Assembly: GCA_905478035.1 (NCBI GenBank) | Contig: CAJQGX010000034.1 | Location: forward strand, 1-41,548 | Origin: an uncultured SAR86 cluster bacterium | GTDB taxonomy: Bacteria > Pseudomonadota > Gammaproteobacteria > Magnimaribacterales > D2472 | Reading direction: 5' to 3' | Length of the DNA: 41,548 bases | Notes under the pieces: generated by a model | The model's input: the letters and a program-made list of their open reading frames with translations, nothing else | The model's database searches: none | Told to the model about the DNA's origin: nothing | Shown: positions 1-41,548 of the stretch, piece after piece | How the letters are laid out: each line of letters begins with the position of its first letter | How positions within the stretch are numbered: position 1 is the first letter of the stretch | Translations under genes and position numbers: made by a program

Positions 1-209
1 AAAAAGAATACAGAAGAATGGGAGCAGGGACTAGTTTATATGAACACCTAAGCAAAGTAGCAAATCTTGAAAACTTACCCATTTGTTGCGAGGTTAATAC
101 AAGCCCTATTAATCAAATATCATTAAATTTTCATTCTAAAAATAAATATATCAAAGTTGGACAGGGGTATTTCGATGATCATTCGGTAGCCTACTTAAAG
201 AGGAAATAA
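1..209 (+). CDS. GNAT-family N-acetyltransferase, 3' part only
   Basis: The gene enters from the left edge: the frame is open from base 3 and the first ATG (18) lies inside the conserved acetyl-CoA-binding motif A. The visible residues read Tyr-Arg-Arg-Met-Gly-Ala-Gly, matching the R/Q-x-x-G-x-G/A pyrophosphate loop of GNAT enzymes. The tail has CEVN and a Phe-His followed by a hydrophobic/Gly stretch, as in the COG3818 type of predicted acetyltransferase. About 68 residues are visible, roughly the last 40 percent of such a protein. Family membership is seen in the sequence; the acyl acceptor cannot be inferred. The stop at 207-209 is followed by a short acidic ORF and a zinc-ribbon gene on the same strand. 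Confidence 0.7.
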   Translation, partial: KEYRRMGAGTSLYEHLSKVANLENLPICCEVNTSPINQISLNFHSKNKYIKVGQGYFDDHSVAYLKRK

Positions 210-229
210 TTCTTTTTCCATTCATTGGA

Positions 230-343
230 ATGATGCAAGTCGAAGCTTATATTCTTGTAACTGAAGGCACAGCGCCTCAAGACAATGCACTTGCAGAAAA
301 TATCGAAGACGATATAGAATCTAATGACATTAAAGAAGAATAG
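230..343 (+). CDS. possible small acidic protein, 37 aa, unknown
   Basis: An ATG-ATG start at 230/233 opens a 37-codon frame ending at 341-343, nine bases before the next gene. The product would have a short hydrophobic start (QVEAYILVTEG) and a very acidic, Asn/Glu/Asp-rich tail. I do not recognise it. There is no good Shine-Dalgarno sequence at proper spacing (GGA directly abuts the first ATG), and the frame stays open upstream to 179 without another ATG. It fills the gap between two same-strand genes, which is the main argument for it in such a dense genome. It may equally be non-coding. Confidence 0.3.
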   Translation: MMQVEAYILVTEGTAPQDNALAENIEDDIESNDIKEE

Positions 344-352
344 GTAATAAAT

Positions 353-544
353 ATGTCAACTTACAAATGTGATCAGTGTGGAATGTCTGTTAACGCATCA
401 TGTGGAGAGTGTAATGCTCCCCTTCAAAACGGAATGTTAGATTTAGATGATGGAAGCCAAGTTCAGGTAAGCAAATGCCCAAATGAACATGGAAAGATTA
501 AATCTCCGCTGTGTTGTGGAAATGATATGAGCTGCGCTATTTAA
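353..544 (+). CDS. small cysteine-rich zinc-ribbon-like protein, 63 aa
   Basis: The product has two CxxC knuckles near the N-terminus (YKCDQCGM and SCGEC) followed by KCPNEHGKIKSPLCCGNDMSC, giving nine cysteines and one histidine in 63 residues. This spacing points to a rubredoxin/zinc-ribbon-like metal-binding fold. Similar short proteins occur in marine bacteria as hypotheticals, which is recollection and not searched. No signal peptide is present, so it is probably cytosolic. The stop at 542-544 abuts the stop of the opposing gene at 545-547 within a TTAATTA palindrome, so there is no space for a conventional terminator. The function is unknown; metal or nucleic-acid binding is only suggested by the fold. 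Confidence 0.65.
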   Translation: MSTYKCDQCGMSVNASCGECNAPLQNGMLDLDDGSQVQVSKCPNEHGKIKSPLCCGNDMSCAI

Positions 545-1234
545 TTAGAAATTTAATTGGTATCCAATTTTTAGACTCGTATCAAAAACTTTGCTTGATA
601 GCATTTCAACTGTGAAAGCACTTTTATTATTTATATTAAATAAAACTCCAGCTCCGTACTTTTGATCAGTTTCTTCATCAAGAATATACTCTACAACAGC
701 TGGACAAATCTCAGATAAACAAGGTTTCTGAATGACCTCAGATTCTTTAGAAAAATCTACAAATATTTTTCCTTCCCAGCCATTGCTGTCCCCGAATCTA
801 ATTCCGGTTATAACATTTGCTTGAGCATCATCCTCAGAAAACGAATTAATATCTCCCTCAATAGAGGTGCTCTTAATACCGACTTCTACATATACATCAA
901 AAACATTTTTTATTTTTAGATTAACGCCCTTTGCAGAAATACTACTCAGTAAATCACCAATTCCAGAATGAACACCTATTCTTGCAGCATTAATTATTCT
1001 GTCAAAATCCTCATTCTCCATATCCACTCCCTCCGCTTTCCTTTCAAGAGTTATATATAGGGAGCCAGGCAATGAGACTGATAAATTTAAGCCAAGCCCG
1101 GTATCTTCTGTTTGAATAAGACTTAAGCCTAGTGAGTTATATTTATAATCATTTGACTCTCTGCCAAGCCTTCCTTCCTCTGACAGAAGAGGGCTAGTTA
1201 ATATTATAAATATAAAAAAATGTAGGTATTTCAT
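545..1234 (-). CDS. predicted outer-membrane beta-barrel protein, 229 aa
   Basis: It has a classic signal peptide (hydrophobic residues 5-17, predicted cleavage around Leu-Leu-Ser/Glu-Glu). The mature region alternates polar and hydrophobic residues in several amphipathic strands (for example LGLNLSVSLPGSLYITLER and GIRFGDSNGWEGKIFVDF). The last residue is phenylalanine in an aromatic/hydrophobic C-terminal strand (LKIGYQLNF), the usual BAM-recognition signature. Two cysteines seven residues apart (KPCLSEICP) could form a loop disulfide. Length suggests an 8-10-stranded barrel. No specific family was recognised. It is convergent with the zinc-ribbon gene and lies 51 bp beyond the typA stop on the same strand, so it may be read from the typA promoter or its own. 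Confidence 0.6.
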   Translation of the reverse strand: MKYLHFFIFIILTSPLLSEEGRLGRESNDYKYNSLGLSLIQTEDTGLGLNLSVSLPGSLYITLERKAEGVDMENEDFDRIINAARIGVHSGIGDLLSSISAKGVNLKIKNVFDVYVEVGIKSTSIEGDINSFSEDDAQANVITGIRFGDSNGWEGKIFVDFSKESEVIQKPCLSEICPAVVEYILDEETDQKYGAGVLFNINNKSAFTVEMLSSKVFDTSLKIGYQLNF

Positions 1235-1285
1235 ATGATTATCATAGCAGAATTAAATACTAGATCCGCCTACAACAAATCAATA

Positions 1286-3076
1286 TTAGGTTCTAACCCT
1301 GCCTTTTTTTCTTAGACGAATTGACTCAGGTGTCACTTCTACTAGCTCATCATCTTCAATAAATTCTAGAGCTTGTTCTAGCGTATGTTTGATATGAGGA
1401 ACTAAAATTAGATTCTCATCAGTTCCAGCTGCCCTGATATTTGTAAGTTGTTTTGCTTTTGTTGGATTTACAGGCAGATCATTATCTCTGGAATGCAGAC
1501 CTACAATTTGACCAATATAAACTTCATTACCATGCCCCAAGAATAGCTTGCCTCTATTTTGTAGATTAAATAAAGCATATGCCAATGTTTTTCCAGCCAT
1601 CATGGAATACATGACTCCGTTTGTTCTTTTGGCAAGTTCTCCGATTTTTACAGGACCATAATGATCAAACACACTCGTCATAATTCCAGTTCCGCTTGTA
1701 ATAGTAAGGAAGTGAGACCTAAAACCTATAATGCCTCTTGATGGTGCAATAAATTCTAACTTAACTCTTCCTTTGCCATCAGACTCCATGCTCTGAAGTT
1801 CAGCTTTTCTAGGGCCAAGTTCTTCCATAATGGCACCTTGATGCATTTCTTCTACATCAATGACTATTTGTTCATAAGGCTCATGTATTTCTCCATCGAC
1901 GTCCTTTTGAATAACTTGGGGTTTTGAAATCGCCAATTCAAATCCCTCTCTCCTCATTGTCTCAATTAGAACCGAAAGATGAAGTTCGCCACGACCTGAA
2001 ACTATAAATTTATCAGGACTATCGCCTGGCACAACTCTAAGTGCAACATTTGAGATAAGTTCTTTATCTAACCTCTCTTTAATATTTCTAGAAGTTACAA
2101 ACTTGCCTTCCCTGCCTGCAAAAGGAGAATCATTTACTTGAAATGTCATACTTACTGTTGGCTCATCTACTGATAAAGGAGGAAGAGCATTGATAGATGA
2201 AGGGTCACAAACAGTATCCGAAATATTTAATTTATCGATACCTGTAATACAAACAATTGATCCTGCCTCAGCTTTTGAAATCTCAATTCTGTCCAAACCT
2301 TCATAGCCCATTACTTGAAGGACTTTACCTTTTCTTGTTTCACCATCTCTATTTATAACCACAACTTGATCATTCGGCTTTACAGAACCTTGCTTGATTC
2401 TTCCAATACCAATGACGCCAACATAGCTATTACTATCAAGTGCACTGATTTGAAGTTGAAGGGGGCCATCTATATTTACTTCCGGTGCTGGCACTTTATC
2501 TAGAATCATTTGCATTAGAGGTGTCATATCTGATGTCATATTCTCTGGCTCTAAACCAGAAATACCTTCAATTGCAGATGCATAAATGACTGGAAAATCT
2601 AACTGCTCATCAGTTCCTCCAAGTCTATCAAATAAATCAAATACCTGGTCTAGAACCCAGTGAGGCCTTGCATCAGGCCTATCAACTTTATTAATAACAA
2701 CTATTGGTTTTAAGCCTTTTTCAAAAGCTTTTTGTGTAACAAACCTTGTTTGCGGCATTGGTCCATCAACAGCATCTACAAGCAAAAGAACTGAATCAAC
2801 CATTGATAAAGCTCTTTCAACTTCTCCTCCAAAATCTGCATGTCCCGGAGTATCAACAATATTTATTAAATGATCGTTCCAATTAATAGAGGTATTTTTA
2901 GCCGTTATAGTAATTCCTCTCTCTTTTTCTTGATCATTGGAGTCCATAATTCTTTCTGAATCCATATTTTTTCTATCTAAGGTTCCAGATTGCTGAAGAA
3001 GCTTATCAACAAGAGTAGTTTTACCATGATCAACGTGAGCAATAATGGCTATATTTCTTAGGTTCTCAATGTTCAT
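1286..3076 (-). CDS. typA: ribosome-binding translational GTPase TypA/BipA
   Basis: The 596-aa product is full length for the family (about 600 aa). It has the G1 P-loop AHVDHGKTT at residues 13-21, G3 [13 protein letters not shown]4 NKVDR and G5 SA, followed by EF-G-like domains II, III and V and the BipA-specific C-terminal domain ([20 protein letters not shown], ending in a basic RKKGRVRT tail). BipA binds the ribosome in an EF-G-like manner and assists large-subunit assembly and stress or cold adaptation; this is family knowledge. Translation starts at the ATG whose complement ends at 3076. The leader of about 20 nt begins in the shared divergent promoter at 3102-3111. Confidence 0.97.
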
Positions 3077-3081
3077 CTGAT

Positions 3082-3111
3082 TTGTCTCTTAAAAAAGGGG
3101 GGATTATAATC
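3082..3111. promoter_or_regulatory. divergent promoter with symmetric -10 (typA / M20 gene)
   Basis: On the plus strand TTGTCT (3082-3087) and TATAAT (3105-3110) are separated by 17 bp, close to a sigma-70 consensus. The -10 is embedded in the perfect palindrome GATTATAATC (3102-3111), so the minus strand also carries TATAAT (3103-3108) facing typA. Plus-strand transcription would begin near 3117, the A of the M20 start codon, giving a leaderless message. The minus-strand transcript would have a leader of about 20 nt. The minus-strand -35 is poor. Confidence 0.6.
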
Positions 3112-3116
3112 TTAAA

Positions 3117-4385
3117 ATGAATAAATTAATGCTTTTCTTTCCTCTTCTTATTTCAATCTCAATTTCAGCAGATCTTAAAAGTGATCTTGAAAAACAAATA
3201 AATCCTTTAATGGATAAGGTAATTGAGTGGCGACATGATATTCATCAGAACCCTGAACTTAGTAATCGGGAGTATAGAACTGCAAAGAAGATTGAGGCAC
3301 ACCTGAGATCGCTTGATATCAAAGTACAGACGAAGATTGCATATACTGGAGTGGTGGGATTAATTGAAGGAGATCTTCCTGGCCCAACAATTGCTCTAAG
3401 AGCTGACATGGACGCTCTTCCGGTTGTTGAAAAAACAGGACTGCCATTTGCATCTAAAGATAAAACAAAGTATTTGGGACAAACAGTTGGAATAATGCAT
3501 GCTTGCGGACATGATGCTCATGTTGCAATCCTTATGGGAGTTGCAGAGTTCCTTGCTAAGAATAAAGACCAACTCAAAGGCAATGTAATGCTTATTTTTC
3601 AACCAGCAGAAGAGGGACCACCTGAAGGAGAGAATGGCGGTGCTAAAATGATGCTCGAAGAAGGAATCTTTGAAAAATATAACCCAGAGGTTATTTTTGG
3701 TCTTCATGTTGGCAATGGGCCTCATGGTTACATTGGGGTTGCATCAGGCCCTGCAATGGCGGCAGCAAGTACATACAGAATAAAAATCAAAGGAGTTCAG
3801 GCTCATGGTTCCAGGCCCTGGGATTCAATAGACCCAGTCATGGCTAGTGCTGAATTAATTCAAAATCTTAATACTATTGTGAGCAGAAGAATTAATATTG
3901 TAAATAATCCAGCTGTTATATCAGTTGGGATTATTCGATCTGGTACTCGAGGAAATATAATCCCTGAAGATTCAGAAATTCAGGGCACCATTAGAACATT
4001 TGATCCTGCATTAAGGGCAGAAATATACGATGAGATAAGACAAGTTGCTGAAGGAGTGGCTCTTGGAACAGGGACAGAAATAACTGTAGAGTTTGATGTC
4101 GGTGGCTTTTATCCAGTTACATATAATAATACTGATCTTGTTAAGAGGCTCACCCCTTCATTAAAAGAAGCAACGGACGACAAAGTTTATGAAATGACTC
4201 CTTCTACTGGAGCAGAAGACTTTTCATTTTTCTCTAATTTAATTCCAGGCATGTATTTTTGGTTAGGTGTTAATGCTCCAGGAGTTATGGATGCTCCAGG
4301 AAATCATTCGCCTTATTTTGTTGTTGATGATGGTGCATTGGATGAAGGTTTAAGGGCTTTGGTTTATTTAGTTACAGACTACTAA
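3117..4385 (+). CDS. secreted M20 (M20D-type) metallo-amidohydrolase
   Basis: The 422-aa protein starts with a signal peptide (residues 1-18, ending SISISA), so it is exported. The catalytic domain shows RADMDALP (96-102), MHACGHDAH (128-135), FQPAEEG (161-167) and GLHVGN (195-200), and a C-terminal NHSPYF. Expected metal ligands are Cys130, His132, Glu166, His197 and the late His. This is the pattern of the amidohydrolase/IAA-amino-acid hydrolase/hippurate hydrolase group (M20D), which cleaves N-acyl amino acids or related amides. A lid/dimerisation domain lies in the middle, around residues 210-320. The substrate is unknown; export suggests scavenging of N-acyl amino acids or peptides. No Shine-Dalgarno is properly spaced; the ATG sits 6 nt after TATAAT. 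Confidence 0.9.
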   Translation: MNKLMLFFPLLISISISADLKSDLEKQINPLMDKVIEWRHDIHQNPELSNREYRTAKKIEAHLRSLDIKVQTKIAYTGVVGLIEGDLPGPTIALRADMDALPVVEKTGLPFASKDKTKYLGQTVGIMHACGHDAHVAILMGVAEFLAKNKDQLKGNVMLIFQPAEEGPPEGENGGAKMMLEEGIFEKYNPEVIFGLHVGNGPHGYIGVASGPAMAAASTYRIKIKGVQAHGSRPWDSIDPVMASAELIQNLNTIVSRRINIVNNPAVISVGIIRSGTRGNIIPEDSEIQGTIRTFDPALRAEIYDEIRQVAEGVALGTGTEITVEFDVGGFYPVTYNNTDLVKRLTPSLKEATDDKVYEMTPSTGAEDFSFFSNLIPGMYFWLGVNAPGVMDAPGNHSPYFVVDDGALDEGLRALVYLVTDY

Positions 4386-4430
4386 AACTTCTATAAAATA
4401 GCTGAAAAAAATATATATAAGGATTTAATC

Positions 4431-5402
4431 ATGGCCATTCACGATCATATAAAAAATAATTTATCTATACCTGTTATTGGTTCGCCTTTATTTTTGGTTT
4501 CAGGGCCCGAATTAGTTATCGCTCAATGTAAAGCAGGAATTATTGGGTCTTTTCCAGCTCTTAACGCAAGACCTCAACATGTTCTTGAAGAATGGATTAT
4601 AAGAATTAAGACTGAACTTGCTGAATATCAAGAGCAGAACCCAGATGCTAAAGTTGCTCCATTTGCTGTTAATCAAATTTGCCATGGTTCTAACGACAGA
4701 CTAATGGAAGATATGGCTACATGTGTTAAACAAGAAGTGCCAATAATTATTACTTCATTAAGACCACCTGCTGAACTAGTGGAAGCAGCACACAGTTATG
4801 GTGGGCTCGTATATCATGACGTTATCAACGTAAGACATGCAAAGAAAGCTGCCGAACAAGGAGTAGATGGTTTAATTCTAGTCTGTGCTGGTGCGGGCGG
4901 ACATGCTGGAGCATTATCTCCATTTGCTCTGCTTAGAGAAGTTAAACAGTGGTTTGATGGAACCATTATTCTTTCTGGATCTATAGGTGATGGTTATTCA
5001 GTAGCATCATCCCTTGCTTTAGGTGCAGACTTTGCTTATATGGGAACAAGATTTATAGCTACAAAAGAAGCAAATGCTGATCCAGAGTATAAAAAAATGC
5101 TTGAAGAAAGTGTTGCGGACGACATTGTATACTCATCCTTGTTTACAGGTGTTCATGGGAATTACTTAAAACCCTCAATTAAAAATGCAGGCATGGATCC
5201 TGATAATTTACCAGATGCAGATAAGTCTTCAATGAACTTTGGCTCTGGTGGGAATACTAAATCTAAAGCATGGAAGGATATCTGGGGCTCAGGACAAGGT
5301 ATTGGCTTGATTGAGGATTCTCCTTCTGTTGAGGAGTTAGTAGGCAGGATAAAGGATGAGTTTCATTCTGCTGTTGATGAGCTTTCAGTAAAAGCAAAAT
5401 AA
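4431..5402 (+). CDS. nitronate monooxygenase-like FMN protein
   Basis: The 323-aa product belongs to the nitronate monooxygenase/2-nitropropane dioxygenase family (FMN TIM barrel). Seen features are an N-terminal PVIGSPLFLVSGPELV strand-loop, the AGAGGHAG segment around residue 155 carrying the His usually acting in catalysis, and GSIGDG followed by GADFAYMGTRF for the FMN phosphate. The family oxidises alkyl nitronates such as propionate 3-nitronate, but many members have other or unknown substrates. It starts 45 bp after the M20 gene, with AAGGA upstream of the ATG. It is followed by a string of small genes with short gaps or overlaps, so it probably heads or joins an operon reaching 7236. 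Confidence 0.85.
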   Translation: MAIHDHIKNNLSIPVIGSPLFLVSGPELVIAQCKAGIIGSFPALNARPQHVLEEWIIRIKTELAEYQEQNPDAKVAPFAVNQICHGSNDRLMEDMATCVKQEVPIIITSLRPPAELVEAAHSYGGLVYHDVINVRHAKKAAEQGVDGLILVCAGAGGHAGALSPFALLREVKQWFDGTIILSGSIGDGYSVASSLALGADFAYMGTRFIATKEANADPEYKKMLEESVADDIVYSSLFTGVHGNYLKPSIKNAGMDPDNLPDADKSSMNFGSGGNTKSKAWKDIWGSGQGIGLIEDSPSVEELVGRIKDEFHSAVDELSVKAK

Positions 5403-5417
5403 ATATATGGAGAATAA

Positions 5418-5594
5418 ATGCTAGAGGCAATAATATTTTTATCAATAGGAGCGGCGTCAGGCATAGCCATAGTTACCTTATTGAATAATTCTAGAAAAGG
5501 TAGAGAAGGAGCCAAAGGAATTACTCAAGAATATACTTCTAAAGATGGCATTAAAAGAACTGCAAAGAAAGATAGAGAAAATCATATTGTATGA
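5418..5594 (+). CDS. small single-span membrane protein, 58 aa, unknown
   Basis: The ATG at 5418 has a good ribosome-binding site (GGAG at 5409-5412) and the frame runs to TGA at 5592-5594. Residues 2-22 are a hydrophobic span (LEAIIFLSIGAASGIAIVTLL), followed by a basic hydrophilic tail rich in Lys, Arg and Glu, which would face the cytosol as in a signal-anchored protein. The stop overlaps the start of the next gene as ATGA (5591-5594), the typical sign of translational coupling and strong support that both are real. I do not recognise the family. Confidence 0.7.
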   Translation: MLEAIIFLSIGAASGIAIVTLLNNSRKGREGAKGITQEYTSKDGIKRTAKKDRENHIV

Positions 5595-5821
5595 GCTCTA
5601 ATATCATTTTATTTGTTTGCGGGGCCACAACTTTTCTATTTGTATTTGGTTGGTTCAAGGCAGCAGCAATTGTTGTTTTTAAATTAGAACTTTCAAAAAA
5701 CTCAACTAACGGTGTTTGGAAAAAATTACTTCAAGTTTTTTTCGTAGACCTCTTTATTTGCATAATTGGTGTTATTGGAACTGGCATAATTTTTGTTTCA
5801 ATCTTTAATTTATTTCATTAA
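5591..5821 (+). CDS. small two-span membrane protein, 76 aa, unknown
   Basis: Two hydrophobic segments are visible, residues 4-30 (ending in AAAIVVFKLEL) and 48-74 (LLQVFFVDLFICIIGVIGTG onward), joined by a short polar loop with Lys, Asn and Trp. The gene overlaps its upstream partner by ATGA and its downstream partner by TAATG (stop 5819-5821, next start 5821). This places it firmly inside a co-translated run. I do not recognise a family. The neighbouring single-span and soluble small proteins suggest a small membrane assembly, which is inference from gene order alone. Confidence 0.7.
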   Translation: MSSNIILFVCGATTFLFVFGWFKAAAIVVFKLELSKNSTNGVWKKLLQVFFVDLFICIIGVIGTGIIFVSIFNLFH

Positions 5822-6012
5822 TGGCAAAAAGAAATCTCAGAAAATATTTTGAAGATGGTTGGAATAAAATATTTGGTAAAGAAGAGGACAAAAGCAAACT
5901 AAGAACTCAAAGTCTTTATAGAGCACAAAAGGGCATATTAAATGTGGGTACCCCACATGACTGGGAAGACTATAAAAAATATCAGGATGATAAAAAAAAT
6001 GAATCAGACTAA
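5821..6012 (+). CDS. small charged soluble protein, 63 aa, unknown
   Basis: The product is hydrophilic and highly charged, with a basic/aromatic start (RNLRKYFEDGWNKIFGKEEDK) and an acidic/Lys-rich end (DWEDYKKYQDDKKNESD). There is no membrane segment or signal. It overlaps the previous gene by one base and the following DUF2237 gene by 14 bases (5999-6012), so it sits in a tightly packed operon. I do not recognise a family. The reading frame is supported by context more than by composition. Confidence 0.6.
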   Translation: MAKRNLRKYFEDGWNKIFGKEEDKSKLRTQSLYRAQKGILNVGTPHDWEDYKKYQDDKKNESD

Positions 6013-6367
6013 TGTATTTGATGAGCCAATTGATGAATGTTGCTCAAATCCTATAACTGGGTATTTTAGAGATGGCTTTTGTCATACTAATGAGCTAGAT
6101 CAAGGACTTCATATAGTTTGCTCTTTAATAACAGATGATTTCTTATCTTTCTCTAAATCTAGAGGTAATGATTTGTCTACTCCAAGACCTGAATTTAATT
6201 TTCCTGGTCTCAAAGATGGAGACTCATGGTGTGTATGTGCTGAGAGATGGAAGGAGGCTTATGAGCATGGGTTTGCACCAAAGGTCTTTTTAAAAAGAAC
6301 GCATAAAAAGGCAACAACTATTATAGATATTTCAGTGTTAAAAGAACTTGCAGTAGACTTAAATTAA
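5999..6367 (+). CDS. DUF2237 family protein, 122 aa
   Basis: The product matches the DUF2237 pattern: NVFDEPIDECCSNPITGYFRDGFC at the start, then HIVCSLITDDFL, SFSKSRGNDLSTPRPEF, FPGLKDGDSWCVCAERW and a C-terminal hydrophobic end. The repeated cysteines (CC, C, CVC) and the RGNDLSTPRPEF block are the family hallmark. The biochemical role is unknown. I chose the ATG at 5999 rather than the in-frame ATG at 5942: the family starts right here, about eight residues before the conserved ECC, and GGATGA lies upstream of 5999. The earlier start would also add residues read out of frame from the preceding gene. Confidence 0.85.
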   Translation: MNQTNVFDEPIDECCSNPITGYFRDGFCHTNELDQGLHIVCSLITDDFLSFSKSRGNDLSTPRPEFNFPGLKDGDSWCVCAERWKEAYEHGFAPKVFLKRTHKKATTIIDISVLKELAVDLN

Positions 6368-6369
6368 TT

Positions 6370-7236
6370 ATGAATAAGAAAGGTTTTATTGGTTTAGGGG
6401 TTATGGGCTTCCCAATGGCGGGGCATTTAAGTTCTAGCGGTTTTGATACATGTATTTTTAACAGAACACCTGAAAAAGCAGAACAATGGATTTCTAGGCA
6501 TCAAGGACAGGTATGTAAATCACCTGCTGAAATTGCTTCAATTTCAGATATGATTTTTCTTTGTGTCGGCAGAGATGAAGACGTAAAAGAGGTGATGCTT
6601 GGTGATGATGGAGTTCTATCAGAAATAAAACCTGGCACCATTGTTATAGATCACACAACCACATCGGCCTCACTTGCAAAAGAGATGCATGATCTTCTGC
6701 TTAAAAAACAATGTTTTTTTCTTGATGCTCCAGTATCAGGTGGACAGGCAGGAGCAGAATCTGGACAGTTATCTGTAATGGTTGGTGGTGATGAGAATAG
6801 CTATAAAAACGTGAAAGAGTTTCTAAATTCTTTTTCAAAATTTACAAAATATATGGGCAAGAGTGGCTCTGGCCAATTGACTAAAATGGTTAACCAGATT
6901 TGCATAGGCGGTTTAGTTCAAGCACTTGCAGAAGGTATAAATTTTTCAGAGAGGGCTGGTCTTAATACATCTGATGTTATGGAAGTTATTACTAAAGGTG
7001 CCGCACAATCTTGGCAAATGGAAAATAGATGGGAAACTATGCTTGCAGATAATTATGATCATGGCTTTGCCGTTGATTGGATGCGAAAAGATCTTGATAT
7101 AGTTTCTGCAGAAGCGGCTAAGATAGGTGCTGATATAGAAATAACAAATCTGGTAAATATGTTTTATAAAGATGTCCAAGACCTTGGAGGCAATCGTTGG
7201 GATACATCAAGCCTTCTAAAAAGACTTAAAAAGTAA
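6370..7236 (+). CDS. 3-hydroxyisobutyrate dehydrogenase-family oxidoreductase
   Basis: The 288-aa protein is a beta-hydroxyacid dehydrogenase. It has the N-terminal dinucleotide loop GFIGLGVMGFPMA (5-17), the substrate-binding signature DAPVSGG (119-125), and the catalytic region GSGQLTKMVNQ with Lys172 and Asn175. NRTPEK after beta-2 (NR rather than a D/E) leans towards NADP(H), as in succinic semialdehyde or tartronate semialdehyde reductases, but 3-hydroxyisobutyrate is equally possible. It begins two bases after the DUF2237 stop and likely closes the operon. The opposing gene stops 5 bp away, with an AAAATTTT palindrome in between. Confidence 0.88.
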   Translation: MNKKGFIGLGVMGFPMAGHLSSSGFDTCIFNRTPEKAEQWISRHQGQVCKSPAEIASISDMIFLCVGRDEDVKEVMLGDDGVLSEIKPGTIVIDHTTTSASLAKEMHDLLLKKQCFFLDAPVSGGQAGAESGQLSVMVGGDENSYKNVKEFLNSFSKFTKYMGKSGSGQLTKMVNQICIGGLVQALAEGINFSERAGLNTSDVMEVITKGAAQSWQMENRWETMLADNYDHGFAVDWMRKDLDIVSAEAAKIGADIEITNLVNMFYKDVQDLGGNRWDTSSLLKRLKK

Positions 7237-7240
7237 AATT

Positions 7241-7609
7241 TTAGTAGATCATTCTTGAGAACATAGTTAATGCAGCATAGCCAATAAAAGTTAAAACAAC
7301 TGTATTTTCCATAAGGCCCGAATCTAATTCTATGGATTCTTGTATCATCAAATAAAAATTATTGGGACTACTTATAACCCAAACTATGCCAATAGCATGC
7401 AAAAACATTAGCACCGCAATGATCCAATTTAATGGTTGAACTGTAAAAACTATATATGAACAAAGAATAAGAAATATGATTTCTACAGAAAGAAAGATAT
7501 TGATATTTTTTTGTTTTAACATAAACCGAAGCAAGCTATACCCTGACTTGTTCGTATAAAAATATAACAAGCCAGATAAAAGATAAAGAATAGATAAAAA
7601 GGTGATCAT
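7241..7609 (-). CDS. small integral membrane protein, 122 aa, unknown
   Basis: The sequence is dominated by four hydrophobic stretches, near residues 2-20, 38-58, 61-82 and 101-120, separated by short polar loops. There is no signal peptide distinct from the first span and no recognisable motif. Translation starts immediately after the stop of the preceding minus-strand frame (TAA at 7612-7610, ATG at 7609-7607), suggesting coupling to that short frame and to mazG. Function unknown. Confidence 0.6.
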   Translation of the reverse strand: MITFLSILYLLSGLLYFYTNKSGYSLLRFMLKQKNINIFLSVEIIFLILCSYIVFTVQPLNWIIAVLMFLHAIGIVWVISSPNNFYLMIQESIELDSGLMENTVVLTFIGYAALTMFSRMIY

Positions 7610-7761
7610 TTAATGATGGGGTGGTTTTTCATATTCGATTGGAGGAAATTTTGATTTTTGATGTTCTTTCTTATATTTCTCATATCTCGATGTTACATCT
7701 GCGCAATCATCAGTTGCTGATGGAATATCTTTAATTGGTTCTTTATCTTTTTCAATCATTA
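7610..7761 (-). pseudogene. possible small gene interrupted by a frameshift
   Basis: The minus strand between mazG and the next gene holds an ATG frame (from 7761, MIEKDKE) and, one frame over, a coherent charged C-terminal frame that reads SRYEKYKKEHQKSKFPPIEY and ends PPHH with TAA at 7612-7610, exactly abutting the next start codon. The two join near 7739 if a single base is added or two removed in an A-rich run; a joined product would be about 49 aa. As written, the ATG frame stops after 22 codons and the second frame has no start. It could be a sequencing or assembly indel, a decayed gene or chance. Nothing else is visible in this 183-bp gap. Confidence 0.3.
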
Positions 7762-7792
7762 ATATTTAGCCTAGAAATTGCAATACTATTTT

Positions 7793-8209
7793 CTATAGGT
7801 CTCCTTCTTTCCTAACTTCGCTTCTATCAATCTCAAACTTTTCTCCATATCTAGCTTCTAGTTTTTTTTGATTTTCTGATATGACCTCGAATGGATCTAG
7901 GCCTAGAGAGGCACAGGCTGTTGTCCAGTACCACATAATATCTCCTAGCTCTCTTTTCATGTGAAAAATATTATCTTCTGAAGCTGGCTTGCCTTGAAGC
8001 ACCATTTTCTTAACTATTTCTACGAACTCACCAGTCTCACTTCCAAGTCCTAAGGCAGCAGTAAGAAGTCTAGGCACTTCAATTTTGGAATTGTTATTAA
8101 TATCATCCAAACTCTTCTTTAGTGCATCCATATCAAGACTAGGATCGCTTGTAACTTTTTTTACAAAGTCACTATAGGTTGAAAAAAAATCTTTTACTTC
8201 ACTGCTCAT
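7793..8209 (-). CDS. MazG-type nucleoside triphosphate pyrophosphohydrolase
   Basis: The 138-aa protein is an all-alpha NTP pyrophosphatase with one MazG-like domain. The magnesium-binding helices carry E58-x-x-E61 (LGLGSETGEFVE) and E87-x-x-D90 (KRELGDIMWYW), the defining ExxE...ExxD pattern. Single-domain MazG proteins of this kind hydrolyse (d)NTPs, often non-canonical ones, or affect ppGpp; they are common in marine phages and bacteria. It is not the two-domain MazG of Escherichia coli (about 263 aa). The start lies 3 bp after the stop of the glycosyltransferase gene, so the two are one transcription unit. Confidence 0.85.
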   Translation of the reverse strand: MSSEVKDFFSTYSDFVKKVTSDPSLDMDALKKSLDDINNNSKIEVPRLLTAALGLGSETGEFVEIVKKMVLQGKPASEDNIFHMKRELGDIMWYWTTACASLGLDPFEVISENQKKLEARYGEKFEIDRSEVRKEGDL

Positions 8210-8212
8210 CGC

Positions 8213-9253
8213 TTATTCTCCAAATTTAAATATTTTATTCATTATATCTTTTAATGTTGATTTTGATTTAAAAGGTTCCTGATCCCAACTAAAAGTATCA
8301 AGGAATTCAGAAGTAGTAGCCTTTTTCATATCAATTATTTTTTCATTTTCAAGATCGATACCTGATATGTATTTAAAATCATCCAAGGTTCTTTTTTTGC
8401 CCATGCCAAAAGTGCCCCTGAGACTTTTATCAACAATTGAAACTAGCCTATCTATACTTTCTTTCTCTCTATCAATCCATTTAATTTTTCTTTCTCTTTC
8501 CTCATCCTCATCCCAATGGAGTTTTCTTTTTAGGTCACCAACAACATGATAAAGATGATAAACAGGTACATTGGCGGTATGAAATACGCTAAATCCCCTT
8601 GTAAATGCGCGAAGCAATATTGCCAACTCTTCACCATAGAAATATAACTTATCGTCATATGGAATTTCATTTACAAATTCTTTAGTAGTAAAAAGACAAC
8701 CGGCTGCTATTAGATAGCCATGCGAAATTTCATTTTCTGTTATGCCAGCAATTTGATTTGAGAAACACCTCTTTATAAAAATACTGTCTTCTTTAAGAAC
8801 TAGAGTCAGAGCTCTCTTTTCTTGTGAGTCTAATTTAAAAATTTCATTTTCTGCATCTATAACCTCAAAAGCTCTTGGGTAGCAGGTAATAATTGGTTTT
8901 TGATGATAAGCAGTTCCAACGTTTTTAATTTTTTCAATGTAATTTTTAAAATAAGAATCCCATCCCTGCTCAAATTGCATATGAGAGTCTATTTGAAAAT
9001 AGTAATCTTCGTTAGTAAAGAATTGCTGTACTCTTTTTCTTGCCCAACATGGTCCTTCAGAAATTTTAGGATCAACGTGTTCAAATCGTATTTGCGAGCT
9101 AAAAGAAAATTCTTCTAGGTCCAAAGGAAAATTGGATTGGTCACAAATACCAAATACTAAATTTTCAGGTTTATCAGCATTGTTAAAGGCGCTATTCACA
9201 GTTGCCTTTAGCAAGGGGTCTTGATAAGAAGCTATGGATATAAAAATTTTCAC
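8213..9253 (-). CDS. GT60-like GlcNAc-transferase (hydroxyproline-type family)
   Basis: The 346-aa product matches the GlcNAc-transferase family PF11397/GT60, which includes the Dictyostelium Skp1 hydroxyproline GlcNAc-transferase. Seen motifs are IASYQDP near the N-terminus (7-13), GPCWARKRVQ (67-76), QIDSHMQF with the DxH metal motif D89-S-H91, GWD (97-99), and YFYGEEL (204-210) with the family's acidic pair E208-E209. The enzyme would use UDP-GlcNAc or a related sugar nucleotide. No signal peptide or membrane span is visible, so it is cytosolic. Translation starts with GTG at 9253. It shares a 48-bp divergent gap with a prolyl 4-hydroxylase gene, which strongly suggests that hydroxyproline is the acceptor. 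The acceptor protein is unknown. Confidence 0.85.
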   Translation of the reverse strand: MKIFISIASYQDPLLKATVNSAFNNADKPENLVFGICDQSNFPLDLEEFSFSSQIRFEHVDPKISEGPCWARKRVQQFFTNEDYYFQIDSHMQFEQGWDSYFKNYIEKIKNVGTAYHQKPIITCYPRAFEVIDAENEIFKLDSQEKRALTLVLKEDSIFIKRCFSNQIAGITENEISHGYLIAAGCLFTTKEFVNEIPYDDKLYFYGEELAILLRAFTRGFSVFHTANVPVYHLYHVVGDLKRKLHWDEDEERERKIKWIDREKESIDRLVSIVDKSLRGTFGMGKKRTLDDFKYISGIDLENEKIIDMKKATTSEFLDTFSWDQEPFKSKSTLKDIMNKIFKFGE

Positions 9254-9266
9254 AATTTACTTTTAG

Positions 9267-9310
9267 TTAGAAATCTAGTTAACAAATAGTATAATTTCTT
9301 TATGTTAACA
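9267..9310 (+). promoter_or_regulatory. candidate promoter of the prolyl 4-hydroxylase gene
   Basis: TATAAT occupies 9290-9295, six bases before the ATG at 9302, with a weak TTAGAA -35 at 9267-9272 (17-bp spacer). Transcription would begin at or next to the A of the start codon. GTTAACA occurs twice, at 9278-9284 and 9304-9310, flanking the -10; such a direct repeat could be an operator, but this is only a visual match in AT-rich DNA. The divergent glycosyltransferase GTG start lies at 9253. Confidence 0.45.
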
Positions 9311-9922
9311 GAGCCAAAAAAAATAGCTTCAAACGTAACCTTATATTCAACTGATCCAATAATTTATGTTGTCTCTAATTTCTTGTCTAATGAGGAGTGC
9401 CAAAGTTTTATTGATTTAGGTATGGGCAATATGAAAAGAGCAACTGTAGCAGGTGATACGGATGAGGTTGTTGAAAATAGAACCAATGATTTTTTTTGGC
9501 TAGAACATAATGCAAGTGAAGTGGTTCATGAGGTAAGTAAAAGGTTTTCAGTTTTGGTTAAAATGCCTATTAACAATGCAGAACAATTTCAACTTGTTTA
9601 TTATGGACCTGAAAAAGAATACAAACCTCACTTTGATTCTTTTGATAAAGATACCGATGCTGGTAAGAAAAATATGGAAGTTGGCGGACAAAGAATGACT
9701 ACAGCACTTGCATATTTAAATGATGTTGAAGCTGGCGGAGCAACTGATTTCCCTGAAATTGGAGTATCTATAAAACCTAATAAAGGCGATGTTGTTATAT
9801 TTAACAATTGCATACAAGGCACTACAGACATACATCCTAAATCATTGCATGGAGGATCTCCTGTAATAGCTGGTGAAAAATGGGCTGTAAACTTATGGTT
9901 TAGAGAAAACGCAATTTACTGA
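9302..9922 (+). CDS. prolyl 4-hydroxylase-type Fe(II)/2-oxoglutarate dioxygenase
   Basis: The 206-aa protein has the double-stranded beta-helix of the prolyl 4-hydroxylase alpha-subunit family. Iron ligands are His110 and Asp112 (KPHFDSF) and the distal His183 (SLHGGSPV), with Lys193 (GEKWAVNLW) placed to bind 2-oxoglutarate. The ten-residue His-Lys distance equals that of the human collagen enzyme (His483/Lys493). Further family marks are NRTNDFFWL (59-67), FQLVYYGPEKEYKPH and ATDFPEIGVSIKPNKGDVVIF. There is no signal peptide, so a cytosolic protein target is expected. Bacterial relatives include the Pseudomonas PPHD enzyme acting on EF-Tu. The divergent GT60-like gene suggests the hydroxyproline is then glycosylated. 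The start lacks a Shine-Dalgarno sequence. Confidence 0.9.
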   Translation: MLTEPKKIASNVTLYSTDPIIYVVSNFLSNEECQSFIDLGMGNMKRATVAGDTDEVVENRTNDFFWLEHNASEVVHEVSKRFSVLVKMPINNAEQFQLVYYGPEKEYKPHFDSFDKDTDAGKKNMEVGGQRMTTALAYLNDVEAGGATDFPEIGVSIKPNKGDVVIFNNCIQGTTDIHPKSLHGGSPVIAGEKWAVNLWFRENAIY

Positions 9923-9923
9923 T

Positions 9924-10766
9924 TTACTTAACTTTCAAAGATCTTTGGCTATCAACAATATTGTATAAATGTTCCTGTGCTTCTGGCTTTAGCTGAGCAA
10001 CTCCCATAGTAATTACATCAATAATTGCTGAATAGGCTATTCTTGAGGTAAGTGGTTTATTGATCCTAAAATTATCTCCAACATTAATTTCAATTGGGTA
10101 GTCACAAATATTGGCTAAAGGAGAGTCACCTGGCATTATTCCAATGACTTTAACTCCAGACTTTCTAACAATTTTTACACTGTCAATTAATGCAGATGTT
10201 GTTCCAGATTGAGATATTGCTACAACGACATCATTCTTTGAAAGTGAGTTTGCTGACATCAGCTGAATATGAGGATCAGATATAAAAGATGATGATATTT
10301 TTAATCTAAAAAACTTATGTTGAGCATCCATAGCTACTGGAGCTGAGCCTCCAAATGCATACACCTCGATTCTGCCAGCATTTGCTAGAGCCTCGATGGC
10401 TGACTCAAGTGTATGCTGATCTATTTGTGATCGAACATTTAAAATCTCACTGATCGCAGTATCAAAAACTTTTTCACACAATTCATTTATGCTGTCATCT
10501 TCATCAATTTCATACATTACAAAGTAATCATCAGCCGCTAGCTGCTGAGAGAGGTTAATTTTAAACTCTTGATATCCTGAGAAACCTAAAGCTTTACAGA
10601 ATCTAATTAAGGTTGGCTCACTTATTCCCATGGCGCTTGATGCCTCAGCAGTTTTCATAGAAATAACTGACTTAGGATCGTTGAGAACAAAATTGGCAAC
10701 CAGCTTTTCTGATTTACGCAATTCAGGTATGGTATTTTTAATTTGTCGCAATAATTTTGTTGGCAT
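9924..10766 (-). CDS. hexR: RpiR-family transcriptional regulator, HexR-like
   Basis: The 280-aa protein has an N-terminal RpiR helix-turn-helix (about residues 1-75, with ASSAMGISEPTLIRFCKALG) and a C-terminal SIS sugar-phosphate isomerase domain (about 110-260) containing GGSAPVAMDAQHKFFRL and AISQSGTTSALIDSV. This arrangement and the wording of the HTH match HexR of gammaproteobacteria, which senses 2-keto-3-deoxy-6-phosphogluconate and controls central carbon genes. No zwf, edd or eda gene is adjacent, so the assignment to HexR over another RpiR member is tentative. A TATTCT hexamer (10773-10778, minus strand) ends 6 nt before the start codon, with no Shine-Dalgarno. Confidence 0.75.
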   Translation of the reverse strand: MPTKLLRQIKNTIPELRKSEKLVANFVLNDPKSVISMKTAEASSAMGISEPTLIRFCKALGFSGYQEFKINLSQQLAADDYFVMYEIDEDDSINELCEKVFDTAISEILNVRSQIDQHTLESAIEALANAGRIEVYAFGGSAPVAMDAQHKFFRLKISSSFISDPHIQLMSANSLSKNDVVVAISQSGTTSALIDSVKIVRKSGVKVIGIMPGDSPLANICDYPIEINVGDNFRINKPLTSRIAYSAIIDVITMGVAQLKPEAQEHLYNIVDSQRSLKVK

Positions 10767-10808
10767 AAGGTTAGAATATCTCTCTTAAGCAAAAAAATGA
10801 ATCCCTAA

Positions 10809-12983
10809 ATGGATGTATCGCATATATTAGACCATCTCAACGATCAACAGCGAGAAGCAGTTACGTCAGAAAAAAAGCATCTAATGGTCTTAGCTGGAGC
10901 GGGTTCAGGTAAAACTAGAGTTCTAGTTCATAAAATCGCATGGGAAGTAGAAGCTCTCAATAAAAACCCTGGCTCTATTATGGCGGTAACATTTACTAAT
11001 AAAGCTGCCTTAGAAATGAGATCAAGAATTGAAGAGTTATTACAAGCTCCAATGATGGATGGGTGGGTTGGAACCTTTCATGGGCTTGCTCATAAATTAC
11101 TTAAGAGATTTCATAAAGAAGCTAGCTTAAGTAGTGGCTTTACTATTTTAGATTCGGATGACCAATTAAGAATTATTAAAAGGATTTCTAAAGAAATTGG
11201 CCTTGATGAGGCTACATGGCCATCTAGACAAAGCCAATGGCAGATAAATTCATGGAAAGATGAGGGTCTTAGAAATGATTCTGTTGACGATAAGGGTGAT
11301 TTTTCAAGAGAAACTGTTAAAAAGATCTATAAAGAATATGAAGCAACATGCTTAAGAGATAATCTTGTAGATTTTGGAGAACTTCTCCTCAGATCTTATG
11401 AGATTGTCAGAGATAATGCATCTGTGAAAGCTTTTTTTCATACAAGATTCAGATCAATATTGGTAGATGAGTTTCAAGATACAAATACTATTCAATATAA
11501 CTGGCTACTAGAAATAGCTTCTTCAGAAGCCTCTATAACTGCAGTCGGAGATGATGATCAGTCTATATATGGTTGGAGGGGGGCTAAGGTTGAAAACGTA
11601 GACTCTTTCACAAAAACATTCGACGACACAGAGATTATTCGCCTTGAACAAAATTATAGATCTACAAATATAATCCTTGGAGCAGCTAATGCCCTCATTG
11701 AAAATAATATAGACAGGCTGGGTAAAAATCTTTGGACAGAGAAATTAGAGGGTGAACAGATAGTTTTATATCAAGCATACAATGAGCAAGATGAAGCAAG
11801 GTTTGTAGCAGATGTCCTCAAGGATTGGATGAATAAAGGAGAGATGTATGAGGATGCGGCTGTACTTTATAGATCTAATGCACAGTCAAGAGCTCTGGAA
11901 GAGGCCCTTTTAAGATCAAGCATTCCATATAGAATTTATGGTGGACAAAGATTCTATGAAAGGCTAGAGATAAAAAATGCTATAGCCTATTTAAAAATTA
12001 TTTTTAACCATTCTGATAACCCTGCATTTGAGAGATCAATCTCAAATCCAACCAGAGGTGTTGGTGAAAAGACATTAGCTAAAATTAGAGGTGCGGCAAA
12101 ACAATTTAATATTTCTTATATAAAAGCATCTGCTAAATTAATCGATGAGGGCTCAATATCTGGAAGAGGAGGAGCAGGGCTGTCAGCTTATCTTCAATTT
12201 ATTATGAGATGCAAAGAGTTTATAGAAGAAAACCCATTATCTGATTTAATGGAAGAAATTATTAAAACCTCGGGCTTGGTTGCTTATCATGCTAAAGAGC
12301 CAGGAGAAAAAGGAAAAACCCGAGTTGAAAATTTGGAAGAGCTTGTAACAGCAACAACTAACTTTGAGCAAAGTATAAAAGAAGACAAACCCAATAAAGA
12401 GATAGCAGAACAATATTTAGATATGATTTCATTAGACTCTGGAGATAGACAGGCTTCAGAACATGATGATGCAGCTCAACTCATGACACTGCACTCTGCA
12501 AAAGGATTAGAGTTTAAGCTTGTACTAATGACAGGTCTTGAAGAAAGTTTATTTCCTCATGGCAGATCAATGGAAAATCCATCTCAACTCCAAGAAGAAA
12601 GAAGGCTATGTTACGTTGGCATCACAAGGGCCATGGAAAAGTTATATATTACTCATGCAGAATCTAGAAGGTTACATGGTTCTGATACATTTAATCCTCC
12701 ATCAAGATTTTTAAGAGAGATCCCAAAAGACCTTATTAATGAAATTAGACCAAGGGCACAAACCAATGTCCCTTATAATAGAAAAGATTTTAAAGAAACA
12801 AAATTTGAATTCGAAGATGAAATTGGCATCGCATTAGGCCAAAGAGTAATGCATAAGAAATTTGGTGAGGGTGTTGTGCTTAATTACGAGGGTTCAGGAG
12901 AAGCAGCTCGAGTTCAAATTAATTTTAATCATGCGGGAACTAAATGGCTTGTTATGGCCTATGCTAATCTAGAGAAATTATGA
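10809..12983 (+). CDS. uvrD: DNA helicase II (UvrD)
   Basis: The 724-aa superfamily 1A helicase has Q-motif residues LNDQQREAV, Walker A GAGSGKT (30-36), motif Ia TFTNKAALEM, Walker B VDEFQDTN, motif III VGDDDQSIYGWRGA, motif IV YRSTNIIL, motif V LMTLHSAKGLEF and motif VI RRLCYVGITRAMEKL. The C-terminal tail has the Tudor-like UvrD signature GQRVMHKKFGEGVV and ends KWLVMAYANLEKL, which separates UvrD from Rep. UvrD is a 3'-5' helicase in nucleotide excision and mismatch repair. Length matches the E. coli protein (720 aa). The stop overlaps the next start (ATGATG at 12980), so dctP is translationally coupled to a repair gene, an odd pairing. Confidence 0.96.
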   Translation: MDVSHILDHLNDQQREAVTSEKKHLMVLAGAGSGKTRVLVHKIAWEVEALNKNPGSIMAVTFTNKAALEMRSRIEELLQAPMMDGWVGTFHGLAHKLLKRFHKEASLSSGFTILDSDDQLRIIKRISKEIGLDEATWPSRQSQWQINSWKDEGLRNDSVDDKGDFSRETVKKIYKEYEATCLRDNLVDFGELLLRSYEIVRDNASVKAFFHTRFRSILVDEFQDTNTIQYNWLLEIASSEASITAVGDDDQSIYGWRGAKVENVDSFTKTFDDTEIIRLEQNYRSTNIILGAANALIENNIDRLGKNLWTEKLEGEQIVLYQAYNEQDEARFVADVLKDWMNKGEMYEDAAVLYRSNAQSRALEEALLRSSIPYRIYGGQRFYERLEIKNAIAYLKIIFNHSDNPAFERSISNPTRGVGEKTLAKIRGAAKQFNISYIKASAKLIDEGSISGRGGAGLSAYLQFIMRCKEFIEENPLSDLMEEIIKTSGLVAYHAKEPGEKGKTRVENLEELVTATTNFEQSIKEDKPNKEIAEQYLDMISLDSGDRQASEHDDAAQLMTLHSAKGLEFKLVLMTGLEESLFPHGRSMENPSQLQEERRLCYVGITRAMEKLYITHAESRRLHGSDTFNPPSRFLREIPKDLINEIRPRAQTNVPYNRKDFKETKFEFEDEIGIALGQRVMHKKFGEGVVLNYEGSGEAARVQINFNHAGTKWLVMAYANLEKL

Positions 12984-14071
12984 TGATAAAAAAATATATA
13001 TACTTTTTAACAGTATTCTTAATTATTGGTTGTTCTGAGACTTCAGAGAACAATAACAAGACTTCAATCGATACACAAAAAACATATAACTGGAGATTGG
13101 TAACTGCTTGGCCAAAAAACTATCCTGGATTAGGGATGGCTCCAGAGAGAATCGCCGATCTGGTAGAAGACATGAGTAATGGCCAAATGAAAATTACAGT
13201 ATATGGTGCTGGAGAACAGGTCCCGGCTTTTGGAGTTTTTGATGCTGTATCGAGCGGCGCTCATCAGATGGGGCATAGCGGTGGATATTTTTGGAAAGGC
13301 AAAGCTCCAGCAGCTCAATTCTTTACTGGTGTTCCATTTGGCTTAACAGCTGATGAGATTAATGCGTGGACTAATAGAGGCGGTGGCATAGAGCTCTGGA
13401 GAGAGGTATATGAACCATTTAATATCTATCCTATACCTGCAGGAAATACTGGAACCCAGATGTTTGGCTGGTTTAATAGAGAAATAAATTCGCTTGATGA
13501 CATCAAGGGATTAAAGATGAGAATACCTGGAATAGGTGGAGAAGTCCTTGAAAGAGCCGGCGGCATTCCAGTAACACTTCCAGGTGGAGAGCTATTTACA
13601 GCCCTCCAAACTGGTGTTATTGATGCAACAGAGTGGGTGGGTCCTTACAATGATTTAACTTTTGGTTTTCATCAAGCTGCAAAATATTATTACTATCCTG
13701 GATGGCATGAGCCTGGATCAATGTTGGAACTTCTTATCAATAAAGATGAATGGGAAGCACTGCCAAAACACTTACAAGTCATTATAGACACAGCAGCAAA
13801 GGCAGTTAATCAGGATATTCTTGATGAATATACAGCAAGAAATAATAGAGCTCTTAGAGAGCTAGTAGATGTTCACGGTGTTGAATTAAGAAAGTTGCCC
13901 GATGATGTAATTGCTGAATTTAAAACTATCGCAACTGAAATTTTAGAAGAGAATGCTTCAAAAGATGAGATGGTGAATAAGGTATATCAGTCTTATAAAC
14001 AATTTAAAGATGAGGTATCTGCATATCATAAGGTATCTGAGGATGCCTTTGTTAAAGCAAGAAATAATTAG
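12980..14071 (+). CDS. dctP: TRAP transporter substrate-binding lipoprotein (DctP, TakP-like)
   Basis: The 363-aa protein resembles the TakP/DctP7 group of TRAP solute receptors, which bind alpha-keto acids or other carboxylates. Recognisable parts are WRLVTAWPKNYPGLG, the GHSGGYFW segment, the conserved GLKMRIPGIGGEVL strand with the carboxylate-binding Arg, and GVIDATEWVGPYND. The N-terminus is a lipoprotein signal (FLIIGC, Cys18), and the residue after Cys is Ser, which by the Lol +2 rule would favour outer-membrane sorting. Most TRAP receptors are soluble periplasmic proteins, so tethering is unusual. The matching dctQ and dctM genes lie 1.8 kb downstream on the other strand. Confidence 0.88.
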   Translation: MMIKKYIYFLTVFLIIGCSETSENNNKTSIDTQKTYNWRLVTAWPKNYPGLGMAPERIADLVEDMSNGQMKITVYGAGEQVPAFGVFDAVSSGAHQMGHSGGYFWKGKAPAAQFFTGVPFGLTADEINAWTNRGGGIELWREVYEPFNIYPIPAGNTGTQMFGWFNREINSLDDIKGLKMRIPGIGGEVLERAGGIPVTLPGGELFTALQTGVIDATEWVGPYNDLTFGFHQAAKYYYYPGWHEPGSMLELLINKDEWEALPKHLQVIIDTAAKAVNQDILDEYTARNNRALRELVDVHGVELRKLPDDVIAEFKTIATEILEENASKDEMVNKVYQSYKQFKDEVSAYHKVSEDAFVKARNN

Positions 14072-14673
14072 TGTTGGACGAGCTTACTTTTAAATCTTTA
14101 GGCACTGCAAACTATCTAGATACTTTAAATGACATGAAAGATCATCTTATATCTGATCATTTTCAAAACGAAATATGGATGTTAGAGCATCCTCCAATAT
14201 TCACTCTAGGGACTGCGGCAGATAAGCAGCACATACTGAATGCTAAAGATATTCCAGTTGTTCAATCTGATAGAGGCGGGGAAGTCACTTATCATGGACC
14301 AGGCCAGTTAGTTATCTACTTTATGATTGATTTAAAAAAAACAAAGCTTGGCCCTAGAAGTTTAGTGAAAACACTCCAAGAATTTACTCAATCTCTTTTA
14401 TTAGAATACTCAATTGAGTCGACTTTTATAGATGGTGCTCCAGGTGTTTATGTAGATGATAAGAAGATAGCATCTATTGGTCTGAGGATATCCAAGGGTA
14501 AGACTTATCATGGAATTAGCATCAATGTTGATATGGATTTGACTCCATTTTCTTATATCAATCCATGTGGTTACGCGGGATTACAAGTTGCACAAATCAA
14601 AGATTTCAAAAAAGATATTTCGGTTAAGGATGTAGAGAACCTTGCAATTAAACTTTTAGAACCTATATTTTAG
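14071..14673 (+). CDS. lipB: octanoyl-[ACP]:protein N-octanoyltransferase (LipB)
   Basis: The 200-aa enzyme transfers octanoate from acyl carrier protein to lipoyl domains, the first step of endogenous lipoate synthesis. Family motifs are [31 protein letters not shown] (65-81) and INPCGYAG with nucleophile Cys166, together with catalytic Lys132 in [10 protein letters not shown]. The start is GTG at 14071, overlapping the dctP stop by one base; a TTG directly follows as an alternative. It is followed by lipA after two bases, the usual lipBA operon. Confidence 0.95.
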
Positions 14674-14675
14674 AT

Positions 14676-15638
14676 ATGGAAATTATTCCAACACAAAAAA
14701 TTATCAATAGAGATGGGGTAAAGGCTGTTAAAAATGGCCAAAAGGGAAACCAGTATTCTCATATACCCAATCTGAAGAAACCAGAATGGCTTAGAGTTAA
14801 AGCACAGTTCAATCCAAATTTTCATAAAATAAAAGATCAAGTAGCAGAAAAAAAACTCAATACTGTTTGTGAGGAGGCTCATTGCCCAAATATCTCAGAG
14901 TGTTGGTCAGCGGGGACTGCCACCTTTATGTTGATGGGTTCTGTTTGCACAAGAGCATGTAAGTTTTGTTCAGTGGATACTGGCAATCCAAAAGGTTGGT
15001 TGGATCAGGATGAACCAATGAATACAGCAAAAGCAGTTGAGATAATGAAATTAAAATATGTCGTCTTAACTTCAGTTAATAGAGATGATTTGCCTGATGG
15101 TGGAGCAAGGCATTTTGCAGATACTGTAAAGCTTATTAAAGATTTAAATCCTGGTACCGCTGTTGAGGCGTTAACCCCAGATTTTAAAGGCTTGTCGTCC
15201 TCTATAGATACTATTGTTAATTGTGGCCTGGAGGTTTTTGCTCAAAATATAGAAACCGTTGAGAGGCTTACACACCCTGTTCGAGATATTAGAGCGGGCT
15301 ACAAGCAAACATTAGATGTATTAGCTGAATCAAAAAGAATTAATCCAAAGGTCCTCACAAAGACAAGTCTTATCTTAGGACTAGGTGAAACTGATGAAGA
15401 GATTGAGCAGACAATGGATGATTTAATAGCAAATCAAGTTGATATTCTTACAATTGGCCAGTACCTGAGACCAACTCTTAATCATCTTCCTATCGAAAGA
15501 TGGGTAACGCCTGAGGAATTTGAGAGATATAGAGAGATTGGTTTGAAAAAAGGGTTCCTTGAAGTAGTTTCTGGGCCAATGGTCAGATCAAGTTACAGAG
15601 CAGAAAGAGCTCTTGAAAAAAATAATGCAGGCTTATAG
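14676..15638 (+). CDS. lipA: lipoyl synthase (LipA), radical SAM
   Basis: The 320-aa enzyme inserts two sulfurs into the octanoyl chain on lipoyl domains. Both iron-sulfur cluster sets are present: auxiliary cluster Cys65, Cys70 and Cys76 ([12 protein letters not shown]) and radical SAM cluster Cys91, Cys95 and Cys98 (CTRACKFC). The C-terminal SSYRAE contains the serine that ligates the auxiliary cluster. [14 protein letters not shown] and GLGETDEEI are further lipoyl synthase marks. Length and start agree with the family. It is coupled to lipB. Confidence 0.97.
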
Positions 15639-15651
15639 TTTTTTGTAAATC

Positions 15652-15674
15652 AAAACATTTTTTGTTAATGTTTT
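15652..15674 (+). repeat. 8-bp inverted repeat between lipA and the DUF6356 gene
   Basis: AAAACATT (15652-15659) and AATGTTTT (15667-15674) form a perfect 8-bp stem with a 7-nt loop, ending three bases before the ATG at 15678. There is no T-run after it, so it is not a standard intrinsic terminator. Its place just before a start codon could affect translation of the small downstream gene. It is AT-rich and may be chance. Confidence 0.4.
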
Positions 15675-15677
15675 AAG

Positions 15678-15827
15678 ATGAATCAGCATTTAAAAGAAGT
15701 AAATAAAAATTACCTAGAACATCTATTTCATGCTTGGAGCATGGCACTAGCTCTAATAATCCATGGATTATTCCCAAATATTCTTAAAGACTATGCAAGC
15801 GACAAGATGTGCAATCATGAGGATTAG
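15678..15827 (+). CDS. DUF6356 family small protein, 49 aa
   Basis: An ATG at 15678 opens a 49-residue frame ending with TAG at 15825-15827. The sequence has a polar start (HLKEVNKNYLEHLFHAW), one hydrophobic helix (MALALIIHGLFPNIL) and a short polar tail with Asp, Lys and Cys. The pattern NYxEHLxxAW followed by a hydrophobic segment ending HGLFP is what I recall for DUF6356, a small family of unknown function in Proteobacteria; this is not checked. It lies on the same strand 39 bp after lipA and ends 24 bp before the opposing dctM stop. Confidence 0.6.
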   Translation: MNQHLKEVNKNYLEHLFHAWSMALALIIHGLFPNILKDYASDKMCNHED

Positions 15828-15851
15828 CCTTAAATAATTTTTGCATACGAA

Positions 15852-17189
15852 CTATAAAATAATAAATGGAAATACTAATACAAGTATCAGAATAAATAAT
15901 TGTATTAAGATAAAAGGAACCACTCCTCGATATATCTCATAAGTTTTAATATTTTCATCAGCAACACCCCTCAAATAAAAGAGAGAAAATCCAAATGGAG
16001 GAGTTAGAAATGATGTTTGTAAATTAATTGCTAACAGTATTGCTAGCCAAACAGGATCGAAACCCATCATTAGTAATGGCGGAGCTACCAAAGGAACTAT
16101 CACATAACATATCTCTATAAAATCTAAGATAAATCCAAGTAAAAACACAAACAATAGTACAAAAATAAGAGCTGTATAAGGACCGCCTGGCAAAGAACCA
16201 AAAACAAGATCAATTAGTTCATCTCCTCCAACCCCTCTAAATATTAGCGAGAATATAGAAGCACCAATTAATATTGTAAAAATCATAGTTGTAACAATTG
16301 CAGTCTTTTGGCTAGCGTCTTGAATAAAAGCTAAATTGAATTTGCCATTTACCATCGCAATAATCAAAGCTCCCATAGCGCCAATAGCAGATGCCTCAGT
16401 TGGAGTGGCGATTCCTCCAATAATAGACCCTAACACTAGGATTATTAGAATAAGAGGAAGAGCAAGTGTTTTAAGGATTTCTGATAGTGGTGCATTCTTT
16501 GCATTTGGCTCAAACAAAATATCTGGATTTTTATGATTTTGGTAAAGGGTATAAAACAGGTAACCAAGACAAATCATTATGCCTGGAATGATAGCTCCAA
16601 CAAAAAGATCGCCAACAGTTACCGTTTTTTGAGAAAAAATTCCCATATTATTCTGTGCTCTTTGGTAGGCATTAGACATAACATCTCCAAGCAGAACAAG
16701 AGCTATCGAGGGAGGGATAATTTGACCAAGAGTTCCTGTTGAGGCAACAAGCCCTGATGAGAAATCTTTTTTATATCCTTGTTGAATGAGAACTGGCAAT
16801 GACATGAGTCCCATAGTTACAACTGTTGCACCAACAATACCGGTACTTGCAGCAAGAAGAGCTCCCACGACAATTATAGAAATGCTTAAGCCACCCCTAA
16901 TATTTTTAAATGCTAAGGCCATGTTTGCTAACATTTTTGCAGCAATTCCTGATCTTTCAAGAATGGTTCCCATAAAAATAAATAAAGGCACAGCAAGAAG
17001 GGTAACGTTATTCATAATCCCAAATATTCTTAACGGAATACTTTTTAAGATTGATTCATCAAATATCCCTAAAGGTATGCAGATCAGTGCAAACAAGATT
17101 GAAACTCCAGATAGAGTAAAAGCAACAGGATAACCAAGAAGCAATGCAGCGCAAATCAGCACTAATAACAATAAGGGTATTATTTCCAT
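15852..17189 (-). CDS. dctM: TRAP transporter large permease (DctM)
   Basis: The 445-aa protein is strongly hydrophobic with about 12 spans, the normal size for DctM. It has the LLGYPVAFTLSGVS start, AASTGIVGATVVTMG, and GQIIPPSIALVLLGD, the conserved Na+-coupling/elevator-domain loop. A C-terminal QTSFLTPPFGFSLFYLRGVA is also typical. The subunit uses a sodium gradient to import a carboxylate delivered by the DctP receptor. It starts 10 bases inside the dctQ gene, showing coupling. The receptor gene dctP is on the other strand, convergent across lipB-lipA. Confidence 0.95.
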   Translation of the reverse strand: MEIIPLLLLVLICAALLLGYPVAFTLSGVSILFALICIPLGIFDESILKSIPLRIFGIMNNVTLLAVPLFIFMGTILERSGIAAKMLANMALAFKNIRGGLSISIIVVGALLAASTGIVGATVVTMGLMSLPVLIQQGYKKDFSSGLVASTGTLGQIIPPSIALVLLGDVMSNAYQRAQNNMGIFSQKTVTVGDLFVGAIIPGIMICLGYLFYTLYQNHKNPDILFEPNAKNAPLSEILKTLALPLILIILVLGSIIGGIATPTEASAIGAMGALIIAMVNGKFNLAFIQDASQKTAIVTTMIFTILIGASIFSLIFRGVGGDELIDLVFGSLPGGPYTALIFVLLFVFLLGFILDFIEICYVIVPLVAPPLLMMGFDPVWLAILLAINLQTSFLTPPFGFSLFYLRGVADENIKTYEIYRGVVPFILIQLFILILVLVFPFIIL

Positions 17190-17644
17190 TTTATCTTAAT
17201 TAATTGATTTATAAGTGCAGCTAAAAGAGTAATAGGAAAAAGGAGCAAAAATGTTTTTTGAACGTAAACATAATTAAGACCACCTGCTTCTGTTGATATT
17301 TCTTGCATACCCCATGAGGCATCAATAACTTCTATAGAGTATATAAATATCACAATGGTTACTGGCAGCAAAAATATCAGACCAAAGATAATATTTATTG
17401 CATTCTTATATCTTGGAGATGATTCTCTGTAAAATATATCTACTCTTACATGCTCATCTTCATTAAAAACATATCCTGCACATCCCAGGAATACAAGAGC
17501 ATGAAAGTACATCACCAATTCTTGTAAATCTGTTCTCCCAACCCCAAAAAAATATCTACTAATAATAACTATTATCATTAGTACAACCATTACCGGTATG
17601 AGATACGAAATTTTTTTGCCTATAAAATTTATATACTTTTCCAT
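17180..17644 (-). CDS. dctQ: TRAP transporter small permease (DctQ)
   Basis: The 154-aa protein has four hydrophobic spans (about 11-30, 45-62, 84-106 and 129-148) and the DctQ marks RTDLQELVMYFHALVFLG and the VRVDIFY motif after the second span. It forms the membrane complex with DctM. Length and position immediately upstream of dctM fit the family. It shares a 45-bp divergent gap with yaaA. Confidence 0.92.
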   Translation of the reverse strand: MEKYINFIGKKISYLIPVMVVLMIIVIISRYFFGVGRTDLQELVMYFHALVFLGCAGYVFNEDEHVRVDIFYRESSPRYKNAINIIFGLIFLLPVTIVIFIYSIEVIDASWGMQEISTEAGGLNYVYVQKTFLLLFPITLLAALINQLIKIKWK

Positions 17645-17676
17645 AAGTTTAATTAGAAGTATTTTGTATATTTAGT

Positions 17677-17682
17677 TAGAAT
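17677..17682 (+). promoter_or_regulatory. candidate -10 element of yaaA
   Basis: TAGAAT at 17677-17682 ends 7 bases before the yaaA ATG (17690), with a weak TTAGAA at 17653-17658 as possible -35 (18-bp spacer). There is no Shine-Dalgarno sequence. If used, it would give a leaderless transcript. Confidence 0.35.
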
Positions 17683-17689
17683 AATTATC

Positions 17690-18457
17690 ATGTTAATAGT
17701 TTTATCCCCAGCAAAAACACTTGATTACACTGTTGATCCTAAAAGCAATCATACTGCACCGCAGTTTTTAAGCCAATCATCTAGTCTCATCAAGACCTTA
17801 AAAGAAAAAGAACCCAAAGACATAGCAAGCCTTATGGGGCTAAGTGATAAATTAGCAACTCTAAATTTTGATAGATATCAGTCATGGAAGGCAGCTAAAA
17901 CTGTATCTAATGAAGCCAAGCCATCTATGCTAGTTTTTAAGGGAGATGTATACCAAGGGCTAGAGGCAGAAAGTTTTAATACTAAACAATTAAAATTTGC
18001 TCAAAAACACTTAAGAATTTTATCTGGTTTATATGGAATTCTTCGTCCAATGGATGTTATTAAGCCTTACAGATTAGAAATGGGAACAAAACTCACAACT
18101 TCAAAAGGAAAAAATCTATATGAATTTTGGGGTAATAAAATTCAAAATAATGTATTGGATGATCTCAGTTCTCAAAAATCAGATTTATTAATAAATCTTG
18201 CATCCAAGGAATATTTTAGTGTTCTTGGTAAGATGCCTGATTATATAAATGTTGTTTCACCTGTGTTTAAAGATTTTAAAAATGGAAAACATAAAATAAT
18301 TAGTTTCTATGCAAAAAGAGCTCGAGGTCTAATGGCTAAATGGATTATCGAACAAAATATTAAAGATTTTGAGAAACTATCTGAGTTTAACTTAGATGGT
18401 TACTATTATTCAAAAGCTGACTCTTCTGCAACAGAGCCAGTTTTCTTAAGAGATTAA
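17690..18457 (+). CDS. yaaA: YaaA/DUF328 peroxide-stress protein
   Basis: The 255-aa protein begins MLIVLSPAKTLDY, the diagnostic N-terminus of YaaA (UPF0246/DUF328). Further family blocks are FKGDVYQGLEA, LRILSGLYGILRPMDVIKPYRLEMG, and INLASKEYF. In E. coli YaaA lowers intracellular free iron and limits DNA damage under hydrogen peroxide, and the fold binds DNA. Length matches the family (about 258). It is a single gene between divergent dctQM and a convergent isomerase gene. Confidence 0.95.
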   Translation: MLIVLSPAKTLDYTVDPKSNHTAPQFLSQSSSLIKTLKEKEPKDIASLMGLSDKLATLNFDRYQSWKAAKTVSNEAKPSMLVFKGDVYQGLEAESFNTKQLKFAQKHLRILSGLYGILRPMDVIKPYRLEMGTKLTTSKGKNLYEFWGNKIQNNVLDDLSSQKSDLLINLASKEYFSVLGKMPDYINVVSPVFKDFKNGKHKIISFYAKRARGLMAKWIIEQNIKDFEKLSEFNLDGYYYSKADSSATEPVFLRD

Positions 18458-18463
18458 TCAATA

Positions 18464-19327
18464 CTAAATTAAGCCTTCTTTTTCCCAGAAAGACTTTTTA
18501 GGTTCCAAGTCTTCAAAGTCGCCATTAGTTTTATTCATATAAGATGCCATAGCCTCTTGCATATCTTTTCCACTAATAAGACTAGCATTCCAAGTAGCAT
18601 GAAATTCTAATGCATCTCTAACTGAGTGATCTCTTGCATAGTTAATTTGCTTTTTAATTACTCTAGTAACCAGAGGAGACTTACTGGCAATATTTTTAGC
18701 AACTTTTTGAACTTCCTCATGAAGAATATCCTCAGATGTAAATACTTCATTTACCAAGCCAAGTGATTTTGCTTCAGCTGAGTCAAACTTCCTTCCAGTA
18801 AATGCCAACTCTCTAAGGCTAGCTAGTGGAATAAGAGAAGGTAGTCTTTGCAGAGTTCCTACATCTGCTGCTATGCCAATATCTACTTCTGCAATTTTAA
18901 AGAATGCATTTTCTGAGCAATACCTCATATCACAAGCAGCAACCATGTCTATTGCCCCTCCAACACAGGCGCCATGTATTGAAGCTATCGTTGGCATTCT
19001 GCATTCTTCTAATGCTGTAAATGCATCTTGAAGCTCTAGAACTTCATGATAAAAAACTTCTCTTTGTCTTGCAGGATCCACTTCTTTATCAGATTTTTTA
19101 GGTGGAACAAAGGTAGAAAGATCCATACCAGCACTAAAGTGCTTGCCTTGACCTGATAATACAATGACTCTAGCGTCAGAGTTTTTGTCTATTTCTTTGA
19201 TTATGTCAGGGAGCTCTTTCCAAAAAACTCTTATCATGGAATTTAGTTGGTCAGGCCTATTCATAGAGATATTGGCAACGCCATTCTCTATAGTTACGTC
19301 AAAACAAGTTGCCTTATTCACTTTCAA
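18464..19327 (-). CDS. enoyl-CoA hydratase/isomerase family, dienoyl-CoA isomerase type
   Basis: The 287-aa crotonase-fold protein has the oxyanion-hole segments HFSAGMDLS (63-71) and ASIHGACVGGAIDMVAACD. Acidic residues Asp127, Glu147 and Asp155 (in AIDM, EVDIGIAADVGTLQRLP) have exactly the spacing of Asp176/Glu196/Asp204 of rat delta3,5-delta2,4-dienoyl-CoA isomerase (ECH1), and the EVDxGxAADVGTLQRLP wording is typical of that enzyme. It would act in beta-oxidation of unsaturated fatty acids with odd-position double bonds. The last 14 bases of the upstream small gene overlap its start, so both are probably co-transcribed. No other beta-oxidation gene is in the window. Confidence 0.85.
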   Translation of the reverse strand: MKVNKATCFDVTIENGVANISMNRPDQLNSMIRVFWKELPDIIKEIDKNSDARVIVLSGQGKHFSAGMDLSTFVPPKKSDKEVDPARQREVFYHEVLELQDAFTALEECRMPTIASIHGACVGGAIDMVAACDMRYCSENAFFKIAEVDIGIAADVGTLQRLPSLIPLASLRELAFTGRKFDSAEAKSLGLVNEVFTSEDILHEEVQKVAKNIASKSPLVTRVIKKQINYARDHSVRDALEFHATWNASLISGKDMQEAMASYMNKTNGDFEDLEPKKSFWEKEGLI

Positions 19328-19475
19328 CCAACTTTATGGAATCATCAACAATAGTTCGCATTTTTTCTACATGCTCGAATGTTTTGTGATGTGACAATAC
19401 GACTTTCCTTTCTTCACTTAAAAGAACAAACATTTTTTTTAATTGATTTAAATTGTCTAATAGTTCATTGCTCAT
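19314..19475 (-). CDS. small helical protein, 53 aa, unknown
   Basis: From the ATG at 19475 the product is MSNELLDNLNQLKKM onward to a Glu end, an amphipathic helix or coiled coil with leucine/charged pattern and no membrane span. An in-frame ATG at 19505 would add ten Asn-rich residues but lies upstream of the minus-strand -10 candidate and has no ribosome-binding site. I prefer 19475, which has GAGAAT upstream. The gene overlaps the isomerase start by 14 bp. I do not recognise the family. Confidence 0.5.
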   Translation of the reverse strand: MSNELLDNLNQLKKMFVLLSEERKVVLSHHKTFEHVEKMRTIVDDSIKLVESE

Positions 19476-19500
19476 ATTATTATTCTCTAAATTATTTATA

Positions 19501-19514
19501 AGCATTATAATGCT
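19501..19514. promoter_or_regulatory. palindromic divergent promoter/operator candidate
   Basis: AGCATTATAATGCT is a perfect 14-bp palindrome between the minus-strand small gene/isomerase operon and the plus-strand acid phosphatase gene. It contains TATAAT on both strands (19506-19511 plus, 19504-19509 minus). The plus start codon (19523) lies 11 bases after its -10, the preferred minus start (19475) about 28 bases after its own. It may be a bidirectional promoter, an operator, or both. The -35 regions are weak. Confidence 0.45.
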
Positions 19515-19522
19515 GTTAATCT

Positions 19523-20368
19523 ATGAAATCATTAAATCAACTACATTTATGTGCAGCCTTAAGTATTTTAATGGCGCATTACATTAATTCGTCTGAAACA
19601 GCTATAGACAGGTCTCTTCAAGAACAGACTATGCTTTCTGTCTTGTATGCCCAATCCTCAACGGAATATGCCGCAAACTCTATTCAAACATATGCAAATG
19701 CCTCAATGCTTCTTGATGATGCTATTGCAGACAAAAATTGGTCTGCTGCACTTGAGCAGTCAGGTGAGTATTCATCTAAACCAATGGCAATAATCTTAGA
19801 TGTAGATGAAACCGTTCTAGACAATGTGGCATTCCAAGCAAGATCTATACTCTCAGGGCTTTCGTATCCGAATGGTTGGATTGAATGGGGGCTTGAAGCC
19901 ACTGCTAAGCCAGTTCCTGGAGTATCTAGCTTTCTTGAAAATGCATCAGATAAAGGCATAAAAATTTTCTATGTAACTAACAGAGTTGCAGAACTAGAGG
20001 AGGCAACAAGAACCAATATTAAAAACTTAGGCCTTCCTTTTGATGATGATAGAGATGTCTTATTGATGAGAGACGAAAATGGATGGACCTCTGACAAGGT
20101 TTCAAGAAGAGCTCTTGTTGCTGAAGACTATAGAATTCTGATGTTAGTAGGAGATCAGCTAACAGACTTTATTTCTTTGGAGGAAGCAGCAACAGATATT
20201 AATACTCGAAGAGATCTAGCTGAAAAGTACTCTGATATGTGGGGAAAAAAATGGTTTATGTTAACCAATCCCATGTATGGTAAATGGGAAGGAGCCATTT
20301 ACGGGAACAAGTATCCTGATACAAAAGAAGAAATAATGGAAATGAGATTGAACGCGCTTAAGCCATAA
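19523..20368 (+). CDS. HAD IIIB acid phosphatase / 5'-nucleotidase, e(P4) type
   Basis: The 281-aa protein has the class C acid phosphatase layout: a hydrophobic N-terminal export region (about 8-21), a helical region SVLYAQSSTEYAA, motif I ILDVDETVLDN with nucleophile Asp93 and Asp95, motif II FYVTNR, and motif IV VGDQLTDF. WFMLTNPMYGKWE near the C-terminus is the family's end signature. Such enzymes are secreted or outer-membrane lipoproteins that remove phosphate from nucleotides such as NMN and AMP. Here no convincing lipobox is seen, only Cys10 early in the hydrophobic stretch, so it may be periplasmic. It is followed after three bases by an alkaline phosphatase gene, so the two form a phosphate or nucleotide-scavenging unit. 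Confidence 0.88.
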   Translation: MKSLNQLHLCAALSILMAHYINSSETAIDRSLQEQTMLSVLYAQSSTEYAANSIQTYANASMLLDDAIADKNWSAALEQSGEYSSKPMAIILDVDETVLDNVAFQARSILSGLSYPNGWIEWGLEATAKPVPGVSSFLENASDKGIKIFYVTNRVAELEEATRTNIKNLGLPFDDDRDVLLMRDENGWTSDKVSRRALVAEDYRILMLVGDQLTDFISLEEAATDINTRRDLAEKYSDMWGKKWFMLTNPMYGKWEGAIYGNKYPDTKEEIMEMRLNALKP

Positions 20369-20371
20369 TAT

Positions 20372-21541
20372 ATGAAAAAGTTTGTTCCTTATTTTTTACT
20401 TATAATCATTTTAGGGTGCTTAATATCTTTATTATCAAATCAAAGTAAATCAAAAATAGAGTACATAGAAATAGGAAATGAAGGCACTAAGTCTATTGAA
20501 ACAGTAGTATTTTCTAAAGATAAAAAGCCAAAAAATATTATTCTTCTTATCGGCGATGGAACTGGTTTAAATCAAATAACTCTTTCAAGAATTGCAATAG
20601 GCGGTGTTAATCATAGATTAGCTATAGATCAAATGCCTTTTCATGGAACATCACTAACCCACTCTTATAACAGCATCTACACTGACTCTGCTGCTGCAGC
20701 TTCTGCTTGGGCAACAGGAATAAAGACTAAAAATAAATTTCTTTCAATAACACACGATAAGAAAATTGTTCCTTCAATTCCAGAGATAATCCAAAATAAA
20801 GGTTATATATCTGGTTTAGTAGCCACATCATCTATTACTCATGCTACACCTGCTGCCTTTTATTCCCATATAGACTCAAGATACAAGGAAGAAGAAATTG
20901 CCAATCAGCTGCTTGAATCCCCTATTAAAATTTCTCTTGGAGGAGGCACAAAGTTTTTCAATATTGAAAAAGTAAAAGAAAATAATTTATTAATTACCGA
21001 TATAAAGGACCTTTCTACTGAAAACTTTCTAGATTCAGAAAGAGTTCTTGGTTTATTTGATGAGGATGGAATTAATCGATCTCCTGCAAAGCCAACTCAA
21101 TTACAGATGACAAAAACAGCTTTAGAATTCTTATCTTTTAAATCAGATGAAGATTCCTGCAATGGATTTTTCCTGATGAGTGAGGGTAGTCAGATTGACT
21201 GGGCAGCCCATGACAATGATGCAATTACAATGATTACAGAATTTATAGACTTTGATAAAACAATTGCAATGGCTATGGATTTTGTAACAGCAGACAAAGA
21301 AACTCTGTTAATCATAACTGCTGACCATGAAACTGGTGGACTTCAAATACTTGGAGATAAAGAAGGAATGGTTAAAGTTCAATGGGGTACAGGCAGGCAT
21401 ACCTCAATACCTGTTGGGGTCTATGCTTATGGTCCTGGAGCTCATTCATTTACAGGGCTCATGGATAATACAGATATCCATACACTAATTTTAGATGCTA
21501 TTGATGCATCAAATATTGAACCATCAGTCTGCTCTGATTAA
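20372..21541 (+). CDS. alkaline phosphatase, PhoA-superfamily
   Basis: The 389-aa enzyme has the full alkaline phosphatase site: Asp62 in IGDGTGLNQ, nucleophile Ser106 in TDSAAAASAWATG, THATPAAFYSH, SEGSQIDWAAHDND with Glu, Asp (+5) and His (+9) as zinc ligands, ADHETGG, and a final RHTSIPVGVYAYGPGAH. The N-terminus (residues 1-22) is hydrophobic; ILGC at 13-16 could be a lipobox, but the following residues stay hydrophobic, so an uncleaved anchor is also possible. The enzyme hydrolyses phosphomonoesters in the periplasm. No PhoB box was recognised upstream, and the gene is coupled to the acid phosphatase. Its 3' end overlaps the opposing HAD gene by 18 bp. Confidence 0.92.
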   Translation: MKKFVPYFLLIIILGCLISLLSNQSKSKIEYIEIGNEGTKSIETVVFSKDKKPKNIILLIGDGTGLNQITLSRIAIGGVNHRLAIDQMPFHGTSLTHSYNSIYTDSAAAASAWATGIKTKNKFLSITHDKKIVPSIPEIIQNKGYISGLVATSSITHATPAAFYSHIDSRYKEEEIANQLLESPIKISLGGGTKFFNIEKVKENNLLITDIKDLSTENFLDSERVLGLFDEDGINRSPAKPTQLQMTKTALEFLSFKSDEDSCNGFFLMSEGSQIDWAAHDNDAITMITEFIDFDKTIAMAMDFVTADKETLLIITADHETGGLQILGDKEGMVKVQWGTGRHTSIPVGVYAYGPGAHSFTGLMDNTDIHTLILDAIDASNIEPSVCSD

Positions 21542-22198
21542 ATCAACTAGCTTTCTGATTTGATACTCAGATTTTGATTCATAAATCACACTGTCATTAT
21601 TAGTTGGCTCTGTGATGTGAACAGAGTATTTAATGCCATAGTCGATTGCTGAATTAACGATACTGATATTGTCATCAAAAAATATAGATTCCGATGCCAA
21701 GACATTAAGTTGGTTGAAAGCTATGGTCCAAAATTTCTGATCTTCTTTAATAACTCCTAGGTCAACACTTGATATCCAATCATCAGCATAATTAAGTAAA
21801 GAAACTTGAGAAGATTTAACTTTTAACAATCTCGAATCACAATTAGTAAGAAAAAAAATCTTTTTATTTAAAGATGACATAAATTTAAGAGCTGCTTCTG
21901 CACCTTCTATAAATTTTACATAAGACTTATTTTGTTCAGCCAGAGAAATAAGATCTACATCGTACTTATCTTCCCAAAACTTAAGCTCATACCATGGAAG
22001 GGTTCCATACAGCTGCTTAGAAGTTTTATAAATGTCTTCCTTTGCTGTCTCTAAAGAAATATCTTTTTTTGCTGCAACCGCAGCAGGAAGCCACTCCCCC
22101 CAAAATAAGTTATCAAAATTCTGATCTAAAATAACCCCATCTATATCAAGTAATATGCATGTTGATTCTGCTAAGATACTTTTATGAAAATTACTCAT
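21524..22198 (-). CDS. HAD-superfamily hydrolase, YrfG-like (GMP/IMP nucleotidase)
   Basis: The 224-aa protein has HAD motif I LLDIDGVILD with Asp18 and Asp20, motif II FFLTNC, motif III Lys in VIKEDQKFW, and motif IV IFFDDN. After motif I, FDNLFWGEWLP and a WY...FW stretch match YrfG of E. coli, a purine 5'-nucleotidase acting on GMP and IMP. No signal peptide is seen, so it is cytosolic. The 3' end overlaps the alkaline phosphatase gene by 18 bp, and its start overlaps the divergent cysQ start by 15 bp, so its promoter must lie inside cysQ. Confidence 0.8.
   Translation of the reverse strand: MSNFHKSILAESTCILLDIDGVILDQNFDNLFWGEWLPAAVAAKKDISLETAKEDIYKTSKQLYGTLPWYELKFWEDKYDVDLISLAEQNKSYVKFIEGAEAALKFMSSLNKKIFFLTNCDSRLLKVKSSQVSLLNYADDWISSVDLGVIKEDQKFWTIAFNQLNVLASESIFFDDNISIVNSAIDYGIKYSVHITEPTNNDSVIYESKSEYQIRKLVDLIRAD
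22172..22177 (+). promoter_or_regulatory. candidate -10 element of cysQ
   Basis: TAAGAT at 22172-22177 ends six bases before the cysQ ATG and lies within the coding sequence of the divergent HAD gene. There is no Shine-Dalgarno sequence and no clear -35. The geometry matches other candidate leaderless starts in the window. Confidence 0.3.
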
Positions 22199-23008
22199 GA
22201 GCTTTTATCTAGTATTTTAAACCCAATAACTGAAACTGTCAGGATTGCATCAGATGCGATCATGGAAGTTTATAAAAAAGATACATTCAATCAAGAAATT
22301 AAATCAGACGGATCGCCAGTAACAGAAGCAGACAATGCAGCTAATAAAATTATCATAGATGCATTAAATAAAATTACACCTCAGATACCAGTATTATCTG
22401 AGGAAACGTATCATAAGGACCAAAAGAATTTTGATATCCCTTATTGGCTTGTAGATCCTCTTGATGGAACAAGAGAGTTCATTAATAAATCAAAGGAATT
22501 TACTGTAAATATTGCCTTAATTGAAGATGGGTCTGCTATCTTTGGTATTGTTGGTGCGCCTGCAACATCTAATGTATGGCATGGTTCTATTTATGATAGT
22601 GATAAGAATTTATCAGGTACATCCGATGCCGAGATAAATACATTAAGAATAGTTATGAGTAAAAGTCATCAAACAGATGCAGATAGAAACCTTCTGAGCC
22701 TATTTAAAAGCTTAAATATTGACTATGAAGTTGTTGAGAAGGGAAGCTCATTAAAACTTTGCGCTTTAGCTGACAATCAAGCTGATATATACCCAAGGTT
22801 TGGACCCACATCGGAATGGGATATTGCTGCAGGAAATGCAGTCTTATCGGGTTCTGGGGGAATAGTTAGTTTATTAAGTTCTGGAAAGCCTCTCCCATAC
22901 AATAAAGAGGATACTATATTAAATAGTCCATTTATTGCATGCAGGAATCAAGACATTCATGACAGGTTTTTCCCAATTCTAAGCGAATATCATAAAAAAT
23001 TGGTATAA
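22184..23008 (+). CDS. cysQ: 3'(2'),5'-bisphosphate nucleotidase (CysQ)
   Basis: The 274-aa inositol-monophosphatase-fold enzyme has SPVTEADNAAN (44-54), PVLSEE (69-74), and WLVDPLDGTREFI (88-100) with metal ligands Asp91 and Asp94, followed by FTVNIALIEDG and PRFGPTSEWDIAAG. This is the CysQ pattern. It removes 3'-phosphoadenosine 5'-phosphate, the by-product of PAPS reduction and of phosphopantetheinyl transfer, and needs Mg2+. It is cytosolic. Its start lies inside the divergent HAD gene. It precedes rpoH by 57 bp. Confidence 0.93.
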   Translation: MKITHELLSSILNPITETVRIASDAIMEVYKKDTFNQEIKSDGSPVTEADNAANKIIIDALNKITPQIPVLSEETYHKDQKNFDIPYWLVDPLDGTREFINKSKEFTVNIALIEDGSAIFGIVGAPATSNVWHGSIYDSDKNLSGTSDAEINTLRIVMSKSHQTDADRNLLSLFKSLNIDYEVVEKGSSLKLCALADNQADIYPRFGPTSEWDIAAGNAVLSGSGGIVSLLSSGKPLPYNKEDTILNSPFIACRNQDIHDRFFPILSEYHKKLV

Positions 23009-23017
23009 TTCACTGCT

Positions 23018-23043
23018 ATACATTAATTTATAATATAATGTAT
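23018..23043 (+). promoter_or_regulatory. rpoH upstream region with inverted repeat and tandem -10 boxes
   Basis: ATACATTA (23018-23025) and TAATGTAT (23036-23043) form a perfect 8-bp inverted repeat with a 10-bp spacer. Two overlapping TATAAT hexamers (23029-23034 and 23034-23039) lie within and across its right arm, and another is at 23004-23009. A transcript from the tandem boxes would have a leader of about 20 nt without a Shine-Dalgarno sequence. The repeat may be an operator for a dimeric regulator. -35 sequences are poor. Confidence 0.4.
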
Positions 23044-23065
23044 TATACTAAAAACTTATAATAAT

Positions 23066-23926
23066 ATGGGAACACAGTTACAACCATCTCAGCTAAATAG
23101 TCCAGGCAAGGATATTGAATCCTATTTGGCTTCTGTGCATTCGATTCCTATTCTTACTAAGGAACAAGAACAAGAATTAGCATTAAAGCTATATGAAGAA
23201 GATGATCTAGATGCAGCAAGACAGTTAGTTATTCATCACCTTCGTTTTGTAGTTCATATTGCAAGATCTTATCAAGGATATGGCCTACCTTTGGCAGATA
23301 TTATTCAAGAAGGCAATGTTGGCTTAATGAAAGCAGTTGATAAGTATGATCCTCATAGGGGGGTTAAGGTTGTTTCTTTTGCTGTTCATTGGATTAAAGC
23401 TGAAATTCATGAATATATCCTTAAAAATTGGAGGCTGGTCAAGATTGCAACCACTAAGGCGCAAAGAAAACTATTTTTTAACTTAAGAAGTAAAAAGAAG
23501 ACTTTAGAATGGCTGACCAAAGAAGAAGCTGAAAAGATAGCAGAAGATTTAAATGTTGAAGTAAAAGATGTTTTGCATATGGAAAGCAGGTTGTCTTCAA
23601 ATGATGCATCATTTGATGCGCCAAGCTCAACAGATGATGATGAAGAAATCATGTCTCCTTCTCAGTACCTAGAAGACAAAACATATGATCCAGAATTAAT
23701 TGTTGCAACTTCAGAGGCACAGGAACTTAATCATAATGACTTAACAGAAGCCCTAAAAATGCTTGATGATAGAAGTAAGGATATTCTTCAGAGAAGATAT
23801 CTAACTGATCAAAAGGCAACACTTCATGACTTAGCAGATGAGTATGATGTTTCGGCTGAAAGAATTCGCCAGATTGAAAATGGTGCACTCAAAAAGCTTA
23901 AGGCATTTATGGTAACCGCTGCTTAA
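23066..23926 (+). CDS. rpoH: RNA polymerase sigma-32 factor (RpoH)
   Basis: The 286-aa sigma factor has region 1.2 (LTKEQEQELALKLYEEDD), region 2 (RFVVHIARSYQGYGLPLADIIQEGNVGLMKAVDKYDP), the RpoH-specific box QRKLFFNLR (133-141), and region 4 ending with the helix-turn-helix LADEYDVSAERIRQIENGALKKL. The box identifies heat-shock sigma-32 rather than RpoD or RpoS. It directs transcription of chaperone and protease genes. Length is typical (about 284). It is followed by trmB after 23 bp. Confidence 0.96.
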   Translation: MGTQLQPSQLNSPGKDIESYLASVHSIPILTKEQEQELALKLYEEDDLDAARQLVIHHLRFVVHIARSYQGYGLPLADIIQEGNVGLMKAVDKYDPHRGVKVVSFAVHWIKAEIHEYILKNWRLVKIATTKAQRKLFFNLRSKKKTLEWLTKEEAEKIAEDLNVEVKDVLHMESRLSSNDASFDAPSSTDDDEEIMSPSQYLEDKTYDPELIVATSEAQELNHNDLTEALKMLDDRSKDILQRRYLTDQKATLHDLADEYDVSAERIRQIENGALKKLKAFMVTAA

Positions 23927-23949
23927 ATCTATCAAAAAAGATAGAAAAA

Positions 23950-24594
23950 ATGCGCCACAAATATTTACCATCATTTGTAAAAAGAAGAGGCAGGATAACC
24001 TCCAGTCAGGAAGGTAATTTAGATCATCTTGCTTCATATGAGATCAATAAATATTCTCAAATAATTCAAGCCAAACAAGATTTTTCTAGAGTTGTTTTAG
24101 AGATTGGATTTGGAAATGGAGAGAATACTCTTGCTCTTTCAAGGGAAAATCCAGAATCTCTATATATTGCATCAGAAGTGTATCTAGCTGGGATAGGAGC
24201 ATTGCTAGGCGAGATAATTAGTAATGAAATTAATAATATTTTAATTACATCTGGGGATATAAGACTTTTAATAGATGATGTAAAAAAACCAATCTTTGAT
24301 GATGTAATTGTTATATGTCCAGATCCTTGGCCAAAACTTAAACATCACAAGAGAAGAATGCTTACGAATGAATTTTTTAAATTAATTCATCCAACAATAA
24401 AAGATGGCGGCGAGTTATTTATGTCAACTGATGTAAAAGACTATGCAGAATCTATTGAAGATCAGATATCTTTATCTGAGGGATTCTCTAGAACTGATAA
24501 ATCTAGATATGAGACTTCAGCTTTAACGAAGTTTCAAAGAAGAGCATTGCATGAGGGTAGAAAAATTTACCCTTTTTCACTTATAAAATCCTAG
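23950..24594 (+). CDS. trmB: tRNA (guanine-46-N7)-methyltransferase (TrmB)
   Basis: The 214-aa SAM-dependent enzyme has VKRRGRIT near the N-terminus, SAM-binding LEIGFGNGENT, EVYLAGIGALL, and the catalytic CPDPWPKLKHHKRRM motif, in the family order. It methylates N7 of G46 in the variable loop of tRNA. The usual FPDPW is CPDPW here. Translation starts at 23950, with no strong ribosome-binding site. The last four bases overlap the opposing hemW stop. Confidence 0.95.
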   Translation: MRHKYLPSFVKRRGRITSSQEGNLDHLASYEINKYSQIIQAKQDFSRVVLEIGFGNGENTLALSRENPESLYIASEVYLAGIGALLGEIISNEINNILITSGDIRLLIDDVKKPIFDDVIVICPDPWPKLKHHKRRMLTNEFFKLIHPTIKDGGELFMSTDVKDYAESIEDQISLSEGFSRTDKSRYETSALTKFQRRALHEGRKIYPFSLIKS

Positions 24595-25724
24595 CTAAAA
24601 GTATTCACAGTATCATTTAAGAATTTATAGCCAATGCTTGTTGCCTTAATTCCGTTTTTTTCTAAAAGATTATTACTTATACCAAGATCTAACTTTTTTA
24701 AAAAAGTCTCTGTTAAGTGTATTTTCCTGCTTTTTAGTTCATCAAAACTAACCCCATCCTTTAGTCTTAGTAAGTTCATTGCTAAATCAATATCATATCC
24801 ATCTGTAGTAATTTGATTTTTAGAGACCTTGGAGGGATTTTTGATATAGGAATCCACCTTCTTTAGCTTAACCATTCTTGTTATTTCATCTTCAGATGTA
24901 ATTTTACTGTGAGCACCTGGGCCAAGCCCCAAAAAATCACCATACATCCAGTAATTCATATTGTGCTTACTAAAAGACTTTTCTTTAGTCCAAGAAGAAA
25001 CCTCATATTGATAAAACCTACTTTTATTAAGTAGCTTTTGGGCGGCCTGTTCCATTTTTTCTATTTCAGTATCTTTTGGAATTTTAAGCTCCTTTTTGTA
25101 AAAGATTGTATTTGGCTCAATTGTTAACTGATACATAGAAAGATGAGAAATATTTTGTGAGCAAAAGATCTCTATATCCTTTACAAAAGAGGACAATGAT
25201 TGCCCCATAACACCGTATATTAAATCTATGGAAGTTTTAATAGACTTAATGCTATCAATTATATTTAAGGCTTTTAGTGCCTCATCAGCATTATGGTTGC
25301 GCTCTAAACTCTTCAAGGTAACATTGTCAAAACTTTGGATGCCAATAGAGGCTCTATTAATACCAATATTAGATAGATCGGTTAAGTAATCTAACGTAAC
25401 TTCCTTGGGGTTAAACTCGAAACTTATCTCACAATCTTTATTTATCATTCTACTGCTTGATAGTTTGAGTAATATCTTTTCAATATTTTTTGAGTTCACT
25501 AAAGAGGGAGTGCCTCCACCGAAATATATAGATATAAATTTTCTGCCTGAAATATATATTTTTGATGCCTCTAAGTCAGACAATATTGCATCTATAAGAA
25601 GATCCTCATCTCCATTTTTCTTATTAATATCTATATTGAAATCACAATATGGACATTGCTTCTCACACCATGGAAGATGAATATATAAAGACAGTGGCGT
25701 TTCTTTGGGACTAAATTTTTTCAA
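24591..25724 (-). CDS. hemW: radical SAM protein HemW
   Basis: The 377-aa protein has the radical SAM cluster Cys20, Cys24 and Cys27 (CEKQCPYCDFN), a GGGTPS SAM-binding motif, EFNPKEV, GIQSFDNVTL and GPGAHSKI. The CxxxCxxC followed by DFN/F and the length separate HemW (heme chaperone) from true coproporphyrinogen dehydrogenase HemN (about 450 aa). HemW binds heme and delivers it to respiratory proteins. It is the last gene of the long minus-strand operon and starts 14 bases inside rdgB. Confidence 0.9.
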   Translation of the reverse strand: MKKFSPKETPLSLYIHLPWCEKQCPYCDFNIDINKKNGDEDLLIDAILSDLEASKIYISGRKFISIYFGGGTPSLVNSKNIEKILLKLSSSRMINKDCEISFEFNPKEVTLDYLTDLSNIGINRASIGIQSFDNVTLKSLERNHNADEALKALNIIDSIKSIKTSIDLIYGVMGQSLSSFVKDIEIFCSQNISHLSMYQLTIEPNTIFYKKELKIPKDTEIEKMEQAAQKLLNKSRFYQYEVSSWTKEKSFSKHNMNYWMYGDFLGLGPGAHSKITSEDEITRMVKLKKVDSYIKNPSKVSKNQITTDGYDIDLAMNLLRLKDGVSFDELKSRKIHLTETFLKKLDLGISNNLLEKNGIKATSIGYKFLNDTVNTFS

Positions 25725-26307
25725 GTTCTGCTAAGAATGAACGAGCAGCAAGAGCTCTATGACTAATAGTATTTTTGATTTCTGGGGAGATTGATGCCAT
25801 AGATGTTTGAGGATCTTCAAGATAAAAAATCTTGTCGTATCCAAAGCCTCCTTCGCCATCACTTTTGATGCTAACTTTTCCATGAATTTGACCTGAAGAA
25901 TATATTGGCATTGGATCGTCATGAGAATGAATTCCAACTAAAACACATACATAGTAAGCAGGTAGTGATTCCAAGTTTCTCTTTTTTAATTCAGCAATAA
26001 TTTTATTTCTGTTATCAAGATCAGATGCTTCTTCTCCAGCATACCTAGCAGAATATATCCCAGGTTCAAAATTTAAACCAGGTACCACCAATCCAGAATC
26101 ATCTGCAACTGTAAAAAGTTTCGATTCTTTTGCACCATGCCTTGCTTTTTTTAAAGCATTTTCAAAAAATGTCATGCCATCTTCGACAGCATCATCAATG
26201 CCTAGGTCAGTTTGGCAAATCAAATCAAGCTTGTTGAAAAGTTTTTTAAACTCTTTTAACTTCCCTTGATTTGAGGTGGCTAATAAAATTTTCTTACTTT
26301 CTTCCAA
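25711..26307 (-). CDS. rdgB: XTP/dITP diphosphatase (RdgB/HAM1)
   Basis: The enzyme hydrolyses non-canonical purine triphosphates (dITP, XTP) to monophosphates and keeps them out of DNA. Motifs are LLATSNQGKLKEF, VADDSGLVVPGLNFEPGIYSARYAGEEASD, GEGGFGYDKIF, and SHRALAARSFL. I place the start at TTG 26307: this gives 198 aa (E. coli 197), has AGGGGG about ten bases upstream, and begins right before the first conserved strand. A TTG at 26331 would add eight residues that duplicate the reading of the metW 3' end. The gene overlaps metW by 14 bp. Confidence 0.92.
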   Translation of the reverse strand: MEESKKILLATSNQGKLKEFKKLFNKLDLICQTDLGIDDAVEDGMTFFENALKKARHGAKESKLFTVADDSGLVVPGLNFEPGIYSARYAGEEASDLDNRNKIIAELKKRNLESLPAYYVCVLVGIHSHDDPMPIYSSGQIHGKVSIKSDGEGGFGYDKIFYLEDPQTSMASISPEIKNTISHRALAARSFLAELEKI

Positions 26308-26887
26308 GTAGATATACCCCCTCAGAAGCAAATAAATTTGGAGAGCGAGATGCCAAAATGCTTTGTTGTCTTTTAGGGTTTAAGAATAATTTTTTATATA
26401 TAACGAAGCCTTCATCAGAACAAAGTTTTTCAAAGTCATTGATGGTGCAAAGATGGACATTTTCTGTTTCATACCAACTTGAGGGTAGGTTTGGAGTAAC
26501 CGGCATTTTGCCAGAAACCAAATCCATTCTGCATCTCCAATAGCCAAGGTTTGGAAGAGTAACAACACACTGGTTCGAGAGTTTCAGCATTCTTCTTAGA
26601 GCTAAGTGAGGGTTTTTTAGGCATTGAATAGAACTAGCCATAATTGATATATCAAAATTAGAAGACTCAAATTCTTGGATGCCTGCATCAATATCTTGCT
26701 GAATAACAGAAACACCTTTTTCTATACACTCTTGGATTTTCTTATGGTCAATTTCAACGCCATAGCCTTTAACTTTTTTTGTATCAATTAGCTCTTTTAA
26801 TAATGATCCATCTCCACAACCAAAATCTATTACCTTGCTATTATCAGGTATCCATTCGTTAATAATTTTTGATAAAGGAATATTCAT
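26294..26887 (-). CDS. metW: methionine biosynthesis protein MetW
   Basis: The 197-aa class I methyltransferase-fold protein has VIDFGCGDGSLL (motif I), GYGVEID, QQDIDAGI, CLKNPHLALRRML, and PNLGYWRCRMDL, all diagnostic of MetW. MetW pairs with MetX in many Proteobacteria and is needed for or stimulates homoserine acylation. Start and stop overlap metX (TGATG) and rdgB. Length matches Pseudomonas MetW (about 195 aa). Confidence 0.95.
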   Translation of the reverse strand: MNIPLSKIINEWIPDNSKVIDFGCGDGSLLKELIDTKKVKGYGVEIDHKKIQECIEKGVSVIQQDIDAGIQEFESSNFDISIMASSIQCLKNPHLALRRMLKLSNQCVVTLPNLGYWRCRMDLVSGKMPVTPNLPSSWYETENVHLCTINDFEKLCSDEGFVIYKKLFLNPKRQQSILASRSPNLFASEGVYLLGRK

Positions 26888-27981
26888 CAGGATTTTATAA
26901 AAGCTTTAATAATTTCATTGTATTTCTCAGAGGCAAACAGGAAGCTGTCATGACCCTGCTCTCCATGAAGATTAACGTATGTACAATTTACATTAGTTTT
27001 CATTCCAGCTAGTTGAATTTCTTTGCCTCTCTCTGGAGGGTATAGCCAGTCACTGTCAAAACCAATAATTAACATACGACATGAGATGACGGACATTGCT
27101 TCTTCAAGATCTCCATTCGTTTTAGATGATGCATCATAGTCATCCATTGCTTTTGTCATTAGTATGTATGAGTTAGCATCAAAGCTATCTGAAAACTTTT
27201 CACCTTTATACTGCAGATAGTTCTCTACTTCATAATCTATAGTGCCAGAGAGTTTTGAATCACTATCCTGGTGCCTTCTTCCAAATTTTAAATCCATATG
27301 CTTTTCAGAAAGATAGGTAATATGTCCAAGCATCCTAGCTGCCTTTAATCCATTTTTAGGCTTGGTATTGTGTTCAATATAATCCCCATCAAAAAAGTTA
27401 ATATCTTTCCTAATAGACTCCCTGGAAACCTCATTCATTGCTATATTTTGAGTGCTAGAATTTGCTGCAGCTGCAAAAACTCCAGCCTTGCATAGCATAT
27501 CAGGGAAGGAAATTGACCATTGGAGAGCCTGCATTCCACCTAAGCTTCCTCCAACCACGAGATGCCATTTTTTTACTTCCAAAAAATCAGATAAAAGTTT
27601 TTGTGAATTAACCCAGTCAATTACAGACATAATGGGAAAGTTTTTACCATATACTTTGCCAGTATCAGGATTGATTGAAGTTGGTCCAGTAGAGCCTGAA
27701 CAGCCACCCAGGTTATTTGAGCAGACTACAAAATATTTATTAGTGTCAATAGCCTTATCAGGCCCAATAATATTATCCCACCAGCCTAAATTTGCACCCT
27801 CAGAATCTATACCAGCAGCATGATGGTTGCCAGAGAAAGCATGACATACTAAAACCGCATTTGATTTATTTTCATTTAATTCACCATATGTTTCTATCAT
27901 TAAATCAAATGAATCTAATTTTATTCCTGATTCTAAATCAAGGCCTTCTTTAAAATGAACAAGCTCTGTATTAATTTTCAT
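26887..27981 (-). CDS. metX: homoserine O-acyltransferase (MetX)
   Basis: The 364-aa alpha/beta hydrolase has CHAFSGNHHAAG, NNLGGCSGSTGPTSINP, the nucleophile elbow GGSLGGMQALQW with Ser146, and DSDWLYPP and GHDSFL carrying the catalytic Asp and His. MetX acylates homoserine, the first committed step of methionine synthesis. Many gammaproteobacterial MetX enzymes paired with MetW prefer succinyl-CoA, so acetyl or succinyl specificity cannot be decided by reading alone. It overlaps metW by one base and yggT by four. Confidence 0.95.
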   Translation of the reverse strand: MKINTELVHFKEGLDLESGIKLDSFDLMIETYGELNENKSNAVLVCHAFSGNHHAAGIDSEGANLGWWDNIIGPDKAIDTNKYFVVCSNNLGGCSGSTGPTSINPDTGKVYGKNFPIMSVIDWVNSQKLLSDFLEVKKWHLVVGGSLGGMQALQWSISFPDMLCKAGVFAAAANSSTQNIAMNEVSRESIRKDINFFDGDYIEHNTKPKNGLKAARMLGHITYLSEKHMDLKFGRRHQDSDSKLSGTIDYEVENYLQYKGEKFSDSFDANSYILMTKAMDDYDASSKTNGDLEEAMSVISCRMLIIGFDSDWLYPPERGKEIQLAGMKTNVNCTYVNLHGEQGHDSFLFASEKYNEIIKAFIKS

Positions 27982-28502
27982 ACTATCGATCTAATAATAT
28001 CCTGCAGAAAGCTAATAATTACATTAATAAGAATAAAGGCAAATATTGGAGAAAAATCTAAGCCACCCATTGAAGGTATAAATTTCTTTATAGGATTTAG
28101 TACATTATCTGAGATTTCATTTATTAATTCAGGGGCAGGGTGATCATTGTTAGGTGATACCCAGCTCAAAATAACAGATCCGATAATTGAGAAAAAGATA
28201 ATATTTAAAGCAATTTTAATAATTTCAATAAACGCAATAATTATTAACACCGAAGCCTCATATTGAGAAGAATATAAAAGTTGAAAACTTAAAAACTTTA
28301 ACCCAACAGCGATGAGGCCAATGGTATAAAGCTGATTAGAAAAAACAGACAGCTTTGAGATAGGCTTATATGCAGCAACGAAGACTTTTACGATAGGATT
28401 AAAATAATTTACTTTTAGGGCATTAAAAATAAATAAGTATACAAATCCATAACACAAAATAGAAAGTATTATATTTGTTAGGTCTACTATATTAGGACTC
28501 AT
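27978..28502 (-). CDS. yggT: YggT family membrane protein
   Basis: The 174-aa protein has two YggT repeats, each with two hydrophobic spans; the conserved SWVSPNNDHPAPELINEISDNVLNPIKKFIP segment lies in the second, and the first is more diverged. YggT proteins are linked to osmotic or turgor response and, in other phyla, to cell division (YlmG) or photosystem assembly. Length fits proteobacterial YggT (about 190). It is embedded between proC and metX with overlaps on both sides. Confidence 0.9.
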   Translation of the reverse strand: MSPNIVDLTNIILSILCYGFVYLFIFNALKVNYFNPIVKVFVAAYKPISKLSVFSNQLYTIGLIAVGLKFLSFQLLYSSQYEASVLIIIAFIEIIKIALNIIFFSIIGSVILSWVSPNNDHPAPELINEISDNVLNPIKKFIPSMGGLDFSPIFAFILINVIISFLQDIIRSIV

Positions 28503-29283
28503 TTGAAATTTCCTTTGATCTTTTTATTGCTGTTGTGATTCCTTTATCGAAAGTACTTAATAACTTATTTTCTTTAAAGCTTTTTAACCCAGCCTCAGTA
28601 GTACCTTTCTTTGATGCAACTTTTGCAATTAAGTTATCTAGATTATCATTACTAGCTACTGACAAAGCAACACCTTCAAGCATGTTGGACATAGCATCCG
28701 CGACCATCTTTGCATCATTATTACAAATCTTCATCAATCTTTTTTCATATACTTTTAATAAATAAAAAAAGTACGCTGGCCCGCTGCCAATAAGTCCGGT
28801 GAAGGCATCCATTTCCTGCTCTTTATTTAATTCAATAGCCATACCTAATTTATTAAATATTTTCTTAACCTTGTTAAAGCTAGGTGAAGATGAAGATATA
28901 TTAAATAGGGCAGTGATTCCTTTGCCAAACTTTGATGATGTGGTCGGCATAGCTCTAATTAACTGGATATTTTTTGATATTGAAAAATACTGTTTAGATT
29001 TAATACCTGCAACCAAAGATACTACTTTGGGATTTTTATGACTGTCACAGATTTCTTGAAAAGCCATAAGTGCATCTTTAGGCTTAACAGCCAAAAAGAA
29101 CAGGTCAATATTATTAATATGTTTGCTAGAATATTTCTTTATACCAATTTTCTTTAAGTAACTTTGATTTTTCTTATTCCTATCAATAAATAGAATATTT
29201 CTTTTGTCATACCCAATAGAGATGAGTCCAAGGATAATTGATTGAGCAATATTTCCTGCTCCAAAAAAAACTATTTTCTTCAT
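28492..29283 (-). CDS. proC: pyrroline-5-carboxylate reductase (ProC)
   Basis: The 263-aa enzyme has the Rossmann loop FFGAGNIAQSIILGL, AVKPKDA, LVAGIKSKQ, IRAMPTTSS, LIGSGPAYFFYLL and the C-terminal GTTEAGLKSF. It reduces pyrroline-5-carboxylate to proline with NAD(P)H. Proteobacterial ProC often has MPN(T/L)P where this has MPTTSS, a mild divergence. It overlaps yggS by four bases and yggT by eleven. Confidence 0.94.
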   Translation of the reverse strand: MKKIVFFGAGNIAQSIILGLISIGYDKRNILFIDRNKKNQSYLKKIGIKKYSSKHINNIDLFFLAVKPKDALMAFQEICDSHKNPKVVSLVAGIKSKQYFSISKNIQLIRAMPTTSSKFGKGITALFNISSSSPSFNKVKKIFNKLGMAIELNKEQEMDAFTGLIGSGPAYFFYLLKVYEKRLMKICNNDAKMVADAMSNMLEGVALSVASNDNLDNLIAKVASKKGTTEAGLKSFKENKLLSTFDKGITTAIKRSKEISNES

Positions 29284-29966
29284 TTTCGTTTTCCAAATAT
29301 GAGTTCACCAACCCTAATCATATTAGAGCCACACTTTATAGCACATTCAAAATCAGATGTAGTCCCCATTGATAAATAAGTTGCTTCAGGAAACTCCTTA
29401 ACTAAATTGTTATGAAGTTTTCTGGCTTTAATCATTTCTCTTTCTTTATCTATAATATTATTAGTCATTTTTGGTAGCACCATTATGCCTTTAAGCACAA
29501 TATTGGATTGCAGATTTACATAACTGGCAAACTCTAAAAGAGTATCTGGGCTAATGCCGCTTTTTGTTTCTTCACCAGAAATATTTATTTGAATAAGTGC
29601 ATTCATTTTTTTATTGGATGCGATACATTCGTTATTTAATTTATCTACTACTTTAGGTCTATCTAATGAATGAATCCAGCTTGCATGAGTTGTGATTAGT
29701 TTTATTTTATTCGTTTGAATTGGTCCAATGAAGTGCCAATTGATATCTTCATTCTGCAGAAGCTCTGCTTTGCTGGCAAGCTCTTGAGCATAATTTTCAC
29801 CAAAATCATTAAGGCCTAGCTCTATAGCTGCTCTGATATATTCATGATCCTTTTTTTTAGAAACTGCTATTAAAGAAACCATTCTTGGATCAATATTAGC
29901 TTTCTTAGATGCCACAGCAATATTATTCTTTACTAAGCTTATGTTTTGATTTATTTCTTTTTGCAT
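29280..29966 (-). CDS. yggS: PLP homeostasis protein (YggS/PLPBP)
   Basis: The 228-aa TIM-barrel protein carries the PLP-binding lysine in IAVSKKKDHEYI, GENYAQELASK, WHFIGPIQTNKIKL, IQINISGEETKSG, MGTTSDFECAI and MIRVGELIFG, all YggS/PROSC signatures. It binds pyridoxal phosphate without known catalysis and balances vitamin B6 and amino-acid pools. It starts 16 bases inside the upstream SPOR gene. Its place before proC is conserved in gammaproteobacteria. Confidence 0.95.
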   Translation of the reverse strand: MQKEINQNISLVKNNIAVASKKANIDPRMVSLIAVSKKKDHEYIRAAIELGLNDFGENYAQELASKAELLQNEDINWHFIGPIQTNKIKLITTHASWIHSLDRPKVVDKLNNECIASNKKMNALIQINISGEETKSGISPDTLLEFASYVNLQSNIVLKGIMVLPKMTNNIIDKEREMIKARKLHNNLVKEFPEATYLSMGTTSDFECAIKCGSNMIRVGELIFGKRK

Positions 29967-30484
29967 AAAGTTCTTAGTTGAGGATCAAAGCCATTTTTTG
30001 TTATTTTTTCTTTAGCATTATTAGCAGCTGATCTATTTTCATAAGGACCACTTAATACGCTGTGAAGCAGTTTGCCGGGTTTGGAAGCGCTATATATATC
30101 ATTTATAGTCATAAACTCGACCTCATTTAACATTTCAACTGCCTCATAGGCATACTTTTTATTGCCATAAGCTCCAACCTGAACAAAATACTCACATTCT
30201 AAGGTGTCATCAAGTTTATTTGTTTCTATTAATACTGAGTCTTCCATTAAGGAGGTTGGAAAATTTATTGTTACTGTATTATTTATATTACGCTGATCAA
30301 TACTTTTAATATCAGTTCCAAAATAAAAAACTGAAATTACAATAAGAAAAAAGGCTGTAAAGCCAAGACCCAATAAGAATACCGATGGGACAACTTCTAC
30401 ATTTTTTCTTTTTGACCTGTATACCGTCTTTTTTGCTTTACCCTTGCTTCTGCTTAGAGATTTTCTATTCGCATAATCCTTCAT
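29951..30484 (-). CDS. SPOR-domain membrane protein (FtsN-like)
   Basis: The 177-aa protein has a basic cytosolic N-terminus (1-30), one membrane span (about 33-55), a short linker, and a C-terminal SPOR domain (about 96-175) with YFVQVGAYGNKKYAYEAVEMLN and LSGPYENRSAANNAKEKI. SPOR domains bind denuded peptidoglycan at the septum. Position downstream of argS matches the ftsN-like gene of pseudomonads and relatives, but the short linker and lack of an obvious FtsN essential helix leave its division role uncertain. It lies five bases after argS. Confidence 0.85.
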   Translation of the reverse strand: MKDYANRKSLSRSKGKAKKTVYRSKRKNVEVVPSVFLLGLGFTAFFLIVISVFYFGTDIKSIDQRNINNTVTINFPTSLMEDSVLIETNKLDDTLECEYFVQVGAYGNKKYAYEAVEMLNEVEFMTINDIYSASKPGKLLHSVLSGPYENRSAANNAKEKITKNGFDPQLRTLCKKK

Positions 30485-30489
30485 TTAGG

Positions 30490-32232
30490 TTACATTTTTT
30501 CCATGGGCTCAATTCCAAGAAGCTCAAACCCATTAGCGATAACAGATTTAACCGCGTCTAGACACAAAATGATTGAATCAAGGTTTTCTTCTGACTCAGT
30601 TAGTACTGGGTTGTCATTATAAAAACTATGAAATGTATGAGCCAAATCTTTTAAATAAAAAATTATTAGATGAGGGTGAAGTGAAAGAGAAGATCTTTTT
30701 AATATACTTGGATACCTACTAATTTCATGAATAAGTTTATCGCATTTTTTATATGACCCATTAATAATTGAGTCAGGCGAAGAGGGCATGTTTGTATTGC
30801 TGTTTTTGTACTTGCCAAGCAATGAAAATATTCTTGCATGTGCGTACTGAATATAATAAAACATATTTTCTTTACTATCAGAAGTAGCTAAATTTAAATC
30901 AAAATCTAGATGTTGATCAGCCTGCTTTGAAAGGTAGTAAAATCTAGCAGCGTCAGTTCCTATATCTTGTATCAAATCCTTTAAAGAATAAAAATCTCCA
31001 GATCTGGTGGACATCTTTACTTTTTTCCCATCTTTAAAGAGATTTGCAAACTGAACAAGCTGCACATCTAATTTATCTTTATTAAAACCTAATCCGCTTA
31101 TAGATGCTTCGATTCTTTTTATATAGCCGTGATGGTCTGCTCCCCAAACATTAATAAGCTTATCAAAACCTCTATCTATTTTATTTTTATGATACGCAAC
31201 GTCTGAAGCAAAATAAGTAGGCCTTTCATCCTCTCTTATAAGAACTCTATTTTTATCATCTCCACTTTCAGATGTATCTAACCAAATTGCACCTTTTTCT
31301 TCGAATGCAAGCTTTTTAGATTTAAGAGTTTCAATTGCAAGAGAGATTTTAGAATTCTTATCAGCCATATCACCAAGGGAAGACTCATAAAACCAATGGT
31401 CAAAACTAACATTAAATAATTTTAAATCCTCTTTAATAGTTTCAAGAACGGAGTTCAAAGCAAAGTCTTTTATATCAGACCACTGAGAGTCAAAGTCTTT
31501 AATTCTAAAAACTAGTGCATCTATTTCTTTTTCATCATCTTCAGGCAACTGAGCAGTGTACAAATGTATATCTCGAATAGATTTAGTACTATTTATTTTT
31601 TTGAAAGCTTTCGCAATGTCTTCAATATAGGATCCTTTATATGCATTCTTAGGAAAGAAATCCTTAAATGAATCCTGATGAATTCTTACATAAACACTTG
31701 CAGTTAGAATATCAATTTGCCTGCCTGCATCATTAATATAATATTCTTTTTCAACTCTAAAGCCACACGAAGAGAGTATTCTTCCTATAGCATCTCCATA
31801 GGCTGCACCTCTTCCATGACCAACATGAAGTGGTCCAGTTGGATTAGCTGATACAAACTCAATTTGAACTGATTTATTTTCTCCATCCTTAGATGTCCCA
31901 AACTCTTTGGGGTTGTCATTAATCTGCTTGATAGTTGATACGAAATCCTCACGTTTTAAAGTTACATTAATAAATCCTGGTCCTGCAGATTCTACATTTT
32001 CATATTTTTCAGATTTCTCCATAATTGAGGCAAGTTTGACTGCAAGGTCTTTCGGATTCTGCTTTAAAATACTTGCCGCAATCATGCATACGTTAGACGT
32101 AGCATGACCTTTTTTTAGGTCATCAGTTAGTGTTGTGGCAGACCTCTCTTTTATTGAGATAATTTGACTATTATTAATCTCAGGTAATGAAGATAAGAAT
32201 TTATCAATCTGTTCATTAATAGTTTGAATCAT
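30490..32232 (-). CDS. argS: arginyl-tRNA synthetase
   Basis: The 580-aa class Ia synthetase has the N-terminal Add-1 domain, the HIGH motif as HVGHGRG in SANPTGPLHVGHGRGAAYGD, YINDAGRQI, the conserved WGADHHGYIKRI, KKVKMSTRSGDFYSL in the KMSKS position, and a C-terminal DALR anticodon-binding domain. It charges tRNA-Arg. Size is normal (E. coli 577 aa). Its start overlaps the efp stop by one base (TAATG). Confidence 0.97.
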   Translation of the reverse strand: MIQTINEQIDKFLSSLPEINNSQIISIKERSATTLTDDLKKGHATSNVCMIAASILKQNPKDLAVKLASIMEKSEKYENVESAGPGFINVTLKREDFVSTIKQINDNPKEFGTSKDGENKSVQIEFVSANPTGPLHVGHGRGAAYGDAIGRILSSCGFRVEKEYYINDAGRQIDILTASVYVRIHQDSFKDFFPKNAYKGSYIEDIAKAFKKINSTKSIRDIHLYTAQLPEDDEKEIDALVFRIKDFDSQWSDIKDFALNSVLETIKEDLKLFNVSFDHWFYESSLGDMADKNSKISLAIETLKSKKLAFEEKGAIWLDTSESGDDKNRVLIREDERPTYFASDVAYHKNKIDRGFDKLINVWGADHHGYIKRIEASISGLGFNKDKLDVQLVQFANLFKDGKKVKMSTRSGDFYSLKDLIQDIGTDAARFYYLSKQADQHLDFDLNLATSDSKENMFYYIQYAHARIFSLLGKYKNSNTNMPSSPDSIINGSYKKCDKLIHEISRYPSILKRSSLSLHPHLIIFYLKDLAHTFHSFYNDNPVLTESEENLDSIILCLDAVKSVIANGFELLGIEPMEKM

Positions 32233-32795
32233 TATTTTGCTCTACCAACATAGCTTTCATCTCTGGTATCAACCTTAATAGTCTCACCTTCATTTACAAA
32301 TAATGGAACCTGAACCGTAACCCCTGTTTCCAATTCAGCTGGTTTAGTTGCACCCGAAACAGTATCACCCTTAACCCCAGGCTCAGATGATGAGATTTTT
32401 AATTCAACAATAACAGGAGGATCAACAAGTATAGGCCTATCATCCCATAGAATAATTTCACATGTTTCTTGCCCGACTAGCCATTTTTTAGCATCACCCA
32501 TTTCAGTAGCGCCTATTTCAATCTGCTCATAAGTTGATGTATCCATAAAATGCCATGTATTGCCATCCGTATATAGGAACTCCATATCTTTATGATTAAT
32601 GTCAGCGGTCTCAGCAGACTCTCCTGATTTATATGTCTTATCGTTTGTATTTCCTGTAAGCAAATTTTTATATTTAACTCGCATCACCGCCTGTCCCTTT
32701 CCAGGCTTATGAAATTCATGTTCTATTATTGAACAAGGAGCATTATCTATAAGTAGCTTTGTTCCATTCTTAAATTGATTCGTTGATATTTTCAT
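32232..32795 (-). CDS. efp: translation elongation factor P, lysine type
   Basis: The 187-aa protein has the three-domain EF-P fold: KOW-like domain I, OB domain II and III, ending KVDTRDESYVGRAK. EF-P relieves ribosome stalling at polyproline. The tip loop is EFHKPGKGQA with Lys33 in the place of E. coli Lys34, so modification by EpmA/EpmB (beta-lysylation) rather than arginine rhamnosylation by EarP is expected; neither enzyme is in the window. It is the first gene of the ten-gene minus-strand operon. TATATA at 32802-32807 (minus strand) ends six bases before the ATG, without a Shine-Dalgarno sequence. Confidence 0.96.
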   Translation of the reverse strand: MKISTNQFKNGTKLLIDNAPCSIIEHEFHKPGKGQAVMRVKYKNLLTGNTNDKTYKSGESAETADINHKDMEFLYTDGNTWHFMDTSTYEQIEIGATEMGDAKKWLVGQETCEIILWDDRPILVDPPVIVELKISSSEPGVKGDTVSGATKPAELETGVTVQVPLFVNEGETIKVDTRDESYVGRAK

Positions 32796-32843
32796 TTTTT
32801 ATATATATTTTTTATGTTATTTTGGTAAATCGAGGGAAAACTT

Positions 32844-34658
32844 ATGAAAAAAATATTCACACTAATTGCCATATGTGCAATTGTAACTTCTTGTGGCCAA
32901 AGTGGCGAACAATCTAAATCTTCAGAAGATCTAGAAATATTCTTAGCGTCTGTTGAATCAGAAAATTTATTAGAAGGTCCTACGGTAAGTTCTGCATCAT
33001 GGATAAGTTCAAATTTTATAACTTATGATTCTCAAAAGGTTATAGCCGACTATAGCAAAAGATATACTCTCAAAGCTTTAGAGACTTCTAGAGACGCATC
33101 TAATTTTAATGATTTAGTTACAACTCCTTCGAATAGAAGACAGCTCGAATTATTAAAAAGTTCTTTTGTTATGCCTCCTCCTTTTGATGACAAGCTTGCT
33201 GGTGAGTTATCAGAGATTTCAACTAAACTTGAGGCCATGTATGGCAGTGGAAAGCATTGTTATGATGACGGAAGTTGTTTAGATTTAGAGGCTTTTGAAA
33301 ATATTATAGATTCTTCAAGGAATTCAAGTGAATTGCTTAAAGCTTGGACTGGCTGGCATGAAATTGGAAAGCCCATGAAACCAATGTACTTAAGAATGGT
33401 TGATATTGGAAATCAAGGATCTAAAGATTTAGGCTTTGATGGCTTGAGCGACTTATGGTTTAGCAAATATGATATGCCAGCTGAAACATTTTTAAATGAA
33501 ACAGATAGAGTTTGGGAAGAAGTCAAACCTCTTTATGAGGCATTGCATTGTCATGTAAGAAGCAAATTAAATTCAGAATATGGTGATGATATTGTTCCTT
33601 TAGATGGGCCGCTTCCGGTTCATGTCTTGGGCAATATGTGGGGACAGTCATGGTCAAATATATATGATCTTGTGTATGAAAAAGATGAAACAAACACTTC
33701 TATAGATGTTACTCAAATAATAAATGAAAGAAATATAGATGAAATAACAATGGTTGAATATGCAGAAGACTTTTTCTTATCTATGGGCTTTAAAGAACTA
33801 CCAGAAACTTTTTGGGAAAGATCATTATTTGTAAAACCTCAAGATAGATCTGTAGTTTGTCATGCTTCAGCATGGAATCTTGATTCAGTAAATAATGATT
33901 TGAGAATAAAAATGTGTATCGAAAAGAATGAAGAAGACTTCATAACGATTCATCATGAGTTAGGACATATTTTTTATTATCAAGCATATAATCATCTGCC
34001 AACTCTTTTTCAGGGAGGAGCGAATGATGGATTTCATGAAGCATTTGGTGACCTATTAACACTTTCTATAACGCCTGATTATTTGAATAAGATTGGTTTC
34101 ATATCCTCTGAGGAGGCTACAAGCGCAAAGAAAGACCCAATTGGACTATTGATGAAACAAGCTCTAGAGGGAGTTGTAGTGATTCCTTGGGCTTTAACAT
34201 TAGATAAATGGAGATCTGGTGTTTTTAATGGAGAAATAGAAGAGTCTAACCTCAATTCATCATGGTGGGATATGAGGGAGTCTTATCAAGGTATTACTTC
34301 TCCAGTAAATAGATCAGAAGATTATTTTGATCCAGGAGCCAAATATCACATTCCAGCAAATACACCTTATACGAGATACTATCTTGCAAGAATTATGCAA
34401 TATCAATTTCATGAAGCTTTATGCAATGCAATGAATTTTGATGGATTGCTCCACGAATGCTCAATTTATGGAAATCAGATTGCTGGTGAAAAAATTATTT
34501 CAACAATGGCGTTGGGGCAAAGCCAGCCATGGCAAGATGCTTTTGAGAATATTACAGGATCAAGAAAATTGAGTGGTAGCTCTGTTATGAATTACTATAA
34601 GCCCTTGAAAGAGTGGCTTGACAAACAAAATGAAAATAGAATGTGTGGATGGGAGTAG
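32844..34658 (+). CDS. M2 family peptidyl-dipeptidase A (ACE-like) lipoprotein
   Basis: The 604-aa protein starts with a lipoprotein signal (AIVTSCGQSG; Cys17), so it is anchored in the cell envelope. The zinc motif H371-E-L-G-H375 (TIHHELGHIFYYQ) is followed 28 residues after the first His by Glu399 in GFHEAFGDLL, the same distance as His383/Glu411 of human ACE. Other ACE marks are WETGWHEIG-like text (WTGWHEIG), PLPVHVLGNMWGQSW, and VCHASAWNL. It would release C-terminal dipeptides from peptides. A CGAGGG ribosome-binding site precedes the ATG. The next gene begins three bases downstream. Confidence 0.95.
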   Translation: MKKIFTLIAICAIVTSCGQSGEQSKSSEDLEIFLASVESENLLEGPTVSSASWISSNFITYDSQKVIADYSKRYTLKALETSRDASNFNDLVTTPSNRRQLELLKSSFVMPPPFDDKLAGELSEISTKLEAMYGSGKHCYDDGSCLDLEAFENIIDSSRNSSELLKAWTGWHEIGKPMKPMYLRMVDIGNQGSKDLGFDGLSDLWFSKYDMPAETFLNETDRVWEEVKPLYEALHCHVRSKLNSEYGDDIVPLDGPLPVHVLGNMWGQSWSNIYDLVYEKDETNTSIDVTQIINERNIDEITMVEYAEDFFLSMGFKELPETFWERSLFVKPQDRSVVCHASAWNLDSVNNDLRIKMCIEKNEEDFITIHHELGHIFYYQAYNHLPTLFQGGANDGFHEAFGDLLTLSITPDYLNKIGFISSEEATSAKKDPIGLLMKQALEGVVVIPWALTLDKWRSGVFNGEIEESNLNSSWWDMRESYQGITSPVNRSEDYFDPGAKYHIPANTPYTRYYLARIMQYQFHEALCNAMNFDGLLHECSIYGNQIAGEKIISTMALGQSQPWQDAFENITGSRKLSGSSVMNYYKPLKEWLDKQNENRMCGWE

Positions 34659-34661
34659 AAA

Positions 34662-35510
34662 ATGAGTAAATTAATTAATATTTTAATTTCAATTGCAGCA
34701 TTTCTTTTTGCTGCATATATAGCGAGTGCAACTGGTATAGATTTAGTTGTAAAAGTAGTATTCCTTGCTTTTGCAATTCAATGGGTTGCTTTTATACCTG
34801 CATATGTTTTTCAAACAGAAAAATTTTATGACTTAACTGGAAGTTTGACGTATTTATCAGTTATATGGGTTTCATTAGCTTCGACTTCTGAGGTATTTAC
34901 TAAATTAAATGGAGCCAATATTGCTATTGTTCTTCTTATAACTATGTGGGCTTTGAGACTTGGAACCTTTCTTTTTTTGCGAATACATAAAGACGGTGAA
35001 GATAAAAGATTCCGTTCAATTAAGCCGTCAGCAACGCAATTTTTTATGACATGGACTTTGCAAGGTTTATGGGTTTCGCTTTGTTCAATGTGTGCATTGA
35101 CAGCATTATCTTCTGAAACTGGAGTTATTGTTAATGCATTTTTCTATATTGGACTTGGCTTATTTGTCTTTGGCTTTAGTACTGAAGTTATTGCAGATAA
35201 GCAAAAATCGAAATTTAGATCAATACCAGAAAATAGAGATAAATTTATAACTACTGGATTATGGGCTAAATCAAGACATCCTAACTTTTTTGGAGAAATA
35301 GTCTTATGGACAGGAATAGCAGTTATGTCATTCTCATCTTTAGAAGGACTGCAGTACCTCACTTTAATTTCACCAATATTTACTTACCTGCTTCTTGTCT
35401 ATGTTAGTGGTGTAAGAATGTTAGAAGCTAGGGCAGATAAAAAATGGGGCGGTGACGAAGAGTACATTAAATACAAATCTGAAACACCGGTGTTAATGAT
35501 AAAATATTAA
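34662..35510 (+). CDS. DUF1295 family membrane protein (steroid-reductase-like)
   Basis: The 282-aa protein has six to seven hydrophobic spans and the C-terminal block GLWAKSRHPNFFGEIVLWTGIA, followed by SPIFTYLLLVYVSGVRMLEARADKKWG and a DEEYIKYKSETP end, typical of DUF1295 and related isoprenylcysteine-methyltransferase/3-oxo-5-alpha-steroid 4-dehydrogenase C-terminal domains. Bacterial members are usually annotated only as DUF1295, sometimes linked to lipid or sterol-like reduction. It follows the M2 peptidase by three bases; a functional link is not evident. Confidence 0.88.
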   Translation: MSKLINILISIAAFLFAAYIASATGIDLVVKVVFLAFAIQWVAFIPAYVFQTEKFYDLTGSLTYLSVIWVSLASTSEVFTKLNGANIAIVLLITMWALRLGTFLFLRIHKDGEDKRFRSIKPSATQFFMTWTLQGLWVSLCSMCALTALSSETGVIVNAFFYIGLGLFVFGFSTEVIADKQKSKFRSIPENRDKFITTGLWAKSRHPNFFGEIVLWTGIAVMSFSSLEGLQYLTLISPIFTYLLLVYVSGVRMLEARADKKWGGDEEYIKYKSETPVLMIKY

Positions 35511-35606
35511 AAGTTTTTGAGATATTAATAACGTAGAAAACTGATAAAAAAGTTTTATTATTATTGAATTGACTGTTAATATGAGCAATCTTTTAGGGAG
35601 ATTAAT
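35511..35606 (+). promoter_or_regulatory. upstream region of the TonB cluster
   Basis: This 96-bp gap has TTGACT (35569-35574) as a good -35, but the sequence 17 bp later (TTTAGG) is a poor -10. A weak ATAAAA/TTTTAT hairpin (35544-35558) precedes it and might mark the end of the DUF1295 transcript. The DUF3450 start has a strong ribosome-binding site (AGGGAG). No convincing Fur box was seen. Confidence 0.35.
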
Positions 35607-36356
35607 ATGAATAAAAATTTTAACTTAGTGCACTTGTGTGTGCTTATTTCTATGTCGGGCTTTGTTTCGTCATCAGATATGGAAAGTGTTCTTGAGGTTG
35701 GAAGAGAAAATCAACAGCTATCTGCTGCTTCTCAAGACAGCATTGATGCAACTGAAAAGAAAACAGACAAGATTGTCAATGAGTGGAAAGCTACAGCAAA
35801 ACAAGTTGAAGGTCTCAAGCTTTATAATGAACAAAAAAGAATCCAAATAGAGGCACAGCTTGATCTGATGGATAAGTTGGATGATCAACTAGTTCAGGTC
35901 GTGGTGATGCAAAGACAAATACCACCTTTAGCGCAAAGAATGCTAGAAAGTTTAGAATCTTTTATCAACCTTGATACTCCCTTCAGGTTAGAAGAAAGAC
36001 AAAATAGAGTAGACCTTGTTAGGTCATCATTAGCTAAACCAAAAGTAACTGCTTCAGAGCAGGTAAGACAAGTTTTAGAGGCATACAATATTGAAGCAGA
36101 GTACGGAAGAAAAATAGACACTTATGAAAGTGCCTTAGGAGATGGAACTGTTGTAAATATTCTAGTTATAGGAAGAGTAGGTATGTTCTATCAGACCAAA
36201 GATGAACAATCCAGTGGTAGATGGAATAATGAAACAAATTCTTGGGATGAGCTAGATGGAAGCTACAGAAAACCAATTAGAAATGGCATAAGAATGGCTA
36301 AGAAATTAGCTCCAACAGATATGTTGTTGATGCCAGTAATCAAAGGAGAGGCGTAA
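35607..36356 (+). CDS. DUF3450 periplasmic coiled-coil protein (TonB cluster)
   Basis: The 249-aa protein has a signal peptide (residues 1-22), a long heptad-rich region (about 30-115, for example NEQKRIQIEAQLDLMDKLDD) and a C-terminal block with PLAQRMLESLESFINLDTPF, EYGRKIDTYE and LVIGRVGMFYQT. This is DUF3450, usually found in front of TtpC/ExbB2 genes. It probably acts in the periplasm as an accessory to TonB2-type energy transduction. It overlaps the next gene by one base (TAATG). Confidence 0.88.
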   Translation: MNKNFNLVHLCVLISMSGFVSSSDMESVLEVGRENQQLSAASQDSIDATEKKTDKIVNEWKATAKQVEGLKLYNEQKRIQIEAQLDLMDKLDDQLVQVVVMQRQIPPLAQRMLESLESFINLDTPFRLEERQNRVDLVRSSLAKPKVTASEQVRQVLEAYNIEAEYGRKIDTYESALGDGTVVNILVIGRVGMFYQTKDEQSSGRWNNETNSWDELDGSYRKPIRNGIRMAKKLAPTDMLLMPVIKGEA

Positions 36357-37750
36357 TGAAACGTTTATATATATTCCCATTTTTATTTTTATTCATTTCA
36401 TCTTTGAGTAGTTTTTTGGTTGCTCAAGATGCGACTGAAGAAGTTGTTGAAGTATCAACTGTTGAAGCACTCTTAGCCCTTGTTAAAGAAGGTAAAACTC
36501 AAGAGCAAGCAGCAAATGATGATCGTGAAAATAAATTCTTAGCTAATAAAAATAAGCAAGCCTCTATCCTAGCTGCTGAAAAAAGAGAGCTTACTCGTCA
36601 GGAAAAAATTGCTGATACGTTAGAAGCAGAATACAAAAAGAATGAAGAAATACTAAGAGTTAAAGAAGATGCATATAAAAAAGAACTAGGATCATTGGTT
36701 GAACTATTTGGTCATTTGCAAAGTTCTGCTGGAGAAGCTGCAGTTCAATTTTCAGGATCCCTAACAGGTGCTGAATACGGACAAGATAGAGTTAAGTTCT
36801 TAAATGATTTAACTGGAAAAATGTCTGAAACGACTGAATTACCAACTATTAGAGAAATAGAAGGTCTATGGTATGAGCTGACTAGAGAACTATCAGCAAG
36901 TGGACAAGTTGTTTCATTTACAACTGATGTGATCGATGTTGATGGCGTTACATCTGAATGTAGTGTCACCAGGGTTGGTCTTTTTAATGCTGTATGCGAT
37001 GGGAAATATCTAGAATATGCATCATCAAAAGGTCAATATGCATTCTTGCCAAGACAGCCTGCTGGAAGATATACAAAGACAGCTAAAGCTGTTGGAAATG
37101 CAGCTACTGGAGATCAAGTAAAGTTTGGAATAGACCCTACTGGCCCTACTGGCGGTAGTTTATTAGCAAATCTAATTCAAACCCCATCATTAATGGAAAG
37201 AGCTCAGCAAGGAAGAGAAGTTGGGTATGCAATTATTGCTGTTGGTATCATAGCTGTTCTGTTTGCTTTCTATAAACTATATAGCTTGTATATGATCGGG
37301 ACGGCAGTAAGAAAACAGGCAAACCAAGAAGCTGCTGATATTTCTAATCCATTAGGCAGAGTATTAAAAGTTGGAAAAGAAAACTTTGATAAAGACATTG
37401 ATACTCTGGAGCTTAAACTTGCTGAGGCTATAATGGCAGAAAGACCTGCGATTGATCAAGGAATTGGCTTCATAAAGATAATATCTGTTATAGCTCCTTT
37501 AGCTGGTCTTTTAGGAACAGTTACTGGAATGATAGTAACATTCCAAATGATAACTCTTTATGGTACCGGAGATCCTAAATTAATGGCTGGTGGTATTTCA
37601 CAGGCACTTGTAACAACTGTTTTAGGTCTACTTGTTGCTATTCCAACTAGTTTACTTCATTCGTTTACTCAATCCTCTGCAAGGGGAATAATTAGTATTC
37701 TTGAAGAACAAAGTACTGGTATTCTTGCCGAGAGAGCAGAAAGTAAATAG
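36356..37750 (+). CDS. ttpC: TtpC-type MotA/TolQ/ExbB proton-channel protein with periplasmic domain
   Basis: The 464-aa protein has a signal-like N-terminus (1-23), a periplasmic coiled coil (about 50-112), a globular part with Cys202 and Cys214, then three spans at about 290-315, 371-398 and 414-436. The last two carry the ExbB/TolQ signature IAPLAGLLGTVTGMIVTFQMI and GISQALVTTVLGLLVAIPTS. The long N-terminal extension before the channel is the mark of TtpC, which in Vibrio is essential for TonB2 function. It would work with the separate ExbB2 and ExbD2 below. The symbol follows that analogy. Confidence 0.85.
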   Translation: MKRLYIFPFLFLFISSLSSFLVAQDATEEVVEVSTVEALLALVKEGKTQEQAANDDRENKFLANKNKQASILAAEKRELTRQEKIADTLEAEYKKNEEILRVKEDAYKKELGSLVELFGHLQSSAGEAAVQFSGSLTGAEYGQDRVKFLNDLTGKMSETTELPTIREIEGLWYELTRELSASGQVVSFTTDVIDVDGVTSECSVTRVGLFNAVCDGKYLEYASSKGQYAFLPRQPAGRYTKTAKAVGNAATGDQVKFGIDPTGPTGGSLLANLIQTPSLMERAQQGREVGYAIIAVGIIAVLFAFYKLYSLYMIGTAVRKQANQEAADISNPLGRVLKVGKENFDKDIDTLELKLAEAIMAERPAIDQGIGFIKIISVIAPLAGLLGTVTGMIVTFQMITLYGTGDPKLMAGGISQALVTTVLGLLVAIPTSLLHSFTQSSARGIISILEEQSTGILAERAESK

Positions 37751-37759
37751 GTTTTCTAT

Positions 37760-38296
37760 ATGGATATAGCATTTGCAATAACCGAAGCCTTTTCATCCAT
37801 AAGAGACTTTATGGAGCAAGGCGGAAGCGTGCTTTGGTTAATTGCTATTCTTGTATTTTTTATGTGGGGTATGATCTTTGAAAGAATCTGGTACTTATCT
37901 CATGCTCATAATGATTATGTTTCAGGACTAGCTGCAAAATGGAATGCTAGATCTGATAAAAAATCATGGCATGCCCTTCAGATTAGAGAAAAAATGATGT
38001 CTCAGGCGAAGATTGAAATTAATAGAAATATTAGCATCATTCAAACATGTATTGTATTGGCGCCTTTATTGGGGCTCTTGGGAACAGTTACTGGAATGAT
38101 TGAAGTATTCCAAGTAATGGCATTCAATGGCGGTGGTGATGCTAGGGCTATGGCAGGAGGAGTTTCTAAAGCAACACTTCCAACTATGGCAGGAATGGTA
38201 GCAGCATTATCTGGATCGTTCGCAGCAATTTATCTAACTAGTACAAGCAAGAGACACGAAGAAGAATTAAATGAAATTATAAAAAGAGATTTATAG
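37760..38296 (+). CDS. exbB: ExbB-family proton channel (ExbB2)
   Basis: The 178-aa protein has three spans (about 22-42, 96-120 and 138-160) with the LAPLLGLLGTVTGMIEVFQVM signature and GGVSKATLPTMAGMVAALSG. It is shorter than E. coli ExbB (244 aa), as ExbB2 proteins are. With ExbD it uses the proton gradient to drive TonB. The gene is 9 bp after ttpC and 13 bp before exbD. Confidence 0.93.
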   Translation: MDIAFAITEAFSSIRDFMEQGGSVLWLIAILVFFMWGMIFERIWYLSHAHNDYVSGLAAKWNARSDKKSWHALQIREKMMSQAKIEINRNISIIQTCIVLAPLLGLLGTVTGMIEVFQVMAFNGGGDARAMAGGVSKATLPTMAGMVAALSGSFAAIYLTSTSKRHEEELNEIIKRDL

Positions 38297-38309
38297 ATAG
38301 AGGATTATT

Positions 38310-38720
38310 ATGAGAAGAAATGCAATAACTAGTGCAGTACAAGAGGAAAATGATGAAATAAATCTAACTCCTATGCTTGATGTGGTATTCATCATGCTTA
38401 TATTCTTTATTGTTACAGCTAACTTTATTAAAGAGCCAGGTCTAGAGATTAATAGACCGGACTCTGATACAGCAGAAACTCAAGAGAATGCAGCTATTTT
38501 AATAGCAGTGGGTCCAACTGGAGAAGTCTGGATGGATGGGAGGAGAATCGATGTTCGCCAGGTTAAAGCAAATGTTGTTAAGTTGCTTGCAGATAATCCT
38601 AAGGGTTCAGTGGTAATTCAAGCAGATGAGAAGGCTATGGCTGATACCATTATTCAGGTTATGGATGGGGCAAGAGAAGCTGGCGTTAGTGCCATATCCT
38701 TAGCATCAGAACCTAAATAA
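38310..38720 (+). CDS. exbD: ExbD-family biopolymer transport protein (ExbD2)
   Basis: The 136-aa protein has a cytosolic start, one span (about 23-40) containing Asp24 in TPMLDVVFIMLIFFIVT, and a periplasmic domain ending DGAREAGVSAISLA. Asp24 corresponds to the essential proton-carrying aspartate of ExbD (E. coli Asp25). A ribosome-binding site, AGAGGA, precedes the ATG. It ends six bases before tonB. Confidence 0.95.
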   Translation: MRRNAITSAVQEENDEINLTPMLDVVFIMLIFFIVTANFIKEPGLEINRPDSDTAETQENAAILIAVGPTGEVWMDGRRIDVRQVKANVVKLLADNPKGSVVIQADEKAMADTIIQVMDGAREAGVSAISLASEPK

Positions 38721-38726
38721 CATACG

Positions 38727-39410
38727 ATGAATCAAGCGATCAGCACAATATTTAGACCAATAAAATCTTTATACAATAAAGCTTTTGATGCTAATAAATA
38801 TGTAGCTGGCATTGGGCTTTCTGTTTTAATTACTTCTGGTTTATTTTTTATAATGGTTATTCTTATCTCCTTAGGAGATAGTGGAATGAAAGAAGATAAA
38901 TCAGTAAAACTTGCTGATGTTGTTATGCCTGAAAGGCAAATAGATACTTTCATGACAGAAGTTGATAAACCTGAAAAGCCTGAAGAACAACCAGAGGACA
39001 TTGCTCAGCCAGAACTTGATCTTCAACCTTTAACTGGAATAGATGTTTCAATGGCTAAACCAAAAGCAAATTTTAAAGCTAGCGGAAGCTTTTTTAGAGA
39101 TGGTGAATATATTCCACTTTTTAAAGTTCAACCAATCTACCCGAGACGGGCTCTTGAAAGAGGAACTCAAGGTTATGCAATTACTTCCTTCACCATTACA
39201 GAATCTGGTACTGTTGAGGACGCTGTTGCTTTAGAGGGCTATTGTGGTGATCCAGATGATCCAAATACTCAATTTAGAGAATGCTCTATTTTTAATAGTG
39301 CCTCAGTAAGAGCATCATTGAAATTAAAATATAAGCCTAAGATTGTTGACGGCAAAGCAACTCCCGTTGAAAATGTTTTACATAGATTTACTTTTAAACT
39401 AGATGAATAA
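38727..39410 (+). CDS. tonB: TonB energy transducer (TonB2 type)
   Basis: The 227-aa protein has a cytosolic start, one span (27-49), a short Pro/Glu-rich periplasmic linker (about 68-101, with DKPEKPEEQPED) and the C-terminal TonB domain with QPIYPRRALERGTQGYAITSF, the YP motif and a conserved beta end. It contacts outer-membrane TonB-dependent receptors. The short linker is typical of TonB2. An insert GYCGDPDDPNTQFRECS with two cysteines lies in the domain. It overlaps the TPR gene by one base. Confidence 0.93.
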   Translation: MNQAISTIFRPIKSLYNKAFDANKYVAGIGLSVLITSGLFFIMVILISLGDSGMKEDKSVKLADVVMPERQIDTFMTEVDKPEKPEEQPEDIAQPELDLQPLTGIDVSMAKPKANFKASGSFFRDGEYIPLFKVQPIYPRRALERGTQGYAITSFTITESGTVEDAVALEGYCGDPDDPNTQFRECSIFNSASVRASLKLKYKPKIVDGKATPVENVLHRFTFKLDE

Positions 39411-40852
39411 TGAATAGATTTTTTAAAAATTCAAAATTAGTATACGTATTTGCAATATTAGCTTTTTCGTTTACCCTCACTCCAAATTATATTGAAGCTC
39501 AAGAATCTTCAAAACCAAAAAAACAGATTAAGTATAAAAAAGCTAGGGCTCTGACTACTTCTACTGCAAAAAAAATGGCAAAGGTTTATGAGGCTTTAGA
39601 GGTTGTGGATGATAAAGGAGAGCCAGCGCCTGATATGGAAGTTGTGATAGAAATACTCACAGCATTAAGAGATGATAAAGAAAACCTTAAGAGTTATGAC
39701 AGATCTGTAATGTGGAATACTTGGGGTTATGTTTATTTTTCAGACGGTGAATATGCTCAAGCTATACAAGCATATGAAAATCTTTTGGCTGAACCTGAGG
39801 TAACAATACCACTAAGAACTTCAGGATTGTTAACACTGGCTCAATTAAACTTAGTCCAAGAGAGATATCAAAAAGGCATAGATTTAATCTTAATGTGGAT
39901 GGATGAAGTTGAGACTGTAACAGCTCAATCATGGTCGCTTTTAGGACAGGCATATTTTCAGTTAGGTAACTTCAAAAAATCTAGATCATCAATGGAAACT
40001 GCAATATCCATGGCAGAAGAAGAGGGCTATAAACCAAAAGAAAATTGGTATGTCATTATTGCTGCATGTATAGGTGAATTAAAAAAAGAAATAGGTGAGA
40101 AAAAAGCTCTTCTCCTTCAGTTAGACATTTACGAAATTTTAGTAAATCTTTATCCAAAAAAACTTTACTTTATCCAATTAGGTGGAACATATGGCCAGCT
40201 TGGAAGAGAAAGAGATTATATGATTACTATGAAAGCTGCATATGCTAAAGATTTCCTTGATAAAGAATCAGAATATCTTGCTCTTGCTCAATTATTGCTT
40301 CTAAATGAGAATCCATATTGGGCAGCTGAGGTTCTTGTTTCTGGACAAAAGAAAATTGTAACTAGAATTGAAACTGTTATAGATAAAAAAACTAAAGAAG
40401 AAACTAAGGTTGAAAAAACTGGTCCGGTTGTAAGGAATAATGAAAAAAACCTTAAGCTTTTAGCTGATTCTTGGAGGATGGCTCAGGAAATAGATAGGGC
40501 TATTCCTGTTCTTGAGAAAGCTGCCAAGATGTCTAAGGAAGGAAAGTCATACGTATTACTTGGAAATCTCTATCTTTCAGAAGATAGAGTTGAATTGGCT
40601 GTTGATGCAATTAAAAAAGGTCTTGATAAGGGAAAAATAAAGAAAATATCACAAGTGTATCTAACTCTTGGCCAAGCATACTATGAACTTCAAGAATTTG
40701 AAAATGCTAAAAAACAATTTAGAATTGCCGCAAGAGATGACGATAAGAAAATCAAGAAACAGGCAAATAACTGGATTAAATATACTGAAAATGAGGAAGT
40801 AAGAGTTAAGAATTTAGCTCTTAGAAGAGAATATATTCAGAGCCAATCATAA
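39410..40852 (+). CDS. exported tetratricopeptide-repeat protein (TonB cluster)
   Basis: The 480-aa protein has a signal peptide (cleavage near IEA/QES) and several TPR-like helix pairs, for example NTWGYVYFSDGEYAQAIQAY, AQSWSLLGQAYFQLGNFKKS and YLTLGQAYYELQEFENAKKQF. The final part is Lys-rich. TPR proteins of this kind close TtpC-TonB2 clusters in Vibrio and relatives, probably as periplasmic assembly or scaffold partners. Its stop overlaps the opposing folA stop by six bases. Confidence 0.85.
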   Translation: MNRFFKNSKLVYVFAILAFSFTLTPNYIEAQESSKPKKQIKYKKARALTTSTAKKMAKVYEALEVVDDKGEPAPDMEVVIEILTALRDDKENLKSYDRSVMWNTWGYVYFSDGEYAQAIQAYENLLAEPEVTIPLRTSGLLTLAQLNLVQERYQKGIDLILMWMDEVETVTAQSWSLLGQAYFQLGNFKKSRSSMETAISMAEEEGYKPKENWYVIIAACIGELKKEIGEKKALLLQLDIYEILVNLYPKKLYFIQLGGTYGQLGRERDYMITMKAAYAKDFLDKESEYLALAQLLLLNENPYWAAEVLVSGQKKIVTRIETVIDKKTKEETKVEKTGPVVRNNEKNLKLLADSWRMAQEIDRAIPVLEKAAKMSKEGKSYVLLGNLYLSEDRVELAVDAIKKGLDKGKIKKISQVYLTLGQAYYELQEFENAKKQFRIAARDDDKKIKKQANNWIKYTENEEVRVKNLALRREYIQSQS

Positions 40853-41350
40853 TTTAGAATATTCTTCTATTTTAAAATTATAGTCATTATCATCGTTTTT
40901 GTTGAAAGATTCAGAGCTAATGAGATTCCATTTAGCTAAATCTAGCTCTGGGTAGAATACATCCCCTTCAATATCACAATCGACTCTTGTAATTAGTAGC
41001 TTATTAAAAATATCTATTGTTTCTCTAAATAAATAGCCGCCTCCAATTATCACTATTTCTTGATCTATTTTCTCAGCATTATTTTTTTCAGCACATTTAA
41101 TAGCATCATCTAGATTTTTAAATACATGCGCTCCTGGAATGCTTTCAATAGTTGTTGATACAACGTAGTTAGTTCTTTTTGGTAGTGGCTTCCCTATAGA
41201 TTCATAAGTTTTTCGGCCCATGATAATAATTTTATTTAGCGTATTTTTTTTAAAGTGAGCTAAGTCAGCTTTTAGATTCCAAGGCAGATCATTATCTACT
41301 CCTATGACTCTATTATTTGATACAGCTACAAGGTGAGATATTATTTTCAT
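40847..41350 (-). CDS. folA: dihydrofolate reductase (FolA)
   Basis: The 167-aa enzyme has AVSNNRVIGVDNDLPWNLKADLAHFK with catalytic Asp29 in the place of E. coli Asp27, GRKTYESIGKPLPKR, and VIIGGGYLF with NADPH-binding glycines. It reduces dihydrofolate to tetrahydrofolate. The start directly abuts the thyA stop (no gap), forming a thyA-folA operon that recycles the dihydrofolate made by thymidylate synthase. Confidence 0.95.
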   Translation of the reverse strand: MKIISHLVAVSNNRVIGVDNDLPWNLKADLAHFKKNTLNKIIIMGRKTYESIGKPLPKRTNYVVSTTIESIPGAHVFKNLDDAIKCAEKNNAEKIDQEIVIIGGGYLFRETIDIFNKLLITRVDCDIEGDVFYPELDLAKWNLISSESFNKNDDNDYNFKIEEYSKL

Positions 41351-41548
41351 TTAGACCGCCATTTTTGCTTTAATTCCAGGATGATGTTTATAGTCTTCTA
41401 ATTTAAATTCATCTATAGAGAACTTATGTATATCTTCCAGCGATGTTATATCAGGTAAAGATAAAGTTGGAAGAGGTAATGGGTCTCTAGCAATTTGCTC
41501 TTTAACTTGTTCTATTGAATTCATATAAATATGAGCATCTCCAAATGA
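41351..41548 (-). CDS. thyA: thymidylate synthase (ThyA), C-terminal part
   Basis: The minus strand carries 65 C-terminal residues followed by TAA at 41353-41351; the gene continues past the right edge. Visible motifs are FGDAHIYMNSIEQVKEQIAR, DPLPLPTL and the final HHPGIKAKMAV, closely matching the end of ThyA. The active-site cysteine region is outside the window. It is the upstream partner of folA. Confidence 0.93.
   Translation of the reverse strand, partial: SFGDAHIYMNSIEQVKEQIARDPLPLPTLSLPDITSLEDIHKFSIDEFKLEDYKHHPGIKAKMAV

Follow-up and report, generated by a model that had tools for sequence, protein, structure and literature searches.

SAR86 ocean bacteria may build a mucin-like coat protein of their own with a hydroxylase and sugar transferase cassette

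A dual prolyl 4-hydroxylase (P4H)/GlcNAc-transferase has reportedly been described from a plant pathogen; hydroxyproline- and mucin-type protein glycosylation are regarded as eukaryotic specialities. A literature search of partial coverage listed no title on a bacterial system combining a GT60/PF11397 enzyme with a prolyl 4-hydroxylase, and no paper on a SAR86 prolyl hydroxylase. The polypeptide alpha-GlcNAc transferases of family GT60 are described from protists, such as Trypanosoma cruzi and Dictyostelium, where they act on Ser/Thr-rich mucin domains and have a GT27-related fold (PMC8724618, PMC7185993). The Skp1 pathway of Dictyostelium, Toxoplasma, and Pythium partners the PHD2-related hydroxylase PhyA with the GT60 enzyme Gnt1. 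In protists, GT60 enzymes modify the hydroxyproline of Skp1 and depend on PhyA (PMC6939170). Bacterial protein prolyl hydroxylation is represented by the PHD-type Pseudomonas enzyme PPHD, which acts on EF-Tu (PMC7864055). In plants, hydroxyproline glycans begin with Gal or L-Ara (PMC8724618). GfcA, the gfcABCDE counterpart of YjbE from the yjbEFGH operon of Escherichia coli, is 30% Thr, and the authors who note this suggest that GfcA could undergo modification and be routed to GfcD for export (PMC8592465).

The window analyzed here, a 41,548-nucleotide stretch from an uncultured SAR86 cluster bacterium, carries two divergent genes exactly where a preliminary description had placed them. A GT60/PF11397 polypeptide glycosyltransferase of 346 aa with a GTG start (GT; 8213–9253, minus strand) is separated by a 48-bp intergenic region (9254–9301) from a 206-aa P4H of the 2OG-Fe(II) oxygenase type with an ATG start (9302–9922, plus strand). 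The left border of the cassette site is a MazG-like pyrophosphohydrolase (7793–8209, minus strand) lying 3 bp directly downstream of the GT, and the right border is a HexR/RpiR-type regulator (9924–10766, minus strand). The 48-bp region holds a promoter-like match on the plus strand (TAGAAA-16-TATAAT, 10/12). Such matches are uninformative because the 11 found in the scanned stretch show no excess over the shuffle mean of 13.5, and a terminator scan was likewise uninformative.

Assignment of the GT to PF11397, as first proposed, is borne out by a Pfam match at 5.2e-42 (145 bits against a gathering cut-off of 21). Its D89-S90-H91 and E208-E209 motifs are conserved in 55/55 GT rows, comprising 54 SAR86 or SAR86-like loci and the window, and D89-S-H91 corresponds to the replacement of DxD by DxH that is described for GT60 and shared with GT27 (PMC7185993). 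The predicted GT model (pLDDT 94.3) has a polypeptide-GalNAc-transferase fold, the kinship expected of GT60: its 29 best PDB matches are exclusively polypeptide GalNAc-transferases, and structural realignment with VIA-align covered Foldseek's top 1000 chains. None of the 50 PDB matches listed for the model is labeled GT60, and sequence searches for a GT relative with a solved structure found none. The enzyme resembles the protist GT60s in family, DxH motif, and predicted fold, but it is bacterial, lacks a signal anchor, and is paired with a P4H; its donor and acceptor are predictions. We considered and rejected hypermodification of DNA or RNA bases by an oxygenase and GT, since the GT model matches polypeptide transferases and the P4H is a clear relative of protein P4Hs.

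The P4H matches PF13640 at 1.1e-15, and its best solved relatives are the Bacillus P4H 3itq (4.5e-31) and the Chlamydomonas P4H 2jig (5.8e-28). A profile built from 19 P4Hs of the SAR86 order matched Bacillus, Chlamydomonas, collagen, viral, and human transmembrane P4Hs in the PDB (3itq at 9e-43, 3gze at 2.7e-38, 7zsc at 1.2e-35, and the human transmembrane 6tp5 at 3e-17), placing the enzyme in the Bacillus/plant/collagen type. PPHD, PHD2, and PhyA were absent from the 13 PDB sequences listed for this profile up to E 10. The iron triad and 2OG-binding Lys (H110, D112, H183, and K193) are intact in the window, as the preliminary description had read them, and in 42 of the 46 P4H rows examined.

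Among 106 relatives in SAR86 family f1, 48 carry the GT, the P4H, or both, and wherever both occur they lie side by side (44/44, with 40–69 bp between match ends). Of 369 genomes sampled from the class, only four, that of the window among them, contain PF11397, and given this rarity the constant adjacency is not a matter of chance. Single pair genes were seen only at contig ends (G071, G072, and G017) and in G018, where the GT slot holds another protein; an f1 GT gene lacking its P4H partner occurs at contig ends only. In six of ten pair-less relatives read (G006, G007, G014, G016, G021, and G028), mazG and hexR meet at a clean junction 12–20 bp apart. Of 12 pair-less relatives checked for MazG, 11 retain it, and it was therefore rejected as a third cassette member. 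GT and P4H also co-evolve above the UvrD/HexR background (partial r 0.55, or 0.38 excluding damaged P4Hs; Mantel 0/999). The pair forms a conserved unit, gained and lost together.

Beyond SAR86 the pairing is looser. A Burkholderiales metagenome-assembled genome (MAG) encodes a fused GT60-P4H protein (L150), paralleling the dual enzyme said to occur in a plant pathogen, and in a betaproteobacterial MAG (L163) a P4H lies ~0.65 kb from the GT60. No P4H was found in the examined flanks of the other 23 of 25 non-SAR86 GT60 loci, indicating that GT60 in general needs no neighboring P4H. An ORF with dense Pro/Thr (PT) repeats was found at 11 of the 25 loci, compared with 1/80 viral and 0/54 SAR86 GT loci as comparison groups; two of the 11 (L149 and L164) had been missed by an earlier screen and may be out of frame. 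That first screen returned probably antisense or out-of-frame ORFs (e.g., L151, L152, and L167), and a stricter one was used afterwards. Some of the PT-repeat proteins at the 11 loci look like autotransporters or filamentous hemagglutinins.

A single-sequence scan of viral sequences found no GT relative, and phage records held only three distant ones (~26% identity). An alignment-based viral scan returned 531 GT60 relatives, of which 80 were retained, nine with a P4H nearby. In a GT tree of 107 rows, with viral rows thinned to every third, the SAR86 GTs form one neighborhood enclosing one viral clade. Origin as a phage island was rejected on these grounds.

Presence of the pair tracks a second locus. 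A family of small proteins with Pro/Thr, mostly (PAPT)n, repeats was found in 35 f1 relatives, 31 of which have a pair gene while in the other four the pair site is unassembled (Fisher 1.9e-10, using a repeat-free profile built from pair-bearing genomes only). The PAPT gene neighbors YjbH (PF06082, 2.7e-142), YjbF/GfcB (PF11102), and an SLBB/Poly_export gene. When YjbH was divided into two classes, defined after the matches had been inspected, a pair gene was present in 32/35 class I and 0/35 class II f1 genomes (1.5e-16), a division that also holds within genus g1 (5/5 vs 0/7) and genus g5 (5/5 vs 0/18). The PAPT family is held by 34 of the 35 class I genomes and, in the loci read, adjoins YjbH or lies one gene off. 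The two loci are unlinked, ~240–246 kb apart in the single-contig genomes G018 and G023. Searches of the genome that contains the window (88% complete, 57 contigs) yielded neither a PAPT protein nor YjbH, and 16 pair-bearing f1 genomes have no classified YjbH, including G050 (91% complete, 2 contigs). Independent contrasts number four on a tree of UvrD, a gene near the pair site, and three well-supported or five over all branches on a tree of PheT, which lies beside YjbH; they are concordant, though so few cannot reach p 0.05. The PheT tree mixes genera, so that the YjbH region seems to be exchanged; it proved a poor species tree.

By eye, the PAPT protein has a signal-peptide-like start. It resembles E. 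coli YjbE/GfcA in its small size, this start, a small-residue segment, a Thr-rich tail, and its place beside YjbF/YjbH; it differs in its Pro/Thr repeats, whereas K-12 YjbE has no Pro repeats. PAPT members gave no match to the YjbE/GfcA family model up to E 1 (three in Pfam, five in NCBIfam), and we therefore call the protein a positional analogue only.

The repeat sequence itself tracks GT60 and P4H state. At least two APT motifs occur in 30/31 genomes with GT60 and 1/26 without (27/28 and 0/24 excluding five rows from a repeat-based search). PAPT accounts for half or more of the PT sites in 22/24 f1 GT60-bearing genomes whose P4H is not known to be damaged, against 0/4 of those with a damaged P4H. 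In the genus mates G002 and G011 the repeat is (TAPT)n rather than (PAPT)n. Weak PT matches in the pair-less G001, G028, and G029 were taken as frame artefacts, being antisense by coordinates in Gly-Thr tails of class II slot proteins. In family f4, many secreted proteins carry PT linkers regardless of whether the genome has GT60, and three genomes (G145, G109, and G136) lack GT60 but possess a P4H together with PT repeats.

The likeliest biochemistry is one in which P4H and GT60 modify a single protein, and from these comparisons we infer catalysis, sugar donor, acceptor residue, compartment, and function of the pair. We think it probable, though with considerable reserve, that the pair is a two-gene cassette modifying Pro/Thr repeats of secreted proteins, with the PAPT protein as main acceptor in f1 and a mucin-like surface glycoprotein as product. 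Against this stand the window's genome, in which neither PAPT protein nor YjbH turned up, the pair-bearing f1 genomes lacking a classified YjbH, the small number of independent contrasts, the f4 genomes that combine P4H and PT repeats in the absence of GT60, and the (TAPT)n repeats of G002 and G011. The cassette would act on the repeat segments before or during export. Its P4H would hydroxylate repeat prolines, and GT60 would add HexNAc to the repeats, presumably GlcNAc by family precedent, with Thr, in mucin-type style, a likelier site than hydroxyproline. The acceptor gene, in the unlinked locus with YjbH/YjbF/SLBB exopolysaccharide-export genes, would take the position of YjbE/GfcA in E. 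coli, and the outcome would be a stiff glycoprotein of mucin-like character in the capsule or exopolysaccharide layer. As in plant and algal extensins and arabinogalactan proteins, Pro-rich repeats, a P4H of the same broad subfamily, and an extracellular glycoprotein would be involved; the first sugar would differ.

The preliminary description saw instead a cytosolic pathway, possibly oxygen-sensing, with EF-Tu or another abundant protein as its target. Read by eye, both enzymes lack an export signal; PPHD acts on EF-Tu, and PhyA/Gnt1 on Skp1. However, HMW1C-type and flagellin glycosylation employ enzymes without an export signal on a secreted substrate, so the missing signals are compatible with a secreted substrate here, and the start of the associated PAPT protein speaks against the target deduced from the missing signals. 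The P4H is, moreover, of a type for which no PHD-type chain appeared among the matches listed up to E 10, although the human transmembrane 6tp5 was matched at 3e-17, and a target common to all genomes gives no reason to expect a link with an exopolysaccharide locus. We reject EF-Tu or another cytosolic target on P4H subfamily and consider such a pathway highly improbable. Of that account, the conserved unit and the joint modification of one protein are supported; a cytosolic target, EF-Tu as that target, and a strict order are not supported.

That order, in which P4H makes hydroxyproline on the same PAPT acceptor and GT60 then adds GlcNAc to it, would follow the protist Skp1 pathway, which likewise partners a P4H with a GT60. 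Adjacency and correlated evolution of the two genes, the L150 fusion, and the PhyA-dependent protist precedent all agree with it. Yet the GT catalytic residues are intact in four genomes (G030, G056, G044, and G076) although the P4H iron ligands are lost, and in the G030/G056 pair omega is 0.32 for P4H and 0.07 for GT, the reverse of four comparison pairs in which P4H is more constrained (across lineages, G030 vs G044, the values are similar at 0.26 and 0.32, with dS >1). GT60 loci outside SAR86, mostly without a P4H in their flanks and often with Pro/Thr repeats, also argue against obligate order. The SAR86 system further differs from the Skp1 pathway in P4H type and in a candidate acceptor that is secreted and repetitive. 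We regard strict succession as unlikely. Somewhat less likely again is that the pair belongs with the class I YjbH locus as modules of one surface-polysaccharide type, the target being another protein or the glycan and the PT repeats incidental linkers. The apparent exchange of the YjbH region, the few independent contrasts, and the f4 linkers favor such hitch-hiking, but the match extends to sequence, with APT following GT60 and loss of PAPT following loss of P4H ligands; PT-repeat genes also lie near non-SAR86 GT60, and the modeled fold is that of a polypeptide transferase.

Modification of secreted Pro/Thr repeats, our preferred reading, would make the compact bacterial pair and its predicted acceptor a simple, testable system and could assign a role to the Thr-rich YjbE/GfcA proteins in capsule operons, which are unexplained. 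SAR86 is abundant in the surface ocean and its cell surface is poorly characterized; through the cassette, these bacteria may produce a mucin-like coat protein themselves. More tentatively, in a proposal we hold to be possible and somewhat more doubtful than probable, abundant ocean bacteria would possess a complete mucin/extensin-type system, in which a mobile P4H-GT60 cassette hydroxylates the prolines and glycosylates the threonines of a secreted Pro/Thr-repeat protein that leaves the cell together with exopolysaccharide by way of a YjbH/GfcD-type port. The finding would then bear on the possible origin of GT60, whose activity toward Pro/Thr repeats in surface proteins would have arisen earlier, in bacteria, and given rise to the protist mucin and Skp1 enzymes.

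The window, contig 34 (41,548 bp) of a 1.26 Mb genome in 57 contigs, carries a PF11397/GT60 glycosyltransferase (GT) gene at 8213–9253 on the reverse strand (346 aa) and, 48 bp away and divergent from it, a prolyl 4-hydroxylase (P4H) gene at 9302–9922 on the forward strand (206 aa). mazG lies 3 bp downstream of the GT, and a HexR-type regulator is convergent with the P4H. The motifs that the preliminary description had assigned to both enzymes are present as claimed and conserved among relatives. The window belongs to the SAR86 cluster: its nearest three named GT relatives (86–87% identity) come from two records titled SAR86 and from Gamma proteobacterium SCGC AAA076-P13.

The adjacency of the two genes, which that description took as the mark of a joint system, is borne out in SAR86 family f1. 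Among 106 f1 relatives (G001–G106, unlisted members being assigned by handle order), 46 encode the GT, 46 the P4H, 44 both and 58 neither; in all 44 genomes with both, the genes are adjacent, with 40–69 bp between match ends. The locus is cut by contig ends in G071 and G072, which leaves only the GT, and in G017, which leaves only the P4H. G018 keeps the P4H, and its GT slot is filled by an unrelated 272-aa protein without a Pfam match; the spacing of its HxD...H motif leads us to take it for a further 2OG oxygenase, despite a best PHROG labelled ferrochelatase (8.6e-38). In 10 pair-less relatives whose slot was read, six have a mazG–hexR gap of 12–20 bp (G006, G007, G014, G016, G021, G028), G024 and G031 have a 309-aa NMO-like gene there, G020 has an SDR-like gene, and G022, where hexR is absent, has an NMO-like gene between mazG and uvrD. 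GT and P4H distances remain correlated once UvrD and HexR are removed (partial r 0.55, 35 loci; Mantel 0/999), with a partial r of 0.38 (32 loci) when damaged P4Hs, those lacking iron ligands, are left out. By these comparisons the pair behaves as a cassette in f1.

Single NMO-like, SDR-like or 2OG-oxygenase-like genes occupy the mazG–hexR (or P4H–mazG) slot in some relatives (L281:1537-2466, L282:4971-5900, L283:3783-4751, L083:6771-7589). In G050 (SAR86A), a 229-aa ORF between GT60 and mazG (L067:7762-8451) matches both MazG and the C-terminal portion of GT60, as a partial tandem duplication might leave behind.

The candidate acceptor, a small secreted protein with Pro/Thr repeats (the PAPT protein), is encoded at an unlinked exopolysaccharide-export locus. 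In the loci read, its gene adjoins YjbH (PF06082, 2.7e-142) or sits one gene off with YjbF/GfcB (PF11102) between, and an SLBB/Poly_export gene lies further along in four loci. Two classes of f1 YjbH were drawn after the search, from E-value and match pattern: class I (35 genomes, E no higher than 9.6e-93, the frames of G003 being broken) and class II (35 genomes, E between 1e-75 and 1e-19, the match usually split in two but unbroken in G029, G101 and G059). The pair-bearing G068 (YjbH 2.3e-50) was kept out of both. A pair gene is found in 32/35 class I genomes, the other three being unassembled at the pair site, versus 0/35 of class II (Fisher 1.5e-16), and the split holds within genus (g1, 5/5 versus 0/7; g5, 5/5 versus 0/18). 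Sixteen of 48 pair-bearing f1 genomes, including G050 (91% complete), are without a classified YjbH. Of 14 fetched class II loci, 11, including G029 and G101, gave the full sequence of the slot protein. All 11 are proteins other than the PAPT protein, showing by eye extracellular repeat domains, together with a Gly-Thr-rich tail and 0–1 APT.

The two loci lie ~240–246 kb apart in single-contig genomes G018 and G023. On a UvrD tree (31 rows) the pair changes five times and the YjbH class four times, with 4/4 independent contrasts in agreement; on a PheT tree (39 rows) 3/3 contrasts agree on supported branches. A sign test would need more contrasts than these, and each of the two marker genes is close to one of the two loci. 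The YjbH side looks exchanged because the PheT tree mixes genera. The pheT–SLBB–yjbH region of SAR86 is strongly diverged (L366–L369, L400–L451), as if often exchanged.

A PEPT-repeat query of 101 SAR86 genomes matched 27 (13 f4, one f2, 13 f1). Family f4 has many secreted, often lipobox-bearing proteins with (PAPT)/(PEPT) linkers; in L294–L313 (mostly f4) these linkers lie near the start of the protein, and several of the proteins have a lipobox while some, by eye, resemble subtilases. The six fetched f1 repeat loci represent one protein family, with a signal-peptide-like start, a GAIAAAVAAAAAIAA-like segment, Pro/Thr repeats and, in most, a Thr-rich tail. A repeat-free N-terminal query (72 residues) found this family in 20/111 genomes; each of the 20 carries a P4H gene, which is damaged in three (G030, G056, G044). 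A repeat-free alignment query (17 rows, every row from a P4H-gene genome; E 0.01) found it in 45/199 genomes, nine f2 and 36 f1. With G102 (f1, E 0.008) discarded as chance, a pair gene is present in 31 of 35 f1 genomes. The remaining four (G082, G088, G090, G096) are 58–72% complete, and their pair site is not assembled, mazG being missing (three) or cut at a contig end (G088). Family and YjbH searches found no PAPT-type acceptor in the window's own genome.

Repeat sequence follows GT60 state in 57 proteins of the PAPT position, five of unknown state being excluded. At least two APT motifs occur in 30/31 GT60-positive genomes (exception G056) versus 1/26 GT60-negative ones (exception f4 G145), or 27/28 versus 0/24 without the five rows found by the repeat query (G112, G128, G139, G142, G145). 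G018, with its P4H kept and its GT gone, has (TP)n repeats; the GT60-negative set also includes f2 with (TP)n, (PA)n or nearly no PT, f3 without PT, and the class II proteins of f1. PAPT accounts for half or more of the PT sites in 22/24 f1 GT60-positive genomes without a known damaged P4H (a set including G071 and G072, whose P4H lies past the contig end), the exceptions being the window's genus mates G002 and G011, with (TAPT)n; the figure is 0/4 where P4H iron ligands are lost. G044 and G076 carry P4H H110R and AAPT units, whereas G030 and G056, which of the checked P4H residues retain only D112, have short PPTT-like repeats. The latter P4H frames remain open, having lost iron and 2OG ligands, beside intact GT60 (L069:6567-7202, L291:379-1014).

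Omega in the G030/G056 pair is 0.32 for P4H and 0.07 for GT, versus 0.025–0.10 and 0.14–0.15 in four comparison pairs; a fifth gives 0.09 for GT, its P4H ratio missing since dS is saturated. For G076/G044 the values are 0.23 (P4H) and 0.10 (GT), and for G030/G044 0.26 and 0.32, with dS above 1 in all values of these two pairs. The GT thus stays under constraint in G030/G056 despite the loss of hydroxylation, a point in favour of Thr as the sugar site in this small sample of two or three lineages.

In f4, the P4H occupies the same NMO–uvrD site and, by eye, carries a hydrophobic stretch at its N terminus (G112, G109 read), and GT60 lies separately in an AlgH–GT60–GGT–MscS cluster (six loci; domains from one). 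All 14 f4 GT60 genomes have a P4H, and six other f4 genomes have a P4H without GT60. In f2, G125 carries both genes on a 3.5-kb contig, taken as misbinned f1 DNA.

Using a SAR86 profile as query, we kept 80 genome loci out of 378 GT relatives found: 25 from bacteria outside SAR86 and 55 SAR86 or SAR86-like by identity, some of the latter with record titles reading only Gammaproteobacteria, or otherwise. In this search, with several loci short, a P4H is near or fused to GT60 in 2/25 non-SAR86 loci: a fusion in a Burkholderiales MAG (L150; GT 21–323, P4H 452–632) and a separate nearby gene in a betaproteobacterial MAG (L163). PF11397 occurs in 4/369 genomes of the class, and all three outside the order lack a P4H match. 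ORFs with densely packed PT repeats (five PT in a 40-residue span, ≤10 kb scanned each side of the GT) occur, as raw counts, at 11/25 non-SAR86 GT60 loci versus 1/80 viral and 0/54 SAR86. Nine of the 11 were also picked up by a first, looser screen; the ORF adjoins GT60 in L163, L166, L170, L171 and L172, and for L149 and L164 the reading frame may be the wrong one. Judging from their termini, some of the encoded proteins resemble autotransporters or filamentous haemagglutinins.

GT60 is also fused with SET/Rubisco-LSMT-like domains in Noviherbaspirillum (L149:8525-10951), a protein kinase in an Aliarcobacter MAG (L170:1699-3708) and a methyltransferase in a Burkholderiales MAG (L150:3017-4597). 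It is common on viral contigs (L173–L252), with a P4H close by in 9/80 viral loci, and in the GT tree one clade of viral sequences falls within the SAR86 GT60s.

Escherichia coli K-12 YjbE has a plan similar to that of the SAR86 PAPT protein, but is without Pro repeats. The authors of PMC8592465 have already raised the possibility that O-antigens modify GfcA and that it is directed to GfcD to be exported. The literature searched yielded no published link of such a protein to a P4H–GT60 pair, and likewise no repeat-level match to P4H–GT60 state. We propose that the cassette would hydroxylate and glycosylate the Pro/Thr repeats of a secreted protein, and that this acceptor would belong with the class I YjbH exopolysaccharide locus. 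On the genomic evidence, modification of the Pro/Thr repeats of the secreted class I YjbH-locus protein is the most likely role of the P4H–GT60 cassette.
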